From Cyanobacteria bacterium FACHB-502 (GTDB taxonomy: Bacteria; Cyanobacteriota; Cyanobacteriia; Elainellales; Elainellaceae), in NCBI GenBank assembly GCA_014695325.1, contig JACJNZ010000055.1, positions 62,001 to 126,000 of the forward strand: a stretch of DNA of 64,000 nucleotides, read 5' to 3'. Numbering within the stretch: the stretch's first letter is position 1; each line of letters begins with the position of its first letter. Positions 1 through 64,000 of the stretch are shown here, in pieces. A program made the translations under genes and the position numbers. The notes beneath the pieces are model-generated. The model was not told the origin of the DNA. It saw only the letters and a list, made by a program, of their open reading frames with translations, and did no database searches.

Positions 1-1676
1 TACTCGATAGCACCCGCAAAGTCATTGCCTCTTCTCGCCGAGCCGATCGCTTGTCAGAATCGATTAAAACCACGCTGGATGCAGGCACGTTCTATATTCG
101 GCTAAACACGAAGGAAGCGAGTACAGGCTATCAGCTCCAGGTTGCCGCAACACCAATTCCAGGAAGTGGAACTCCGGGCGGTGGAACTCCGGGTGGCGGA
201 ACTCCGGGTGGTGGAACTCCGGGTGGTGGAACTCCGGGTGGTGGAACTCCGGGTGGTGGAACTCCGGGTGGCGGAATTCCAACCAATACTGCGCCAACGA
301 TCGGCACTAACACGGCACTAATCGTCAGCCGGAACGGAACGGGGACGATCGGACGAACCAATCTGTTCTCTAGCGACACGCAGCAAACCGCAGACCAGCT
401 TTTGTATCGTGTCACCAGTTTGCCTGCTTCTGGATCGCTCTTCCTTAACGGAACCCCGCTTGGAGTGGGAAGTGCCTTCACGCAGACTGACATTGACACC
501 AACAAGCTGACCTACAAGCAAAACTCTGCCAAGGACATTCCTAATGCAGGTCGACAAATATCTAGCGATGCTTTCCCACAGATTTCTGGCTCTAATGTAG
601 TCTGGGGCGCAAAGGACAGCACTGGGGACACAGAAATTTTCTTTTACAACGGCATAAATAAAGCGATCACTCAACTCAGTGACAACACAGTAGAAGATAG
701 TGGGCCCAAAATTTTTGGCTCGAATGTCGTCTGGGAGAGCGGCACAGGCACAGATGCTGAAATCTACTTATACAACGGTACATCTGGAGCAACCACACGC
801 CTGAGTGACAATCCGCTAGCAGACACGAACGCCAGAATCTCGGACAGCTTTGTGGTCTGGCAACGGAGGTATCCGTCAGGAGAGCATGATATTCGGTACT
901 ATCGGCTCAGCGATGGAGCTTCGGGAGCAGTTAACAACAGCATAACCTTAAACGATATTGATCCTGCTTTATCTGGTTCCAAACTAGTGTTTCAGCGCGA
1001 TAATATCGCAGGCGCATCGACAAACGCAGATGATGGAATTTTTTATTATGATCTGGCGACGTTAGGACCAACGCAAACTCAACTGAGTGTTGGAAACTCT
1101 GCTTATACCGATCGCAGAGCGCAGATTTCGGGTTCCGCTGTAACCTGGGAACGTCGGAACTCAACTGAATCCGATATTTTATATGATGCAGACGTTACCA
1201 CATCAGGCGGAGTCAGTTCAATTAACGTCAGTGCAGACGACGATACTAACCCGCTCATCTCTGGTTCAAAAATTGTCTTCCAACGCAGCGGTACAACAGG
1301 CGGAACCAACGACGGAATTTATTTGTTCACGATCGGCGGAGCCGCAACCCGAATTATTCCTCCGTCTACAACTACTGCTGATGTGACGAGCTTTGACGGC
1401 AACAAAGTTGGCTATACCAACACATCAGGAGGCGGCTTCAAAGCAGCAGTTTATGACATCCTTGCAGGCAATTCCCAGGATCTGGTTGGGGGTGCAGCTG
1501 TTGAGGGAATACCTGTTGTTTCGGGCAACAATGCTGCCTGGATCGGTGGAGGGAGTTCCGCTTTGATTGACCGCCTCTTCTTCTACGACACTTCGATCGT
1601 TTCTGACAACTTTGGCTTCAGCGTCAGCGATGGCTTGCTAACGACAAACGGCACATTTAATTTCACGATCGGTTGA
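1..1676 (+). CDS. Secreted-type PPC / CSPG-repeat / beta-propeller protein, 5' partial
   Basis: The reading frame is open to the left edge (frame of position 3), so the true start lies outside the window; the TTG at 51 is not convincing. The visible order is: the end of a PPC (bacterial pre-peptidase C-terminal) beta-sandwich (motif AGTFYIRL), a Gly-Thr-Pro-Gly-Gly tandem linker (about nt 165-276), the first half of a CSPG/cadherin-like repeat (GSLFLNGTPLGVG, then LTYKQN), about seven TolB-like propeller blades with the recurring pattern ISGSNVVW...D.EIY.YN, and finally the second half of the CSPG repeat (FGFSVSDGLLTTNGTFNFTI). The propeller therefore seems to sit inside the CSPG repeat. Such proteins are usually extracellular or cell-surface adhesion proteins in cyanobacteria. 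No catalytic residues are evident and the ligand is unknown. Confidence 0.8.
   Translation, partial: LDSTRKVIASSRRADRLSESIKTTLDAGTFYIRLNTKEASTGYQLQVAATPIPGSGTPGGGTPGGGTPGGGTPGGGTPGGGTPGGGTPGGGIPTNTAPTIGTNTALIVSRNGTGTIGRTNLFSSDTQQTADQLLYRVTSLPASGSLFLNGTPLGVGSAFTQTDIDTNKLTYKQNSAKDIPNAGRQISSDAFPQISGSNVVWGAKDSTGDTEIFFYNGINKAITQLSDNTVEDSGPKIFGSNVVWESGTGTDAEIYLYNGTSGATTRLSDNPLADTNARISDSFVVWQRRYPSGEHDIRYYRLSDGASGAVNNSITLNDIDPALSGSKLVFQRDNIAGASTNADDGIFYYDLATLGPTQTQLSVGNSAYTDRRAQISGSAVTWERRNSTESDILYDADVTTSGGVSSINVSADDDTNPLISGSKIVFQRSGTTGGTNDGIYLFTIGGAATRIIPPSTTTADVTSFDGNKVGYTNTSGGGFKAAVYDILAGNSQDLVGGAAVEGIPVVSGNNAAWIGGGSSALIDRLFFYDTSIVSDNFGFSVSDGLLTTNGTFNFTIG
165..276 (+). repeat. 15-bp in-frame tandem repeat encoding Gly-Thr-Pro-Gly-Gly
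   Basis: About seven near-identical 15-bp units (GGTGGAACTCCGGGT with C/T wobble changes) encode a flexible Gly/Pro linker between the PPC domain and the CSPG repeat. The near-identity at DNA level suggests recent slippage expansion, so copy number is likely to vary between strains. Confidence 0.9.
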
Positions 1677-1988
1677 TCAATTCGCAACATCGTTTGCAAT
1701 AACCGGATCGAAAACCTGTTTAGGGCGCACGTTAGGGAGGAGTTGTTGATTCAATTCTTCCCTTTTCTATGGGGGATTCAAGCTGAAATCAGCCGCAAGC
1801 TGCATTTTATGAAAAATATCAGCTTGTACAATTGAGAAGGATTCTCATTCCTAAGTTAGTGCAAGCGAAAACCACAGCCTAGAAAAGAAGCCGTCTTTTA
1901 CTCCGGTCTTAACTGCCTGCGCTTGTTACTTAAATCGGTATGACGTAAAATCGATTGCTTCACAGTTCCCGGAAGGGGGATTCGCCTT
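1677..1988. other. Gene-free stretch upstream of the ferritin-like gene
   Basis: Apart from a Fur-box-like palindrome at 1833-1847 and a purine-rich ribosome binding site (GGAAGGGGGA, ending about 8 bases before the ATG at 1989), I see no gene or other feature here. Confidence 0.6.
1833..1847. promoter_or_regulatory. Fur-box-like palindrome
   Basis: TGAGAAGGATTCTCA has perfect 6-bp inverted arms around GGA. It matches the classical 7-1-7 Fur consensus TGATAATNATTATCA at 11 of 14 fixed positions, and the common variant TGAGAATNATTCTCA at 13 of 14. It lies about 140 bases upstream of the ferritin-like gene, so iron-responsive control is a reasonable inference. No promoter hexamers could be assigned with confidence. 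Confidence 0.5.
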
Positions 1989-2429
1989 ATGAAAGAACTT
2001 GATCTCCAGGCTACCACTAACACCCTCAATGCCATTCTCGAAGCCGAATTAGCAGGCGTGGTTCGCTATACGCACTATTCGCTGATGGTAACTGGACCGA
2101 ATCGAATCCCGATCGTCGCATTTCTGAAAGCTCAGGCAAGCGAATCGCTGCTTCATGCTCAGCAGGCAGGTGAAATTATTACGGGATTAAACGGACATCC
2201 CAGTTTGAAAATTGCGCCGATCGAAGAAACTTATAAACACGAAATTTACGATATTTTGCTGGAAAGTGTAAATCATGAAAAAGCAGCTCTTGCACTTTAC
2301 AAACAGCTTCTAGAAGTTGTGGAAGATGCCAGCATTTATCTTGAAGAATTTGCCCGCACGATGATTGGTCAGGAAGAGGCACACGGCATGGAATTAGGCA
2401 AAATGCTGCGCGATTTTCGACCGTCATAA
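1989..2429 (+). CDS. Ferritin-like / bacterioferritin-type protein
   Basis: A 146-residue four-helix-bundle protein of the bacterioferritin-like family found in cyanobacteria. Candidate diiron ligands are spread over the helices: E20, E52 with H56 (ESLLHAQQAGE), the ESVNHE segment near 92-97, and E129/H132 (QEEAHGME). The family oxidises Fe(II) and may store iron or protect against peroxide. The length is slightly short of classical Bfr (about 155-160), and I do not see an obvious heme-ligating Met of the classical type. A strong purine-rich SD precedes the ATG, and a Fur-box-like palindrome lies upstream. It is convergent with the phosphodiesterase gene. Whether it assembles into a 24-mer cannot be told from sequence. 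Confidence 0.8.
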   Translation: MKELDLQATTNTLNAILEAELAGVVRYTHYSLMVTGPNRIPIVAFLKAQASESLLHAQQAGEIITGLNGHPSLKIAPIEETYKHEIYDILLESVNHEKAALALYKQLLEVVEDASIYLEEFARTMIGQEEAHGMELGKMLRDFRPS

Positions 2430-2440
2430 AGGGACAATCC

Positions 2441-2899
2441 CTAGACATCGAGCGGCACAATTTCCGCCTCAGCCAATGTGCCTGTAATTTGAAGCTGGGC
2501 GATCGTCACAGGTAGCTTGAACCTACGGGGTCCGGCACTGCCCGGATTAAGAAACAGAATTCCGTTCAACTTCTGAATGCTGGGCTTGTGAGAATGTCCA
2601 CTAATCACAATTTGCACCCCCGTCGTGATGGGGTTGAAGTCGAGTTCAGTTGCAATATGCAGCAAATAAACAGACAGCCCTTCGATCGTGATCGTCTCCC
2701 GTTCGGGAATAGCGTTTGCCCACGCTCCTTTGTCATTATTGCCACGCACAGCGATCACGGGGGCGATCGTTTTCAATTCCTCCAGCACTTCGGGCTTGCC
2801 AATATCTCCGGCATGAAGGATTAGCTCAGAATTTGCCAGGGCAGCGATCGCCTCAGGACGAACTAAACCGTGAGTGTCAGAAATAACGCCAACTTTCAT
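2441..2899 (-). CDS. YfcE/MJ0936-type metallophosphoesterase
   Basis: A 152-residue calcineurin-like phosphoesterase of the YfcE/MJ0936 type. The metal-binding signature is complete: D8 and H10 in SDTHG, D32 in HAGDIG, N54 in RGNND, H81, and the GHSH motif at 101-104. Relatives hydrolyse phosphodiesters in a Mn2+ dependent way, but the physiological substrate is unknown. The length is typical of the family. It ends 11 bases from the convergent ferritin-like gene and has no co-directional partner next to it. Confidence 0.85.
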   Translation of the reverse strand: MKVGVISDTHGLVRPEAIAALANSELILHAGDIGKPEVLEELKTIAPVIAVRGNNDKGAWANAIPERETITIEGLSVYLLHIATELDFNPITTGVQIVISGHSHKPSIQKLNGILFLNPGSAGPRRFKLPVTIAQLQITGTLAEAEIVPLDV

Positions 2900-3484
2900 G
2901 TTGTCTCATCCTCATGGGATAACAAATGAAATAACAAAAATTTTCACGGTTTTCTCCCATCTATTTTTTCCATTCATTCTTTTTTCGCTCATCATAGTGA
3001 TAATTTCTGATGGTCAACATCATTCTTGAGACTGTTGCATCAACGCGAACTCCCTAAGAAATTAAACCGATCGCTTCAGAAATTGATAAGGTCGTATCAT
3101 TCAACCCGAACGCGTTGCAGGTAGAACACGTAGTTTCTGGGGAAAAGATGCGGAAATAGAACGCGGAATAAATTGGAAAATAGCAATAAAGAGCCGATAG
3201 ACAGCCTAAAGAATGCTATAGCTCAGTTGAAACTACATTTCAAGCATTATCCTGTTTAAGAAATAACAGAGTTTTTTAAGCTTTTTGCCGCACTTATCGT
3301 CGTTACTTTTCCTAATGGGAGCATCGTTCTTAAGATGGCTGCGCTAACAGAAGCAAGATACTTCAGTTATCGCTTCATGTGATTGTGGAACCAGTTCATA
3401 AACAGTTTTCAGAATCTGTAGCTCTATTTACGGAAATTTGAATAAGCATCTTGAATTGAACTACAAGCTAATAAAAAGTGAAAC
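2900..3484. other. AT-rich gene-free stretch
   Basis: About 585 bases between two divergent genes. No ORF with coding character, no clear hairpin and no known RNA was recognised. It presumably holds the promoters of both flanking genes. Confidence 0.5.
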
Positions 3485-4033
3485 GTGATTCAAGCTCCGC
3501 GCACCTTGATTACAAACCGCCTTATCCTCCGTCGTTTGCTGCTTAGCGATGCTGAAGCGGTTTTTGAGTATGGCAGCAATCCTGAAGTAACTCGGTATAT
3601 GGTCTGGCGCAACCATACCGCTATTCAAGATGCAGTTGCTTTTCTAGAACAGTGTACTTGCTCCTGGAATACAGGCAAAGAGTTTTGCTGGGCAATAACC
3701 GTTAAGCCAGAAGATCAAGCAGTTGGCACAATATCATGTCGAATTGAGCAGTCTGAGGCGGATTTTGGCTATGTGCTAAATCGGAAATACTGGGGACAGG
3801 GTTACGCAACCGAAGCGGTTCATTCTGTCATGTCCTGGTTGATGAACTTACCAGATGTCGATCGCATTTGGGCAACCTGCGATATTGATAACCGAGCATC
3901 GGCAAGGGTTCTAGAGAAAAGCGGTTTGCAATACGAGAAAACTGTACCTCGCGCGATAATACGTCCGAATCTGGCTTTGACTCCGCGAGATACGCTGGTT
4001 TTTAGCTGGGAGAGAGCAGAAGGACTTTGGTAA
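3485..4033 (+). CDS. GNAT-family N-acetyltransferase (RimJ/RimL-like)
   Basis: A 182-residue GNAT acetyltransferase of the RimJ/RimL branch. It begins with the typical strand LITNRLILRRLLLSDAEAVF. The acetyl-CoA segment is modified but recognisable (NRKYWGQGYATEAV, about residues 98-112), followed by the usual NRASARVLEKSGL helix. The start is GTG. This branch acetylates N-termini of ribosomal proteins or small amines; the substrate cannot be assigned. It is convergent with sdhA, with a 46-base gap. Confidence 0.85.
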   Translation: MIQAPRTLITNRLILRRLLLSDAEAVFEYGSNPEVTRYMVWRNHTAIQDAVAFLEQCTCSWNTGKEFCWAITVKPEDQAVGTISCRIEQSEADFGYVLNRKYWGQGYATEAVHSVMSWLMNLPDVDRIWATCDIDNRASARVLEKSGLQYEKTVPRAIIRPNLALTPRDTLVFSWERAEGLW

Positions 4034-4079
4034 ATTAACGGCTCATGCGCCTTATCAAACAACCTTCTGCCCTTAATTG

Positions 4080-5807
4080 CTAGTATTTTCGCTCTTGTGG
4101 CTGGAACATGGTGATCGTAACCGGACGATAGCGGATATCAATTCCGGCAGACGAAAAGTATGCCTGGGTATGTTTGAGAAAGTCGGTGTCGTTTCGATCG
4201 ACAAAATCTTCCCGTGAGTGTGCCCCCCGGCTTTCCTGGCGATTGAGGGCACTGGTGAGGATCATTTCACCCACAATCAGCAGGCTTTGGAGTTCCAGAG
4301 CTTCGATCAGTTCGGTGTTCCAAAGTTTGCCTTTGTCATCCAGATAAACTCGCTGTGCCTGCTGCCGAATCGTTTGAAGTTGGCTCAGTCCTTCCCGCAT
4401 CAGGGCATCGGTGCGAAATACGCCGCAGTATTCGGTCATGCAGTCTTGGAACCTTTGCCGAATCTGGTCGATTCGATATTCTCCAGGCTGCGCTATCAGG
4501 GCTTGAATCTGCTGTTCTGCTTGCGTGATGTACTTTTTCTCATCAACTTCGGGCAGTTTGCGATTCTGCACGTAGCGGGCGATCGTTGCTCCGGTTCGAC
4601 GACCGTATACCACACATTCCAGCAACGAATTGCTGCCCAGGCGGTTTGCCCCATGCACCGAAACACAGGCAGTCTCTCCCGCCGCAAAAAAGGCTTCGAC
4701 TAAGCCCTCGGCACTGCTGCGAACCTGTCCCTCCGTATTAGTGGGAATGCCGCCCATCGAGTAATGCACTGTGGGACGCACCGGAATCGGTTGATTGACC
4801 GCATCCACGCCGACCAGACGATGCGCCTCTTCCCAGCAAAATGGAATCCGGCTCATGATTTTTTCTTTACCCAGGTGACGCACATCCAGATGCACAAGGG
4901 GTCCGCCTGCGCTGCCGTCGGTGTGAATGCCGCGTCCAGCCCGAATTTCTCTGGCGATCGCCCTGGAAGTAATATCACGTGGCGCAAGCTCCATCCGGCT
5001 GGGAGCATAGTCTTCCATAAAGCGTTTCCCTTCACTGTTAACGAGATACGCGCCCTCCCCCCGGACTGCCTCTGAAATAAGAACCCCTACCGGATAAAGA
5101 CCTGTCGGGTGAAACTGGACAAATTCCATATCTTCCAGCGGCAGCCCAGCGACGGCAGTCATTGCCAGTCCGTCTCCTGTGGAAGCGTAGTCGTTAGAAG
5201 TGGTGTTGTAAACGCGCCCGTAGCCGCCCGTCGCAAACATTACCGCCTTTGCTCGTACGACTGCTAGCTTGCCGTCCCGAATGCGGAACATGACTAAACC
5301 CTTTGCCTGTCCCTCTTCCAAAATCAGGCGCATCACGTACCATTCGTCGTAAATGTGAACCCCATAGCGGCGCAGGTTGTTCACCAGTTCGTGCAAAATG
5401 GCGTGTCCGGTTTTGTCGGCGGCGTAGCAGGTGCGTTTGTGGGAATGTCCACCAAAAGCTCGCTGGGCGATACGTCCGTCTGACAATCGGGAAAACAGCA
5501 CGCCCATATGCTCCAGGTCGATCACCACATCAGGAGCTTCACGGGTGAGAATTTCGACTGCATCCTGATCTGCCAGATAATCAGAACCCTTCACGGTATC
5601 AAAGGCGTGTGCTTCCCAGGTGTCTTGATCGTCTACGTTTTTTAGGGTTGCTGCCATGCCGCCCTGTGCTGCGACCGAGTGCGATCGAATCGGGTGGGTT
5701 TTCGCAATGACTGCCACACTGAGACGGGGATCGGTGCGAGCAATTTCTACCGCAGCTCGCGATCCTGCCAGTCCTCCCCCGACGATCACCACATCATGTT
5801 CAATCAT
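4080..5807 (-). CDS. sdhA: Succinate dehydrogenase / fumarate reductase flavoprotein subunit
   Basis: A 575-residue flavoprotein oxidising succinate to fumarate and feeding electrons to the thylakoid or plasma-membrane quinone pool. It shows the N-terminal FAD motif ([14 protein letters not shown]), the segment [15 protein letters not shown], which contains the usual site of covalent FAD attachment, [15 protein letters not shown], and the substrate-site segments HPTGLYPVG and [10 protein letters not shown]. Length is normal for cyanobacterial SdhA. No iron-sulfur subunit (sdhB) or membrane anchor is adjacent, which is common in cyanobacteria, where sdhA and sdhB are often unlinked. It ends convergent to the GNAT gene. 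Confidence 0.93.
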
Positions 5808-5949
5808 GTCCAGCCTTGTCTGAATGACTTCTGGATCTATCGTGGCGCAGATGACAAAGGTTTGGGGGGAAAGGTCGATACTTCTTTATGTTTTTTGGAA
5901 TAGGGAAATGGAGAGTAGGTGAGGGGACGAAGGATTAGAAGATGAGGGG

Positions 5950-6504
5950 TTAAAAGAAAAAGTAGTGCATCAGGTCAGCGGTGCGTTGGGGGGAAAGGTG
6001 AAGGCGCTGCTGGAGATCGGGGAGATTGCGGTAGGGGTGAGATTGCCGGTGTTGAACGATCGCCCTTGCCAAGGCGGTGTCGATCGGGGGCAGGCGCATA
6101 AGTTCCTCTAAGGTAGCGGTATTGGCGTTGAGGCGAGGAAGGGCATCAGGACGATCGGGGGCGTAATAGCAAAATTGCAGCACAGGTTCCAGAGGGCGGA
6201 GGCGGGAAAGGGGGACGTTGAGAGCTGCGGCAATGTCTTCCAGGCAGTGAAACGCAACGCCGGATTGGGTCAGGGCAACGAGCGATCGAGCCTGATGAAT
6301 CGAGAGTCCGGGCAGGCGCAGCCAGTCGTCTACCGAGGCTTGATTCACGTCGATCCGAATCCCTAAAGCGGCAGCCAGGCGCACTTCTTCAAGGGACTGC
6401 ATTCGGTAGTAGGGATCGTTGAGCAGGCGCGATCGAAGGGGGTGCAGCGCGTTTTGCAGCGATTTGCCCTGCGTCACACCATTGAGCCAGTCTGAAAGTC
6501 CCAT
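5950..6504 (-). CDS. Helix-hairpin-helix (ComEA-like) protein
   Basis: A 184-residue protein with two ComEA-type helix-hairpin-helix regions. The first spans about residues 50-110 (IDVNQASVDDWLRLPGLS, QARSLVAL) and the second about 130-184 (LNANTATLEELMRLPPID, ALARAIVQHR). Helix-hairpin-helix pairs bind DNA non-specifically, and ComEA homologues take part in DNA uptake. There is no signal peptide or membrane anchor, so a periplasmic DNA receptor is not directly supported and a cytoplasmic DNA-binding role is equally possible. The ATG at 6504 gives a conserved-looking start. It lies downstream of, and co-directional with, the TM2-domain gene. Confidence 0.75.
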   Translation of the reverse strand: MGLSDWLNGVTQGKSLQNALHPLRSRLLNDPYYRMQSLEEVRLAAALGIRIDVNQASVDDWLRLPGLSIHQARSLVALTQSGVAFHCLEDIAAALNVPLSRLRPLEPVLQFCYYAPDRPDALPRLNANTATLEELMRLPPIDTALARAIVQHRQSHPYRNLPDLQQRLHLSPQRTADLMHYFFF

Positions 6505-6592
6505 TGCTTGCTTTCCTCTGAATCTTCTGAATCTTCAGATTTAAGATGATTGCCTGAGGCAGTATCCAGGCACGATCGCCCCGAAAGGGGAA

Positions 6593-6994
6593 CTACTTGG
6601 CATCGAGCAACTGTCGCCGCTTTTGTTCAAATTCGTATTCTGAAATCAGTCCTTCTTGCCGCAGGGTGTCCAGCTCTCTTAGCGCATCGCCAAATGCCGT
6701 GACCTGCGGTGGATGAATTGCAGCTGGGTTAGAAGGGCGATCGAAGCGGGGGGAGGGCAGGGAAAGCGATAAACTCGATTCCGCATGTTCCCCATGAAAC
6801 AGATACCAAACTGCCTCGATCACACTGGCAATACGGGGAATCGGATTCCAGGGATTGACCAGTGATAGGGTGAAATAAAGACAGCCCCAGCCCGGTTGTC
6901 CCAGGTAGAACTTATGCCAGCCAGAGATGGGAGAGACGGCTCCAGCCAGTGCCAGCAAGGCAGCAACGCGACGGTCTTTCGGTTTTTTCAGCAT
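6593..6994 (-). CDS. TM2-domain protein with C-terminal SHOCT-like segment
   Basis: A 133-residue membrane protein. Residues about 8-65 form a TM2-type pair of hydrophobic helices (LLALAGAVSPISGWHKFYLGQ and a following LYFTLSLVNPW segment) with the small loop usual in TM2 proteins. Residues about 104-133 match the short C-terminal oligomerisation motif SHOCT (LRELDTLRQEGLISEYEFEQ). Function is unknown; TM2-SHOCT combinations are common in bacteria and thought to be membrane-associated scaffolds. It is 88 bases upstream of the helix-hairpin-helix gene on the same strand. Confidence 0.75.
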   Translation of the reverse strand: MLKKPKDRRVAALLALAGAVSPISGWHKFYLGQPGWGCLYFTLSLVNPWNPIPRIASVIEAVWYLFHGEHAESSLSLSLPSPRFDRPSNPAAIHPPQVTAFGDALRELDTLRQEGLISEYEFEQKRRQLLDAK

Positions 6995-7296
6995 GGAGCA
7001 AACTCGCCTTTAAGTTAAGTCTTCCAGAAAATACTGCAAGTTCATCAAAAGTTTCGATCGCGTCACAAGAATTGCCATTCTATAACGCTTAGCGGAGACA
7101 AAATAAACATCCGAATCGATCGTCCATTCCTCCGTATTCTTCAGCCTACTTGACAGAGTTATCCCTGGAAATGCACACCGATCAAGCCTTTAGGCAGATT
7201 TGCATTCTAAAGATACAGTAAATTTCTGGATCAGGCGTGTCATGCAGGAATAAAGAGTTGTAGACTACGCAAAGATACGGAAATACCAAGCAAAGT

Positions 7297-7391
7297 TCAC
7301 TCAGTGGTTCCACCCACTAAGTCTACCCAGTAAGTGGTCTATCCAATGAGTGTCTACCCGGTAAATCCGCTCGGTAAATACGCTTGGTTAC
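7297..7391. repeat. Degenerate tandem repeat, about 15 bp period
   Basis: Successive segments such as CTACCCAGTAAGTGG, TCTATCCAATGAGTG and TCTACCCGGTAAATC share a C-TACCC-GTAA-T core with 13-16 bp spacing over five to six units. The units are diverged. No protein is encoded and the role is unknown. Confidence 0.6.
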
Positions 7392-7420
7392 TATGCTGCT
7401 CAGGAGGAGTGCTTGTCTAA

Positions 7421-7447
7421 AATGATGGTCTGAAACAATGATGGTCT
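7421..7447. repeat. AATGATGGTCT direct repeat, 16 bp period
   Basis: Two exact copies of AATGATGGTCT lie at 7421-7431 and 7437-7447, with a third weaker GTCTGTAAA unit after them. They sit next to the 15-bp array and may belong to the same eroded repeat tract. Confidence 0.6.
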
Positions 7448-8144
7448 AAAGCATCGTCTGTAAAAAACTAATTTATTGCTGAATTAGCAATTTACCTTGT
7501 GTGCTGAAAGTTCTTACAGCAAATATTTACAGCAAGCGTAATTTGCAAGGGTAATCTACAAAATCTTAAAATTCATTTTAAACCTGCATTTGCGAGGGCA
7601 GCCTGAGCCGTGAAGCCTAGCCTGTAGTGTGTGAATTAGGGTCATCGAAAAAGCAAAGTCGAGAAGTTAAATTGTGAAACTGCCGATTTACATCCTTTTC
7701 TGAAGCATAATTGCCTTAATTGCTTCTCACCAGGCGTATTCAGTCATTACGGTCGCGCATCTAAAAAACATTTGCTGACTTTGCCTCCGGTATCCCCACT
7801 GCATCAGTGTTGCTTGACTTGACCATGTCTTTTGCCGAATTTGGGGTGGTTTGATCACACGGCTTAAAGCTTCACTCAAGCTGTTCTTCTAGCGTCGTTT
7901 CTGATTTGAGCCTTTAAAGGGTCTTCTGCATCTACTGGATTAGCTGGGTGACTGTTGCGAGTCTGTTCAGCTCCTTGATTTGGATATGCTTCCAGCACGA
8001 CGGCTGTTCGATCGTCGGCAGGTGAGCGAAACAGGAGTCAGACTTACTTAATAGCAATCAGTTCATCAATTTTTCCTAATCCATTTTTGGAATTTCTACT
8101 GCTTCTTCCATTTATTGCATCTCAACTATCCGAGAATCGATTCC

Positions 8145-9047
8145 ATGTCGCAGACTTCTTTCTCCCCTGACTGGCTGACGCAGTTTTCAGATCCCTATGC
8201 GGTTCTGGGTCTGTCCGTGACTTCAGACGATCGCCGAGTTTTGAAGCGATATCGCACCATCGCAAAATTGCTTCATCCCGATAGCTATACTCAGTCGGTC
8301 AGCGATCGAAACTTTGCGACTCAACTGCTAGCTCGTCTGGTTAACCCTGCCTATCAGCAGCTCAAGCAGGAGAAAGGCAGAGCCGATATGGTGGCAACCC
8401 TGCGCTTCCGGGTACGCCGTATTAATAAAGACGAACCACTCTTGCCCCAGACGGAAGTGGGACAACGCCTGATCAAAACGCCCGTGCCCCAGGTTGATGT
8501 CTTTTATGAGCAGGCAGTCACCCGGTTGTCTGAATCGCAATTTCTACCGCTCAGTGATTTTGAGTCTGTGACCCAACAGCTCACTGAGCTAAATCTCATC
8601 TATCTGTATCTCAAAATGGGCGAACTCCTGATTCTCGAAAAACGGACTGGAATTATTTCCGCGCCGATCGAGCGTCCGACCAAGGCGGCTCTTAAAGAAG
8701 AAATAAACGCAACCGAAGATAACTACGCTCAGCGACACTACCAGCGAGCGCGGGAGTACGGCAGAAAGGAAAACTGGTCTCAGACAGTGGCAGAACTGCG
8801 GGATGCGATCCGGCTGGAGCCAAACCGAGCTGAATTTCATTCGCTGCTGGGGAAAGCATACCTGATGCAAAACCTGGCAGGCATGGCGAAAGTTCACTTC
8901 CGGCAAGCCCTCAAGTTTAATCCACAAGACCCCCTGGCAGTGTACTACGCTGAAAAGCTGAAAATTTCCCTAGAGACCCCAACTGCAAATAGCTCAGCAA
9001 AGCCAGCGAATAGAGGGCTCTTTAGCCTCTTCGGACGGAAACGCTAG
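8145..9047 (+). CDS. J-domain protein with C-terminal TPR repeats
   Basis: With the ATG at 8145 the protein has 300 residues; a TTG at 8115 would add ten residues with no family support. Residues about 15-75 form a DnaJ domain (DPYAVLGLSVTSDDRRVLKRY) with the HPD signature in KLLHPDSYT. Residues about 190-275 hold TPR units (AEFHSLLGKAYLMQNLAGMA, HFRQALKFNPQDP). There is no zinc-finger region, so this is a type III J-protein, expected to recruit DnaK to a TPR-bound client. It is followed, 109 bases on, by pyrB. Confidence 0.85.
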   Translation: MSQTSFSPDWLTQFSDPYAVLGLSVTSDDRRVLKRYRTIAKLLHPDSYTQSVSDRNFATQLLARLVNPAYQQLKQEKGRADMVATLRFRVRRINKDEPLLPQTEVGQRLIKTPVPQVDVFYEQAVTRLSESQFLPLSDFESVTQQLTELNLIYLYLKMGELLILEKRTGIISAPIERPTKAALKEEINATEDNYAQRHYQRAREYGRKENWSQTVAELRDAIRLEPNRAEFHSLLGKAYLMQNLAGMAKVHFRQALKFNPQDPLAVYYAEKLKISLETPTANSSAKPANRGLFSLFGRKR

Positions 9048-9060
9048 AGCAATTCTCTCT

Positions 9061-9113
9061 TAGACAGTTCTTTCGGGCAGTCCTTTTAGACAGTCCTTTC
9101 AGACAGTCTTTGC
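9061..9113. repeat. Short tandem repeat upstream of pyrB
   Basis: Four imperfect units of 12-15 bp based on AGACAGTCCTTTC fill the space between the J-domain gene and pyrB (TAGACAGTTCTTTC, GGGCAGTCCTTT, TAGACAGTCCTTTC, AGACAGTCTTTGC). No coding role is apparent. Confidence 0.7.
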
Positions 9114-9156
9114 CCCATGCAGTACAATTTTGAAGATCCGCTTGGGGAAACTGAGT

Positions 9157-10179
9157 ATGACGACAGGGTGGACGCGCCGCCACATTATTTCCCTGGCTGA
9201 CTTTCAACCGTCTGAGTACGATGTGGTGCTACAAACGGCTGCCAGCTTTCAGGAAGTGCTGTCTCGACGCACCAAAAAAGTGCCTGCTCTTCAGGGACAG
9301 GTGGTTGCCAATCTGTTTTTTGAATCCTCAACCCGCACCCGCAGCAGCTTTGAACTCGCGGCAAAGCGACTGTCTGCTGATACGCTCAACTTTGCTCCCG
9401 GTACGTCTTCGCTAACTAAAGGCGAAACGATTCTGGATACGGCAAAAACCTACCTGGCAATGGGCGCAGACCTGATGGTAATTCGCCACAAGGAAGCAGG
9501 CGTTCCCCTGGCGATCGCGCAAGAAATGGATCGGCTGCAAACGCGAGTAGGCATTCTCAACGCTGGGGATGGGCAGCACGAGCATCCCTCTCAAGCATTG
9601 CTGGATCTGTTTACCATTTGCACGCTGATTGATCCTGAAACGCCCAAACTTTCGCTGCTGAAGGATAAGAAAATTGCGATCGTCGGCGATATCCTGCATT
9701 CACGCGTAGCGCGATCGAACCTGTGGAGCCTGACGGCAAGCGGTGCAGAAGTTCACCTGGCAGGTCCACCCACACTACTGCCCAGGCAATTTTCAGACTT
9801 TGTACAATCAGAGTCTACTCCAGCGCTGCCGCGCAAACTGATCATTCACCGATCGCTTGGCCCCGCCCTGAAAGATGCCGATTTTGTCATGACCCTGCGG
9901 CTTCAACGGGAGCGCATGACCCAGCATTTGCTGCCCAGTCTGCGGGAATATCATCAGCAGTTTGGCATCACCCTCGATCGGCTGAAGCACTGTCAGCCCG
10001 GCGTGCGCGTCCTCCATCCAGGTCCAGTGAATCGCGGTGTCGAAATTAGCTCCGAACTGATGGACGATCCGCAGTTCAGCCTGATTTCCCAACAGGTGAC
10101 AAGCGGCGTTGCGGTGCGAATGGCACTGCTTTATCTGATGGCAACTGGAAAAAACGCTTCTGTTTCGGCAACGGGCTGA
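9157..10179 (+). CDS. pyrB: Aspartate carbamoyltransferase catalytic subunit
   Basis: Catalyses carbamoyl phosphate + L-aspartate to N-carbamoyl-L-aspartate, the second step of de novo pyrimidine synthesis, in the cytoplasm. With the ATG at 9157 it has 340 residues; a TTG at 9130 is less likely. The carbamoyl-phosphate loop [13 protein letters not shown] is at about 54-66, HPSQALLD in mid-protein, and [12 protein letters not shown] near the C-terminus. These place it with ATCase rather than ornithine transcarbamylase. Its last 49 bases overlap the 3' end of the convergent DUF218 gene. No pyrI regulatory gene is present, as usual in cyanobacteria. Confidence 0.95.
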
Positions 10180-10967
10180 GCAGGTTGGACGATCGCTGTT
10201 GGAGTTTCGGTCACACTGCGGGGCGTGTAGCGTCCGAGCAAGCCGTAAGTCACGAAGCCAAAGCATTCTCTGACGACTAGAAATGCCGTTTTACGTTCGG
10301 GGAATTGCGGCGGCAGGGGGCTGGCATGGGGAATTACCTCAAAGCCTAAACTGCGGAAGGTGAGCCACGATCGCCGCAAATGGGGCAAATCTGTCACCAG
10401 CAGAATTCGGTGAATGCCTCTGGGCTGAAGCAAGGCAGCCGTGAATTGAGCATTTTCCTCGGTGGTGCGCGAGCAGGGTTCGCCGTCGATCGCTGAAGCA
10501 GGAATGCCGCCTTTTTTCAGCATAGCAGCGATTTCTAGGGCATCGCCTCTGCCGCTGGCAAAAATCAGGGGAGCGCGATGACCCACCTGGGAAAACTGCT
10601 TCACATCATTTCGCCACAGCGCTGCCGCCGTCTGAACACGCTGGGGTCTTAGCTCCCTTCCGCGCCCCAAAATCACGATCGCCTCAACGGGTTCGCCTGA
10701 ATCTCCGGGAAATGCCCCGGTGAGAAACCGTTCTCCCAAATTTGCCGTAAGCGGCGATCCGAGCAGCAGATAAACCAGCAGCAGCACCGCACCCGTTCCG
10801 CTATACAGCCATTTGCGCCGAAAAATTCGCAGCAGCCAGGGCAGAATGATCCAGATCATCAGGGGCGGCAGCACCCACTGAGGATTCATCAGCAGCCTGA
10901 CCAGAAGAGACGTTGAGCGAGTCCACAAGCTGACAGACTCAGCAGTACAAAGAGCCGGATCCATCAT
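10131..10967 (-). CDS. DUF218 (YdcF/SanA/ElyC-like) membrane protein
   Basis: A 278-residue protein with two N-terminal hydrophobic segments (about residues 30-70, [19 protein letters not shown] then [13 protein letters not shown]). A DUF218 domain follows, with the characteristic [39 protein letters not shown] and [14 protein letters not shown] segments. Homologues include E. coli SanA and ElyC, linked to envelope barrier function and lipid-carrier or peptidoglycan metabolism; the biochemical activity is not settled. The C-terminal ~16 codons run antisense to the end of pyrB. Confidence 0.85.
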
Positions 10968-12552
<1,585 letters not shown>

Positions 12553-12687
12553 GGAAAACAAAAGATAAATAACGTGGCTTGGTTGCATTAGCGATCGTTT
12601 CTTATGATTTTTTCATGTTGAGAAGCGAGGCTGCTAAGGCGATCGAGCCAATTTTAGTTTTTTCCGGTTCTGCTGATAAGGTCAACG

Positions 12688-13752
12688 GTGAACGGGAGAG
12701 ATGCAGTGACTAACTTGAGGGAACCACTATTTCAGATACTCAACGATCGGGTTCAGGATCGGGGCATTGCCGGGATTGCCGTTGCCCTGAAGCCAGGCGC
12801 AAAGCCTGAATCAGTTTGGCTGCCAGCTTCGATCCCAGATGAGCCTACTTTCCTGGCATACAGCATTACCAAAACCTTTACGGCGGCTCTATTGCTTCTG
12901 CTGCAGGAGGAAGGACGGCTATCGCTCGAAGACCCTCTGGTGCGGTGGTTTCCCAACATTGCTCAAGCCGATTGCATTTCTCTGCGCCAACTGCTCAACC
13001 ATACTGCCGGAATTCCAGACTACGGTTCTTTGCAGGCTTACCACGAGGCAGTACGCACTTCTCCATCCGTGCCCTGGTCGTTTGACCAGTTTGCAGCCGC
13101 CACCTATGAGCAGGGGCTATTGTTTGCGCCAGGAACAGGCTGGGCGTACTCGAACCCCGGCTATCTGCTCTTAAAACGCATTGCCGAAGCCGCAACGGGT
13201 ATTTCCTTTCGCAATCTCATCTTCAATCACATTGTTCGCCCCCTGGGGTTACGTCAAACGTTTGTACCAGAATCGATCGCGGAACTTACCTCCCTTGCGC
13301 CAGCCTTCTCTCGCGCCCTGGCTGCCGATAGAACAGCTCGTGATGTTCGCCACTTCTATCATCCTGGCTGGGTATCTCACGGTGTGATCGCATCAACTCC
13401 TGCTGAGATTGTGCTGTTTTTGAATGCTGTGTTTGGCGATCGTCTTCTTCCAGGACATTGCGTTGAAGAAATGGCAATCCTTACACCCGTTCCGATGCCA
13501 GATACCAGCAATTCACCTCAGGCAGAGTCTCCGCGCTGGGTCAAGCCAAGCTATGGACTGGGCCTTATGGGAGATCCAGCATCAGGATGGGGCTTAGTGT
13601 TAGGTCATAACGGCGGTGGACCCGGTTATAACACCAGCGCATTTCACGCTCCTGAACTGGGAGGGGTATCGGTCTGTGCAATGTGTGCAGTGGAACAGAG
13701 CATTCAAGCTGAGGAGCTTGTTTTCGCGGTACTGGATTGGATTGCATCCTGA
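12688..13752 (+). CDS. Class C beta-lactamase-like serine hydrolase
   Basis: A 354-residue serine hydrolase of the beta-lactamase/DD-peptidase fold (Pfam Beta-lactamase). It has S59-x-x-K62 in YSITK, Y154-S-N in WAYSNPGY, and the third box HNGGGPGY in place of KTG. The start is GTG at 12688, or GTG at 12706 (VTNLREP). No signal peptide is visible, which argues against a periplasmic beta-lactamase; esterase or peptidase activity is more likely. The substrate is unknown. It lies between por and ndhD, all on the same strand but with gaps above 130 bases. Confidence 0.82.
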   Translation: MNGRDAVTNLREPLFQILNDRVQDRGIAGIAVALKPGAKPESVWLPASIPDEPTFLAYSITKTFTAALLLLLQEEGRLSLEDPLVRWFPNIAQADCISLRQLLNHTAGIPDYGSLQAYHEAVRTSPSVPWSFDQFAAATYEQGLLFAPGTGWAYSNPGYLLLKRIAEAATGISFRNLIFNHIVRPLGLRQTFVPESIAELTSLAPAFSRALAADRTARDVRHFYHPGWVSHGVIASTPAEIVLFLNAVFGDRLLPGHCVEEMAILTPVPMPDTSNSPQAESPRWVKPSYGLGLMGDPASGWGLVLGHNGGGPGYNTSAFHAPELGGVSVCAMCAVEQSIQAEELVFAVLDWIAS

Positions 13753-13911
13753 AGCACCAAATGAAGCAGCAGACCTCCGGCTCCGGCTTTTCTGCTTTTT
13801 TGCTTGCCTCGAATAAAACTGATATTGAGGTAAGGTAAAGTCTTATGAACAAAAGTACATACTCTTTAGTAGAATAGCGACATACAAAGGTAAGTATTTT
13901 TGCTCATTACC

Positions 13912-15597
13912 ATGACAGCCGATCATTTTCCCTGGCTAACTGCGATCGTCCTGCTCCCCCTCGTAGCTTCCCTCCTCATCCCCGTGCTGCCCGACAAAAA
14001 CGGCAAGCAGTTGCGGTGGTATGCCCTGGGCGTAGGTCTCGCAGATTTTGCTTTAACGTGTTACGCCTTCTGGAAGCATTACGATCCGAGCAGTGCAACG
14101 TTTCAACTCGCAGAAAGCTATTCCTGGGTTCCCCAGTTAGGTCTGAACTGGGCAGTTTCGGTTGATGGAATTTCTGCCCCACTGGTTCTTCTGGCTGGAT
14201 TTGTAACTACGCTGTCGATCTTTGCCGCTTGGCAGGTCGATCGCAAGCCAAGACTCTTCTACTTCCTGCTCCTGGTGCTGTACTCCGCACAGATTGGCGT
14301 GTTCGTGGCTCAAGATATCCTGCTGCTGTTCATCATGTGGGAGATTGAGCTGGTTCCCGTCTATCTGCTGGTTTCGATCTGGGGCGGGCAAAGACGACGC
14401 TATGCGGCAACGAAATTCCTCCTTTACACGGCAGCCGCTTCAATTTTCATCCTGGTTGCGGGTTTGGCAATGGGTCTGTATGGCGGCACAGACATTACCT
14501 TCAACATGGCGGAGCTGGGTCTGAAAGACTATCCGCTGACGCTGGAACTGCTGCTGTATGCAGGTTTGCTGATTGCCTTTGGTGTGAAGCTAGCGATTTT
14601 TCCCCTCCACACTTGGCTACCGGATGCTCACGGTGAGGCATCTGCTCCCGTCTCAATGATTCTGGCAGGCGTGCTGCTGAAGATGGGCGGCTATGGTTTG
14701 ATTCGCCTGAATCTGGAACTGCTGCCCGAAGCGCACATTTACTTTGCCCCCATTCTGGCAGTGCTGGGCGTGGTAAACATCATCTACGGTGCGTTTAATT
14801 CGTTCGCTCAGTCCAATATGAAGCGGCGGTTAGCCTATTCCTCAATTTCGCACATGGGGTTTGTGCTGCTGGGCATTGCTTCCTTTACCGATGTCGGAAT
14901 TAGCGGCGCAATGCTGCAAATGCTGTCCCACGGTTTGATTGCGGCAGCTCTGTTCTTCCTGGCAGGCGTGACCTACGATCGCACCCACACCTTGGCAATG
15001 GAGGAAATGGGCGGGATTGGTAAGGCAATGCCCAAAGTGTTTGCCCTGTTCACAGCGGCATCAATGGCATCTCTAGCCCTTCCTGGCATGAGCGGCTTTG
15101 TCAGCGAGATTTCGGTCTTTGTTGGCGTGGCAACCAGTGATGTCTACGGTTCCACTTTCCGCACCGTGACGGTGATTCTGGCGGCGATCGGACTGATTCT
15201 GACTCCGGTTTATCTGCTCTCGATGCTGCGTCAGGTCTTCTATGGTGTCACCGTTCCGCCTTCCTGTGATATTAGTGGAGCGGGTGTGGCGGCGGCGGGC
15301 ACTCAAGAAGTGGTTTGCTTTGGCACGAATTGCGTTTTGCCTGCGGATGCGGTCTTTAGCGACGCGAAACCGCGTGAAGTCTTCATCGCTGCCTGCTTCC
15401 TGGTGCTGACGATTGGCATTGGCTTCTATCCCAAGCTGGCAACCCAGATGTACGACGCAAAGACTGTGGCAGTAAATGCCGGACTCAATCAGTCCTATAG
15501 CCAAATTGCTCAGCGAAATCCCCAGATCTACGCAAAAAGCTTACTTCCGAGGTTCTCGCGACCCGAAGCGGCTCCAGTTGTCGGGGTGATCGAATAG
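13912..15597 (+). CDS. ndhD: NAD(P)H-quinone oxidoreductase subunit 4 (NdhD1/D2 type)
   Basis: A proton-pumping, Mrp-antiporter-like membrane subunit of the photosynthetic NDH-1 complex, with about 14 transmembrane helices. The ATG at 13912 (MTADHFPW) is preferred over the TTG at 13900. Conserved features include the glutamate in [11 protein letters not shown], the lysine in [19 protein letters not shown], and [17 protein letters not shown]. The Cys-containing insertion [10 protein letters not shown]...VVCFGTNC before the last helices resembles NdhD1/NdhD2 of respiratory and cyclic electron flow rather than the CO2-uptake NdhD3/D4. The sub-type is inferred from memory of these families. Confidence 0.92.
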
Positions 15598-15678
15598 CGC
15601 GATCGCGACAAGCTATTCATCCGCGTTCAATTGCACGGTTCAATTACACGATACCTACACCGTATGCATTAACCATTC

Positions 15679-15707
15679 AAGGGGCGATCGACTCGCCCTT
15701 TTTCTTT
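15679..15707 (+). terminator. Rho-independent terminator after ndhD
   Basis: Stem GGGCGA (15682-15687) and TCGCCC (15693-15698) with a five-base loop is followed by TTTTTCTTTT. It lies about 85 bases after the ndhD stop codon and in the right orientation. Confidence 0.7.
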
Positions 15708-15720
15708 TGCAAGTTTTTTG

Positions 15721-15864
15721 GGTGTTGCTGAATCGGAGTATGATACGCCCCCCTAGCCCCCCAACTTTGGGGGAACCAGAATTCAAAGTCCCCCAGTATT
15801 GAGGGATTTAGGGGGCGATACAGAAGCTAAATTTGCACCCTTCCTATCCCGATTCAGCAATGCC
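15721..15864 (+). mobile_element. MITE-like element, copy 1
   Basis: A 144-bp non-coding element. It starts with GGTGTTGCTGAATC and ends with GATTCAGCAATGCC (14-bp terminal inverted repeats; both ends carry the same change from the GGCGTTGCTGAATC form). The interior is rich in C/G runs (CCCCCCTAGCCCCCC). It is flanked by an exact 8-bp direct repeat, GTTTTTTG, at 15713-15720 and 15865-15872, which looks like a target-site duplication. It carries no transposase, so it is non-autonomous. Confidence 0.85.
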
Positions 15865-15998
15865 GTTTTTTGCAGATGTTCAGCTCAGTTCCGTTAAGGG
15901 ACAATTTGAAACCGCTCACCACTTAAAACCTCTCACCCTAAAGGCAAGAGGCTGGGTCATACGATCGCCTGACGATTCGCCTGATAATTGGCTTACAC

Positions 15999-16382
15999 CT
16001 AGGCGGGGGGAGCAAACAGTTCCTCGTATTCTTCAGAGAAGTTGGCTTTTACGTCTGCAAATTCGCCGGGGGTAACGGCAGCGTTAAGCACCGCAAAGAC
16101 AGCTCGGCAGTAAGTAGGGGCGAGCGTCAGTTCAACGCCTGCTTTTTGAGCCACGCGCTCGTAGAATTCTCGCAGGGAAAAGTAGGTTCCGTTTTGTCCT
16201 TCGCGTCCGTACAGGTACTCACCAAGCTGTTTGGGAAGCTGGGCAGCAAGCTGGTGTGCCTCATCGCCCACAATACGGTCTGCGATCGTTTCTAACACAG
16301 CTCCAGTGGCGGTTTCGGCAGCCTCACGGGAATCGAGTTGAGCAAAGCTCTGGACATGCTTAATAAACTGGTCGTACTGCAT
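15999..16382 (-). CDS. DUF2267 domain protein
   Basis: A 127-residue protein starting at the ATG at 16382 (MQYDQFIKHVQSF). It matches the DUF2267 pattern: an N-terminal helical half with AAETATGAVLETIADRI and AAQLPKQLGEYL, and a second half with FSLREFYERVAQKAGV, then AVLNAAVTPGEFADV and EEYEELFA. The family is small, acidic, helical, widespread in cyanobacteria and actinobacteria, and of unknown function. It lies about 120 bases downstream of mysC on the same strand but beyond a likely terminator, so membership in the mys operon is uncertain. Confidence 0.8.
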   Translation of the reverse strand: MQYDQFIKHVQSFAQLDSREAAETATGAVLETIADRIVGDEAHQLAAQLPKQLGEYLYGREGQNGTYFSLREFYERVAQKAGVELTLAPTYCRAVFAVLNAAVTPGEFADVKANFSEEYEELFAPPA

Positions 16383-16461
16383 AAATCTTGCTTCGGGTGA
16401 ATTAACAAAAGTTGTGCTTATTCTAAAAAGCAAAATCTGGGTTTCCCCTCTCACAAAAGAA

Positions 16462-16499
16462 CGTGATTCGATCGCATTTGGTCCCTCTTTTGAATCACG
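16462..16499 (-). terminator. Possible terminator of the mys operon
   Basis: An 8-bp perfect inverted repeat, CGTGATTC (16462-16469) and GAATCACG (16492-16499), directly abuts the mysC stop codon. On the minus strand it is followed by TTCTTTTG. The loop is long (22 bases), so this is a moderate call. Confidence 0.4.
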
Positions 16500-17882
16500 C
16501 TAATCGCCACCCAGTTCCACCAGTTTGCCGATGTTGAAGTCAATTCTGACCCAGCGTTTTTGACGTTGCAGCGCGTTGAGTAATAGCAGCGGGATATGCC
16601 AGTGATGCACCATGAGAAACGGCAGCGGATCGGCGGCCTGAAGAATAGCGTCTTTGCCGCGCAGCAAAGAATTGAACCACTGGATAAAATCACTGGATGA
16701 GCGAATTGCGGTCAGCCGCCAGAGTTCATGATACGTCCAATAAGTCGGCTTACTGCTAGGCAGGGGTTGAAGCGGCGCGTCTGGGAGCGGCTGTTTGCTG
16801 AGATAGGCATCGGCAACGCCAGGATGATTGTAAAACAGGGTAATTGCCGAATGGGTACGGGGATTGCATTCGATCGCATACACTGTGCCATTCTGTGCTT
16901 CGATAAAGTCGAACGAGATTTGTCCCGTGAGCTGATAGGCTTCGACAAATCGCGTCACCCACTCAAGAATTTTGGGATGATCGACCTGCTCGTAATTCAC
17001 TTGAAAGGCAGACGATCGGGAACAGCAGTGAAGCTGAATTTTGCCGTTTTGCACTGTGCTGTGGGTGCAGTATTCCTGCCCCGGGATAAACTCCTGGAGA
17101 ACCCAGGGATTGTCTGCTCGAATCGGCAAACCTTGAAGCTGTGCCTGAGCAGCCTGCCGGGATGCCATCGGATACTGGGTCATGTCCAACCGATGCACCG
17201 CATCATAGGCAATATTTTTGAAAATATAGCGGCTGCTGTCCGATGGAAATTCAAAATCTAGAAGCTGCTCTGGGGAGGTGATGCGGAACGTACGGGGAAC
17301 GGATAACCCGATCGCATTTGCCATCTGAGAAAATTCATATTTGTCATCCAATCGACGAATCAAATCCGCATCAAACTGAAAAACTTCACAGGACGACGGC
17401 AGTGATGATTTTGCTAATGCTGTGTAATAGCTTTCATTCGCAGCAGTGACGGGAACCAAAAAGTTAACCTGCTCTTGTTTAACGATCGCGGTAAGATCCT
17501 GAAGAAATGCTTCTAGATTCGTTCGGGGTGAGGCTACGGTATAAAAGCGATCGACTGCTTTCGAGAACCGATGTCCGGTCATCCAGTATTTATCAATTTC
17601 AACCAGAATCACACGATGTCCGGCAGCATGAAAAGAACGGGCAAGCTGCAATGCTTTAGTCATTTTGCCGCCCGTAATTAAAACAGTTCTTTGATTAGAT
17701 CCTGAATTAATACGAACATTCGCAGAATTTGTTTCGGAATTAGCTCGCGAATTTAACGTATGAATAATCAGTGTAATGACAACAATAATCAAATTAACTG
17801 GAAAGACGACATATAGTAATGCCAGCGTTGCTAAATTTTGCAACTCAGCTAGAGTGCGATCGGATATTGATTGAGAATTCAT
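16500..17882 (-). CDS. mysC: ATP-grasp mycosporine-glycine synthase
   Basis: An ATP-grasp ligase that joins glycine to 4-deoxygadusol to give mycosporine-glycine. The 460-residue protein has an N-terminal hydrophobic segment (about residues 18-42, ALLYVVFPVNLIIVVITLII), typical of cyanobacterial MysC. The Rossmann-like start VLITGGKMTKALQLARSFHAAG follows, then ATP-grasp segments (YIFKNIAYDAVHRLD, WVLQEFIPGQEY) and the metal-binding end FDFIEAQNGTVYAIECNPRTH. It is third in the operon, 104 bases after mysB. The assignment rests on both the family match and the mysA-mysB neighbours. Confidence 0.9.
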   Translation of the reverse strand: MNSQSISDRTLAELQNLATLALLYVVFPVNLIIVVITLIIHTLNSRANSETNSANVRINSGSNQRTVLITGGKMTKALQLARSFHAAGHRVILVEIDKYWMTGHRFSKAVDRFYTVASPRTNLEAFLQDLTAIVKQEQVNFLVPVTAANESYYTALAKSSLPSSCEVFQFDADLIRRLDDKYEFSQMANAIGLSVPRTFRITSPEQLLDFEFPSDSSRYIFKNIAYDAVHRLDMTQYPMASRQAAQAQLQGLPIRADNPWVLQEFIPGQEYCTHSTVQNGKIQLHCCSRSSAFQVNYEQVDHPKILEWVTRFVEAYQLTGQISFDFIEAQNGTVYAIECNPRTHSAITLFYNHPGVADAYLSKQPLPDAPLQPLPSSKPTYWTYHELWRLTAIRSSSDFIQWFNSLLRGKDAILQAADPLPFLMVHHWHIPLLLLNALQRQKRWVRIDFNIGKLVELGGD

Positions 17883-17986
17883 TGTTTAGGAATTAGCACA
17901 CCGCAGGATAGGCATAAAATATGAAAGGCGAGGCTCAAACCAAACAATGCTGGTCAGAGCCGTCGCACAGGAAGGGAAACTTGAGA

Positions 17987-18832
17987 CTACAGGCGGCGGA
18001 TCACCGTGATGCCATCTCGCAGCGGCAACAGCACTTGCTCAACTCGCGGATCGGCAGCAACGGTTTTATTGAATCGATCGATCGCCTTTGCATTTTCTGA
18101 TCGATCGGCTTCTGGCAGATAAACCTGTCCCTGATACAAAGTGTTATCCACACAGATATAGCCGTTTTGCGATAGAAGGCTGCTGTCCATCAGCTTTTGA
18201 TAGTACTGAACGTACTCTTTCTTATCGGCATCAATAAACACAAAATCAAACGATTCGCCGCTTGCTGCCAGCTCGTCCATAATTTCCAGGGCTGCCCCCA
18301 GCTCGATCCGAATCTTGTCTCCGTGAGGTGACTGATCCAGCAGCGTATGGGCAAACTCTGCCACGTAGGGATCGACCTCGCAGGCAACTAGATAACCGTC
18401 GGGAGGCAGGGCCTCTGCCATTGCCAGTGCCGAGTATCCGGTAAACATGCCAATGTCGAGAATGCGGCGCGATCGCGTCATCTGCACGAACAGTTTCAGC
18501 GTTTGTCCCTCGACGTGACCCGACAGCATTTCCTGCTCTAGCTGCCGTACTGTTGCACCGCTGGTATATTTTGCCTGCCACGGTTCCAGATGAGTTTTCT
18601 GGGCGATTCGGGTTAGCGCGGGCGATTCGGGTGTGGTGCAGGCTTCCAGATAAGGGTCGAGTCCGGCGATCAACATCGTGGCTTGCTGAAGATGAAGCGC
18701 GAGTTCGTCTGGGACATCTTTCACCTGGGTCAGCATTGCCATTGCAGCTTCTAAGTGGCTGGCGGCGATTCCTACAGGCGTAATCGGACGGGGCATTTCA
18801 GCAACTACTTGATTGACAATTCCCTGGGTCAT
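17987..18832 (-). CDS. mysB: O-methyltransferase of mycosporine biosynthesis
   Basis: A 281-residue SAM-dependent O-methyltransferase that methylates the MysA product desmethyl-4-deoxygadusol to 4-deoxygadusol. The catechol-OMT-like fold is shown by the SAM motif [20 protein letters not shown] (about 143-162), the acidic residue in [11 protein letters not shown], and [17 protein letters not shown] with the metal-binding DADK, then [11 protein letters not shown]. The start codon overlaps the stop of mysA by 4 bases (ATGA), indicating translational coupling. The N-terminal helical extension of about 90 residues is usual for MysB. Confidence 0.92.
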
Positions 18833-20085
18833 AGATTGCTCCCTACCAATGCTGGCATTTCAACAGAGGTCATCGACTCGCGATCGCCCACATAAGCATC
18901 GACTCCAGCTCCCTCACGCGGATAGGAGGCACAGAGATCTTTGTGCGCTTTGATGCAGTCATCTAGCTCGTCGCGAGTCAGATCGCTGATAAAGTAACAC
19001 TCACCGATCGGACAGGGAACTGCCGCACGGAGGAGACCATCGCGGGTGAGCGTAATCGATTGGGTTGCTTGCCACATCAAATCGCTTTCCATCATCGGAT
19101 GGTCGAGTGCCAGCCCCAGTCGGCTCATCAGTCCCAGGATGCGATCGCGATCGGCAGCTGAGATATAGCCTCTTTGGGCTGCCAGCGTTGCCGACAAAGC
19201 CATGTCGATATTGACCGCATGCCCGTGGAGTAAGGGCGGTTCGGGTGCGAGTTCCAAAGTTGGACTCCAGGTGTGACCGTAGGCAATGACGCGATCGAGC
19301 ATAATCTCATGCAGGTTGCAGGTTTCTAAATCCAGCATGGTTTTGATCGATTCGTAATTGACCCGATTGCCAATTTCTTGCAGCGTTGCGTCGTTATCCT
19401 GATAGCCAAAGTGCGTGTAAAGCAAATCTTCGCCGTGACGATCGAGCAAATCGAAGACGTCTGCGTTGGCAACGACAGCAATTTTGACCAGTTCTGCCAT
19501 GCCGTTGCGGATTTGATCGACGGGCAGCGTTTTGAGGAACGAAAAATCCAGGAAGATTTCCTTGGGCGCGTGGTAGGCTCCGAGGCGGTTTTTGAGTTTG
19601 CCGTGATTCACTGCCACTTTGATCGCAATTCCAGCATCGATCAAACCAATCAAGGTGGTGGGAATGCGAATATAGTTTGTGCTGCGGCGATAGGTAGAGC
19701 AGGCAAATCCGGTGACATCCAGCACTAAACCGCCGCCGATCACCAGCACAGGTTCTTTGCGTCGCAGGTTAAAACGACAAAATGCATCAATGATCGTCTC
19801 AAACGTATCGATCGTCTTATCGGGCTCCTCAATCACAACCGGAAACACCGTCAGTTCAATTCCGTAGTGCTGAAAGTAAGCTTCGAGCTGCGACCCATAA
19901 AGACGATGAACATTGTGATCCACGATCGCTAAACAGCGTCCCAATACTTTGTAGTGCGCTGCCAGATCGGGCTTCTGGATATCAAACATTTCATCGACGA
20001 ATTGAAAGCCAAAATCGATTTTTTCGTAGCCTTCAACCCGAAATCCAGTATCCGTTGTGTGCAGTTGGGCTTGTACGTTGCTCAT
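18829..20085 (-). CDS. mysA: Desmethyl-4-deoxygadusol synthase (sugar phosphate cyclase)
   Basis: A dehydroquinate-synthase-like cyclase converting sedoheptulose 7-phosphate to desmethyl-4-deoxygadusol, the entry step to mycosporine-like amino acids. The 418-residue protein shows the nucleotide and metal-site features of the 2-epi-5-epi-valiolone/DDG synthase group: [51 protein letters not shown], and HTWSP with the [14 protein letters not shown] metal-binding histidines. Length and order mysA-mysB-mysC match cyanobacterial MAA clusters. It is the first gene of the operon, and its promoter should lie in the 870-base region upstream. Confidence 0.93.
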
Positions 20086-20959
20086 AGTTCTTTGCTCAGT
20101 CGTTAATAAGTCTGGGAATGGTGAATCAACATGAAAAGGCGATCGGCTTCAGCCCAACGGGGACAAACTTGCTGATTACAGGAGACATCACTGAACTGAT
20201 GCAGTCTCAAACCGGAAACAGCAAATTCACAAAATCGCTGAGCGTTCTCTTAATCAGGTCAAAACCTTGCTGTTCAGAACCTGACAACCGCGAACATTTT
20301 GTTTAGTTAGAATGATGAATTTCTGGTTAGCCTTGGGCAATGACAGCCCAGTCTGTTGCGAGAAAGTACGAACAGATAAAGACGCGAATTCGGATCGATT
20401 TGGCGAACTCCCAGAAAATGATGTAACTAAAAATACCGTTAGCCTGAATCATTGAGGAGCATCACCCTACAACTGCAAGTAGCGTAATCAGTCTGTGGGA
20501 TAGCTAAACACTGTCGAAAGTGAGAGAGCCTTTCTACCCAAAGGTAGAGAAACTCTGAAAGGTGAAAAATACGTTAAGTAGAGAAACAGAGCTAGTAAAC
20601 TTCGGTGAACTGCCTTCTTTAAGGGTTAAATCAGTAAACCGATGATTTATTTATAGATGCCAAAGTAAAACTATCAAACTATTATCGTAAAACGGTAAAC
20701 AGTTTTCTAAACAAATTTGCGTTTCCCCAACAAAAACTAAAGGATTACAAGCAAAACTCTAATTTTTTAATCTCTTTGTTTAATCCTTTTTGACTCAAGC
20801 ATTCGAAAACGTTTTGCCTCTACGCCTCGATCGCCCACAGCCCGCTTCGATAGATTCCCCCACCGGACTGATTGTGGAGCTACATACCAAACAAGTGGGT
20901 TTGAGCATGTACAGTGTTAATAAATCGCAAAATTTGTCCTTTGCCCTTACCTACTCCCG
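20086..20959. other. Intergenic region between mysA and the RND operon
   Basis: About 870 bases, AT-rich, between divergent operons. No coding frame is supported. It includes a compact potential three-way-junction fold at 20529-20562; the rest presumably contains the promoters of both operons. Confidence 0.5.
20529..20562. other. Potential small three-way-junction RNA fold
   Basis: CCTTTC (20529-20534) pairs with GAAAGG (20557-20562), enclosing hairpin TACC-CAAA-GGTA (20535-20546) and mini-hairpin GAG-AAA-CTC (20547-20555). All arms are perfect but short, so it may be fortuitous. It matches no riboswitch or small RNA that I recognise, and the transcribed strand is unknown. Confidence 0.2.
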
Positions 20960-22264
20960 ATGCGCTTTCCCTTCACCGTTCGCTTTCTGATGGCGACGAT
21001 CGCTCCCCTAGCAGCTCTCGGTTTATTGACGGGCTGCAATATTTCCCAGCGGGCAGACGCTCAATCCCAGGCTTCTCAATCTCGTCCGGCAAATGCCCCG
21101 ACTTCGGTTGAAACTGCGGTTGCCGAGACAGGTTCGCTGCAAGATGTGATCGCCTACACGGGTACAACCCAACCTGCCAGAGAAGTCGCACTGCGATCGC
21201 AGGCAGAGGGACGACTGCTAGATCTGGCGGTGAACGTGGGAGATGCGGTCGGACGCGGACAGACGATCGGGCAGGTAGACGATCGCTTGCTGGTGGCACA
21301 GGTGAATCAAGAGCGGGCAAATCTGGCGGCCCTTCAGTCGGAGGTTGCCCAGGCGCAGGCAGAAGTCAGCGATGCCCGAACGCAGGTTGAACAGGCACGA
21401 ATCGAGCTTCAGCAGGCCCAGGCAGACGCCAATCGGCTCGAATTGCTCGCTCGTGATGGAGCCATTACTGCTCAGGCAGCAGAACAGGCACGAACCCAGG
21501 CAAACACGGCACAGCAAGCACTGCGATCGGCTCAGGAGCAGGTGAGAACTCAGCTTCGGGCAGTGGAAGCGGCTCAGGGTAGGGTTGCGGCACAGCGAGC
21601 CACGTTAGCCGAAGTGCAAGCCCGCCAAAATTACTCGGTGCTGACAGCCCCGATCAGCGGAACTGTTGTGCAGCGGACGGTTGAACCGGGAGATTTGGTG
21701 CAGCCGGGGGGTGAAGTGGTGCGGCTGGGCGATTTTAGCCAGGTTAAAGTGGTGGTGCAGGTGTCGGAGCTAAAGCGAGGTCGGCTGCGGGTGGGGCAAA
21801 CGGCAAATGTGCGGCTGGATGCTTTTCCCAATCAGCAGTTTCGGGGGGAAGTAATTCGCATATCGCCGGCAGCAGATCCGACGGCGCGACAAATTCCGGT
21901 CGAGATCGTGATTCCTAATCCTAATGGGGCGATCGGCAGTGGATTTTTGGCGCGGGTGCAGTTTCCCACAGGTGACAACAGTGGCGTGATCATTCCTGAA
22001 AGTGCGCTGAGCGTGAGCGGAGAAAGCGATGCAGCGCAGGCAGCAGCCGGATCGAAAGTGACCTTATTTGTGGTGCAGGGCGAAGGACAGGACGCAACAA
22101 CCGTAGCGCGATCGATTGAAATTGGCAGCCGGGAAAACGGTAAGGTTGAAGTGCGATCGGGTTTAAAGCCGGGTGAAGCCTTTGTGGTGCGGAGCAGCCA
22201 GCCGCTTAAGGAAGGGCAGCCCGTGCAGTTCAGTATTTTGTCAGAAAGGGGACAGTCGCAATGA
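20960..22264 (+). CDS. RND efflux periplasmic adaptor lipoprotein
   Basis: A 434-residue membrane fusion protein of the HlyD/AcrA type. The N-terminus is a lipoprotein signal with lipobox LLTGC, giving Cys26. A biotinyl-lipoyl half (LRSQAEGRLLDLAVNVGDAVGRGQ) is followed by a long Ala/Gln-rich coiled-coil hairpin (about residues 110-220), the second lipoyl half (YSVLTAPISGTVVQRTVEPGD), a beta-barrel domain and a membrane-proximal domain. It should bridge the inner-membrane pump to an outer-membrane channel. Its stop overlaps the next start by 4 bases (ATGA), so the two are translationally coupled. No outer-membrane factor gene lies nearby. Confidence 0.9.
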   Translation: MRFPFTVRFLMATIAPLAALGLLTGCNISQRADAQSQASQSRPANAPTSVETAVAETGSLQDVIAYTGTTQPAREVALRSQAEGRLLDLAVNVGDAVGRGQTIGQVDDRLLVAQVNQERANLAALQSEVAQAQAEVSDARTQVEQARIELQQAQADANRLELLARDGAITAQAAEQARTQANTAQQALRSAQEQVRTQLRAVEAAQGRVAAQRATLAEVQARQNYSVLTAPISGTVVQRTVEPGDLVQPGGEVVRLGDFSQVKVVVQVSELKRGRLRVGQTANVRLDAFPNQQFRGEVIRISPAADPTARQIPVEIVIPNPNGAIGSGFLARVQFPTGDNSGVIIPESALSVSGESDAAQAAAGSKVTLFVVQGEGQDATTVARSIEIGSRENGKVEVRSGLKPGEAFVVRSSQPLKEGQPVQFSILSERGQSQ

Positions 22265-25200
22265 CCCAGGATGGACGATCGCCAAATTTCCAGCCTTCGC
22301 GGAAAGCCTTTAGCATCAGTTCGGTTTCAATCCGGCAACATGTTGGCACCCTGATGCTGACGCTAATGGTAATTGTGCTGGGCGTGTTTTTCCTGGTGCG
22401 GCTCCCGGTTGATTTGCTGCCGTCGATCACTTATCCCCGGGTGTCAGTGCGCGTGCAGGCTCCGGGCATTTCGCCGCAGGTGGCAGTGGATGAAATTACC
22501 CGCCCGCTGGAGCAGGCTCTTTCGGCAACCGATGGCGTGGAGCAGGTTGTTTCTCAAACGCGAGAAGGGCAGGTCAGCGTGGACCTGTACTTTCAGCCGG
22601 GAGGAAACATTGACCAGGCTTTAAATGATGCGACTGCTGCTGTCAACCGGGCAAGAGGGGATTTACCCGATACGGCGGAGCAGCCAGAGTTATCTAAGTT
22701 TGACCCGTCTCAGTCGCCGGTTTACGAGTTTGCCCTTACGTCCCAAACGCTTCAGGGGGTTGATTTGCGCGTCTTCGCTGATGAAGAACTGGCGCGAGAA
22801 CTCACGGTTGTTCCGGGCATTGCCAGCATTGATGTAGCAGGCGGACTTCAAGAAGAAGTGCAAATCAATCTGGATCTCGATCGCCTACAAGCGTTAGGAG
22901 TCGGTCTCAACGATGTGCTGACGACTCTGGAAGACCGTAACCAGGACACCTCCGGCGGACGCATTTCCGGCGGCAACACCGAATCCCTGACGCGAACGAT
23001 CGGACGTTTTCGCACGGCAGATGAAATTCGCAATTTGTCGTTTGATGTGAATCGTCCAGCATCTCAATCCGGTTCACAAAACGCTTCACAGGGAAATTCA
23101 CAAATCAGCTCACAAACCTTTCCTCAAACTGTCTCTCAGCGTGTCTATCTACGTGACTTTGCTCAGGTCAACGACAGCACAGAAGACCAACGCGTTTTTG
23201 TCACCCTTAATGGAGAACCTGCGGTTAAAGTCAGTGTTCAGAAGCAGCCGGATGCAAACACCATTACCGTGGTCGATGGCCTCAAACAAAAGATTGAATC
23301 GCTGCGATCGTCTGGTGTAATTCCTCAGGATTTGCAGATTACAACAACGCTAGACGAGTCTCGCTTTATTCGCAACTCGATTTCTAACGTGACCTCTTCC
23401 GGTCTGAGTGGGGCAGCATTAGCGGGAGTTGCCGTGCTGCTGTTCTTGGGGTCGCTGCGGCAAACGTTGATCATCGTGCTAGCGATTCCTTTGGCGTCGC
23501 TGGTAGCCATTATGCTGATGGGAGTGTTTGGCTTGTCCATGAACGTGTTCAGTTTGGGAGGGCTGGCGTTGGGCGTGGGAATGGTGGTTGACAACTCAGT
23601 CGTAATGTTGGAAACCATTGTCAAAGGGGTTAGTACGTCTCGCAACAGCGGAGATTCCCACGGAGAGGAGAATGGCAACGGACATCACCCTGCCCCTTCC
23701 AAGCAGTCCCGTGCCCAGATTATTGATGAAGCAGAGCGCACCAGTCAGCAGCTTGAGTCAGCTCTGCTGGCTGCCACCACCACAAACCTTGTTTCCGTGA
23801 TTCCGTTTCTGCTTATTGGCGGCTTTATTTCGCTGCTATTTAATGAGCTGATTCTAACCGTGAGCTTTGCAGTGGCGGCTTCGCTGGTCGTGGCGTTGAC
23901 GGTCGTGCCGATGCTTACCTCTCGCCTGCTGGCGGTGCGGTGGTCGAGTCGGGTGGGCGACTTCTGGCTGCTGCGAAATTTTCGGCGGCGGATTGAGGAT
24001 GCAACGGTGCTCTACGGTCGCTTTCTGGGGCGGGTGCTTCAGCATCGCGTGGTCGCGATCGTCCTTGTTGTTCTCTTACTCGGCGGTGGTAGCGTGCTTA
24101 TGGCAAGGGGAATTCCACAGGAAATCTTGCCGCGCATCAATACTGGACAGGCAAGACTCATTGCTCAGTTTCCGCCGGGAACACCTCTAGAAGACAACCG
24201 CAAGGTCATGGAGGCAGTGAACGAGCTGATGCAGCAACAGCCGGAGACGCAATTTGTGTTTACCACTTCGGGCGGTTTCCTCTTTGGCAGCAACACAAGC
24301 GAGAACCCTTTGCGCGGCTCCAGCAGTATTACGTTGAAACCGGGAACTGATATTGAGGCATTTGTCGATCGCATGAACGGCGAACTCCGAAAGCTCAATC
24401 TGGTCGATACGCGGCTAAGGCTATCCCCAGACTCAGTGCGGGGTCTGGTACTGAACAACTCTCCGGTGCGCGGCGGCGATATTGACTTGGCATTGCAGGG
24501 AGACAATGAACAAACGCTCAGGCAGGCAGGGGCGCAAATTCTAGCTGCCCTGGATCAGCAAGCAAAACTAGCTCGCTATCGCCCGGATGCTGACCCACCT
24601 CAACCAGAAGTGCAGATTCGCCCAGATTGGGAAAGAGCTGCTGCTCTGGGGCTTTCGGCACGGGATATCGGTGAAACCATTCAGACGGCGATTGAAGGCA
24701 GCATTCCCACGCAGCTTCAGCGGGGCGAACGGTTGGTTGATGTGCGGGTGCAGATCCCATCTGATGCAATCCAGCGACCAGAAGCACTGCGGGGCATTCC
24801 TTTATTTACAGAAGACAATCGCCTCGTACGTCTGGAAGAAGTGGCAACGATCGAGTCCGGGCAAGCTCCGGGACAGATTCAGCGCATCAATCAGCGGCAG
24901 GTGTTTCTCATTGCCGGAAACCTTTCGGAAGGGGCAAGCCTGGGTGATGCCATTGCTGAGAAAGATGCAATTATCGGTCAGCTTCAGTTGCCGGAAGGCG
25001 TGTCGTTCCTGCCCAGTGCCAGTGCGGAAACATCAAAGCAAATTCAGGACGCGGTAATTCTATTAGGTGGACTAGCTTCTTTCCTCGTGTTTACTGTGAT
25101 GGCAGTGCAGTACAATTCGCTGATCGATCCGCTGGTGATCATGCTCTCGGTTCCGCTGGCTCTGGCGGGCGGTATCCTGGGCTTGTTTTTAACGAATACG

Positions 25201-25608
25201 GCGATCGGCGCGACGGTAGCTGTGGGAGCCGTACTGCTGGTGGGAATTGTGGTGAACAGCGCAATCATTATGCTCGACCTAGCGAACCAGATCCGCGCTG
25301 AGGAGGGAGCTGACCCCTATACGGCAATCCTGCGGGCTGCACCAGAGCGTCTTCAGCCGATTCTGATGACCACCATTACCACCGTCATCGGGATGTTTCC
25401 CTTGGCATTGGGCATTGGCGAAGGCTCAGAATTCTTGCAGCCATTAGGCGTCGTCGTGTTCGCCGGACTCACCGTTGCCACTCTGCCCACGCTAATCATC
25501 ATTCCCTGCTTCTACACCCTGTTCCACGATATTCGCTGGCGAACCTGGCGTAAACGGCGATCGATTCAGGCACTCCAGGGCGTTTCGGAACCAATCTCTC
25601 AGCGGTAA
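22261..25608 (+). CDS. RND-family multidrug efflux transporter
   Basis: An 1115-residue inner-membrane, proton-driven exporter of the AcrB/MdtBC/SwrC-like family, with 12 predicted helices and two large periplasmic loops. N-terminal helix 1 (VLGVFFLVRLPVDLLPSITYP), TM4 with the proton-relay region GVGMVVDNSVVMLETI, and the C-terminal ITTVIGMFPLAL segment are clear. In TM4 the usual Asp-Asp pair is Asp-Asn, as in several HAE-type relatives. Two low-complexity insertions are visible: a Ser/Gln-rich stretch about residues 260-285 and a Gly/Asn/His-rich cytoplasmic loop about 460-480. The substrate is unknown. Confidence 0.92.
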   Translation: MTQDGRSPNFQPSRKAFSISSVSIRQHVGTLMLTLMVIVLGVFFLVRLPVDLLPSITYPRVSVRVQAPGISPQVAVDEITRPLEQALSATDGVEQVVSQTREGQVSVDLYFQPGGNIDQALNDATAAVNRARGDLPDTAEQPELSKFDPSQSPVYEFALTSQTLQGVDLRVFADEELARELTVVPGIASIDVAGGLQEEVQINLDLDRLQALGVGLNDVLTTLEDRNQDTSGGRISGGNTESLTRTIGRFRTADEIRNLSFDVNRPASQSGSQNASQGNSQISSQTFPQTVSQRVYLRDFAQVNDSTEDQRVFVTLNGEPAVKVSVQKQPDANTITVVDGLKQKIESLRSSGVIPQDLQITTTLDESRFIRNSISNVTSSGLSGAALAGVAVLLFLGSLRQTLIIVLAIPLASLVAIMLMGVFGLSMNVFSLGGLALGVGMVVDNSVVMLETIVKGVSTSRNSGDSHGEENGNGHHPAPSKQSRAQIIDEAERTSQQLESALLAATTTNLVSVIPFLLIGGFISLLFNELILTVSFAVAASLVVALTVVPMLTSRLLAVRWSSRVGDFWLLRNFRRRIEDATVLYGRFLGRVLQHRVVAIVLVVLLLGGGSVLMARGIPQEILPRINTGQARLIAQFPPGTPLEDNRKVMEAVNELMQQQPETQFVFTTSGGFLFGSNTSENPLRGSSSITLKPGTDIEAFVDRMNGELRKLNLVDTRLRLSPDSVRGLVLNNSPVRGGDIDLALQGDNEQTLRQAGAQILAALDQQAKLARYRPDADPPQPEVQIRPDWERAAALGLSARDIGETIQTAIEGSIPTQLQRGERLVDVRVQIPSDAIQRPEALRGIPLFTEDNRLVRLEEVATIESGQAPGQIQRINQRQVFLIAGNLSEGASLGDAIAEKDAIIGQLQLPEGVSFLPSASAETSKQIQDAVILLGGLASFLVFTVMAVQYNSLIDPLVIMLSVPLALAGGILGLFLTNTAIGATVAVGAVLLVGIVVNSAIIMLDLANQIRAEEGADPYTAILRAAPERLQPILMTTITTVIGMFPLALGIGEGSEFLQPLGVVVFAGLTVATLPTLIIIPCFYTLFHDIRWRTWRKRRSIQALQGVSEPISQR

Positions 25609-25612
25609 TTTC

Positions 25613-26032
25613 CTACTCCGTTGGGACAAGCTGCTCAAGAAGCCGCCTAACAGTTAGCACTCGAATTGGGGAGGCAGCGAAACGTAAATCGCGCGTCACG
25701 ATTGCATCCAATCTTCGGTCGAATGCACAGGCAATTTGCACAGCATCCTCAAAATCTGGGATTTCAAATTCCAGAGCATGTCGCAGAACAGCACGATTAA
25801 CTGGACAAATTCTCATTACTGCCAATATTGTTCTAACCGCTTGTCTTGCTCGCTCAATGCTTTGAGTATGGCGCCTTGCAATGTAGAAAATATTGGTCAA
25901 AGTAGTCGCTGTCGCATAGCCAATCGCCAGTCCTGATTCAATTGCCTGAAACAAAGCGGCTGCATCCTCCAAAAACGGCTCCCTTTCAAGCAGAAAATCC
26001 AGAATGATGTTTGTATCTACCAAAATTTTCAT
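25613..26032 (-). CDS. PIN-domain toxin (VapC-like ribonuclease)
   Basis: A 139-residue PIN-domain protein. The acidic metal-binding residues are present: D6 in ILVDTNIILD, the aspartates in PDFEDAVQIACA (about 91-102), and D115 in VTRDLRF. PIN toxins cleave tRNA, rRNA or mRNA and are inhibited by a partner antitoxin. The ATG at 26032 overlaps the stop of the upstream small gene by 4 bases, the usual arrangement of a toxin-antitoxin pair. It ends 4 bases from the RND gene stop, in the opposite direction. Confidence 0.85.
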   Translation of the reverse strand: MKILVDTNIILDFLLEREPFLEDAAALFQAIESGLAIGYATATTLTNIFYIARRHTQSIERARQAVRTILAVMRICPVNRAVLRHALEFEIPDFEDAVQIACAFDRRLDAIVTRDLRFAASPIRVLTVRRLLEQLVPTE

Positions 26033-26343
26033 TGCAAGTATTTTTCTATCCGTCGTTCCTCTAGCAGCTTTTGAACTTCAGCATCAGTAGGAGTTGGCTG
26101 GTCGGTTTTTAAGAGTCCGCCCATCTGGCGAATTGCAGCCGCCCGTCGTGCTTGACTTTTTGTTGAAGCAGTACTCCTCACAAGAGCCTCGATCGGAGCT
26201 AATGATGCCGATGAATCATTTGGATGCTCAGGCACATCCTCAAGTGACTCGGTAATGAACTGCAAGAGAGTACGCCGATCGCTCGCCGATAATTGCAGGG
26301 CAAGCTCTTGAACTTCTTGCAGGGAGATTTTTGGCAGAGACAT
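26029..26343 (-). CDS. Putative antitoxin partner of the PIN toxin
   Basis: A 104-residue protein beginning MSLPKISLQEVQELALQL. The N-terminal third is helical and resembles short addiction-module antitoxins (LSASDRRTLLQFITESLED). The middle is Ser/Ala-rich, and the C-terminal basic/acidic tail (EVQKLLEERRIEKYL) could wrap the toxin. I do not recognise a specific DNA-binding family. Identification as an antitoxin depends on gene order and the 4-base overlap with the PIN gene. Confidence 0.65.
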   Translation of the reverse strand: MSLPKISLQEVQELALQLSASDRRTLLQFITESLEDVPEHPNDSSASLAPIEALVRSTASTKSQARRAAAIRQMGGLLKTDQPTPTDAEVQKLLEERRIEKYLQ

Positions 26344-26376
26344 TGTAAGACTTATTGGAAGCTCAGTATTTAGATT

Positions 26377-27249
26377 TTAATTCCCAGGCACAAAGACGCG
26401 AATCGCCTGGGGAATCACCTTAAACTGAGCCGGGGTTTCGGTCGTAATTTCGCCATCGGTATCGAGCGCGGTTGGAATGCGGGTGTAAATCATGAATTCT
26501 TGGCTATGCAAAATCCGAACCCCGCGTCCTGCAGCATATTGTCCGCGTGTGAGGGCAGGCAGTAGCCAGAAAATTTGCCACCAGTGCTGAAGTTCCATGC
26601 TGCACAGGTCGAGTCGCTGGTCGTTGATTGCTGCATCTGCCGCTACGGTTAAACCGCTGCCGTAATATCGCCCGTTGCACACAGTAATCTGGTAACTCTT
26701 GACGCGAATTACTTCGCCATTGCAGTGAATTTCAGCACGGAGCCGTCGCTGTTTCAAAATGAGCTTCAGGGCAGTCACCGCATAGGCAACCACGCCCCAT
26801 TTGCGCTTCAGGTGTTTCTCGACCTGGCGATTAATGCTGGCACTCAGCCCTATCCCTGCCACGTTAAAAAAGTAGTGCCCATTCACCCAGCCCAGATCAA
26901 TTGCCTGAATTCGACCCTGAGCGATCGTCCCACAGGCTTCCGTCAAATCCGTCGGAATTCCCAGCGTTCGCGCCAGATTATTGGCTGTGCCCAGCGGCAA
27001 TACTCCCACAGGCAACTGAGTTTGCAGCAGTCCTTCGATCGCCGCATTCACGCTGCCATCTCCGCCGCCGATCACCACGCAGTCCACCTGATGCTGATAT
27101 TGCCGAATCACGTCTGGAAAGCGATCGGGCGTGGCTTCAACCGGAGTCAAATCAAGATTTTGCGCTTCGAGCGATCGTTTGACCTGTGCGCTAGATGCCG
27201 CTCCGCGACGAGCGTGAGGATTAATTAGCAGCAGTGCCCGTTGTGTCAC
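26377..27249 (-). CDS. Diacylglycerol/sphingolipid-kinase-like lipid kinase (YegS type)
   Basis: A 290-residue lipid kinase of the DAGK catalytic family. The N-terminus LLINPHARRGAAS and the nucleotide loop VVIGGGDGSVNAAIEGL (about 58-74) are diagnostic, followed by VGVLPLGTANNLARTLGIP. The C-terminal half carries DLGWVNGHYFFNVAGIGLSA and a terminal DGEI segment. It transfers the ATP gamma-phosphate to a lipid, probably diacylglycerol. The start is GTG at 27249. It is a single-gene unit, 34 bases upstream of the toxin-antitoxin pair on the same strand. Confidence 0.88.
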   Translation of the reverse strand: MTQRALLLINPHARRGAASSAQVKRSLEAQNLDLTPVEATPDRFPDVIRQYQHQVDCVVIGGGDGSVNAAIEGLLQTQLPVGVLPLGTANNLARTLGIPTDLTEACGTIAQGRIQAIDLGWVNGHYFFNVAGIGLSASINRQVEKHLKRKWGVVAYAVTALKLILKQRRLRAEIHCNGEVIRVKSYQITVCNGRYYGSGLTVAADAAINDQRLDLCSMELQHWWQIFWLLPALTRGQYAAGRGVRILHSQEFMIYTRIPTALDTDGEITTETPAQFKVIPQAIRVFVPGN

Positions 27250-27623
27250 GATCGTTCTTGCCTCATTTTTCTTGCCTCATTGTTTCCGCCTCATCGCTGT
27301 TGGCTCTCAGTTAGCTCCTTTCATTATGGTTCTACTAAGATAGTTTTCATTATGGTTCTACTGAATCGTTTTCCTCAGCTCTCAAGCCCTGGATTCTTAA
27401 AACACTCCCCTTGTAAATTTTAATTTTTGCAACCGATCATCCCACCTGCGTAAGAATTTTTAACACAAACGCTCATCAAATCAGTTTACTGTAACAATCT
27501 AGGTGCGCCTTTCGATATAGTTTTTCCTTCAAGCACCTCGTGTTCTCAGGTGCAGTCACCGAAATTCGGTAACCCGTTTATCCATATCAAACCTTAATTG
27601 AGACGTTGAGTAGGAACTTTAGC
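27250..27623. other. Intergenic region upstream of ho1
   Basis: About 370 bases between divergent genes. It contains an 18-bp direct repeat pair (27319-27336 and 27345-27362) and is otherwise AT-rich with no coding frame. Confidence 0.6.
27319..27362. repeat. 18-bp direct repeat pair upstream of ho1
   Basis: TTTCATTATGGTTCTACT occurs exactly twice, at 27319-27336 and 27345-27362, with an 8-bp spacer (26-bp period, about 2.5 helical turns). It could be a local duplication or a paired protein-binding site for either flanking gene. Confidence 0.75.
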
Positions 27624-28340
27624 ATGAGCAGTAATCTCGCAACAAAGCTCAGAGAGGGTACGAAAAAAGCCCATACGATGGCGGAAAACGTCGGTTTTGT
27701 GAAGTGCTTTCTCAAAGGCGTGGTAGAGAAAAATTCCTACCGCAAGCTCGCAGCAAACTTCTACTTCGTGTATTCCGCGATGGAAGAAGAAATGGAGCGT
27801 CACCGGGAACACCCTATTGTTTCTAAAATTTACTTTTCTGAGCTGAACCGCAAAGCGAGTCTGGAACAAGACATGCGCTACTACTTCGGCAACAACTGGC
27901 GAGAGCAAATCGAGCTTTCCCCTGCAGGCGAAGCTTATGTGCAGCGCATTCGTGACATTTCCAACAACAGCCCCGAACTGCTGATTTCCCACTCCTACAC
28001 GCGCTATCTGGGCGACCTGTCTGGTGGACAAATTCTCAAGAACATTGCGCAGCGCGCTATGAACCTGGCTGAAGGTGAAGGCACGGCTTTCTACGAATTC
28101 CAGGACATTTCCGACGAGAAGGCATTCAAGGCAAAGTATCGCCAAACACTGGACGAACTGCCCATCGATGAAGCAACCGCCGATCGCATTGTGGAAGAAG
28201 CCAATGATGCTTTTGGTATGAACATGAAGCTGTTCAACGAGTTGGAAGGCAACCTGATTAAGGCGATCGGTCAAATGCTGTTTAACTCGCTGACTCGTCG
28301 CCGGACTCGCGGCGCAACCGAGCTGGCAACCGCTGACTAG
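27624..28340 (+). CDS. ho1: Heme oxygenase 1 (biliverdin-forming)
   Basis: Oxidises heme to biliverdin IX-alpha, CO and Fe(II) using ferredoxin; it supplies the precursor of phycobilins and phytochrome chromophores. With the ATG at 27624 (MSSNLATKLREG) it has 238 residues, the usual cyanobacterial length. H17 in TKKAHTMAE is the proximal heme ligand, and the distal helix is GDLSGGQILK. The segments FYFVYSAMEEEME and SYTRYLGDLSGGQ are typical of Ho1. A direct repeat lies about 260 bases upstream. Confidence 0.96.
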   Translation: MSSNLATKLREGTKKAHTMAENVGFVKCFLKGVVEKNSYRKLAANFYFVYSAMEEEMERHREHPIVSKIYFSELNRKASLEQDMRYYFGNNWREQIELSPAGEAYVQRIRDISNNSPELLISHSYTRYLGDLSGGQILKNIAQRAMNLAEGEGTAFYEFQDISDEKAFKAKYRQTLDELPIDEATADRIVEEANDAFGMNMKLFNELEGNLIKAIGQMLFNSLTRRRTRGATELATAD

Positions 28341-28694
28341 GGCGAACAAATCAAGACATTGGCTCATTGAGTCATCAGGTGTCAGATTTCAGGTTTTTTC
28401 ACACCGTCATCAGGCAAATCGTTTGTGATTGGGTGAAAGAGACTTGAGAACTGGCACCTTAGTTGTTGGTCAAGTTTGGGGCGTTGCTGAATTTAAGTAT
28501 TGATTCGCCCCCCTAGCCCCCCAAAGTTGGGGGGAACTACTCTTCAAAGTCCCCCAGCATTGGGGGATTTAGGGGGCGATGCAGGAGCTCACTTGGGTTC
28601 TTCATATTTCGATTCAGCAACGCCAAGTTTTGTTAGTCGAGTTTTATTTAGGGTCAGATCCAGACCCGGTTCTTCCAGGTTTTCAGTAACTGAA
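28341..28694. other. Gene-free stretch carrying MITE copy 2
   Basis: Between the convergent ho1 and lytic transglycosylase genes. It is largely occupied by the MITE-like element at 28480-28624. No coding frame is supported. Confidence 0.6.
28480..28624 (+). mobile_element. MITE-like element, copy 2
   Basis: A 145-bp relative of copy 1 in the same orientation. It has ends GGCGTTGCTGAAT and GATTCAGCAACGCC and the same CCCCCCTAGCCCCCC interior. It is flanked by near-identical octamers, AAGTTTGG (28472-28479) and AAGTTTTG (28625-28632), 7 of 8 bases, consistent with an 8-bp target duplication. It is non-coding and non-autonomous. Confidence 0.85.
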
Positions 28695-30923
28695 TTAATT
28701 GCGATGAAGCACAGCATGGTTTTCAGAAAACTGAGCCAGCTTTGCAGACACTTCCGGGTTATAAATTCGTAGATAGTTCCAGTAGTTTTCTAATACCGAA
28801 GTAACATACCCCTTAGTTTCGGGATAGGGAATGCGTTCAATAAACTGATCAGGATCGATCGCCCCAAATTCCTGCACCCACTCGGCAACAGCACCCGGTC
28901 CCGCATTGTAGCTGGCAACGGCAAGCAAAGAGTTGTCTTGATATTCGCGATGGGTGTAGTTGAGATACCAGGTTCCGATTTTGATATTGTCGGTTGGATT
29001 CTTGAGATTGTAGTTTTTGAGGTTAATCTGGCTTGCCACCCACTCCGCCGTTTCCGGGATGACTTGCATTAAGCCGATCGCCTCTGCCACAGAAACAATT
29101 TCCGGTTCAAAGCGGGATTCCTGGCGCATCAGGGCAGTGATCAGGAGCGGGTTGATTTGCTGCTGTTGGGCGGCTTGCTCGATCGGCTTCAGATATGGGA
29201 ACGGATAGAGTGCTTGCCAGTAAGCGGGCTGCTGCTTGATTGCTTTTGCCTCTGCTTTTTCAGCAGCGGAGTCACGCCACCCCAGACTGGAGAGCATATA
29301 GATGCCGTCTAGATTGTCGTTCACACCAAGGCGCAGCAGTCCATCGGTAAATTGTTCTGCCACAGTGGGCTGACGATAGTTCGTGAATTCCACTTGCCAC
29401 TGCGACCAGGCGTCGCGTTTTTGACCCAGCCGATATAGTTCTTTAGTCGCGTCTGAGCCTGCCAGCAAATCGGGACGAATTTCGGGTTTGACAACCTGGG
29501 GCTGCTTGGTGCGAACCGAGGAAAAGTCGCCTACGTTCTCCCAACCCAGACTACTTGCCGATCGCCACGCATAGTAGGATTGCGGGTACTGGCTCAGGGT
29601 GTATTCAAACGCTTTCGCAGCTTCTTGCGGTTTGCCCAGTGTAGTTGCCCACTTTCCGACCCAAAAAGAAGCTTCAGGGGCGAGTTCGCTGTCAGGATTT
29701 TGCTCTACAACCTGCCGCGCCCATTCCCAGGCAGCCTGAGCATCGCCCTTTTTGGCGTTAAGTTCTGCCTGCTCCCAACGGATTTCGGCTGCCGTCTCCG
29801 ATGCACTGTACTGCGTGAGAATCGACTGTCGGGCTTTTAGAGCCGATTCATTGCTGCCCATCGCTTGCAGCAGCTTTGACTTTTTCAGCAGAGCTTCCGC
29901 TGCTTCGTTGGGAAACTGGTTGATGGCTCGATCGAGATAGCCGATCGCCGCCTGCGGGGTTTCTGCCAGGTCAGCCAGACGCACCAGTGCCATCCCGGTT
30001 TCCTTCGCATCGGGAAAAGCCTGAACCAGGCGATTATAGAAATTGTAAGCAGTTTGCCCCTGTTCGTTAAGCTGCGCCCCTCGTCCCGCCCGATAGAAAT
30101 TCAGCGGCGTATTTGGAGCCTTGGCATAGGCAGAAGCCGCACTGCCATACAGCCCATTTTCCCAGGCAGCAAAGCCGATCGCCTCCCAGTCTTCAGGCTT
30201 GAGTTGACGGGCGTACTCGGTTCTTAGACGATCGAGAATGCCGCGAATATTAGGCAGATAGACTGCGTGACGTGTCAGCAGCAGAAGCATTCCTGGCTGG
30301 TTGGGTTCTTTCTCTAATCGCGTGATCGCAATTTCAACGCTGCGGGGGTGGGCCGGAAACTGGTCAAGCGCCTGATCCCAAAACTGCGGATTTTGCTTGC
30401 CCAACTGAAACAATGCTTCTGCAGCGATCGGAGCTTTAGGGTATTGCTCGACAAGCTGCTTCCAGGTCGCTTCAGCTTGGGCAGAGTTCCCAGTTGCGCG
30501 GTAAGCCTGCGCCCGCTTTGCCAAAATCTGCGCTGCCAGCACAGGGTACTCTTTTTCCAGTCCCTTCAGCCAAGGCAGTGCCTTACCGCCATGATCCTGC
30601 TGAATCAAATCGCTTGCCAGTAAATAGCGGGCACGACTTCGATCGATCGAAGGGGAACCCTTAGCAATTGCTTCCAGCTTTGCCGCCCGTTCTGCCGCCG
30701 CTTGAGTTGCCAGAGGCAAAACCGCTGAGTCCTGCGCCGAAGTCAAATTGAACGAAGCCGAATTTAATTGTGCTGGAATCGACTCAAAAGATTGAAACCA
30801 GGAGCTGATCAAGGGTACATGGCGAATTTTTCCGGTCAGCGTCAGGGCGGAGGCAGTCGCACCTGTCAGCACGGTTAGACCGATCGCCGTCAGCAGCACT
30901 TGCTTTTTGGGGAGCTTGAGCAT
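28695..30923 (-). CDS. Soluble-lytic-transglycosylase-like protein with TPR array
   Basis: A 742-residue periplasmic-type muramidase. It starts with a signal/anchor segment (about residues 7-30), then a long helical TPR-like solenoid (about 80-560; e.g. ARYLLASDLIQQDHGGKAL, AEALFQLGKQNP). It ends in an SLT domain (about 590-725) with catalytic Glu in LITALMRQESRFEPE, then GLMQVIPETAEW and ASYNAGPGAV. The reaction is non-hydrolytic cleavage of peptidoglycan to 1,6-anhydro-muropeptides. The domain order matches Slt70. It is convergent with ho1. Confidence 0.9.
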   Translation of the reverse strand: MLKLPKKQVLLTAIGLTVLTGATASALTLTGKIRHVPLISSWFQSFESIPAQLNSASFNLTSAQDSAVLPLATQAAAERAAKLEAIAKGSPSIDRSRARYLLASDLIQQDHGGKALPWLKGLEKEYPVLAAQILAKRAQAYRATGNSAQAEATWKQLVEQYPKAPIAAEALFQLGKQNPQFWDQALDQFPAHPRSVEIAITRLEKEPNQPGMLLLLTRHAVYLPNIRGILDRLRTEYARQLKPEDWEAIGFAAWENGLYGSAASAYAKAPNTPLNFYRAGRGAQLNEQGQTAYNFYNRLVQAFPDAKETGMALVRLADLAETPQAAIGYLDRAINQFPNEAAEALLKKSKLLQAMGSNESALKARQSILTQYSASETAAEIRWEQAELNAKKGDAQAAWEWARQVVEQNPDSELAPEASFWVGKWATTLGKPQEAAKAFEYTLSQYPQSYYAWRSASSLGWENVGDFSSVRTKQPQVVKPEIRPDLLAGSDATKELYRLGQKRDAWSQWQVEFTNYRQPTVAEQFTDGLLRLGVNDNLDGIYMLSSLGWRDSAAEKAEAKAIKQQPAYWQALYPFPYLKPIEQAAQQQQINPLLITALMRQESRFEPEIVSVAEAIGLMQVIPETAEWVASQINLKNYNLKNPTDNIKIGTWYLNYTHREYQDNSLLAVASYNAGPGAVAEWVQEFGAIDPDQFIERIPYPETKGYVTSVLENYWNYLRIYNPEVSAKLAQFSENHAVLHRN

Positions 30924-31329
30924 GAAGCTGGGGGAAGAGGACAGTTAAACTTCAGTCACTTTAACAAATGCTGAGCGAATCGCGGTGATGTTTACGAAGC
31001 GGATATTTGAAAACTAAAGCTGCGATCCGAACTGCCCCCTCACCCTCCATTTCTACCGGGGAAACGAGAAGTTTTTGGGTTTAGTGCTTGAGGTTTGCTG
31101 GCTCCCTAAATCCCTCAATTCTAGAAGGCTTTGAACGATCGGGAAGCCTATTCCAATCAGGGCAATGCGGGCCTAGGGGCAATGTGGGACAGTTGCGACC
31201 GCTTAACCAATCTGTAAGCAGAATTTTGTTGATTGATAACGATGAGTTCTGTTGGTTCACGAACGAGGTTCAAACGGAGATCCAAACTCAAAACAATACG
31301 CAATACTGGAGGAAAGTTCTTTTCAGGTG
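30924..31329. other. Intergenic region between slt and pepA
   Basis: About 400 bases between divergent genes. I see no supported coding frame, RNA or repeat. It presumably holds two promoters. Confidence 0.5.
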
Positions 31330-32805
31330 ATGTCAAGCATGGAGCTTCGAGGAATTGACACACCCCGGCTAGAGTGGTCGGGCGATTGTTTAGTGATTGG
31401 CTTGTTTGAAGACGACGTTGAGCTATCTGGCGATTTGGCAGAACTCGATCGCAAATTTAACGGCGTCCTGTCTGAGCTAATTGCTGAAGTCGAGTTTAAG
31501 GGGAAAGAAGGCAGTACGGCAGTTACGCGCACCGGAACATTGCCTAAAAAAGTCGCGATCGTTGGTTTGGGCAAAGCAGACGGACTAAAGCTAGACACCC
31601 TCAGGCGATCGGCTGCCGCTGTGGCTCGGTTGGGCAAGCGGGAGAAAGCAAAAACGCTAGGAATCAGTCTGCCCGTCTGGAACAGCGACCGTGTACAAAC
31701 CGCACAGACGATCGGCGAAGGCATTGAACTGGCACTGCATCAGGACAATCGGTTTAAGTCGGATACCGAAGAGAAAGGATCAAAGCTGGAGACGATTGAG
31801 CTATTGGGTTTGGGCGGTCAAGACGCTGCCCTGACTTGTGCCCGCCAAATTGCCTTGGGCGTGATTCTTGCCCGTGAACTGGTTGCCGCTCCCGCAAATA
31901 TTGTGACGCCGCCTGTGATGGCAGCAACCGCCGAAGCGATCGCCCGTGAGTACGGCATGGACATCCAGATTCTGGAGCAGGAAGACTGCGAAAAGCTGGG
32001 AATGGGTGCATTTTTGGGAGTGGCAAAAGCCTCTGACCTGCCGCCTAAGTTTATTCACATCACTTATCGTCCCGAAGGTACGCCCCGGAAGAGAGTGGCG
32101 ATCGTCGGCAAAGGACTCACTTTTGATAGCGGCGGCTTAAACGTCAAAGGGGCAGGCAGCGGCATCGAAATGATGAAAACCGACATGGGCGGGGCAGCGG
32201 CTACACTGGGCGCAGCTAAGGCGATTGGCGCACTCAAGCCAGATGTGGAAGTGCATTTCATCAGTGCCGTTACCGAGAACATGATCAGCGGTCACGCCAT
32301 GCACCCCGGCGATATTCTCACTGCTTCTAACGGCAAGACGATCGAAGTCAACAACACCGATGCCGAAGGTCGCCTAACGCTAGCAGACGCGCTGGTGTAC
32401 ACCGAGAATCTAGAACTGGATGCGATCGTTGATCTGGCAACCCTGACCGGAGCCTGTGTGATTGCTCTAGGCGATGACATTGCCGGAATGTGGACAGCCG
32501 ATGAGTCGCTCGCCAATCAGCTTGCCCAGGCGGGCGAAACCGCAGGCGAAAAATTCTGGCGGATGCCGATGGAAGAAAAATATTTCGACGGGCTGAAGTC
32601 AGGCGTTGCCGACATGAAAAATACCGGACCCCGACCGGGCGGCGCAATTACCGCAGCACTCTTCCTAAAGCAGTTTGTCAAAGAAACCCCTTGGGCGCAC
32701 CTGGACATCGCTGGACCTGTCTGGGCAGACAAAGAAAACGGCTGCAATAATGCTGGAGCGACAGGATTTCCGGTGCGGACGCTGGTGAGTTGGGTGTTGA
32801 GTTAG
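31330..32805 (+). CDS. pepA: Leucyl aminopeptidase (M17)
   Basis: A dinuclear-metal exopeptidase removing N-terminal residues. It has 491 residues from the ATG at 31330 (MSSMELRG); an in-frame ATG at 31339 (MELRGID) fits cyanobacterial homologues equally well. An upstream extension to 31252 has no family character. The M17 signature [14 protein letters not shown] is present, with [14 protein letters not shown] (metal-binding Lys and Asp) and [17 protein letters not shown]. Homologues form cytosolic hexamers; E. coli PepA also acts in site-specific recombination, which cannot be inferred here. Confidence 0.94.
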
Positions 32806-33078
32806 GGTGAGGGGATGAGGAGGTGCGAATTTTCAATTGTTCAATTGTGTTCAATTGATAGATAAAGCGGTGAAGGGGGCGATCGACGAGGTTCAAGAAC
32901 TCAGCGTAATGTCTGATCAACAACCTTCCGATTCCCCATTTTCCCACCTTCCCATCTCTCATCTCCCATCTCACCGAGTTTTCTTTGAACCACTGCTTAA
33001 GTATCTTTGCATCAGGAAGGATTACGGGTATCGAACTTATCTTTTAGCAATCGCGAATGTCAGTGGGGTTCCAGAAGT

Positions 33079-33660
33079 TTATTCTTGGCTGGAGTACTGT
33101 TTAATTTTCTGAAATTCATAGGCTCCCATCACTGCGCCCCACAGTGCCTGTCCTGTGGTTGAATCAACGCCCCGATCGAGACTCAAAAAGCGATCGACAC
33201 TGACTTCAAACCCTAATACGACCTGACGAGTTTCGCCGTTGTACTGAAAGCAGCATTTTGTGTCCGGTTCTGGGCTAGCTGTAAAGCAGTCATTCTGAAA
33301 CTGAATGCTGAGGCAACAGCCAGGAAGGAGCTCCAGATCCTCTAAAGTAATTCGCTTCAAAAGTTCAGGATTTAATCCTGCGCCGCGCACGCGATCGGGC
33401 TGACGAAAGCCAAAATACTGCGCCTGAAACTGGGCGGGCTGCTCGGTCGGTTTCAGCACCCACACCCGCTGCCGGTAGGGATTGTTGAGATACAGTGCGT
33501 TTGCCTGCTCTGCAAAAAGGGTGGGATGTCCGTCAATGGCGATCGGAAAAGGGCGATGCCACAGCCGCAGATGCACAAACCAGATTGGCTGATTGAAGGC
33601 TTGAGCCTGATTGTCGAATTCTCCTGTCAACCACTGGGTCAGCGTCGCTAAGGTAGACAT
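33079..33660 (-). CDS. CpcT/CpeT-type phycobiliprotein bilin lyase
   Basis: A 193-residue chromophore lyase of the CpcT/CpeT family, which attaches phycocyanobilin or phycoerythrobilin to a cysteine of phycobiliprotein beta subunits. The segments ALYLNNPYRQRVWVLKP, QAQYFGFRQPDRVRGAG, LELLPGCCLSIQ, and the C-terminal DRGVDSTTGQALWGAVMGAYEF are typical of the family. Length matches. No phycobiliprotein gene is adjacent, so which Cys and bilin it serves (CpcT for CpcB Cys-153-type sites, or CpeT) is not decidable. Confidence 0.88.
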   Translation of the reverse strand: MSTLATLTQWLTGEFDNQAQAFNQPIWFVHLRLWHRPFPIAIDGHPTLFAEQANALYLNNPYRQRVWVLKPTEQPAQFQAQYFGFRQPDRVRGAGLNPELLKRITLEDLELLPGCCLSIQFQNDCFTASPEPDTKCCFQYNGETRQVVLGFEVSVDRFLSLDRGVDSTTGQALWGAVMGAYEFQKIKQYSSQE

Positions 33661-33916
33661 AAAAAAGGCAATAAGAATTCTCTGTTTTGAGTGCTCTGTT
33701 TATGATTGTGTAGCAAAATAAACATTCTGGCAGCCATTGGACAGGGTAATTCGATCAGACGAGACGGTGAATACAATCGGGAATGCCAATGTCAGCGTGA
33801 AGTTGATGCAGGAAGGACGATCGCACTAAGGACTAAACGACATATTAAACGCCTCGATCGATGGCAGAATGAGGGCTGACGCACGATTGAGATGAATTAT
33901 TTAACGGAGAACAAAT

Positions 33917-34144
33917 ATGTGGCGGGTAATCATTCAGTGTTCTGCGGCAAGCTGGCGTGACCATGGCACTGAGTTTAAGACGATCGCCGAGCAGTATCCA
34001 ACAACACTACTGGCTTCTAAGAAAATGAAAGATGATGAGCGGCGAATTATGGAATATCAGCTTGAGAACGTCAATGATGTCGAAGAATTTATCGAAGCCT
34101 GCATGACGCTGGACGGATTCACGGCAACCTTTGAGGCTCTTTAA
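33917..34144 (+). CDS. Small conserved-looking hypothetical protein
   Basis: A 75-residue protein preceded by a good ribosome binding site (GGAG at 33906-33909, 8 bases from the ATG). It starts MWRVIIQCSAASWRDHGTEF and ends with a helix-rich acidic half (YQLENVNDVEEFIEACMTLD). There is no membrane segment or signal peptide. I do not recognise the family. Its last 26 bases overlap the 3' end of the convergent DUF3598 gene. SD and codon use support a real gene; function is unknown. Confidence 0.65.
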   Translation: MWRVIIQCSAASWRDHGTEFKTIAEQYPTTLLASKKMKDDERRIMEYQLENVNDVEEFIEACMTLDGFTATFEAL

Positions 34145-35009
34145 CTTCCAACCCTGATTCAACCTTCAACACGGATGGGGTTCGATGCTCTGTCACCAAA
34201 GTAAGACTGCTCCAGCCGCCCTGCGCGTCGTAGCTGCGAATCATGCGCTGTCTCAAATTTGGCTCAATTAGCCAGCCTGCCTCTAGCAAGAAGGGCTTAT
34301 CTCTGGGAACCGTGAGGGGCGTATTAGAAGAAGCTCCATCCGGCAGCAGCAAAACCTGAATCGGAAAGCTTCCCTGGTCAAACAGCAACCGTGAACCCTG
34401 AATCGCTGCGCTGGAGGCAATTTCAATTTGGGGCAGGGTCAATTTTTGGTGCAGTCTTTCCGCTTCTCGCCAGATCGAGAGATGCGTTGGATAGTGATCG
34501 GGGCTACGCCAGTCCGGGTAAAGGGTAACGGCTTCGCCCTGCCAATTGCCCAGTAAAGCGTCAACCGTCAGCAGCGGACGATGACCGGGGGAAGTGTTCT
34601 GCCGATGTTCGCGAATCAGCGTCAGCCTAGAAAGCCGACTGTCCTGGTCAAAAAGCTGCACCAGCCGTAACCGTCGATCGCCCAAAATGAAGCCTAACTC
34701 CGCTCCAAATTCTGCAAAAGGACCAAACTGAAGCGACCCCTGTGAAAAGGCTCCGTCTTCAAAAAACAGTGTACTGCGGTTCAACGAAGAGTATTCCAGG
34801 ACTTTGTTTTGCTGAAGTGTTCCGTCTGCATTAAAGTGCTGAATCGTTTGGCGAACGGTTTGATTGTTGTTGATTCCATCTAGCGTAATGATCGATCGCA
34901 CATCTTCTTGTACGCTACCATCCGTCTGAAGACGGGTAAATGATCCTTCCCAAACGCCCAGATTCAGCAATAATCTATCCCATTGAGAAGTTGCGTTTAG
35001 ATGTGACAT
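34119..35009 (-). CDS. DUF3598 (lipocalin-like) protein
   Basis: A 296-residue protein of the cyanobacterial DUF3598 group. The N-terminal half (WDRLLLNLGVWEGSFTRLQ, TVRQTIQHFN, LRLVQLFD) and the C-terminal half (ALLGNWQGEAVTLYPDW, LLLPDGASSNTP) look like two calycin-type beta-barrel halves, each opening with a W-G motif. Such proteins occur in many phototrophs and may bind tetrapyrrole or lipid ligands, but no function is established to my knowledge. It is convergent with the 75-residue gene and lies near the CpcT-like gene, whose family also has a calycin fold. Confidence 0.8.
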   Translation of the reverse strand: MSHLNATSQWDRLLLNLGVWEGSFTRLQTDGSVQEDVRSIITLDGINNNQTVRQTIQHFNADGTLQQNKVLEYSSLNRSTLFFEDGAFSQGSLQFGPFAEFGAELGFILGDRRLRLVQLFDQDSRLSRLTLIREHRQNTSPGHRPLLTVDALLGNWQGEAVTLYPDWRSPDHYPTHLSIWREAERLHQKLTLPQIEIASSAAIQGSRLLFDQGSFPIQVLLLPDGASSNTPLTVPRDKPFLLEAGWLIEPNLRQRMIRSYDAQGGWSSLTLVTEHRTPSVLKVESGLEVKEPQRLP

Positions 35010-35292
35010 TTTTTAATAATCTCTAAGAACGTTAGGAAGAGATTTTTGTGAAAGGAGAGTAATTGATTAGAATGGTTTATGTTGACTCCTATGTTGACAG
35101 CCCGTACTTCCTAAAATTATGGTCTCAATTATGGTCTTCGATGTGAAGCAGTTTATTGAAGGAGGTACTGGTTCCGTAGTCTCTTTATTAAATTTTACAA
35201 AATTCGCTTAACAAGCTTAATTCTGTTTTTGTCCTGATTCCATCTGCGTGAGTTCCTAGCGCTCATCTACCGCAGCATTCACTGTTTGATTC

Positions 35293-36810
35293 ATGAATTT
35301 GTTTTCCTGGTTGTGGATTGTTTCCTGGATTGGTAGTTGTTTATTTACACAGGCTCTATTGAGAGCAGCTCATGCCTCTCCCCCAGTGCCTCATGCATCG
35401 GTTTCAAGTCAATATAGCTCCCCGTTGGTTGCCGTTCTATTACAGGCTCCGTCTACGGTGAAGTCTCCACTGGTAAAGCCTCCGCTGGTAAGGTTTCCGG
35501 TGAAGGAATTAATGTTGCACAGCAGTTCTTCTGATAGGGCAATTGATTCGCTCTTTTCCCAGTCAGCCCTACCTCACTCCACTGCTCTATCAAGTTCCTT
35601 TCTATCAAGTTCCTTTGCTTCGGCTGCTTCGGCAGAAGGCGTCACAAAAATCACGGCTGCTTTTGCGTTGCCTGAGCTGAGCAATTCAGTTGCCCAACTC
35701 CCCTTTGATCTGCTTCAGACTCATCCCGTCACTGCGCCCACTTATCCTGCTAACAGCACCGTATCCCATCGCCTGCTGCAACTCGTGAACCACCTCTCGC
35801 GCTGGACAAAGGGTATTAGCGAAGCACTACGCCTGGTTCCCCTGGTGACTGTGGTGCAAATCAATCCGCCGCCTCTAGAGGTCGATCGCTGGAATGTGCT
35901 GGGATTGGACGATTTGGGTGTTCCTCCTGCTGAGGCTGCCGATTTTCCCCAACCGTCTTGTTTGGGCGAAGCAACAGAAACCTTTCCATCCACCCTGACT
36001 TCGCTGTTTCAGGTGCAGGTGCGCGGCAAGCCGATCGCCGAATTTCCCACGCAGCAGCAAGCAGAACAATGGGCTGAACGCCTGCAACGGGTCATTCAGA
36101 TGGACAACTTTGACCCACAAACGCTAAAACCTGTCCTGCTCGACGGCACACCGGGCGGTAAAGCAGGTGAAGTGCCGATCTTCTGGGTTGAACCCGAACT
36201 AGCGTTGCAGCTCGATCGCAGTGCTGAGCTATTAGCCATCACCTGGATTAACAATCTGAGAACGGCACTCAATGTTCCCGCCCTGAGCCTGGTCGAGTCT
36301 CAGAAACAAATGCACGATCTGGTGGTCACCGACGATCGCCTGGAAGGAACCGCGTCCTGGTATGGTCCCTATTTTCACGGTCGGTTAACTGCTACAGGCG
36401 AAACCTTTGACCAGACTGAGCTGACTGCCGCCCACCCGTCGCTGCCTTTTGATACTTACTTGAAGGTAACAAACCTGGAAACGAGCAAAGCGGTGATTGT
36501 ACGCATTAACGATCGCGGTCCCTACTTTGAAGATCGATCGCTAGATCTGTCTCGTGAAGCGGCGCGCTGCCTCAACAGCGAAATTTCTGGCGTGGTTTCC
36601 TACGAGGCAATCATTATGAAGCGTTCTTCTGGGGCGTTTGATGCAGCTTCTGTCGAGGAAGTTCCGACTGACAGCCCGACTGATGCAACGGATCAAATCG
36701 CAGCGAACGACTCTTCTCAAACCGCAGCCAGCCCAGAGGAACAACTGCAACCCGTAGATTCCTCTAGCAGCGCAGAAACCCCGGCATCTTCAGAGACAGC
36801 AAACCCCTGA
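35293..36810 (+). CDS. RlpA-like DPBB-domain protein
   Basis: A 505-residue exported protein. It has a signal peptide (about residues 1-30, LWIVSWIGSCLFTQALL), a long Ser/Ala/Pro-rich region with short repeats (SPLVKPPLVRFPVKE), and a middle domain (about 235-340). A double-psi beta-barrel RlpA domain spans about 350-440: GTASWYGPYFHGRLTATGETFD, VIVRINDRGPYFEDRSLDLS. The catalytic Asp in NDRGPY and the early glycine-rich motif are intact. RlpA proteins are lytic transglycosylases acting on denuded glycan at the septum or cell surface. The acidic C-terminal tail is low complexity. Confidence 0.85.
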   Translation: MNLFSWLWIVSWIGSCLFTQALLRAAHASPPVPHASVSSQYSSPLVAVLLQAPSTVKSPLVKPPLVRFPVKELMLHSSSSDRAIDSLFSQSALPHSTALSSSFLSSSFASAASAEGVTKITAAFALPELSNSVAQLPFDLLQTHPVTAPTYPANSTVSHRLLQLVNHLSRWTKGISEALRLVPLVTVVQINPPPLEVDRWNVLGLDDLGVPPAEAADFPQPSCLGEATETFPSTLTSLFQVQVRGKPIAEFPTQQQAEQWAERLQRVIQMDNFDPQTLKPVLLDGTPGGKAGEVPIFWVEPELALQLDRSAELLAITWINNLRTALNVPALSLVESQKQMHDLVVTDDRLEGTASWYGPYFHGRLTATGETFDQTELTAAHPSLPFDTYLKVTNLETSKAVIVRINDRGPYFEDRSLDLSREAARCLNSEISGVVSYEAIIMKRSSGAFDAASVEEVPTDSPTDATDQIAANDSSQTAASPEEQLQPVDSSSSAETPASSETANP

Positions 36811-36825
36811 CAACAAGCTGTGCTC

Positions 36826-37524
36826 CTATAAGCGTTGCAGCAGGCTCATCCCGTGCGTATCTGTACCGCAGCTATTCAGGAGTCCACATGCTTGTCCCAG
36901 AGCTTGCACCTCTGATGTTTGGCGGGGGCTGGACTGCCAGGGAGAAGGATTTTCATAAGCATAAAAGGTTTCAATCCCATCAATTCCCGCCTGTGCGGCT
37001 GCCGGAATCAGCTCTTTGGGCGATCGCCGATAGCGGGCAGGATGGGCCAAAACTGCCAAACCTGCTGCCCGGTGCAGTGCTTCAATCACCTGTTCTGCCT
37101 GATACCCTTCTCCCCCAACCGTTGCGCGATTCAGGTAGGGGGCGATCGCCGGATGCTGCGGGTCAAAGGCATAGCCCAGAATATGAACTTCCACATCCAG
37201 CAGTCCGGCGTTAATCTCTACCCCAGTCCAGAGCCGAGGCATCGCCGCTTCCGAGTCAGTAGTGCGCCGCTGATCCAGCCATCGCTGCGCGACCTGATAG
37301 CCGCCAACGCTGTGATGATCCGTAATCGCCAGTCCTTGCAGCCCAATCTCGATCGCCTGCGCAATCACTTGCTGAGGCTGAAGCCGCCCATCTGAGTGAA
37401 CGGTATGCATGTGAAAATTATAGGATCGGGGACAGCTTGTTACAGTCAACGATTGAAACACTGTCCGTAGCGCGTCTCTATCCTGTGCTGAAACACTCGA
37501 ACTTAATGCCAGGTCGATCGCCAT
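36826..37524 (-). CDS. PHP-domain phosphoesterase
   Basis: A protein of about 232 residues starting at the ATG at 37524; an upstream GTG at 37536 is possible. The polymerase-and-histidinol-phosphatase motifs are complete: FHMHTVHSDGRL, LAITDHHSVGG, a VEINA segment, VLAHPARYR, and the C-terminal CGTDTHGMS. These coordinate a di- or trinuclear metal centre. Relatives hydrolyse 3',5'-nucleotide bisphosphates or oligoribonucleotides (TrpH/YciV type). It ends 13 bases from the convergent RlpA-like gene. Confidence 0.85.
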   Translation of the reverse strand: MAIDLALSSSVSAQDRDALRTVFQSLTVTSCPRSYNFHMHTVHSDGRLQPQQVIAQAIEIGLQGLAITDHHSVGGYQVAQRWLDQRRTTDSEAAMPRLWTGVEINAGLLDVEVHILGYAFDPQHPAIAPYLNRATVGGEGYQAEQVIEALHRAAGLAVLAHPARYRRSPKELIPAAAQAGIDGIETFYAYENPSPWQSSPRQTSEVQALGQACGLLNSCGTDTHGMSLLQRL

Positions 37525-37682
37525 AGTTTTTTCCACGATCTATCTTCACGATCGTTTACGTCCGCTTTCTACTATAGCGAACCCCCCGATCGTTATGTCT
37601 AACCCCGCACTGTTCAAGCCGATTGCGACTCAAGCAGACCCATCTCCCTATCCCCTCATCCCCCTCACTCACCCATCCACCC

Positions 37683-38162
37683 TTATTCCCGAATTAACAA
37701 CGCCACCGCATAAGCCGCAATCCCCTCTTCCCGCCCGATCGGTCCTAGTTTCTCATTCGTCGTGGCTTTAATGCTGATACAGCCGGGGTCAAGCTGGAGC
37801 ACAGTTGCCAACCGATCGCGCATCGCGGGAATGTGGGGTTTAATCTTCGGACGTTCTGCCACAATCACCGAATCCAGATTATTAATGCGCCAGCCGCGTG
37901 ACTGAATTAGCTCATTCACTTTTTGCAGCAGTATCAGGCTATCTGCGCCTTTCCACTGTGGATCGGTCGGCGGGAAATAGTGCCCGATGTCCCCTAAGTT
38001 CAGAGAACCGAGGAGCGCGTCCATAAGCGCATGGGTTAGCACGTCAGCATCGCTATGACCGAGTAGCCCTAAATGATGGGGAATGTGAACACCGCCCAGG
38101 ATCAAAGGACGATCGCTCACAAGCTGGTGAATATCGTAGCCGTTGCCTATTCTGAGATTCAT
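37683..38162 (-). CDS. ispF: 2-C-methyl-D-erythritol 2,4-cyclodiphosphate synthase
   Basis: Catalyses cyclisation of CDP-methylerythritol 2-phosphate to the 2,4-cyclodiphosphate in the MEP isoprenoid pathway. The 159-residue length is standard. Zinc ligands D10 and H12 (GYDIH) and H44 ([17 protein letters not shown]) are visible, with [14 protein letters not shown] and the C-terminal [20 protein letters not shown]. It would form a homotrimer. No ispD lies beside it. About 85 bases separate it from the upstream hypothetical gene. Confidence 0.96.
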
Positions 38163-38248
38163 GAATCGATTGAGACGTGCCCGAAACTACTTATAGCAAT
38201 TGGCATCATAGCAATTGGCATTGCGATCCATCGCTGGCGATTGGGCGG

Positions 38249-39148
38249 CTATTGGGTCTGCGCGGCTTTGTCCAGCGCAATCTGACTGTTTTGCCGATAC
38301 TGTTCAACGCGATTTTGAGCCGTGGCATAGCGCGAATCCGTTGAGGCAACCTGAGCCATTAAATCGGACGCTTTTTGCCAGCGACTCGCCACTTCTAACC
38401 ATTCTGCCGAAGTTTGAGTAGTCCGGCTAGAAGCAGCCGTTTGCTCAGCCAGCCGGACTGCTTCCGCAAAAGGGTCGGATGAGGCTGAGTTAGCCACCGA
38501 TGGGCTGGCAGGAGCCGAGGGTGAGGAAGTCGAGATCGAAGTAGAGCCTGCCGCAGCCGGACTTGCCGAACTAGTTTGGGCTGACGAAGCAGGGGACGAC
38601 GCACTGACCGCACGATCGAGCACAAGACGCTCGTACAGAAGCCAGCCAATAACCAGCACGCCCAGGCTAAGCACAGCTCCACCCAGCAACCCACGCCAGA
38701 ACTGCTGCTTTTCTCGTGAGAGGCGGCTGACCGAAGCTTTTGGTAATGTGGGTTTCGACGGGTCGGGCTGATTGTCCTGCCAGTCTCGCGCAACTCGCTG
38801 GAAGAAGTTGGGTTTCTTCAGGGTAATTTCTTCTGCCCACAGCACTTGTTTATTGCGATCGCGGCTGATTTCCTCCAGCCAGAGCAACTGCTGTTCCCGC
38901 ACAATTCGGCTATTGATATTAACCCGACGAATGTGCTTCGGTTGAATAGACTCTAAAATCTGCTGCACCTGGGGAACCAGAATTGACTGCTCAAGCTGCT
39001 CTGGCTTTGCCGCCTCACACAAAAGCTGCAAAACCCCTTGAGCTAGAACGGCTCTAGTTCTCACTCCAGAACTGGCTAACTTCTCGTTCAGAATCTGAAT
39101 GATTGCGGAGACGCTGCCTTGGCGTGCTTGTCTTGCAATGTCATCCAT
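38249..39148 (-). CDS. Hypothetical single-pass membrane protein
   Basis: A 299-residue protein that I do not recognise by family. Residues about 1-110 are helical and contain two similar W-[LA]-E-E-I segments (QLLWLEEISRD and QVLWAEEITLK). A hydrophobic helix follows at about 153-172 (GLLGGAVLSLGVLVIGWLL), then a Ser/Ala/Pro-rich linker (about 180-225) and a helical tail with SRWQKASDLMAQV. The predicted topology has a cytoplasmic N-terminal domain and an outside tail. Such architecture recurs in cyanobacterial proteins of unknown function. Confidence 0.65.
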   Translation of the reverse strand: MDDIARQARQGSVSAIIQILNEKLASSGVRTRAVLAQGVLQLLCEAAKPEQLEQSILVPQVQQILESIQPKHIRRVNINSRIVREQQLLWLEEISRDRNKQVLWAEEITLKKPNFFQRVARDWQDNQPDPSKPTLPKASVSRLSREKQQFWRGLLGGAVLSLGVLVIGWLLYERLVLDRAVSASSPASSAQTSSASPAAAGSTSISTSSPSAPASPSVANSASSDPFAEAVRLAEQTAASSRTTQTSAEWLEVASRWQKASDLMAQVASTDSRYATAQNRVEQYRQNSQIALDKAAQTQ

Positions 39149-39455
39149 CGTATTTTCTACCGTAATAAATGGAGATTGAATCTGGGCAATTAATTCGGGC
39201 GATTAACTTGGGCAAATCAATTGCTCAAGAAACGTGAATCCATTGCAATCCTGCTCGATTCCGATTGATTTCGACTCACACTGACCAACCCTAGCGACTG
39301 AGAACTCTCCTGATTCGATCGGAAATCTTGCTGTGCAATTCTACCGAATTTTGTCGCCTTCTCATGCAAACCGCTCATCAAATTCACTAAATTAATTTTC
39401 CTCCATCAATCTATAAGGGAAAAATCAATAAAAAAATCAATTGAATGGAGATGCT
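39149..39455. other. Short AT-rich gene-free stretch
   Basis: About 300 bases between two leftward genes. I see no coding frame or structured element. Confidence 0.45.
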
Positions 39456-40211
39456 CTAAACAGGGTTGGACGCTAGATGGTGATGGTCATTAAAGCGGCG
39501 AATTTGCCATAAATCCGTGTTAAAGCGGTTTTGGTCGGTGCGATGCCAGCGCGATCGATCGATCCAAAATTCAAACAGTGCGGTATTGCGGGGATGCAGT
39601 CTCCAGGAGCGATCGCAGCCCAGAAGTTCGGCTATCAAGTGCTGCATAATCCAGCTATGGGTAACGATCCAGATTTGTTCTCCGTCCTGGTGGCGATCGA
39701 GCAGTCGCAGCATAAACGCACGGGAACGACTGCGAGCGGCTTCGAGCGATTCTGCACCAGGGATTTGAATCCAGTCGGTCGAGTTTTCAAGCTGTTCACA
39801 AAGCTCAGGATATTTGGCTTTGGCTTCTGCCCAGGTTAAGCCCTGAAAAATACCGTTTTGAAATTCGCGCAGTTCGTCGGCATATTCCACGGGAATCGAT
39901 TGCGTGGTTGAGAGAGCGATTCCAGGCTCGATTGGATCGAGTAGATCATCAACCAGATCGCTCACCACCGCAGGCAGCGGCTCAGCCAGAAACCGCGACA
40001 GTAAGATTTCGGTCGTCTGTACGGCGCGTTTTTGAGGGCTGCTGTAGACCCAAGAGGGCTTCCAGGCTTCGTTTAGGAGTCGATGCGCTAGCTTTTCTGC
40101 CTGTCGTTTGCCTTCTGCCGAAAGCTCAAATTCGCCGTGCCCCTGCATGCGTTTTTGTTGATTGCCCACCGACTGAGCATGACGGATAAACAGCAGCTTG
40201 AGCGGCTTCAT
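39456..40211 (-). CDS. Histidine phosphatase (phosphoglycerate-mutase-like) family protein
   Basis: A 251-residue protein from the ATG at 40211 (MKPLKLLFIRHAQSVGN). The catalytic phosphohistidine motif RHAQ is at the N-terminus. YSSPQKRAVQTTEI and FQNGIFQGLTWAEAKAKYP form the middle, and WIVTHSWIMQHLI carries the second catalytic histidine. This indicates a cobC/PGM-type acid phosphatase rather than glycolytic PGM. The substrate is unknown. The TTG at 40226 is a weaker start. Confidence 0.82.
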   Translation of the reverse strand: MKPLKLLFIRHAQSVGNQQKRMQGHGEFELSAEGKRQAEKLAHRLLNEAWKPSWVYSSPQKRAVQTTEILLSRFLAEPLPAVVSDLVDDLLDPIEPGIALSTTQSIPVEYADELREFQNGIFQGLTWAEAKAKYPELCEQLENSTDWIQIPGAESLEAARSRSRAFMLRLLDRHQDGEQIWIVTHSWIMQHLIAELLGCDRSWRLHPRNTALFEFWIDRSRWHRTDQNRFNTDLWQIRRFNDHHHLASNPV

Positions 40212-40476
40212 GGCCTGATTCCTCAATTTTTTTCTGAGGATACCTCAATTTTGCTGACTTGCTGGCGGCGGTCAGGATTTTCAAATGGATGCTTCGAATA
40301 TATGATAAGCTGACTAAGTTTTGTGACAGAATGCCCGTCCTGAAGGACGACTGGCGTTTGCTTGTTTTTGCCGCCTGATTTTTGTCACAATATACGCTAA
40401 TTCAGGATTGCCTGCTCAAATTTTTGTGGGGCAAGCTGATTCCTGCTACTTGTTTTTCCCTTCTTCTAACAATTGC

Positions 40477-41544
40477 ATGACCCTATCGACTAACCCGCCT
40501 GAACAAATCTCGTCTATTCCGATCGATGCAAAGCAGCTTCCCCTCAAGGACAATCCTTTGCGTCTGAAGCACATCCTCAAAACTCTGCCCAGGGAGTGCT
40601 TTCAAAAAGATATGCGGCAAGCGTGGTCTGCTCTTGGATTTAACGTGTTAATGGTGGGTTTGGGCTACTGGGGGTTGAGTGTCGCTCCCTGGTTTTTGCT
40701 GCCTGTACTGTGGGTATTTACTGGGACTGCCCTCACTGGGTTCTTTGTTCTGGCGCATGACTGCGGACATCGATCGTTTGCAAAGCAGCGTTGGTTAAAT
40801 GATTTGGTGGGACACACCCTGATGCTGCCGCTGATTTATCCTTTTCATGCCTGGCGGATTCTGCACAACCACCACCACAAGTACACCAACAAAATGGACG
40901 TGGACAATGCGTGGCAACCTTTTCGTCCAGAGGTTTACACCCAGTTTGACTTTGCGCTGCAGTGGATCTATCGTCGGGTACGTGGTCGTTTCTGGTGGCT
41001 TGGGTCGATCGGCCACTGGGGTAAGCTGCATTTTGATTGGCGGCAATTTCAGGGTAAAGCCAGAGAACAAGCCAAATTTTCGGTGCTGGTGGTGATTGGG
41101 TTTGCGGCGATTGCATTTCCCGTGCTGTTTGTGACAACGGGCTTCTGGGGCGTCGTGAAGTTCTGGCTAATGCCCTGGCTGGTGTATCACTTCTGGATGA
41201 GCACCTTTACGCTAGTTCACCACACAATGCCCGACATTGCCTTCCAGGAGCCGGATCAGTGGCACGAGGCACTGGCTCAGCTTTCGGGTACGGTTCACTG
41301 CGAGTATGCTTTCTGGGTGGAATGGCTCTGCCATCACATTAATGTGCATGTGCCGCACCATCTCTCAACAGCGATTCCGTCCTACCGTTTGCGAATGGCA
41401 CACGAGAGCCTGCGGAAAAACTGGGGCAGCTATCTCTACGAAACCGAGTTTTCCTGGGCACTGATGCAAGAAATTACCGATCGCTGCCATCTCTACAGCG
41501 CTGATCAGGGCTATCAGTCATTTCAGGACTATCACAGCCGCTAG
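40477..41544 (+). CDS. desA: Acyl-lipid delta-12 (omega-6) fatty-acid desaturase
   Basis: A 355-residue integral membrane diiron desaturase introducing the delta-12 double bond in lipid-bound oleoyl chains, with ferredoxin as electron donor. The three histidine boxes are intact: HDCGH in VLAHDCGHRSF, HNHHH in RILHNHHHKYTN, and HVPHH in HHINVHVPHH, plus the conserved LVHHTMP. The sequence follows cyanobacterial DesA closely, as I recall it (LKTLPRECF, FWLMPWLVYHFWMSTFTLVHH). The ATG at 40477 is chosen over an unconserved upstream extension. DesA genes are commonly cold-induced; a CGTCC-TGAA-GGACG hairpin at 40336-40349 lies upstream. Confidence 0.92.
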   Translation: MTLSTNPPEQISSIPIDAKQLPLKDNPLRLKHILKTLPRECFQKDMRQAWSALGFNVLMVGLGYWGLSVAPWFLLPVLWVFTGTALTGFFVLAHDCGHRSFAKQRWLNDLVGHTLMLPLIYPFHAWRILHNHHHKYTNKMDVDNAWQPFRPEVYTQFDFALQWIYRRVRGRFWWLGSIGHWGKLHFDWRQFQGKAREQAKFSVLVVIGFAAIAFPVLFVTTGFWGVVKFWLMPWLVYHFWMSTFTLVHHTMPDIAFQEPDQWHEALAQLSGTVHCEYAFWVEWLCHHINVHVPHHLSTAIPSYRLRMAHESLRKNWGSYLYETEFSWALMQEITDRCHLYSADQGYQSFQDYHSR

Positions 41545-41593
41545 ATTTAAGGCGATCGAATTGGTGGCTTAAAAAGTCATATAGCCTTTCCAG

Positions 41594-41621
41594 GAGGATG
41601 GATAACCATCCTCTTTTTTTT
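41594..41621 (+). terminator. Rho-independent terminator after desA
   Basis: Perfect stem GAGGATGG (41594-41601) and CCATCCTC (41606-41613) with a 4-base loop is followed by eight T residues. It lies about 50 bases downstream of desA. Confidence 0.9.
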
Positions 41622-41657
41622 GGCTTTGTTGGCTTGATTGGCTTGATTGGCTTGATT
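41622..41657. repeat. 9-bp tandem repeat
   Basis: GGCTTTGTT followed by three GGCTTGATT units forms a 9-bp tandem array directly after the desA terminator and just before the convergent FTR1 gene end. It is non-coding and likely due to slippage. Confidence 0.8.
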
Positions 41658-41664
41658 AGCTAAG

Positions 41665-42612
41665 TTAGCTCTGCTCCGAAGCAGTCTTATTTGAATGAGG
41701 AGATTGCTTGCGATCCGTTAAACTGCGACCGTACAGCCCTCCCACAATTGCTAGAAACAGGATATAACCGATCGCCTGCGCTAGATAGAGCGTTTGCGTA
41801 TAGCCAAAGAGTGCCTTCAGCAGAATTCCCGGAAACTGACGATCGGGCAGAATGCTACTCAAATCCCATACAAGCGGACCCAGCAGACAGGATGACCCCT
41901 GACCAATACACCAGTTTGTATCAGGATTGATTTGCGCCAGCAGTCCGATTGCCCGATCAAAATGGCGCAGCGCAGACACGACTAAGCCCGAAACGATCAG
42001 CAACAGCAGCACCCCCATGGTTTGAAAGAATTGCCGCAGGTTAATCTTGACACCCAGCCGAAATAGCAAAACGCCGATCACCGTTGCGCCTGCTAGCCCT
42101 GCCACGGCTCCGACTACCGGAAGCCAGCCCTGCTGAAATTTTGCCGCGATAAACAGAACCGTCTCGAAGCCTTCGCGCAGTACGGCGATCGCAATCAGTC
42201 CAAACACGCCCCAGCCTGTACCAGTTTCGCCGTTTTCGCTTTTGCCAAGCGCAGAAGTAATTGCGCCTTCCACCTCGGACTTCAAGGCTTTTGCCTGCTG
42301 GGTCATCCAGATCAGCATCCAGCTTAATAAGCCGATTGCCAGTAAACTAAATCCGGTTTCCAGTAGTTCTTTAGTGAGTTTGGCGCTGGGCTGATTTGCC
42401 GTTTCAAGTGCCGCCAAGACGCTGCTCAAGACAATGCCGATCGCCACGCTCGCCGCAACGCCAGCCCCAATTCCCGCATAGACCCAGCGATTCAGGCGAG
42501 ACTGCCCTGCTTTGCTGAGATACGCCAGCACAATGCCCACGACAAGAGCCGCTTCAACGCCCTCGCGGAGCGTTACCACAAACGTCGGCAGAGCCGCACT
42601 CCAATCCATCAT
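41665..42612 (-). CDS. FTR1/EfeU-family iron permease
   Basis: A 315-residue membrane protein with about seven transmembrane helices. Two REGxE motifs typical of the FTR1/EfeU family are present: VTLREGVEAALVVG (about residues 14-27) and LREGFETVLFIA (about 145-156). These glutamates bind iron during translocation across the inner membrane. No EfeO/EfeB or multicopper oxidase partner is next to it. No Fur-box match was seen upstream by eye. It is convergent with desA. Confidence 0.88.
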   Translation of the reverse strand: MMDWSAALPTFVVTLREGVEAALVVGIVLAYLSKAGQSRLNRWVYAGIGAGVAASVAIGIVLSSVLAALETANQPSAKLTKELLETGFSLLAIGLLSWMLIWMTQQAKALKSEVEGAITSALGKSENGETGTGWGVFGLIAIAVLREGFETVLFIAAKFQQGWLPVVGAVAGLAGATVIGVLLFRLGVKINLRQFFQTMGVLLLLIVSGLVVSALRHFDRAIGLLAQINPDTNWCIGQGSSCLLGPLVWDLSSILPDRQFPGILLKALFGYTQTLYLAQAIGYILFLAIVGGLYGRSLTDRKQSPHSNKTASEQS

Positions 42613-42726
42613 GCGTTTTCCTGAGAGCGATGAGAGAAAAGTTCTACCCTTTTAGCGTAAAGGTTCCAGCGCGAAATTCAAGGGAGCGAACCTGCGCACC
42701 CCTCATCAACCCATCGACCCCTCCCC

Positions 42727-43818
42727 TCATTCCCGGCTTTGACTAATCGCCTCTGACAAATAATCTGCCGCCGCTTCGACCATCGCGATCGCATTTTCAT
42801 ACACCATCCGAGTAGGCCCTAGCATTCCGACGCTGCCGACAGGAATGGAGTTGCGCTGGTAGGTAGCAGATACTAACGCACAGGAGCGCATCGGCTCCAG
42901 CGGATTTTCTGCCCCAATTCGTACCGAGACTCGCTTACCCGTTCCTTCCGAGTCTGCCGACTCAAAAATGAGCGACCAGAGCTGATCCTGCTCAGATTCC
43001 AGCAAATGCACGATCGGCTGAACCTGCTGAAGCTCAGAAAATTCGGGCTGTCGCTTCAGGACTTCGGCAACACCGTTGATCAAAATCTGCGTAGAGAGGG
43101 AGAGGCGACGACGCTGATTCAGCTCCAGCAGCGAGGTTTGCAGCAGGGTGGCGTAGCGATCGAACTCGCGCCCCAGTTCTGTCCAGTCTAGCGTGGCGAT
43201 TTCGCTCAGCGTTCTCCCCCGCAGTTCGCTGTTGAGGAAGTTGGAGAGAATTTGCAGCTCTCGGTCGAGGCGATCGCTGTCGGTCTTTTCATCCTCAGAA
43301 AGTGGCAGATCAACAAGGGTCGATTGGGTTTCGTAGGTGTCTAACACCACGATTAGCATCAGCCGCGCTGAATCAAGCTGAACCAACTGCAAATGCTTCA
43401 GCTGGGCTGTGCTGGATTGGGGCAACGTCACCAGGGCAATATAGCCGCTTAGCGTCGATAGGATCTGAGCAGCCCCCCGTAGCAGTGACTCCAGGCTCAT
43501 TTCTTCCCAGTTCAACTGTTCAGTTAGCGTTTGGGCAACCTGACGAGCCAGTGTGTCCGAAGGCGTGACCAATTGATCCACATACAGCCGATAGCCCGAA
43601 TCGGAGGGAATCCGCCCGGCAGAGGTGTGAGGCTGATACAGCAAGCCTGCTTTTTCTAAATAGCCCATCGCGTTTCGAATCGTCGCTGAGCTAACTCTGG
43701 GGTTAAATTCTTCTAACAGCGCTTCTGAGCCAACAGGCTTAGCAGTCGCAATGTAGTAGCGAACTGTTGCGCCAAACACCTGCTGCTGGCGCGAGTTGAG
43801 TTTCACAGGGAAGGACAT
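42727..43818 (-). CDS. hrcA: Heat-shock transcription repressor HrcA
   Basis: A repressor that binds CIRCE elements upstream of groESL/dnaK-type operons. The 363-residue protein has an N-terminal winged-helix domain ([57 protein letters not shown]) and the HrcA inserted and dimerisation domains, ending with the conserved [20 protein letters not shown]. Activity is normally modulated by GroEL. No CIRCE repeat was found in the window, so its targets lie elsewhere. It lies about 95 bases downstream of the rhodanese gene on the same strand. Confidence 0.94.
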
Positions 43819-43912
43819 AAGAGCAACGTCGGAGCAACCGATAGAATGAATGGGAATAGAATGAACGAAAACTGAAGACAGTCCAGAAATCGTCTAGAAA
43901 TCGGGAAGTCAA

Positions 43913-44269
43913 TTAATAGCGCGGAACCGATCGATCGACTCTCAGAGAATAGGCGTCGATGCCGCCCGTGACATTCTTTACTTGAGAAAAGCCCTGATGC
44001 TGCAACCACTGGCACATTTGCGCTGATCGAATTCCATGATGGCACAGCACGATCGTCTCTGTCTGTGGGTCAAACTGGCTGAAGATTTGCCCTGACCACT
44101 CGTTAAACTGGCTCAGCGGCAGGTTCAAAAAACCCTCCAGGGAGGAGAGTGCGACTTCTTCGGGCTCACGAACATCGATAAGCTGCGCTGAATCATCCTG
44201 TGACTTGAGCCGCTCTGCCAGTTGCTCAACTGTAATCGCATCAAAGGTTGGGTTAAATTGGGCTGTCAT
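43913..44269 (-). CDS. Single-domain rhodanese-like protein
   Basis: A 118-residue rhodanese domain. The active-site loop CHHGIRS starts at Cys76 (ETIVLCHHGIRSAQM), and the N-terminal QLIDVREPEE segment is typical. It probably transfers sulfane sulfur; the acceptor is unknown. The loop resembles the GlpE/YgaP type. It is co-directional with hrcA downstream. Confidence 0.88.
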   Translation of the reverse strand: MTAQFNPTFDAITVEQLAERLKSQDDSAQLIDVREPEEVALSSLEGFLNLPLSQFNEWSGQIFSQFDPQTETIVLCHHGIRSAQMCQWLQHQGFSQVKNVTGGIDAYSLRVDRSVPRY

Positions 44270-45010
44270 ACTTTAATACTTCTTCAATACTTCAATTTCA
44301 ATACTTCAAGGTAGTGAGCCGCTGTGAAAGTGGGGCATGAGTGAATTCCAGACTATTCCACTCATCTGGTAAAGGATCACTTAAGTGAATCCCCGACAAA
44401 TCAAGCAAGATCTGCTCTTAAGCTAAGATTTGTTAAGAGGGTATTTTCAAAATCTTAAGTTCAAATTACCCGGAACCCTCGACTTCCGCAAGCCCACTCT
44501 GAACGAAAGGCAAGGGGCACATTATGCATAACCTGTCTCGTCAACCTGTTCCGCTGAGCTCCCGCTGACCTGCTTACCTCCTCACTTCCTCCCCCTCTAA
44601 TCCTCCCCAGGGGGACATCAGCACGATCGCGGAATTCTCGCATCTTCTTTTTGAAAACTTCAAACAGCCAGTCGGTAAACTGCTGATGTGAATCGGGAAG
44701 ATCCTGTCAACAATATCTTTCAGAGACGTCAGATGTGAAGGAGAGAGCCGATGACCGTCAGAGTTCCTGAAAGAAACAACGTTGCTGCCCGCTGGACTCA
44801 AGCAACTGCCATTACCTTTGCACTGTATCTAATAATGAGCCAGTCTCAATCCGCGTTCGATGCAGCACCAGAGTGGCGATCGACCTCAGGTCAGGCTGGG
44901 AGGGTTCAGCTAATCAGCGAGTTCCCGACGCTGCCGTTTCGGTAACGATCGCCAACCCAGCGTTTTCCTTCTGAGGATTGCCGCATTCTACGCCGCACTC
45001 TAGCAGAAGG
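44270..45010. other. Intergenic region upstream of the rhodanese-hrcA genes
   Basis: About 740 bases. It contains one possible small ORF (44751-44945) with a good ribosome binding site. Otherwise no repeat, hairpin or RNA gene was recognised. Confidence 0.5.
44751..44945 (+). CDS. Possible small protein
   Basis: A 64-residue frame with ATG preceded by AAGGAG about 8 bases upstream. It has a short hydrophobic stretch (ATAITFALYLIMSQ, about residues 17-30) and a polar tail. No family is recognised. The ribosome binding site is the main support, and it could be a chance ORF. Confidence 0.35.
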   Translation: MTVRVPERNNVAARWTQATAITFALYLIMSQSQSAFDAAPEWRSTSGQAGRVQLISEFPTLPFR

Positions 45011-46330
45011 TTACTGGCTCAGCGTTTGAATCTGTGTATTGAAGTAATCCACCTTATACCGAAGCTGCTGAGCCAACTGTAGCCCCTGCTGGAAGGCGAC
45101 GAGTGCCTGGGGCTGGTTTCCCCGCTCCTTCAGCAATTGACCAATCTGATCGTAGGTATTCATCATACCCAGCGTGTTGTAGGACTGCTGCTCGACATCC
45201 AGCAAGAGTCGGTAGGCTGCCAGGGCTTCATCGAAGCGGTTTTGAGTGCGGTAAAGCGTAGCAAGTCGCTGAAGCGCATCGCTGGCATAGGCAAGCTGCT
45301 GTACCGATCGCGCTACGGCAAAAGCTTCCTGGTAGTTGGCGATCGCAGCATCAGTTTGTCCCAGGGCAGCAAATCCTTCACCCATTGCCAGTTTAAGTCC
45401 GGGAACAGGTTGCAGGTTACGCTGACTGCGATATAACTCAACGAGCTTCTGCTGGCTGGCAATTGCCTGGGTCGGCTGATTGTTTTCGGTGTAGATGCGT
45501 GCAAGTTGCTCAAGTGCCGTTGCTTGAGTGGTGCGATCGCCTTTTGCCTCAGCTACCTGACTAAGCTGCTCATAGGCGGCGGCTGCGCTGGGATACTCAA
45601 ACCAGGACAAATGGAGATTGCCCAGGGCGGTGAGCAGTTGAATTTGGCGATTCACGTTCTGCTGCTGCTGTGCCTGGGTCAGCAGTTTAGTGTACAGTGC
45701 GACTGCCTGATCCTTTGCCCGGATGGTTTCATACGCTTCAGCAATGCGGAGGGGCAAATTAGGATTGCCTTCGGGTCTTGCCTCAATCTGCTGTTCGATT
45801 TGCTGAAGCCGCTCGGTGATTAGCCGCAGTTCCGTTACTTGACTCTGCCGCCAGGCGACTGCACCCACTCGGCTCAAAGCCGCTACTTCTTCTGGAATGC
45901 TGAGATATCGCCGCAACCGCAGTTCTCGATTAAAAATTTCAAACGCGCCCGGAATATTGCCTGCCTGAAGCTCGGCAAGTGCCTGATTTTGGAGTTCGAC
46001 CAGAGCCGATCGCAGCACGTCTTTTTCCGGCGGGCTCAAGGGACGATCGACCGTCATGGCCGGCAGCAGCGGGTCGGGCTGAGGCTCCAGCGCATTCTCT
46101 GGAATGGCTGTTTCTGGGGCAGTTTCTGATTCTGGGGTGGTTGAGGCTGCGCCTTCTGGAACTGCATTTGGAGCTACATTCTCCGGGCTAGCAGGCGTGG
46201 AAGCAGGCGTTTGTGCCAGAGTGCTGAGGGGAAACGTCAGCAGCATTGCGAGTCCCAGCAAGCAAGCACGCCAGTTGCTCCGCAGGGGAAACTGTTGCGC
46301 ATCGCCCATGAGTTTAATCAACCCGTTCAT
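45011..46330 (-). CDS. Exported TPR-repeat protein
   Basis: A 439-residue protein with a signal peptide (about residues 20-40, ACLLGLAMLLTFPLSTLAQ; an internal ATG at residue 8 is an alternative start). A Pro/Ala/Glu-rich spacer (about 40-90) is followed by roughly seven TPR-like units between about 110 and 430 (e.g. LRIAEAYETIRAKDQAVALY, ATALEQLARIYTENNQPTQA). TPR arrays mediate protein-protein contacts, here likely in the periplasm. The specific role is unknown. Confidence 0.8.
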   Translation of the reverse strand: MNGLIKLMGDAQQFPLRSNWRACLLGLAMLLTFPLSTLAQTPASTPASPENVAPNAVPEGAASTTPESETAPETAIPENALEPQPDPLLPAMTVDRPLSPPEKDVLRSALVELQNQALAELQAGNIPGAFEIFNRELRLRRYLSIPEEVAALSRVGAVAWRQSQVTELRLITERLQQIEQQIEARPEGNPNLPLRIAEAYETIRAKDQAVALYTKLLTQAQQQQNVNRQIQLLTALGNLHLSWFEYPSAAAAYEQLSQVAEAKGDRTTQATALEQLARIYTENNQPTQAIASQQKLVELYRSQRNLQPVPGLKLAMGEGFAALGQTDAAIANYQEAFAVARSVQQLAYASDALQRLATLYRTQNRFDEALAAYRLLLDVEQQSYNTLGMMNTYDQIGQLLKERGNQPQALVAFQQGLQLAQQLRYKVDYFNTQIQTLSQ

Positions 46331-46760
46331 AAACCTCTCCTGTTATCCTGCCTGTTCATCTGCCGTCAATCAGTTGCCGACTGATCAGCCGACTGACCAA
46401 CATGATGGTTGTCTTGCACGGTTTGTTTCTAACCAGCTTACTTAGCTTTCCTGACGCAAACCGGAACACCAGACCCTAGTTTACTCGCTGTCCGATGAGC
46501 AGATGGAGATCTGATGGTTGAGAATCTACTATTATTTATTATTATTAAGAGTATATTTTTTACTCGTAAGATGAAATTTGCAATCAATGCTGCGAATTTT
46601 CGTGCCCTGAGAATAGAGCAGGCGATGCGAAGCACTTTCCCCCGGGGTAGTCGGTAGAATCAGGACATCGCAGTTGATATGCAGTTGACATGAGGTTCAG
46701 TCAGGTTGCTCAATCAAGATTGAAATTTACGGGCAAGTTCTTTGTAAGGGTGAGTCAGGC
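46331..46760. other. Intergenic region upstream of purD
   Basis: About 430 bases between divergent genes, with an AT-rich run near 46530-46560. No gene or repeat was recognised. Confidence 0.5.
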
Positions 46761-48032
46761 GTGAAAGTTTTAGTCATTGGTAATGGCGGGCGCGAACACA
46801 CGATCGCCTGGAAATTGCTCCAGTCCAAGCGGGTGCAGGAAGTGTTTTGCATTCCGGGGAATGGGGGCACGGCAAAGCTGGCAAGATGCCGAAATCTCGC
46901 GCTGTCGGTCACAGATTTTGAGGGCATTGGACGATTTGCCCTGGTCAACAACGTCGCGCTGGTGGTCGTCGGTCCAGAATTACCCTTGGCGGCGGGCGTC
47001 ACTGACTATTTGCAAGCGCAGGGGCTCACGGTGTTTGGTCCAGTGCAAGCGGGCGCACAAATCGAGGCAAGTAAGGCATGGGCAAAAGCCCTGATGCAAG
47101 AAGCTGAAATCCCCACTGCAAAAGCGGCAGTCTTTACCGAGGCGACAGCAGCGATCGATTATGTGAAGGCACAAGGTGCGCCGATCGTGGTCAAAGCAGA
47201 CGGGCTGGCAGCCGGAAAAGGGGTCACGGTCGCAGATACGGTTGAAGCAGCAATCGAGGCAATCGAGGCGGCATTTAACGGACAGTTTGGCGCAGCCGGA
47301 CAAACCGTTGTGATTGAGGAATGCCTCAGCGGGCAGGAAACCTCTGTGCTGGCGATTACCGATGGAATCACGATTCGCCCCTTGGTTCCCGCCCAGGATC
47401 ACAAGCGCATCGGCGAGGGCGACACCGGAGCAAATACGGGCGGCATGGGGGCTTACGCACCTGCCCCGATCGTTACGCCTGCCCTAATGGAGCGGATTCA
47501 GCAGGAAATTCTGGAACCGACGATCGCTGCCTTGAGAAAGCGCGGCATTGACTACCGGGGCGTCCTCTATGCAGGACTGATGATCACGCCCGAAGGCAAT
47601 CCCCAGGTGATCGAATTTAACTGTCGATTTGGCGACCCAGAAACTCAGGCAGTACTACCCCTGTTGGAAACGCCCCTGGAAACCGTTTTGCTGGCCTGCA
47701 CTCAGCAAACCCTCGATCGGTTGCCGCCCCTAGAATGGCATGCCGGAGCATCGGTGTGTGTGGTCGTGGCGGCAGAGAATTACCCAGAAAGCTACCGCAA
47801 AGGAATGCCGATTCAAGGCATCGAGCAGGCGGAGGCGGCTGGGGCAATCGTCTTTCATGCAGGAACTAAGTTCAATCAGCAGGTCATTGCCGACGGCGGG
47901 CGAGTGCTGGGCGTAACGGCGATCGGCGAATCTTTGCAAGATGCAGCTGCGAAGGCTTATCAAGCGGTGGACTGCATTCAGTTTGAGGGTATGTATTACC
48001 GGCGCGATATTGGGCATCGTGCTCTGCAATAA
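46761..48032 (+). CDS. purD: Phosphoribosylamine-glycine ligase
   Basis: An ATP-grasp enzyme making glycinamide ribonucleotide, the second step of purine synthesis. The 423-residue protein starts at GTG (VKVLVIGNGGREHTIAWKL), the standard GARS N-terminus. The ATP-grasp core shows GAPIVVKADGLAAGKGV, VVIEECLSGQETSVLAI, GDTGANTGGMGAYAPAP and the metal-binding VIEFNCRFGDPETQ. Length is normal. It is followed 149 bases on by nblS on the same strand. Confidence 0.96.
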   Translation: MKVLVIGNGGREHTIAWKLLQSKRVQEVFCIPGNGGTAKLARCRNLALSVTDFEGIGRFALVNNVALVVVGPELPLAAGVTDYLQAQGLTVFGPVQAGAQIEASKAWAKALMQEAEIPTAKAAVFTEATAAIDYVKAQGAPIVVKADGLAAGKGVTVADTVEAAIEAIEAAFNGQFGAAGQTVVIEECLSGQETSVLAITDGITIRPLVPAQDHKRIGEGDTGANTGGMGAYAPAPIVTPALMERIQQEILEPTIAALRKRGIDYRGVLYAGLMITPEGNPQVIEFNCRFGDPETQAVLPLLETPLETVLLACTQQTLDRLPPLEWHAGASVCVVVAAENYPESYRKGMPIQGIEQAEAAGAIVFHAGTKFNQQVIADGGRVLGVTAIGESLQDAAAKAYQAVDCIQFEGMYYRRDIGHRALQ

Positions 48033-48181
48033 GCAACTAGAAGGGCGAGCGATGCAGGTTTGACAAAACTTTGTAAAAATTAAGATGTGAGGAGTTAATC
48101 TAGGGATAATTCACCCAAAGTCATCTCCCAAATCTATCTCCTGAATCTATCTACAGTCTCTTGTGACAAGTTGAGCGACCC

Positions 48182-50182
48182 TTGCTGAAGCTGCTTTATC
48201 GAATTAAGGCAATCATCGATCGCTGGTGGTCTGAGTTCACGCTTCAGACTCGCCTGATGGCGGCTGCCACGCTGGTCGTATCGCTCATTATGAGTGGCTT
48301 AACCTTTTGGGCAGTGAACACTATTCAGCAAGATGCCCGCCTGAACGACACCCGTTTTGGTCGAGATTTGGGGCTACTGCTAGCGGCAAACGTCGCGCCC
48401 TTGGTGGGCGAAAATAACCGCACGGAGCTTGCCCGCTTTTCCCACCGCTTTTATAGCAGCACTTCCAGCGTTCGCTATATGCTGTACGCCGATGAGGATG
48501 GCAATATCTTTTTTGGCATTCCCTTCTCAGAGTCCGAGGTGCAAAATTCGCTGACGATTCGCCGCCGGATGCAGCTTCCCGAAAACTATGCAGCAAATCT
48601 AGATGCGCCGATGGTACGCCAGCATCTTACCCCTGCTGGAGAAGTCACTGATGTCTTTGTACCGCTCAATCACGACGGAAAGTATCTGGGCGTGTTGGCG
48701 ATCGGCATCAATCCGAATCCCACGGTAGTTAACTCCTCGCACTTGACGCGGGATGTGACGATCGCTGTATTTGTCTCAATCTGGGTGATGGTAATCCTGG
48801 GAGCGGTCTTTAACGCGCTAACGATTACTAAGCCAATTAAAGAATTGCTGGTTGGCGTGAAAAACATTGCTGCCGGAAATTTTAAGCAACGAGTTGATTT
48901 GCCCCTGGGTGGCGAATTGGGGGAGCTGATCCTTAGCTTTAACGAAATGGCAGAGCGGCTTGAACGCTATGAAGAGCAAAATATCGAGGAGCTGACCGCC
49001 GAAAAAGCCAAGCTGGAAACCCTGGTTTCGACGATCGCGGATGGAGCCGTGCTGCTGGATACCAATATGCAGGTCATCCTGACTAATCCGACGGCTGAGC
49101 GGATTTTTAGCTGGGAAGATGCTCAGGACGTGCTGGGTCAAAACGTGCTGTACCACCTGCCGAATGCGGTTAGTGCCGAATTAACCCGTCCCCTATATCA
49201 GCTCGCTTCCGGGCAGCCTCCAGCGGAGATGCGGGATGGGGCAGAGTTTCGGATTACGATCCCGGAGCCAATCAACCGAACGGTGCGAATTTTGCTGACG
49301 ACAGTGCTGGATCAGTATCGCGAAGCGGTGAAAGGCATTGCGATCACGGTGCAGGACATTACCCGCGAAGCCGAACTAAACGAGGCGAAAAGCCAGTTTA
49401 TCAGTAACGTCTCCCACGAGCTGCGGACTCCTCTGTTCAACATCAAATCCTTTATTGAAACGCTGCACGAGTACGGTGATGATCTGAGCGAAGTCGAACG
49501 GCGCGAATTTCTCGACACCGCAAACCGGGAAACCGATCGCCTCACCCGCTTGGTCAACGATGTGCTGGATCTGTCTCGACTGGAATCCAACAAGCGATAC
49601 AGCATGGAACCCGTGGAGATTGTGCAGCCGATTGAGCAAACGCTGCGAACCCATCGCCTCAATGCCAAAGACAAAGGTATCGAGCTGTGTCAGGACATTG
49701 AGCCAGATTTGCCGCCCGTTTTTGGTAACTACGATCTGCTGCTGCAAGTGTTTTCTAACCTGATGGGCAACGGTCTGAAGTTTACGCCCGCAGGCGGTAA
49801 GGTGATGATTCGCGCCTATCTCCTTCAGTCAAAGGACGAACAGCCCCCCAGCCATGTACGGGTTGAAATTTGCGATACGGGTATCGGCATCGACCCTGAA
49901 GATCAGGAAGCTATTTTCGATCGCTTTTTCCGCGTCGAGAACCGGGTGCATACGCTGGAAGGAACCGGACTGGGACTGTCGATCGTTCGCAATATTATCG
50001 AGAAGCACCATAGCCGAGTCTATCTGGTGAGCGAAGTGGGCGTGGGGACGACTTTCTGGTTTGATTTGGCAGTGTTTAAGGAAGGCGCAGCGCTCCCCCA
50101 CGAGTTGACCCCCACCGAGCATCGGGTAAAAGAAGTTAAGACGGTCAGCATTGCTGCCAGTCCGGTTTCCAGCGACGCATAG
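48182..50182 (+). CDS. nblS: Sensor histidine kinase NblS/Hik33 (DspA, Ycf26)
   Basis: A 666-residue membrane-bound sensor kinase controlling high-light, cold and nutrient-stress responses, including phycobilisome degradation, through RpaB-type regulators. The order is: TM1 (about 25-47), a periplasmic sensor loop, TM2 (about 195-217), HAMP, a coiled linker, a PAS domain (about 275-390), HisKA with phospho-acceptor H412 in SNVSHELRTPLFNIKSF, and HATPase with FSNLMGNGLKFTP, CDTGIGIDPEDQ and GTGLGLSIVRNI. The N-terminal extension and TTG start match NblS homologues better than other kinases. Confidence 0.9.
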   Translation: MLKLLYRIKAIIDRWWSEFTLQTRLMAAATLVVSLIMSGLTFWAVNTIQQDARLNDTRFGRDLGLLLAANVAPLVGENNRTELARFSHRFYSSTSSVRYMLYADEDGNIFFGIPFSESEVQNSLTIRRRMQLPENYAANLDAPMVRQHLTPAGEVTDVFVPLNHDGKYLGVLAIGINPNPTVVNSSHLTRDVTIAVFVSIWVMVILGAVFNALTITKPIKELLVGVKNIAAGNFKQRVDLPLGGELGELILSFNEMAERLERYEEQNIEELTAEKAKLETLVSTIADGAVLLDTNMQVILTNPTAERIFSWEDAQDVLGQNVLYHLPNAVSAELTRPLYQLASGQPPAEMRDGAEFRITIPEPINRTVRILLTTVLDQYREAVKGIAITVQDITREAELNEAKSQFISNVSHELRTPLFNIKSFIETLHEYGDDLSEVERREFLDTANRETDRLTRLVNDVLDLSRLESNKRYSMEPVEIVQPIEQTLRTHRLNAKDKGIELCQDIEPDLPPVFGNYDLLLQVFSNLMGNGLKFTPAGGKVMIRAYLLQSKDEQPPSHVRVEICDTGIGIDPEDQEAIFDRFFRVENRVHTLEGTGLGLSIVRNIIEKHHSRVYLVSEVGVGTTFWFDLAVFKEGAALPHELTPTEHRVKEVKTVSIAASPVSSDA

Positions 50183-50244
50183 CACATCGAGAGTTCCGTC
50201 CTGGGAGACTGGTGGCATCAAATTCACGCTGCTTCAATTTCCAG

Positions 50245-51591
50245 CTAGTAGCCCTGTACACCGGGAATCCAGCTTGTGCCTGCTAAAGGCAGCTTTGCCA
50301 TTGCCGCCGCTTCGACCGTCAGTGCAACCAGATCTTCCCGCTCCAGGTGATGCACGTTTTGCTTGCCGCAGGCGCGGGCGATCGTCGTCAGTTCCATATT
50401 CAGCGTTTTCAGATAGTTTTTTAGCCGGTGCGCTCCGACTTCTGGCTCTAGCCGCTTCTCTAAAATCGGGTCTTGAGTCGTGACGCCAACCGGACATTTC
50501 CCGGTGTGACAGTGATGACAGTAGCCGGGAGCCGTGCCAAGTTCCAGATAATCGTCGATCGCCGGATGATGCTCTCCGTTCTGAATATAGCTTTCGCTGT
50601 TGCAGCCCAGAGCCATCAGCACCGCCTGACCGATCGACACGGCATCCGCGCCCATTGCCAGAGCCTTTGCCACATCTGCTCCAGTCCGAATGCCACCGGA
50701 CACAATGAGCTGGACTTTGCCTTTCATGTCCATTTCTTCCAGTGCCTCAACCGCCTGCCGCAGAGCCGCCAGCGTGGGAATGCCAACGTGCTCAATAAAC
50801 ACCGTTTGGGTAGCAGCCGTGCCGCCCTGCATTCCATCCACAACGACGACATCTGCTCCGGCATGAACGGCGAGCTTGACATCGTTATAAGTGCGGGACG
50901 CTCCCACTTTGATATAAATCGGCTTTTCCCAGTCGGTTAGTTCGCGCAGTTCCTGAATTTTGATCGTCAGGTCATCGGGTCCGGTCCAGTCAGGATGACG
51001 ACAAGCCGATCGCTGATCCACGCCTTCGGGTAACGTTCGCATTGCCGCGACCCGCGGATTAATTTTTTGACCCAACAGCATTCCGCCACCGCCCGGCTTT
51101 GCGCCCTGACCGATCACGACTTCGATCGCATCTGCCTTCCGCACATCGTCCGGATTAAAGCCATAGCGAGACGGAAGACACTGATACACCAGCGTTTTAG
51201 AAGACCGTCGCTCCTCCTGAGTCATGCCGCCGTCGCCCGTCGTGGTGGATGTGCCCATTTCGGTCGCGGCGCGTCCGAGGGCTTCTTTGACGTTGGCAGA
51301 GAGAGAACCAAAGCTCATTCCGGCGATCGTAATTGGAATGTCTAGTTCGATCGGTTTGCTGGCAAATCGTGTACCTAGAACAGTCTTGGTAATGCACTTT
51401 TCTCGATAGCCTTCCAACGGGTAGCGAGTCAGTGAGGCTCCCAGGAAAACCAGATCGTCAAAGTGGGGCAGGCTGCGTTTTGCGCCCAGTCCTCGAATTT
51501 CATAGAGTCCGTGGGCAGCGGCGTTCTGGATGTAGTGGAGCGTGCGGCGATCGTATCCGGCGGATTCTTCGCGATAGATGTTGGAGGTCAT
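50245..51591 (-). CDS. mgsC: N-methylglutamate synthase FMN/FeS subunit (glutamate-synthase-like)
   Basis: A 448-residue homologue of the FMN-binding domain of glutamate synthase. It shows the TIM-barrel segments ITIAGMSFGSLSANVKEALGRAA, AIEVVIGQGAKPGGGGMLLG, VDGMQGGTAATQT and SGGIRTGADVAKALAMGADAV. The iron-sulfur cysteines are in YCHHCHTGKCPVG. In the N-methylglutamate pathway, MgsC transfers the methylamino group from gamma-glutamylmethylamide to 2-oxoglutarate together with MgsA and MgsB. It is last in the operon, separated from mgsB by about 330 bases containing a MITE. By sequence alone it could be another GltB-like protein; the gene context decides. Confidence 0.8.
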   Translation of the reverse strand: MTSNIYREESAGYDRRTLHYIQNAAAHGLYEIRGLGAKRSLPHFDDLVFLGASLTRYPLEGYREKCITKTVLGTRFASKPIELDIPITIAGMSFGSLSANVKEALGRAATEMGTSTTTGDGGMTQEERRSSKTLVYQCLPSRYGFNPDDVRKADAIEVVIGQGAKPGGGGMLLGQKINPRVAAMRTLPEGVDQRSACRHPDWTGPDDLTIKIQELRELTDWEKPIYIKVGASRTYNDVKLAVHAGADVVVVDGMQGGTAATQTVFIEHVGIPTLAALRQAVEALEEMDMKGKVQLIVSGGIRTGADVAKALAMGADAVSIGQAVLMALGCNSESYIQNGEHHPAIDDYLELGTAPGYCHHCHTGKCPVGVTTQDPILEKRLEPEVGAHRLKNYLKTLNMELTTIARACGKQNVHHLEREDLVALTVEAAAMAKLPLAGTSWIPGVQGY

Positions 51592-51924
51592 GGGGAGAGG
51601 GGAGGGGGGAGAGCTTTTGCGGTAATGGGTCTAAAAGGGAATTGAGATTTTTGTTGAAAATGGTTTGCCTTTCCGGTAAGGGTTATTGCCATTTTCTGGA
51701 TGAGGGCGATCGATCAAAGCCTTAAAACGAAATACGATCGCTTGCTCTAGCTTGAGCAATTCTGAATTCGCATTAGTACTAGGCGTTGCTGAATCGGGAT
51801 ACGAACGGTGCAAATTTAGCTTCTGCATCGCCCCCTCAATCCCCCAATGCTGGAGGACTTTGAATTCTGGTTCCCCCCAAATTGGGGGGCTAGGGGGGCG
51901 TATCATACGCTTATTCAGCAACGC
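51592..51924. other. mgsB-mgsC intergenic region with a MITE
   Basis: An unusually long gap inside an otherwise compact operon. The MITE-like copy at 51782-51925 fills nearly half of it. The rest (51592-51781) shows no coding frame or obvious promoter. Confidence 0.6.
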
Positions 51925-51925
51925 C
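51782..51925 (-). mobile_element. MITE-like element, copy 3
   Basis: A 144-bp element inverted relative to copies 1 and 2. Its reverse complement is nearly colinear with copy 1 throughout. Ends are GGCGTTGCTGAATC and ATTCAGCAACGCC. The flanking octamers TAGTACTA and TAGTATTC share 6 of 8 bases, including the first five, consistent with an older target duplication. It lies inside the methylamine operon, and its outer end contributes the last base of the mgsB stop codon. Confidence 0.85.
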
Positions 51926-52638
51926 TAGTATTCCTGGTTGGCGTCAGCATTCCAGTAATAGAGCTGGCGGGCGGAGGCGATCCGTTTGAAATCCTGGGGA
52001 GCGTGAGGGAGGTTGGCTTGGTCAAGGAGGGTTTGAACGATCGCATAGTCCTCCTCGGTCATGGGTTCAAACTGAGCATCTGCGCCCAACGATTTCACGG
52101 TTCCTCGGATATAAATGACGGCTTCGTAGAGCGAATCGCCCAGCGCGTCTCCGGCGTTGCCGCAAATTACCATTCTGCCTGCCTGCGCCATAAAGCCGGA
52201 AAAGCTGCCGACACTGCCGCCCACCACAATATCGGCTCCTTTCAAGGAAATGCCGCAGCGCAAGCCTGCATCGCCATCGATGACTAATAGCCCACCGTGG
52301 GCAGACGCACCTGCCGACACCGAAGCAAAACCCTTAACGTGAACCCTGCCAGACATCATGTTTTCGGCGACTCCGGTCCCAGCGTTACCGTAAAGGGTGA
52401 CGATCGCCTGTTTATTCATGCCTGCCGTGTAGTAGCCCGTATGCCCGTGGATCTCGACTTCGATCACCGTATCGATGCCCACCGCTAGATTATGCGCTCC
52501 GTTGGGATTGACGATCGCCACTTTGTGTCCATTGGGCAATTCAGAATGGTGCAGGTAGGCGTTCACCGCTCGCACAGGAGTTTGGCTCAGATCAAAGGTG
52601 TGGGTTTCGGTTGGGGAAGCAATGATTACACTGTCCAT
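51925..52638 (-). CDS. mgsB: N-methylglutamate synthase GXGXG subunit
   Basis: A 237-residue homologue of the C-terminal GXGXG (right-handed beta-helix) domain of glutamate synthase large subunit. It has the repeated glycine pattern: VVGGSVGSFSGFMAQAGR, ICGNAGDALGDSLYEAV, and GNAGTGVAENMMSGRVHV. In the split N-methylglutamate synthase (and GlxC proteins) this domain is a separate subunit, expected to stabilise the FMN subunit and help couple the amidotransferase. It overlaps mgsA by 13 bases. Its stop codon (TAG) lies at the edge of a MITE. Confidence 0.8.
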   Translation of the reverse strand: MDSVIIASPTETHTFDLSQTPVRAVNAYLHHSELPNGHKVAIVNPNGAHNLAVGIDTVIEVEIHGHTGYYTAGMNKQAIVTLYGNAGTGVAENMMSGRVHVKGFASVSAGASAHGGLLVIDGDAGLRCGISLKGADIVVGGSVGSFSGFMAQAGRMVICGNAGDALGDSLYEAVIYIRGTVKSLGADAQFEPMTEEDYAIVQTLLDQANLPHAPQDFKRIASARQLYYWNADANQEY

Positions 52639-53516
52639 ACATACATCTCCTCTGGAGCGGGTTCGTAGAGGTTTGCCTGATTGACGTCAGGCAGATGGGC
52701 AAGCGATCGAAATTCAGAAGCGATCGCCACATAGTCATCGGTTTCGGCAACGATCGCAGGTTTGCAGGCAAAAGGATCGCGAACGAGGGCAAGTTTATCT
52801 GCGGTTCCCATCAGGAAGGTATAAAAGCCGTCCAGTTCCTCAAAGCCGTTTTGAATCGCCGTTTCCAGATCATCGCCTTCCTGCATCCGCCATTCCAGGA
52901 AACGGCAGGCAGCTTCGGTATCGTTGTCGGTCTCAAAGTGAATGCCACGTGGTTCTAATTTCCGCCGAATCTCGTTCGGGTTCGAGAGCGAGCCATTGTG
53001 AACCAGACAAAAATCTTCGCCTGCGGTGAACGGGTGAGCGTGTGCCGGAGTGACGGCAGATTCGGTTGCCATCCGCGTGTGTCCGACAGCATGAGACCCT
53101 TTGAGCGATCGAAATTCATATCGGTCAGACACGGCGATCGGTGTCCCGGTGTCTTTGTACAAATCGATTGTGCGTCCGGCAGACAGCAGGTGAAGCTGCG
53201 GATAAGCCGACTTCAGCCACGCTCTAACCGTCTGCGGCGACAGATCAGTCATGAGGACTGCCTGATTGCCATGAGGGTCGATCGTTGCCTTGCCCAGTTC
53301 GCTCAATGATTGGGGGAGAGCTGACCAGTCAATCGCCTGATTGCCCGCGTAGAGGCTGTATTTGCGATAGGGATCGGGCAGAGTAGCGGTGAATACTGCA
53401 AGTCCGGCGGAGTCAGGTCCGCGATCGCTCATGCCAACCAGCATGGGGACAAGCAGTTCGCCAAGGGAATCGCGCAGGGATGGGGTTTTGATCAGGAGTC
53501 CAACGATGCCGCACAT
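52626..53516 (-). CDS. mgsA: N-methylglutamate synthase class-II amidotransferase subunit
   Basis: A 296-residue class-II (Ntn) glutamine amidotransferase domain. It starts MCGIVGLL, so Cys2 becomes the N-terminal nucleophile after Met removal. GHTRMATESAVTPAHAHPF and LVHNGSLSNPNEIRRKLE carry the amide-binding Arg, Asn and Gly residues. In N-methylglutamate synthase this subunit releases methylamine from gamma-glutamylmethylamide and channels it to MgsC. It overlaps mgsB and lies 36 bases after gmaS. Without context it would be called GlxB or GltB-N-like. Confidence 0.82.
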   Translation of the reverse strand: MCGIVGLLIKTPSLRDSLGELLVPMLVGMSDRGPDSAGLAVFTATLPDPYRKYSLYAGNQAIDWSALPQSLSELGKATIDPHGNQAVLMTDLSPQTVRAWLKSAYPQLHLLSAGRTIDLYKDTGTPIAVSDRYEFRSLKGSHAVGHTRMATESAVTPAHAHPFTAGEDFCLVHNGSLSNPNEIRRKLEPRGIHFETDNDTEAACRFLEWRMQEGDDLETAIQNGFEELDGFYTFLMGTADKLALVRDPFACKPAIVAETDDYVAIASEFRSLAHLPDVNQANLYEPAPEEMYVWTV

Positions 53517-53552
53517 AGGGGGATAAGGGGTGAAGGGGTGAGGGAGATGGGG

Positions 53553-54881
53553 TTAGAAGAATTCCAGGTAGCGATCGACTTCCCAATCGGAAACATGGCG
53601 GCAGTATTCGATCCATTCCATGCGTTTCAGATTGATAAATTCGGGGGCAAGTGGACCAAGGGCGGATTGGATTACAGCGTCGGATTCGAGAGCGTCGATC
53701 GCCTCGCTTAGAGATTGGGGCAGGGTGCCGATGCCTTTTTCTTCGAGCTGTTCGGGAGTGAGGTCGTAGAGGTTGCCGTTAAAGGGTTCACCGGGGTCAA
53801 GTTCGCGTTCGATGCCGTCTAGCCCGGCTGCGATCACGGCGGCGGTTGCCAGATAGGGGTTGCAGGAGCCATCTGCAAGGCGCAATTCGAGCCGTCCACC
53901 AGGAATACGCACCATGCTCGATCGGTTGTTGTCGCCGTAGCTGATGTAAGCGGGTGCCCAAGTTGCGCCACTGAGCGATCGTCCCACTACCAGTCGCTTA
54001 TAGGAATTGATCGAAGGGGCACAGAGAGCAGTCAGGGCATGGGCATGGGTCAGCAGTCCGCCGAGGAAGTGGTATGCCAGTTTTGAGAGTCCCAGTTGGT
54101 GCGGGTCGCTGTGGTCTTCAAAAAGATTGGTGTTACCTTCGGCGAGCGAGCAGTGAATATGCATCCCTGTTCCGGTGCGGTTGGAGAAGGGCTTGGGCAT
54201 AAAGGAGCAGATTAGCCCCATGTCGCGGGCAATCTCTGAGGCTGCCATCTTGAAGAAAATATAGCGATCGGCGGTGGTGAGGCAGTCGGTGTAGGTGTAG
54301 TTGATTTCAAACTGTCCGTTGGCGTCTTCATGATCGACCTGATAGATATCGAAACCAACCTGTTGCAGGTTATCCACCAGCTTCTCGATGTAGCCAATGC
54401 TGCGCGACAATCCTTTGTAGTCGTAGCAGGGCTTGTCGAGGGTGTCGGTGAAATCATAGGGGCGAAGGTTGCCGCGTCGGTCTTTTTTGAGCAGCATGAA
54501 TTCGGGTTCGACTCCCGTGTTGAGCGTCCAGCCGTGCTGTGTGAGGCGATCGATCTGCTGCATTAGCACGTAGCGGGCATCGTAGGGGTAGGGTTTGCCT
54601 TTGACATGACCCACGCAAACAATTCGGGCGAATCCGGGCATCCAGGGAACCAGAGAAAGCGTGTTTAAATCACCAACTGCCAGATAATCTGGGCTGTTCG
54701 GTTCCATGCCCAGTCCCCAGACGGCAAATCCGGCAAATCCGGCTCCCGGATCAAGAATGTCTTCCAGATGGGAGGCAGGAACGGCTTTGGTTTTGGCAAC
54801 ACCGTGAATGTCTACGAACTGAGCGAGGATGAATTTGATTTGATGGGCTTCGAGAAACTGTTTGGCTTCGGTAAGGTTCAT
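53553..54881 (-). CDS. gmaS: Gamma-glutamylmethylamide synthetase (glutamine-synthetase-like)
   Basis: A 442-residue glutamine-synthetase-fold ligase from the ATG at 54881. GMAS makes gamma-glutamylmethylamide from glutamate, methylamine and ATP. It shows the glutamine-synthetase N-terminal segment ([14 protein letters not shown]), the metal-binding [45 protein letters not shown], and the ATP/glutamate region [21 protein letters not shown]. Its C-terminal half resembles GMAS/GlnT sequences rather than GlnA ([35 protein letters not shown]). It lies between the dehydrogenase and synthase genes. GlnT-type glutamine synthetase is the main alternative. Confidence 0.8.
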
Positions 54882-54937
54882 GGGTTCTGGGGAAGGTAGA
54901 AATTGTTGGAGGAATGGCAGCGGTGCGACATCGTCCC

Positions 54938-55048
54938 CTCGATTCCCCAAGGTTCGGGGATCTTGAGCAGTTCAACCTTTTTTATGCAAAAGAACTGCTT
55001 GCATCGGCTCAGTTTCGCCCAAAGCTGGGGGGTTAGAGGGACGGTTCG
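54938..55048 (-). mobile_element. Decayed MITE-like relic overlapping the mgdC 3' end
   Basis: ATCGTCCCCTCGATTCCCC at the left and GCCCAAAGCTGGGGGGTTAG at the right parallel the CATCGCCCCCTCAATCCCCC and CCCCAAATTGGGGGGCTAG blocks of MITE copy 3, in the same order. The middle has diverged and the terminal inverted repeats are gone. The mgdC stop codon and its last residues fall inside this relic. Confidence 0.5.
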
Positions 55049-58000
55049 GCGAATTATCGTAACTTCTTCGATTTTTAGTGAGAGAACTGTTTGCGTCGCT
55101 ACCTAATTCCGCAGCAATTTCATTCAGAGTTTGCCAAACATAGTGGCGGTAAGTTGTGTCGCACCACAAACGGTATTGGGGAATTGGAGCCTCTTCGATC
55201 GCCACAATCACGGATACGCCGATCGCCGAGGTCAGCACAATAGGACGATCGCTAGAATTAAACGATCGAAAACTGACGTTGCAGATTTGAGCAAATAGAT
55301 CGTGAACCGCTTTACCTGAAAGAACGATCGCCAGATCTTGCCGCAAGACGGGATAAACCTGCGGCGGCAGATTTGAATCAGCCCGAAGCCGATGCGAAGC
55401 ACTTTTCCCTTCGGGGTAATCGCCAATCTCTCCATCGTCCTCGATTAGAAATTCTGTCAGTCCCAGTCGGGCGATGCGTCCACCGTTCGCCAAAGGGAGC
55501 CAGGAATTCGGGCGATCGGGAATTGGGAATTCGTGCGCTTCCAGCCATGCCGCCGCACCTGCTCCTTTTACGCCGAATCGGGGGAGCGCAGAGACATCAG
55601 CTAAATCGACTAAATCATCTGTTTCAGAAATCAAGGGGATGATTGCGGCAGGCTTTTGCTCAAGCTTTTGCTCAAGCTTTTGCTCAAACTCAAGATGGCT
55701 TGCCTCAGGCAGCGGCGATGCCGTTTTCTGGCGGGTGTTTGCTGGGTCATAAAACGGAGTTGGGGTCACGGTGGCAGTGATCAGGAAACCATCCGATCGC
55801 CTCACCGTAAATTGACTTCCCACTTGAGATAGCTCTGGTTTGACATACGCCAGCCCAATATGGCGAGCGAGTGAGGGACTGTAAGCAATGCTGGTAATCC
55901 GTCCGGCAATGTCGCCGTTGTGAATCACCAGATGGCATTCCTGAGGCGGCGTGCCACTAAACTCGTTGAGGGTAAAACCAATCAGGATTTGTTTGGGCGA
56001 GCGATCGGCATGAATCTGGAGGCTGCGCTGGCCAATGAAGAAGGGTTTGTCAGTTTTCACTGCCCAGTTGAGGTTCGCTTCATAGGGTGTGGTGAGTCCG
56101 TCCGTGTCCTGTCCGACGATCAGGTGTCCTTTTTCCAGCCGCAGCAGCCTTTGTGCTTCCACGCCGAAGGGTTGAAGGCTGTAGGGCTTACCTGCCCGGG
56201 TTAGGGCGTCCCAAAGGACGGGGGCATTTTCGGCAGGAACGTGGATTTCGTAGCCCCACTCGCCCACAAAACCGACGCGCATGAGGAGAGCTGGAATGCC
56301 TGCCACCGTTGCCGATTGCACTGCGAGATAGGGAAACGCCGCGCTCGACAAGTCCAGATCGGTAAGCTGGCTCAGCACAGCACGGGAAAGCGGACCCGCG
56401 AGATTCACTGCCGATTGCGCCCCGGTCAAATTGACTAAACCGCAGTCCATTCGCCACATCGTATTCAGGCGAGACAGCTCGCGATAAATTGAAGCGGCGT
56501 TAGAGGTCGTCGTTGTGAAATAGAAATGGTCTTCGCCCAGCCGGGCAATCACGCCATCGTCGATCACCACGCCCGACTCGTCCAGCATCAGCGCGTAGCG
56601 GGTCATCCCGACTTTCAGATTTGCATAGCGTCCGGTGTAAACGCGCTCTAGAAAAGCGGCTGCGTCCCGTCCGCGAATCTCCAGCTTGCCCAGCGTTCCC
56701 ACGTCGATCAACCCAACGCGCTGCCGCACGGCGAGAACCTCGTCCTGGATGCAGGCTTCCCGGTTTTTGTTGGGCTGCTGATAGTATTCTGGTCTGCGCC
56801 ACTGTCCGGCAGACATCCACTTGGCGTTGAGGGCAAGGTGGCGATCGTGCAGCAGTGTTCTTCGCTCTGGCGTGAATCCGCGTCCGGCGAGGTGCGACAT
56901 CGGCACAGGATGAAAAAATGGTCGCGCCGTCGTGGTTCCGACCTGTCCTGGTGTTTTGCCGGTCAGCTTCGCCAGAATTCGCAGCGCATTCACATTAGAA
57001 TGTTTGCCCTGACTTGGACCCATTCCCACGGTCGTAAACCGCTTCAATAATTCAATATTGTCAAATCCTTCCTGAATTGCATTCGGAAAATCTTTGTATT
57101 GCAGATCTTCATCGAAATCGACAAAGTTTTTACCCTGCGGGTGAGGCACGATCGCCCAGGGATGGGACGGTGATTCTGATTCTGCGGGGAGATTGATCGC
57201 CACCGATTCCCCACCGCTGAGAAAAGCAATCGCCGACCGTGCCGCCCGTTCTCCGTCGCTTCGTTTATTCTCCGGCTGATACACCCCATTGACCCGACCG
57301 CAAGCAAATACACCCGGCAGCAGCAAATCCGGCACAAACTGCTGAATTCGGTCGTCAAAACGCATCTTTGCCCCTGCCTGATAAAGCAAATTTGCCGCTC
57401 CCGCCCAACCCACACTCATGAGAATGCCATCACAGGCGATCGTCTGACGAGATTCAATTTGCGGCTGTCCGTTTCGCATCGGACAAATCACTGCCGCACA
57501 AACGCCATCGCCTTGAGGATTTGCTTTTGCCTCATAAATTGCCTGTCCGGGATAGATTGGAACGCCTCGCTCACGCACCGTCTGTACCACTGTCGAACTC
57601 GGAATATCCGATCGCAAATCTACGATCGCCCCGACTTCCATCCCATGCGCCAGCAAATCCAGAGCCGCCCGATAACCATCCTGATTTGCCGTAAAGACGA
57701 TCGCCCGGTGCATTGGCTTAACCGCATAGCGATAAATAAGCCGCTGTGCCGCCGAAGCCATCATGACGCCTGGCAAATCGTTGTTGCGAAAGACCGCAGG
57801 CTGTTCATAAGCCCCGCTTGCCACGATGACTGACTTTGCCCGCATTTTCGTCATGCGTGTGCCGTCTACTAGGGGAATCCAGAAGTCGGCATAGTAGCCT
57901 GCTGCTACTGTACCGGTGTAGAGCCGGATGCGGGGATGGGCTGTGACTGACTGAATAAGGGATTGGGTTTCGGCGGCGATCGATCGATCATCCCCAAGCT

Positions 58001-58613
58001 GGTAGAGTCCTACGCCGCCCGGTTTCGCGTTCTCATCCACAATCACCACATCTGCGCCTGCTTCGGCTGCGGTGAGTGCAGCAGTGAGTCCAGAAATGCC
58101 TGCGCCAATTACAAGCAAATCGCAAAAGTCATATCGCTTCGGGGTGCGTATCCAGGGCGTTTTGAAATCGACTTGCCCCAGCCCAGTTGTGCGACGAATC
58201 AGGCGTTCCCAAAAGGGAAAAAGCTTTTTGTTGTTGAACGTTTTGTAATAAAACCCAACCGGCAAGAAGGGCGATAAAAAGTTGAGAAAGCTAGCGCGAT
58301 CGTGCTCCACACCTCCGAACGTATTGACTGCTTGCAGCGACATTCCTGGCTCAATTGCCGTCACGTCTGCCCGCACATTCAGCTTCTCGCCGGACTGCAT
58401 CAGGGTATTCACATCATGATTCGCCAGGCTGAGAATTCCGCGTGGGCGGTGATATTTAAAGCTGCGTCCCAACACCTTTTGACCCGAAGCCCATAGCGCA
58501 GCAGCGATCGTATCTCCTGCATATCCGGTCAATACTTTCCCTTCAAACGAAAACTGAATGATTGTATTGCGATCGATCCATTCCCCAGGAATTGGCGGTA
58601 GACGATAACTCAT
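54972..58613 (-). CDS. mgdC: N-methylglutamate dehydrogenase alpha subunit fused to gamma subunit
   Basis: A 1213-residue sarcosine-oxidase-alpha-like protein; typical alpha subunits are near 1000 residues. In order: a ferredoxin-fold N-terminus (about 10-95), a nucleotide-binding flavoprotein domain with LLVIGAGISGLTAALTAAEAGAD (about 167-189), a middle domain (about 500-600; FTTVGMGPSQGKHSNVNALRIL), a GcvT-like folate-binding domain (about 610-950; GEWGYEIHVP, LIVGQDTDGLTTPYEANL), and a tandem EQKL linker near 980. The last ~190 residues (PRFGVKGAGAAAWL, RPNSWLPLANGGRIARLG, YRLWCDTTYRHYVWQTLNEIA) match the gamma subunit (SoxG/MgdD). The protein oxidises N-methylglutamate, passing the methyl carbon to tetrahydrofolate. 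Its start overlaps mgdB by 4 bases. Confidence 0.85.
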   Translation of the reverse strand: MSYRLPPIPGEWIDRNTIIQFSFEGKVLTGYAGDTIAAALWASGQKVLGRSFKYHRPRGILSLANHDVNTLMQSGEKLNVRADVTAIEPGMSLQAVNTFGGVEHDRASFLNFLSPFLPVGFYYKTFNNKKLFPFWERLIRRTTGLGQVDFKTPWIRTPKRYDFCDLLVIGAGISGLTAALTAAEAGADVVIVDENAKPGGVGLYQLGDDRSIAAETQSLIQSVTAHPRIRLYTGTVAAGYYADFWIPLVDGTRMTKMRAKSVIVASGAYEQPAVFRNNDLPGVMMASAAQRLIYRYAVKPMHRAIVFTANQDGYRAALDLLAHGMEVGAIVDLRSDIPSSTVVQTVRERGVPIYPGQAIYEAKANPQGDGVCAAVICPMRNGQPQIESRQTIACDGILMSVGWAGAANLLYQAGAKMRFDDRIQQFVPDLLLPGVFACGRVNGVYQPENKRSDGERAARSAIAFLSGGESVAINLPAESESPSHPWAIVPHPQGKNFVDFDEDLQYKDFPNAIQEGFDNIELLKRFTTVGMGPSQGKHSNVNALRILAKLTGKTPGQVGTTTARPFFHPVPMSHLAGRGFTPERRTLLHDRHLALNAKWMSAGQWRRPEYYQQPNKNREACIQDEVLAVRQRVGLIDVGTLGKLEIRGRDAAAFLERVYTGRYANLKVGMTRYALMLDESGVVIDDGVIARLGEDHFYFTTTTSNAASIYRELSRLNTMWRMDCGLVNLTGAQSAVNLAGPLSRAVLSQLTDLDLSSAAFPYLAVQSATVAGIPALLMRVGFVGEWGYEIHVPAENAPVLWDALTRAGKPYSLQPFGVEAQRLLRLEKGHLIVGQDTDGLTTPYEANLNWAVKTDKPFFIGQRSLQIHADRSPKQILIGFTLNEFSGTPPQECHLVIHNGDIAGRITSIAYSPSLARHIGLAYVKPELSQVGSQFTVRRSDGFLITATVTPTPFYDPANTRQKTASPLPEASHLEFEQKLEQKLEQKPAAIIPLISETDDLVDLADVSALPRFGVKGAGAAAWLEAHEFPIPDRPNSWLPLANGGRIARLGLTEFLIEDDGEIGDYPEGKSASHRLRADSNLPPQVYPVLRQDLAIVLSGKAVHDLFAQICNVSFRSFNSSDRPIVLTSAIGVSVIVAIEEAPIPQYRLWCDTTYRHYVWQTLNEIAAELGSDANSSLTKNRRSYDNSPNRPSNPPALGETEPMQAVLLHKKG
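55652..55687 (-). repeat. 12-bp in-frame triplicate in the alpha-gamma linker
   Basis: Three exact copies of GCTTTTGCTCAA encode the EQKLEQKLEQK stretch at the junction of the alpha and gamma portions of MgdC. This is a slippage-type linker expansion. Confidence 0.9.
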
Positions 58614-58867
58614 GACTCGCCTCCGTATAAATAGGTTTGTGTCACTTCGTCAGTTAATGTATTTCGCTCTGCAATAAACCAGGTGTTGCTGGGTGCGTGA
58701 CACCACCATTCGCGTTTGATGCCCGGAACATTATTTCGATAAAAGATGTAGGCTGCCCAAGTTTGATCATCTACGGAGTTAGGGTCAGGCATTTCGCGAT
58801 ACTCGCCGCCATACACAAATTCGCTGATCGATCGCGTACCATTAATGGGACAGGTCATTAACTTCAT
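58610..58867 (-). CDS. mgdB: N-methylglutamate dehydrogenase delta subunit (SoxD-like)
   Basis: An 85-residue delta subunit of the heterotetrameric sarcosine oxidase family. It begins MKLMTCPINGTRSISEFVYG and contains NNVPGIKREWWCHAPSNTWF and AERNTLTDEVTQTYL. Classical SoxD binds zinc with a CPxC pair plus His and Cys. Here the N-terminal pair is CPIN, so only one of its cysteines remains, while C56 and H57 (WWCHAPS) are near the second site. The CPINGxR form is, as I recall, common in N-methylglutamate-type delta subunits. It overlaps mgdC by 4 bases and follows mgdA by 21. Confidence 0.85.
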   Translation of the reverse strand: MKLMTCPINGTRSISEFVYGGEYREMPDPNSVDDQTWAAYIFYRNNVPGIKREWWCHAPSNTWFIAERNTLTDEVTQTYLYGGES

Positions 58868-58888
58868 CGCTGCTTTTCCTGTTATTTA

Positions 58889-60130
58889 TTAATGGGCAAC
58901 TGATGCCGCGCCTTTTTCACCAATCAATTCATACCGGGTAAATCGATCGATCGAAAAGTCTTGGATTAATTCGTGCGCTCGATCGTTCGCGACGGTGTAT
59001 GCCATCGTTTTGCCGCAAACTGGAGTCGCCTTAAAGCCCCAGGTTCCCCAGCCTGCATCCAAGTAAAATCCGGCGATCGGCGTTTTGCCCATCATCGGAG
59101 CGAAATCAGGCGTCATGTCTGCCATGCCTGCCCACTGGCGCACAATTTTGGCGTGAGAGAGGAAGGGAAACAGATCAAGCATGTGAGCCGCTAATTCTTC
59201 GGTGAAATCCAGCGTCGATCGCGTTGAATGCAGCTCATAGGGGTCAAGCGACGCGCCCATCACCAGTTCGCCCCGCGCCGTTTGGCTGACATAAACGTGC
59301 AAATTGCCAGACACAATAATCGGGTCAAGCCAGGGCTTCATCGGTTCGCTCACCAGAGCTTGCAGCGGATGGACGTAGAGGGGCGATCGAATTCCCACCA
59401 TTTGCAGCAAACGCGGCGTAAACCCAGCAACGGCACAGAGGACACGCGGCGTTTCGATCGTCCCTCGTGAAGTTTCGACTCCGGTAACGCGATCGGACTT
59501 CACCTGAATTCCCAATACTTCCGTTTGCTGATGAATTTCTACGCCGCGCTGATCTGCCCCTCGCCCATAGCCCCAGGCGACCGCATCGTGTCGAGCAATG
59601 CTTCCCGGCGCATGATACAGAGCACCCAAAATCGGCGCGTGACCGTTACAGGTCAGATCCATTTGCGGGCAGGCTTCCTGAATCTCATCAGGACTGACCA
59701 ACTCACTGTTCACACCGATATGCTTATTGGTTTCCGCCCGCCAGCGCATTGTTCGCAAGGTGGCATCGGTATGCGCCAGGGTGAAATGTCCCCGCGTCGA
59801 GTAAAACAGATTCAAATCAAAATCCTGCGACAAATCCTGCCACAAGCGCACCGACTCATCGTAAAACTTCACTCCTTCCGGCGTGAGGTAGTTCGATCGA
59901 ATAATCGTCGTATTTCGTCCCGTATTGCCGCCGCCCAAATAGCTTCTTTCCAGCACCGCCACATCGGTCATGCCATAGTCTCGTGCCAGATAGTAAGCGG
60001 CTGCTAAGCCATGTCCACCCCCGCCAATAATTACCGCGTCGTAGCTCGACTTCAGGCGATCGGGCTGGCGAAACATTCGCGGTTCTGGATGGTCTTTAGT
60101 AAGGGCAAAGCGCAGCAGATTAAGCGGCAT
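58889..60130 (-). CDS. mgdA: N-methylglutamate dehydrogenase beta subunit (SoxB-like)
   Basis: A 413-residue DAO-family flavoprotein. The FAD Rossmann motif is AVIIGGGGHGLAAAYYLA (about 32-49), followed by the hallmark VLERSYLGGGNTGRNTTIIRSNY of heterotetrameric sarcosine oxidase beta subunits. The C-terminal FYLDAGWGTWGFKATPVCGK closes the FAD site. It carries the amine-oxidising active site in the complex. It heads the mgd-gma-mgs gene run and lies 92 bases downstream of purU. Sarcosine oxidase beta is the alternative, but gmaS and mgsABC next door favour N-methylglutamate as substrate. Confidence 0.85.
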   Translation of the reverse strand: MPLNLLRFALTKDHPEPRMFRQPDRLKSSYDAVIIGGGGHGLAAAYYLARDYGMTDVAVLERSYLGGGNTGRNTTIIRSNYLTPEGVKFYDESVRLWQDLSQDFDLNLFYSTRGHFTLAHTDATLRTMRWRAETNKHIGVNSELVSPDEIQEACPQMDLTCNGHAPILGALYHAPGSIARHDAVAWGYGRGADQRGVEIHQQTEVLGIQVKSDRVTGVETSRGTIETPRVLCAVAGFTPRLLQMVGIRSPLYVHPLQALVSEPMKPWLDPIIVSGNLHVYVSQTARGELVMGASLDPYELHSTRSTLDFTEELAAHMLDLFPFLSHAKIVRQWAGMADMTPDFAPMMGKTPIAGFYLDAGWGTWGFKATPVCGKTMAYTVANDRAHELIQDFSIDRFTRYELIGEKGAASVAH

Positions 60131-60222
60131 AAAACGATAGATGCATGAATTTCAGGATGAACTTAAAAGAAATATCTTTTGAGGCGTGCTAAAGGGGATA
60201 CATTGCCCTTTTCAAATCTCCT

Positions 60223-61122
60223 TTAACGAAATACAACAGTCTTATTTCCGTGAACCAGAACGCGATCCTCAACGTGATACCTTAGCCCACGCGCCAAAAC
60301 GGTTTTTTCGATATCTCTGCCGTAGCGAATTAAATCTTCCACAGCATCCGAATGGTCAATCCGAATCACATCCTGCTCGATAATGGGTCCTGCATCGAGT
60401 TCAGATGTGACATAGTGACAGGTCGCACCAATTAATTTGACGCCGCGTTGATGCGCCTGGTGATAGGGTTTTGCGCCAATAAAAGACGGCAAAAAGGAAT
60501 GATGGATATTAATAATTCGACCAGGATATCGATCGCACACCTCCGACGACAACACCTGCATATAGCGTGCCAGCACCATCACATCGCCATTCACCGACTC
60601 AAACAGGTGCATGATTTTGTCGTAGGCGATCGTCTTCGTTTCCGGTGTAACGGGCACATGATAGTAAGGAATACCGTGCCACTCGACCAGCCCGCGAAAT
60701 ATTTCGTGGTTAGAAATGACGCAGGGAATTTCAATGTCGAGTTCTCTGCTCTGCCAGCGGGCCAGCAAATCATAGAGACAGTGATCGGATTTGGATACTA
60801 GAATCACCACCCGCTTTTTCTGCGCCGAATCCGTTACCTGCCACTGCATTTTGAATTCATCGGCGATCGGCTGAAACTGCTCTCGCAACGCTTCGATTCC
60901 AAACGGCAGCGAATCAGCAAGAATTTCCTGCCGCATAAAAAATCGCTGAAAGTCCTGATCGGCGTGGTGTTGCGCCTCCACGATCCAGCCCTGATGACTG
61001 GCGATAAAGGAACTCACCGCCGCGACAATGCCAACGCGATCGGGACAGGACAAGCTAAGCGTATATCGGCGGGAAGAAGACACGAGACCAAATTCCCATT
61101 CGGAAACTTCGTTGAATATCAT
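60223..61122 (-). CDS. purU: Formyltetrahydrofolate deformylase
   Basis: Hydrolyses 10-formyl-tetrahydrofolate to formate and tetrahydrofolate. It has about 299 residues from the ATG at 61122 (MIFNEVSEW). The N-terminal ACT domain (YTLSLSCPDRVGIVAAVSSFIA) is followed by a formyl-transferase domain with RVVILVSKSDHCLYDLL, the catalytic region RIINIHHSFLPSFIGAKPYHQA, and CHYVTSELDAGPIIEQD. In methylamine-using bacteria purU often accompanies these genes and clears C1 units produced by the dehydrogenase. It is the first gene of the leftward set, divergent from the XRE-cupin regulator. Confidence 0.92.
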   Translation of the reverse strand: MIFNEVSEWEFGLVSSSRRYTLSLSCPDRVGIVAAVSSFIASHQGWIVEAQHHADQDFQRFFMRQEILADSLPFGIEALREQFQPIADEFKMQWQVTDSAQKKRVVILVSKSDHCLYDLLARWQSRELDIEIPCVISNHEIFRGLVEWHGIPYYHVPVTPETKTIAYDKIMHLFESVNGDVMVLARYMQVLSSEVCDRYPGRIINIHHSFLPSFIGAKPYHQAHQRGVKLIGATCHYVTSELDAGPIIEQDVIRIDHSDAVEDLIRYGRDIEKTVLARGLRYHVEDRVLVHGNKTVVFR

Positions 61123-61126
61123 CCAG

Positions 61127-61182
61127 CATTGTTTCCTGTCTGTCAACATTGTTTCCTAGCATGATTCACCTGCTATGATTCA
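61127..61182. promoter_or_regulatory. Candidate operator repeats in the purU-regulator gap
   Basis: Two direct repeat pairs lie in the 88-base divergent intergenic region: CATTGTTTCCT at 61127-61137 and 61147-61157 (exactly 20 bp apart), and ATGATTCA at 61161-61168 and 61175-61182 (14 bp apart). Their position and helical phasing suit binding sites of the adjacent regulator. Function is inferred. Confidence 0.45.
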
Positions 61183-61210
61183 TAGGGGCGCACCGCAGGA
61201 GAATTGCTGC

Positions 61211-61861
61211 ATGGCAGAAACCGTTCCCTCACACATTTCCTCAGACGTTTCCTCGCAGAAGCTGGAGCATCCCGGACTGGAGCATTACCTGGGCAATACG
61301 ATTCGTGACCTGCGCCAGCAACATGGGCTGACGATCGCAGAAATCGCCGATCGCGCCGGAATTTCTCGCGGAATGCTCTCTAAAATTGAAAATGCTCAAA
61401 CTTCCACCAGCCTGGAAACTCTGGAGAAACTGGCAAATGCGCTGGGCGTTTCCCTGTCTACCCTGTTTCGCAAATACGACATTCCCGAAGGCGGAGCGCA
61501 GTTGGTCAAAAACGGTAAAGGCATGGAAGTCGTGCGGCGCGGCACCAAACGTGGACATACCTACCAGCTTCTCGCCTACGATCAGGGACCAACCAAGCGA
61601 TTTGAACCCTTTCTGATCACAATGGATGATGCTTCCGAAGTCTTTCCCACCTTCGAGCATCCCGGCATCGAGTTTATTCACCTGCTCGAAGGCAAGCTGG
61701 AATACCGCCACGGACGACAAACTTACCTGCTCGAACCGGGCGACTCCCTCACCTTTAGAGGCGACATTCCCCACGGACCCGAAAAGCTGATCACCCTGCC
61801 AATTCGGTTCCTGACTATTATTTACTACGACAATTTTGCGATCGACGCTCGGGCAGAGTAA
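61211..61861 (+). CDS. XRE-cupin transcription regulator
   Basis: A 216-residue regulator from the ATG at 61211, which has a GGAG ribosome binding site 10 bases upstream. Residues about 30-85 form an XRE helix-turn-helix (TIRDLRQQHGLTIAEIADRAGISRGMLSKIENAQTS is the core, spanning two recognition helices). Residues about 135-205 form a cupin barrel (HPGIEFIHLLEGKLEYRHG, YLLEPGDSLTFRGDIPHG). This two-domain family (PuuR-like) senses small molecules through the cupin, often amines or their derivatives. Divergence from the methylamine genes suggests it controls them; the effector is unknown. Confidence 0.85.
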   Translation: MAETVPSHISSDVSSQKLEHPGLEHYLGNTIRDLRQQHGLTIAEIADRAGISRGMLSKIENAQTSTSLETLEKLANALGVSLSTLFRKYDIPEGGAQLVKNGKGMEVVRRGTKRGHTYQLLAYDQGPTKRFEPFLITMDDASEVFPTFEHPGIEFIHLLEGKLEYRHGRQTYLLEPGDSLTFRGDIPHGPEKLITLPIRFLTIIYYDNFAIDARAE

Positions 61862-61890
61862 GGGATTGGCATACTACATTCGCTCAAGTT

Positions 61891-63297
61891 CTACCCAACT
61901 CCCAAATTCAAGTTGTAGCGAGTTGCGTTGCTGAAGGTATTCACTTCAAGGAAATAGGTTCCTGTTTGCAGCACTCTGGAAATTGTTGAGTTATCACTGC
62001 CGCTCGTCACCCATTCGCCGCTATCAATCAATCCATTATTGTTAGCATCAAAGTACAAAGTAACAGAAGCCGTTGCTGCTAGACCATCGATATTGACATT
62101 CAGAGTACGGGCTGTATTCAATTTGAATTTGTAGTAATCTAGCTCATCAAAAGCCCCAACGAAATCTTGTATCGTTTGATTTTCTAAAGGGGTACCCAGG
62201 TCGTATGCGATAGCGGCTCTATTGCCCGGATCGACAGGTAAATTACCAGGATTAGGTTTCGCTTCTACAATAAGATCATAGCGAGTTGCAGAACCAAAGC
62301 TATCTACTTCAAGATAATAAGTACCGGGTAGAACGGTTCTGGCAATAGTATCATTGTCGCTGCCGCTCTCCAATCTTTCGCCGCTGTCAATTAATCCGTT
62401 GTTATTAGCATCAAAGTGTAAATTTACAAAAGTAGTTCTCGATAAGCCATTGATATTCACATTAATGTCGTTAATTTGAGGCAATGTGAATTTGTAATAA
62501 TCCGAAGAATCAAATGTACCTACAAAATCCCTCGCCGTAGCCGGAAAGGTTGAAAGATTGAATGCTGTACTCGCTGTATTGCCCGGATCAGTGGGAAGAT
62601 TACTCGGATCAGGGGCAGCAGCGATCGATAGATTGTATTGGCTTGAAGAACCGAATAAGCTTTCTACTTGAAGATAATAAGTGCCGGGTAGAACAGTTCG
62701 GGCGATCGTATTCCCATCACTACCACTATCGAACTGCTCACCGTTATCAATTAAACCATTATTGTTAGCATCAAAATATAGACTGACCAAAGCAGGTGAT
62801 GATACACCGTCAATATTCACATTAATATTGCTGATCTGTGACAGCGTGAATTTGTAATAGTCCAGTCGGTCGGAATTGCTAACAGATTCTGAGAGCCTCA
62901 TGTCACCCGAGAGGATGCCTAGATTTCGAGCGATCGCAGTTGTTTCACCTGGTTCAGCAGGAACAGAAGAAGCACGAAGGCTGTAGCGCGTACTGCCTCG
63001 ACGACCAGGAAGCCGTACCTGAATGTAATAGGTTCCAGCCTCTAGGGTCGTAATAATTTGCTCTGTCTGAAAACCTGTTTGATCTGAGACTCCGACCGAA
63101 ACGCGCCTTCCATTGAGTAACTTAACGCGGGCGTCTGCCTGTAGATTATTCAGCGTTAGGTGAAAGTTGATTGGACTAGAAGCTTTAAATTTGTAGAAGT
63201 CAACTCGATCGCTGTGCCCCAACGCACCGCCAGTGGCTCGATTGAGCTGAAGATTACGCGCACCCTGAAATGTATCATCAGAACGACGACGCACCAT
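61891..63297 (-). CDS. Four-domain PPC protein with EF-hand-like loops
   Basis: A 468-residue protein made of four PPC (pre-peptidase C-terminal) beta-sandwich domains (about 1-108, 112-222, 232-340, 352-468). Each has the pattern D-Y-Y-K-F ... G-T-Y-[YF]-L-[QE]-V. Domains 2, 3 and 4 each contain FDANNNGLIDNGE or FDANNNGLIDSGE, which fits a calcium-binding EF-hand loop (DxNxNGxIDxxE). Domain 1 lacks it. No signal peptide is present; cyanobacterial proteins of this type are often exported without one. It probably binds calcium and acts extracellularly. It shares its domain type with the protein at the left window edge. Confidence 0.85.
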   Translation of the reverse strand: MVRRRSDDTFQGARNLQLNRATGGALGHSDRVDFYKFKASSPINFHLTLNNLQADARVKLLNGRRVSVGVSDQTGFQTEQIITTLEAGTYYIQVRLPGRRGSTRYSLRASSVPAEPGETTAIARNLGILSGDMRLSESVSNSDRLDYYKFTLSQISNINVNIDGVSSPALVSLYFDANNNGLIDNGEQFDSGSDGNTIARTVLPGTYYLQVESLFGSSSQYNLSIAAAPDPSNLPTDPGNTASTAFNLSTFPATARDFVGTFDSSDYYKFTLPQINDINVNINGLSRTTFVNLHFDANNNGLIDSGERLESGSDNDTIARTVLPGTYYLEVDSFGSATRYDLIVEAKPNPGNLPVDPGNRAAIAYDLGTPLENQTIQDFVGAFDELDYYKFKLNTARTLNVNIDGLAATASVTLYFDANNNGLIDSGEWVTSGSDNSTISRVLQTGTYFLEVNTFSNATRYNLNLGVG

Positions 63298-63523
63298 AAA
63301 TATCCTTCAATATCCTTTAAGATTCACAGGCTCTTATTTTTCCCTGCTTAACCAATCGATGAACAGCTTGTAGTGACTTGAGCAAGAGCGCAATTCCTCG
63401 AAAAGACCAAACGATCGATCGCTATATTCAATCGCTACCTTGAAATCGCACTGATTCCGTCACCTGCCTTTGTTAGGATAGTTGAGCTTATTTACCTTTC
63501 CGAATCTCTTTTTCTAAGCCCCC

Positions 63524-64000
63524 ATGAGCGAAACCACCCTGCCTGCCCTGATTCAGCAAATGCTGCAACCGGAGTTTTATCCTCATGCAGTGCGATCGCC
63601 GATTCAGCTCATTCAAACCCACATTTCCTATGTGCTGCTGACTGGAGACTATGCCTACAAAGTCAAGAAGCCATTGAATTTTGGGTTTCTAGATTTTTCA
63701 ACGCTGGAGAAGCGGCTGCATTTCTGCCAGGAAGAACTGCGGCTCAACCAGCGCGGCGCAGGGGCACTGTATCTAGAAGTTTTGCCGATCGCGCAAAATG
63801 GGGAACGGCTTGAGCTTGGCGGCAGCGGCGAGCCGATCGAGTATGCGGTGAAGATGCGGCAGTTTCCCCAAGACACTCTGTTGACGGAGCTGTACGATCG
63901 CGGCGAACTGGGCGAGGAACTGCTGATCGAGCTGGCAAAGACGATCGCCACCTTTCACCGAGAAACGGACACCAACGACTATATTCGCAGCTTTGGCAAA
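63524..64000 (+). CDS. Aminoglycoside-phosphotransferase-like/AAA ATPase protein, 3' partial
   Basis: The frame opens at the ATG at 63524 (MSETTLPALIQQ) and runs without stop to the window edge, giving 159 residues. The segment SYVLLTGDYAYKVKKPLNFGFLDF, followed by LRLNQRGAGALYLEVLPI and YAVKMRQFPQDTLL, matches the N-terminal kinase-like half of COG2187-type proteins. These usually continue into a P-loop AAA domain. That second half would lie outside the window, so the full architecture is inferred. Function is unknown; a small-molecule phosphotransferase is plausible. Confidence 0.8.
   Translation, partial: MSETTLPALIQQMLQPEFYPHAVRSPIQLIQTHISYVLLTGDYAYKVKKPLNFGFLDFSTLEKRLHFCQEELRLNQRGAGALYLEVLPIAQNGERLELGGSGEPIEYAVKMRQFPQDTLLTELYDRGELGEELLIELAKTIATFHRETDTNDYIRSFGK

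What the first reader, a model, noticed from the sequence alone, without database searches (positions are those of the whole stretch)
54972..58613. Alpha and gamma subunits of the dehydrogenase fused in one 1213-residue protein
The last ~190 residues of the SoxA-like protein match a gamma (SoxG/MgdD) subunit, joined through an EQKL triplicate linker. No separate gamma gene lies in the operon. In known heterotetrameric sarcosine oxidases and N-methylglutamate dehydrogenases the gamma subunit is separate, so this would be a three-polypeptide version of the complex.
Basis: partly seen in the sequence, partly recalled or inferred. Interest (0 to 1): 0.7.

Follow-up and report, generated by a model that had tools for sequence, protein, structure and literature searches.

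The report
Fused alpha-gamma subunit of methylglutamate dehydrogenase
A cyanobacterial enzyme for using methylamine, normally built from four separate proteins, has two of them joined into one long chain, and the same join appears to have arisen several times in different bacteria.

Summary
One uninterrupted 1213-codon ORF (54972-58613, minus strand) encodes a SoxA/MgdC-type alpha subunit, a 42-residue linker with an exact 3 x 12-bp repeat (EQKL x3), a gamma (SoxG/MgdD-type) domain and a short tail. The window domain alone matches no SoxG model. Its identity came from relatives: the same domain is a separate gene directly after alpha, with a 4-nt overlap, in 13 of 16 cyanobacterial loci. The family profile's best PDB hits are the sarcosine oxidase gammas, and the predicted fold ranks two of them first, by a narrow margin. 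No second gamma was found in the genome. The same fusion occurs in a species of the same genus and in 8 of 77 named loci. The 76-row tree needs five changes; three origins are secure, four if a gene cut by its contig end counts. A linker and a tail derive partly from interspersed repeats. The operon carries GMAS, mgsABC and mgdAB, so N-methylglutamate dehydrogenase is most likely. It is a new variant of a known enzyme that makes the role of MgdD easier to test.

The parts
54972..58613 (-). fused mgdC-mgdD ORF (alpha-gamma), 1213 aa
   Evidence: single ORF; NCBIfam and Pfam domains
55725..58613 (-). alpha (SoxA/MgdC-type) part, residues 1-963: Fer2_4, FAD/NAD-binding Rossmann, SO_alpha_A3, GCV_T, GCV_T_C
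   Evidence: Pfam; TIGR01372 828.9 bits, below its cut-off of 1164
55599..55724 (-). linker, residues 964-1005 (42 aa); 964-999 have pLDDT under 50 in the full-length model
55652..55687 (-). exact 12-bp tandem repeat x3 encoding EQKL x3
   Evidence: TRF
55080..55598 (-). gamma (SoxG/MgdD-type) domain, about residues 1006-1178
   Evidence: alignment; PDB profile hits; fold
54947..55051 (-). copy of an interspersed repeat that supplies the C-terminal tail and stop codon of the fusion
   Evidence: 72% identity over 105 bases to L007 (own genome) and 73% over 94 bases to the linker repeat of G411; a DNA search of the own genome found only one other place, 34 bases, E 5.7e-4
58610..58867 (-). mgdB / soxD (delta), overlaps the alpha start by 4 nt
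   Evidence: PF04267 4.6e-29
58889..60130 (-). mgdA / soxB (beta)
   Evidence: TIGR01373 1.4e-143
53553..54950 (-). glutamine synthetase III-type gene (GMAS, gamma-glutamylmethylamide synthetase, by context)
   Evidence: TIGR03105 649.9 bits, over its cut-off
52626..53516 (-). mgsA, class II glutamine amidotransferase (name by context)
   Evidence: Pfam
51925..52638 (-). mgsB, GXGXG protein (name by context)
   Evidence: Pfam
50245..51591 (-). mgsC, glutamate synthase-like FMN domain (name by context)
   Evidence: PF01645 7.6e-96
60223..61149 (-). purU, formyltetrahydrofolate deformylase
   Evidence: TIGR00655 373 bits, over its cut-off
61175..61861 (+). divergent HTH-cupin regulator; a relative was found in 49 of 83 loci

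Best explanation
The gene encodes a covalent fusion of the alpha (MgdC) and gamma (MgdD) subunits of N-methylglutamate dehydrogenase. With MgdA (beta) and MgdB (delta) it would form a three-polypeptide variant of the complex that oxidises N-methylglutamate made by GMAS/MgsABC from methylamine, passing the one-carbon unit to tetrahydrofolate; PurU beside it may release formate. The ancestor had alpha and gamma as separate genes overlapping by 4 nt, probably translationally coupled. Changes at that junction removed the stop and brought gamma into frame. The flexible linker would let the gamma domain take its usual place on alpha, now fixed at 1:1. SHOWN by computation: the ORF, homology of the C-terminal domain with the separate gene, its gamma-type fold, purifying selection on it, no detectable second gamma gene, recurrence of the fusion. 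INFERRED: that the fused chain assembles and is active, the substrate, the stoichiometry, the mutational path.
For: Single ORF. The same domain is a separate ORF with a 4-nt overlap after alpha in 13 of 13 unfused cyanobacterial loci, and an in-frame start with that overlap exists in 60 of 77 named loci (8 fused, 9 other spacing). A profile of 55 gammas hits the PDB sarcosine oxidase gammas 3ad7_C 9.9e-5, 1vrq_C 1.6e-4, 2gag_C 0.0034; next best 0.48. 24 of 55 members hit TIGR01375 at E<=0.01. AlphaFold model of the domain: pLDDT 85.4, pTM 0.81; VIA-align ranks 2gag_C (Z 15.8) and 1vrq_C (Z 15.7) first. No second gamma found. G411 of the same genus has the same fusion, 1208 aa; between the two, dN 0.17 / dS 1.19 for gamma (157 codons) and dN 0.08 / dS 1.05 for alpha (963 codons). 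In the window fusion no in-frame ATG or GTG lies between codons 949 and 1126, only TTG at 994, 1041 and 1090. Operon content: relatives of mgsA in 76, GMAS in 75, mgdA in 69 of 83 loci, some of them truncated.
Against: The window domain alone scores no SoxG or GCV_T hit, and 31 of 55 relatives do not hit TIGR01375 at E<=0.01. TIGR01372, 01373 and 01374 scores are all below the NCBIfam cut-offs. Other GcvT-fold proteins are nearly as close by fold (next Z 14.7) and Foldseek's E-value order puts T-protein 1wos first, the gammas 8th and 12th. The full-length model has pTM 0.55, so it does not show where gamma sits on alpha. In G411 the linker does hold in-frame starts (ATG 990, GTG 1008), so a separate gamma made from an internal start is not excluded there, nor from a TTG in the window. 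Six loci with mgs genes give no GMAS match (L037, L041, L048, L052, L077, L109). No expression or activity data were available.
Confidence: 0.9

Rival explanations
1. The fusion is a sequencing or assembly artefact (an indel near the short tandem repeat joins two frames).
For: In relatives alpha and gamma lie in different frames with a 4-nt overlap, so an indel could join them; the linker holds a perfect tandem repeat.
Against: The repeat unit is 12 nt, so a wrong copy number cannot change the frame. Another species of the same genus has the fusion with a different linker. The stop/start overlap and the gamma N-terminal motif are gone, not merely shifted. Two Zoogloea fusion types are each seen in three genomes, one of those six being a partial ORF (L083).
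Confidence: 0.03
2. The C-terminal domain is not gamma but another GcvT-fold module, or a degenerate copy of alpha's own folate domain.
For: 20 of 55 relatives hit PF01571 GCV_T at E<=0.01; T-proteins and LigM are close by fold.
Against: It is homologous to the gene in the mgdD position of the operon. The profile's only PDB hits below E 0.4 are sarcosine oxidase gammas. No GCV_T_C barrel match in this domain; among the 50 targets listed only the two gammas reach a TM-score of 0.67 by target length.
Confidence: 0.04
3. The complex is a heterotetrameric sarcosine oxidase rather than N-methylglutamate dehydrogenase.
For: All subunits are homologous to SoxB, SoxD and SoxA; six relatives' loci show mgs genes but no GMAS match.
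Against: Scores are under all three Sox cut-offs; the window operon encodes a glutamine synthetase III-type GMAS and all three NMG synthase subunits, found together in many of the relatives.
Confidence: 0.06

Closest known systems
N-methylglutamate dehydrogenase MgdABCD of Methyloversatilis universalis FAM5 (PMC5023235, passages read)
   Same: Same pathway gene set: gmas, mgsABC, mgdABCD; MgdD is called the gamma subunit and its mutant lost methylamine utilisation
   Different: There MgdC and MgdD are separate genes; here they form one chain
Heterotetrameric sarcosine oxidase (PDB 2GAG, 1VRQ, 3AD7)
   Same: Homologous alpha, beta and delta; gamma fold matched at Z 15.7-15.8
   Different: Gamma is a separate chain there; alpha, beta and delta here are below the NCBIfam Sox cut-offs
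Dimethylglycine oxidase/dehydrogenase (PDB 1PJ5, 4P9S); domain layout recalled, not tested
   Same: Flavoprotein oxidase and a GcvT-type folate domain in one chain; its folate domain is a fold match of the gamma domain
   Different: There the oxidase unit is fused to a catalytic folate domain; here the alpha, which already holds its own folate domain, is fused to the gamma subunit

Membership tests
N-methylglutamate dehydrogenase (MgdABCD) | SoxB-, SoxD- and SoxA-type subunits encoded together | tested here: met
   (E 1.4e-143, 1.6e-20, 5.2e-249)
N-methylglutamate dehydrogenase (MgdABCD) | Gamma (MgdD-type) domain present | tested here: met
   present as the C-terminal domain of alpha:
N-methylglutamate dehydrogenase (MgdABCD) | Four separate subunit genes as in described members | tested here: not met
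   one ORF for alpha and gamma; no other gamma gene found; hence filed as a variant, not an ordinary member
N-methylglutamate dehydrogenase (MgdABCD) | Linked to GMAS and mgsABC | tested here: met
N-methylglutamate dehydrogenase (MgdABCD) | Oxidises N-methylglutamate | not testable with these tools
   needs enzymology
Heterotetrameric sarcosine oxidase (NCBIfam SoxA/B/D) | Scores above curated cut-offs TIGR01372/01373/01374 | tested here: not met
   828.9/1164, 478.6/529.45, 73.1/116.5 bits
SoxG gamma family TIGR01375 | Window domain matches the model above its cut-off | tested here: not met
   no hit at E<=10; 24 of 55 relatives hit at E<=0.01
SoxG-type gamma subunit (fold) | Single GcvT-like folate-domain unit without C-terminal barrel, closest to solved gammas | tested here: met
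   (narrow margin over other GcvT folds); no GCV_T_C match in this domain

The most novel reading that the evidence does not exclude
The alpha/gamma junction of N-methylglutamate dehydrogenase is a fusion hot spot: an overlapping gene pair has repeatedly (at least three, probably four to six times) been turned into one polypeptide, in part by interspersed repeats that inserted at the overlap and now serve as the protein linker, showing that MgdD works bound 1:1 to MgdC.
Probability: 0.4. Interest if true: 0.55.

Novelty: new variant of a known kind. Interest (0 to 1): 0.45.

Why it matters
The Methyloversatilis study says that MgdD's exact function is not known although its mutant lost the ability to use methylamine (PMC5023235, passages). 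Natural fusions indicate that it acts physically bound to MgdC at 1:1, and they give ready-made single-chain constructs to test this. The loci also show N-methylglutamate operons in many cyanobacteria and interspersed repeats acting as protein linkers.

Tried and rejected
Direct HMM scans of the window domain gave no SoxG or GCV_T hit; the weak ribosomal L25 hit (E about 0.01) was seen in 1 of 55 members only and was dismissed as chance. The full-protein TIGR01375 hit was rejected as evidence because it lies in the alpha GcvT domain.

The idea that the window linker is itself an interspersed repeat was not supported: best other place in the genome E 0.0057 over 35 bases. The tail and the linker of G411 are repeat-derived.

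The idea that repeats generally cause the fusions is kept only as a possibility: the Zoogloea linker of L073, L074 and L078 matches 1 further place in each of those three genomes, 1 place in the L088 genome and none in the L072 genome; the linkers of L067, L113, L038 and L081/L088 were not tested for repeats.

The gamma/GMAS junction is not a general overlap (11 of 74 loci at -4 by a simple start-picking rule), so of these two junctions only alpha/gamma shows a conserved overlap.

Trees: 76 alphas by FastTree need 5 changes of the fused state and starred branches force 5. The careful 32-row cyanobacterial tree needs 3 changes, but its starred branches force only 2. AU tests: all four cyanobacterial fusions as one clade rejected (p 9e-10); window+G411+G387 rejected (p 0.002); window+G411+Aphanocapsa not rejected (p 0.20); Zoogloea as one clade not rejected (p 0.46). 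The first version of my summary said four secure origins; I lowered it to three, because G387 is cut by its contig end.

Literature searches showed no title or shown start of an abstract that describes an alpha-gamma fusion. One search found no paper. The one paper (PMC4941409, Bacillus sox locus) holds all four terms but I saw its listing only. The library lacks most subscription papers, so this is weak evidence of absence. Searches returned mostly irrelevant papers. PMC3160333 was seen in passages.

The full-length model was too uncertain (pTM 0.55) to place gamma on alpha, and no fold search was run on it.
Full report
WHAT IS THERE. The minus-strand ORF 54972-58613 (1213 aa, ATG) is uninterrupted. 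Residues 1-963 carry the alpha architecture of heterotetrameric sarcosine oxidase-type enzymes: Fer2_4, FAD/NAD-binding Rossmann, SO_alpha_A3, GCV_T and GCV_T_C. Then come a 42-residue linker with an exact 12-bp x 3 tandem encoding EQKL x3, a domain of about 170 residues and a short tail. Its neighbours on the same strand are mgdB/soxD (overlapping its start by 4 nt), mgdA/soxB, purU, a glutamine synthetase III-type gene (GMAS by context) and mgsA, mgsB, mgsC; a divergent HTH-cupin gene follows. The labels mgd/mgs follow the Methyloversatilis nomenclature (PMC5023235, passages). The three Sox-type subunits score below the NCBIfam sarcosine oxidase cut-offs. Relatives of mgsA, GMAS and mgdA were found in 76, 75 and 69 of 83 loci, some of them truncated, so N-methylglutamate dehydrogenase is the better reading. 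Against this, six loci with mgs genes give no GMAS match (L037, L041, L048, L052, L077, L109).

IS THE C-TERMINAL DOMAIN GAMMA? A direct scan says nothing: no SoxG or GCV_T hit for the window domain, and the SoxG hit of the full protein is in the alpha GcvT region. Relatives answer it. In 386 genomes sampled over the phylum, 3 have a match, the own genome included. In the 36 genomes of the family, 15 have one at E<=0.01, of which the G390 match (E 0.005, stops inside) looks like noise. I fetched 15 loci; with the window that makes 16. In 13 of the 16 the domain is its own ORF right after alpha, with a 4-nt start/stop overlap in all 13 (in L028 the start at the overlap is an internal ATG of the longest ORF, in L037 it is a GTG; in L035 and L036 alpha itself is broken into several ORFs, and L030 and L032 start inside it). 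A profile of 13 gammas has the three solved sarcosine oxidase gammas as best PDB hits (E 0.01-0.026); with 55 members E falls to 9.9e-5 for the best. 9 of 13 members hit TIGR01375 at E<=1 and 24 of 55 at E<=0.01. The predicted structure (pLDDT 85.4, pTM 0.81) is closest to 2gag_C and 1vrq_C by VIA-align (Z 15.8 and 15.7; next LigM 14.7, a narrow margin). Foldseek's E-value order puts T-protein first and the gammas 8th and 12th, but of the 50 rows listed only the gammas reach TM 0.67 by target length. Fold alone would not separate gamma from other GcvT-like domains; operon position and sequence profile do.

IS IT ALL THE GAMMA THERE IS? In the own genome (completeness 99.99) no further gamma is found by the SoxG model or by the domain itself, and there is only one full-length alpha (three further matches cover only the C-terminal GcvT-like part of the model). 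In the window fusion no in-frame ATG or GTG exists between codons 949 and 1126, only TTG codons, so separate translation of gamma is unlikely but not excluded. In G411 the linker does hold ATG 990 and GTG 1008, so there it is more open. G411, a species of the same genus, has the same fusion (1208 aa). Its alpha is 86% and its gamma 68-73% identical, depending on the alignment, with dN 0.08 / dS 1.05 and dN 0.17 / dS 1.19: both parts are under purifying selection.

HOW WIDESPREAD. The one genome-contig scan gave 78 loci. In 77 both the alpha end and gamma are present: 60 with an in-frame start at a 4-nt overlap, 8 fused, 9 with other spacing. Fused: Aphanocapsa GSE-SYN-MK-11-07L (MAG, 1254 aa), Zoogloea L073, L074, L078, L081, L083 (partial) and L088 (Z. 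dura, isolate), and Hydrogenophilales 16-64-46 (MAG, 1139 aa). G387 (L038) reads from alpha into gamma until its contig ends, so it is probable only. One Zoogloea MAG (JAFLDU01) yields both a split (L069) and a fused (L083) locus, so strain mixing or two operons must be allowed for. On a FastTree tree of 76 alphas, 10 of them fused, the state needs five changes, and starred branches force five. The careful cyanobacterial tree (32 rows, 4 fused) needs three, its starred branches only two. AU tests reject one clade for all four cyanobacterial fusions and for window+G411+G387, but not window+G411+Aphanocapsa nor one Zoogloea clade. Three origins are therefore secure (window genus, Zoogloea, Hydrogenophilales, the last resting on one MAG), four if G387 is accepted, and five are most parsimonious.

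HOW THE FUSIONS MAY HAVE ARISEN. The ancestral pair overlapped by 4 nt, which suggests translational coupling, in contrast to gamma/GMAS (11 of 74 with that overlap). In G411 the linker contains an interspersed repeat of about 120 bp: the 161-base query matches 45 places in its genome, itself included, at E<=0.001 (40 of 240 candidates scored); one lies directly after the gamma domain (79% identical) and forms its tail. In the window the tail and stop codon come from a related copy (72-73%), though a DNA search of the own genome found only one other place, 34 bases long; the EQKL linker is no such repeat. In Zoogloea L073, L074 and L078 the overlap is replaced by an in-frame insert that matches one other place in each genome. 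Insertion at the overlap is thus a plausible route for some fusions; whether it caused them or came later is open. The window and G411 fusions lack the N-terminal motif of separate cyanobacterial gammas (RLSPI...NGMP), while Zoogloea and Aphanocapsa keep traces of theirs. One separate gamma (L032) also lacks it.

FUNCTION. Methylamine is turned into N-methylglutamate by GMAS/NMGS, which NMGDH (mgdABCD) is predicted to oxidise to methylene-tetrahydrofolate and glutamate (PMC5023235, passages). That paper reports that the mgdD mutant lost methylamine utilisation and that the exact role of MgdD is not known. The fusion implies that MgdD acts bound to MgdC at 1:1. The linker has low confidence in the full-length model, as a flexible tether would, but the model's pTM of 0.55 does not fix the placement. 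Activity of the fused chain is inferred.

VERDICT. A real, conserved and recurrent subunit fusion: a new variant of a known enzyme. Papers listed in searches do not report it in title or shown abstract start; their full texts were not read for it, except passages of PMC5023235 ('fused' and 'fusion' occur 0 times there).

Noticed in passing
L026:6550-6680 and 7181-7302 (G411): An interspersed repeat of about 120 bp sits in-frame in the alpha-gamma linker and again at the 3' end of the gene; 45 matching places in the genome at E<=0.001, the query included.
   Followed up: partly
L037:6700-6960 (G400): The gamma gene of G400 carries an in-frame insertion made of related repeats after EFLIEE.
   Followed up: partly
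linkers of L073, L074, L078: The Zoogloea fusion linker resembles another dispersed repeat: one further match in each of these genomes, one in the L088 genome, none in the L072 genome.
   Followed up: partly
L069 and L083 (JAFLDU01, Zoogloea MAG): One MAG holds both a split and a fused alpha-gamma locus, suggesting strain mixing or two operons.
   Followed up: no
L048, L108, L089: The alpha gene is broken into several ORFs in these cyanobacterial MAGs: frameshifts from sequencing, or pseudogenes.
   Followed up: no
L037, L041, L048, L052, L077, L109: These loci give no match to the GMAS gene although mgs genes are present.
   Followed up: no
window 50245-61861 and cyanobacterial loci among L041-L109: An N-methylglutamate pathway operon in many cyanobacteria; the one search for papers with both 'N-methylglutamate dehydrogenase' and cyanobacteria gave 4, none about this by title (listing only).
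   Followed up: partly
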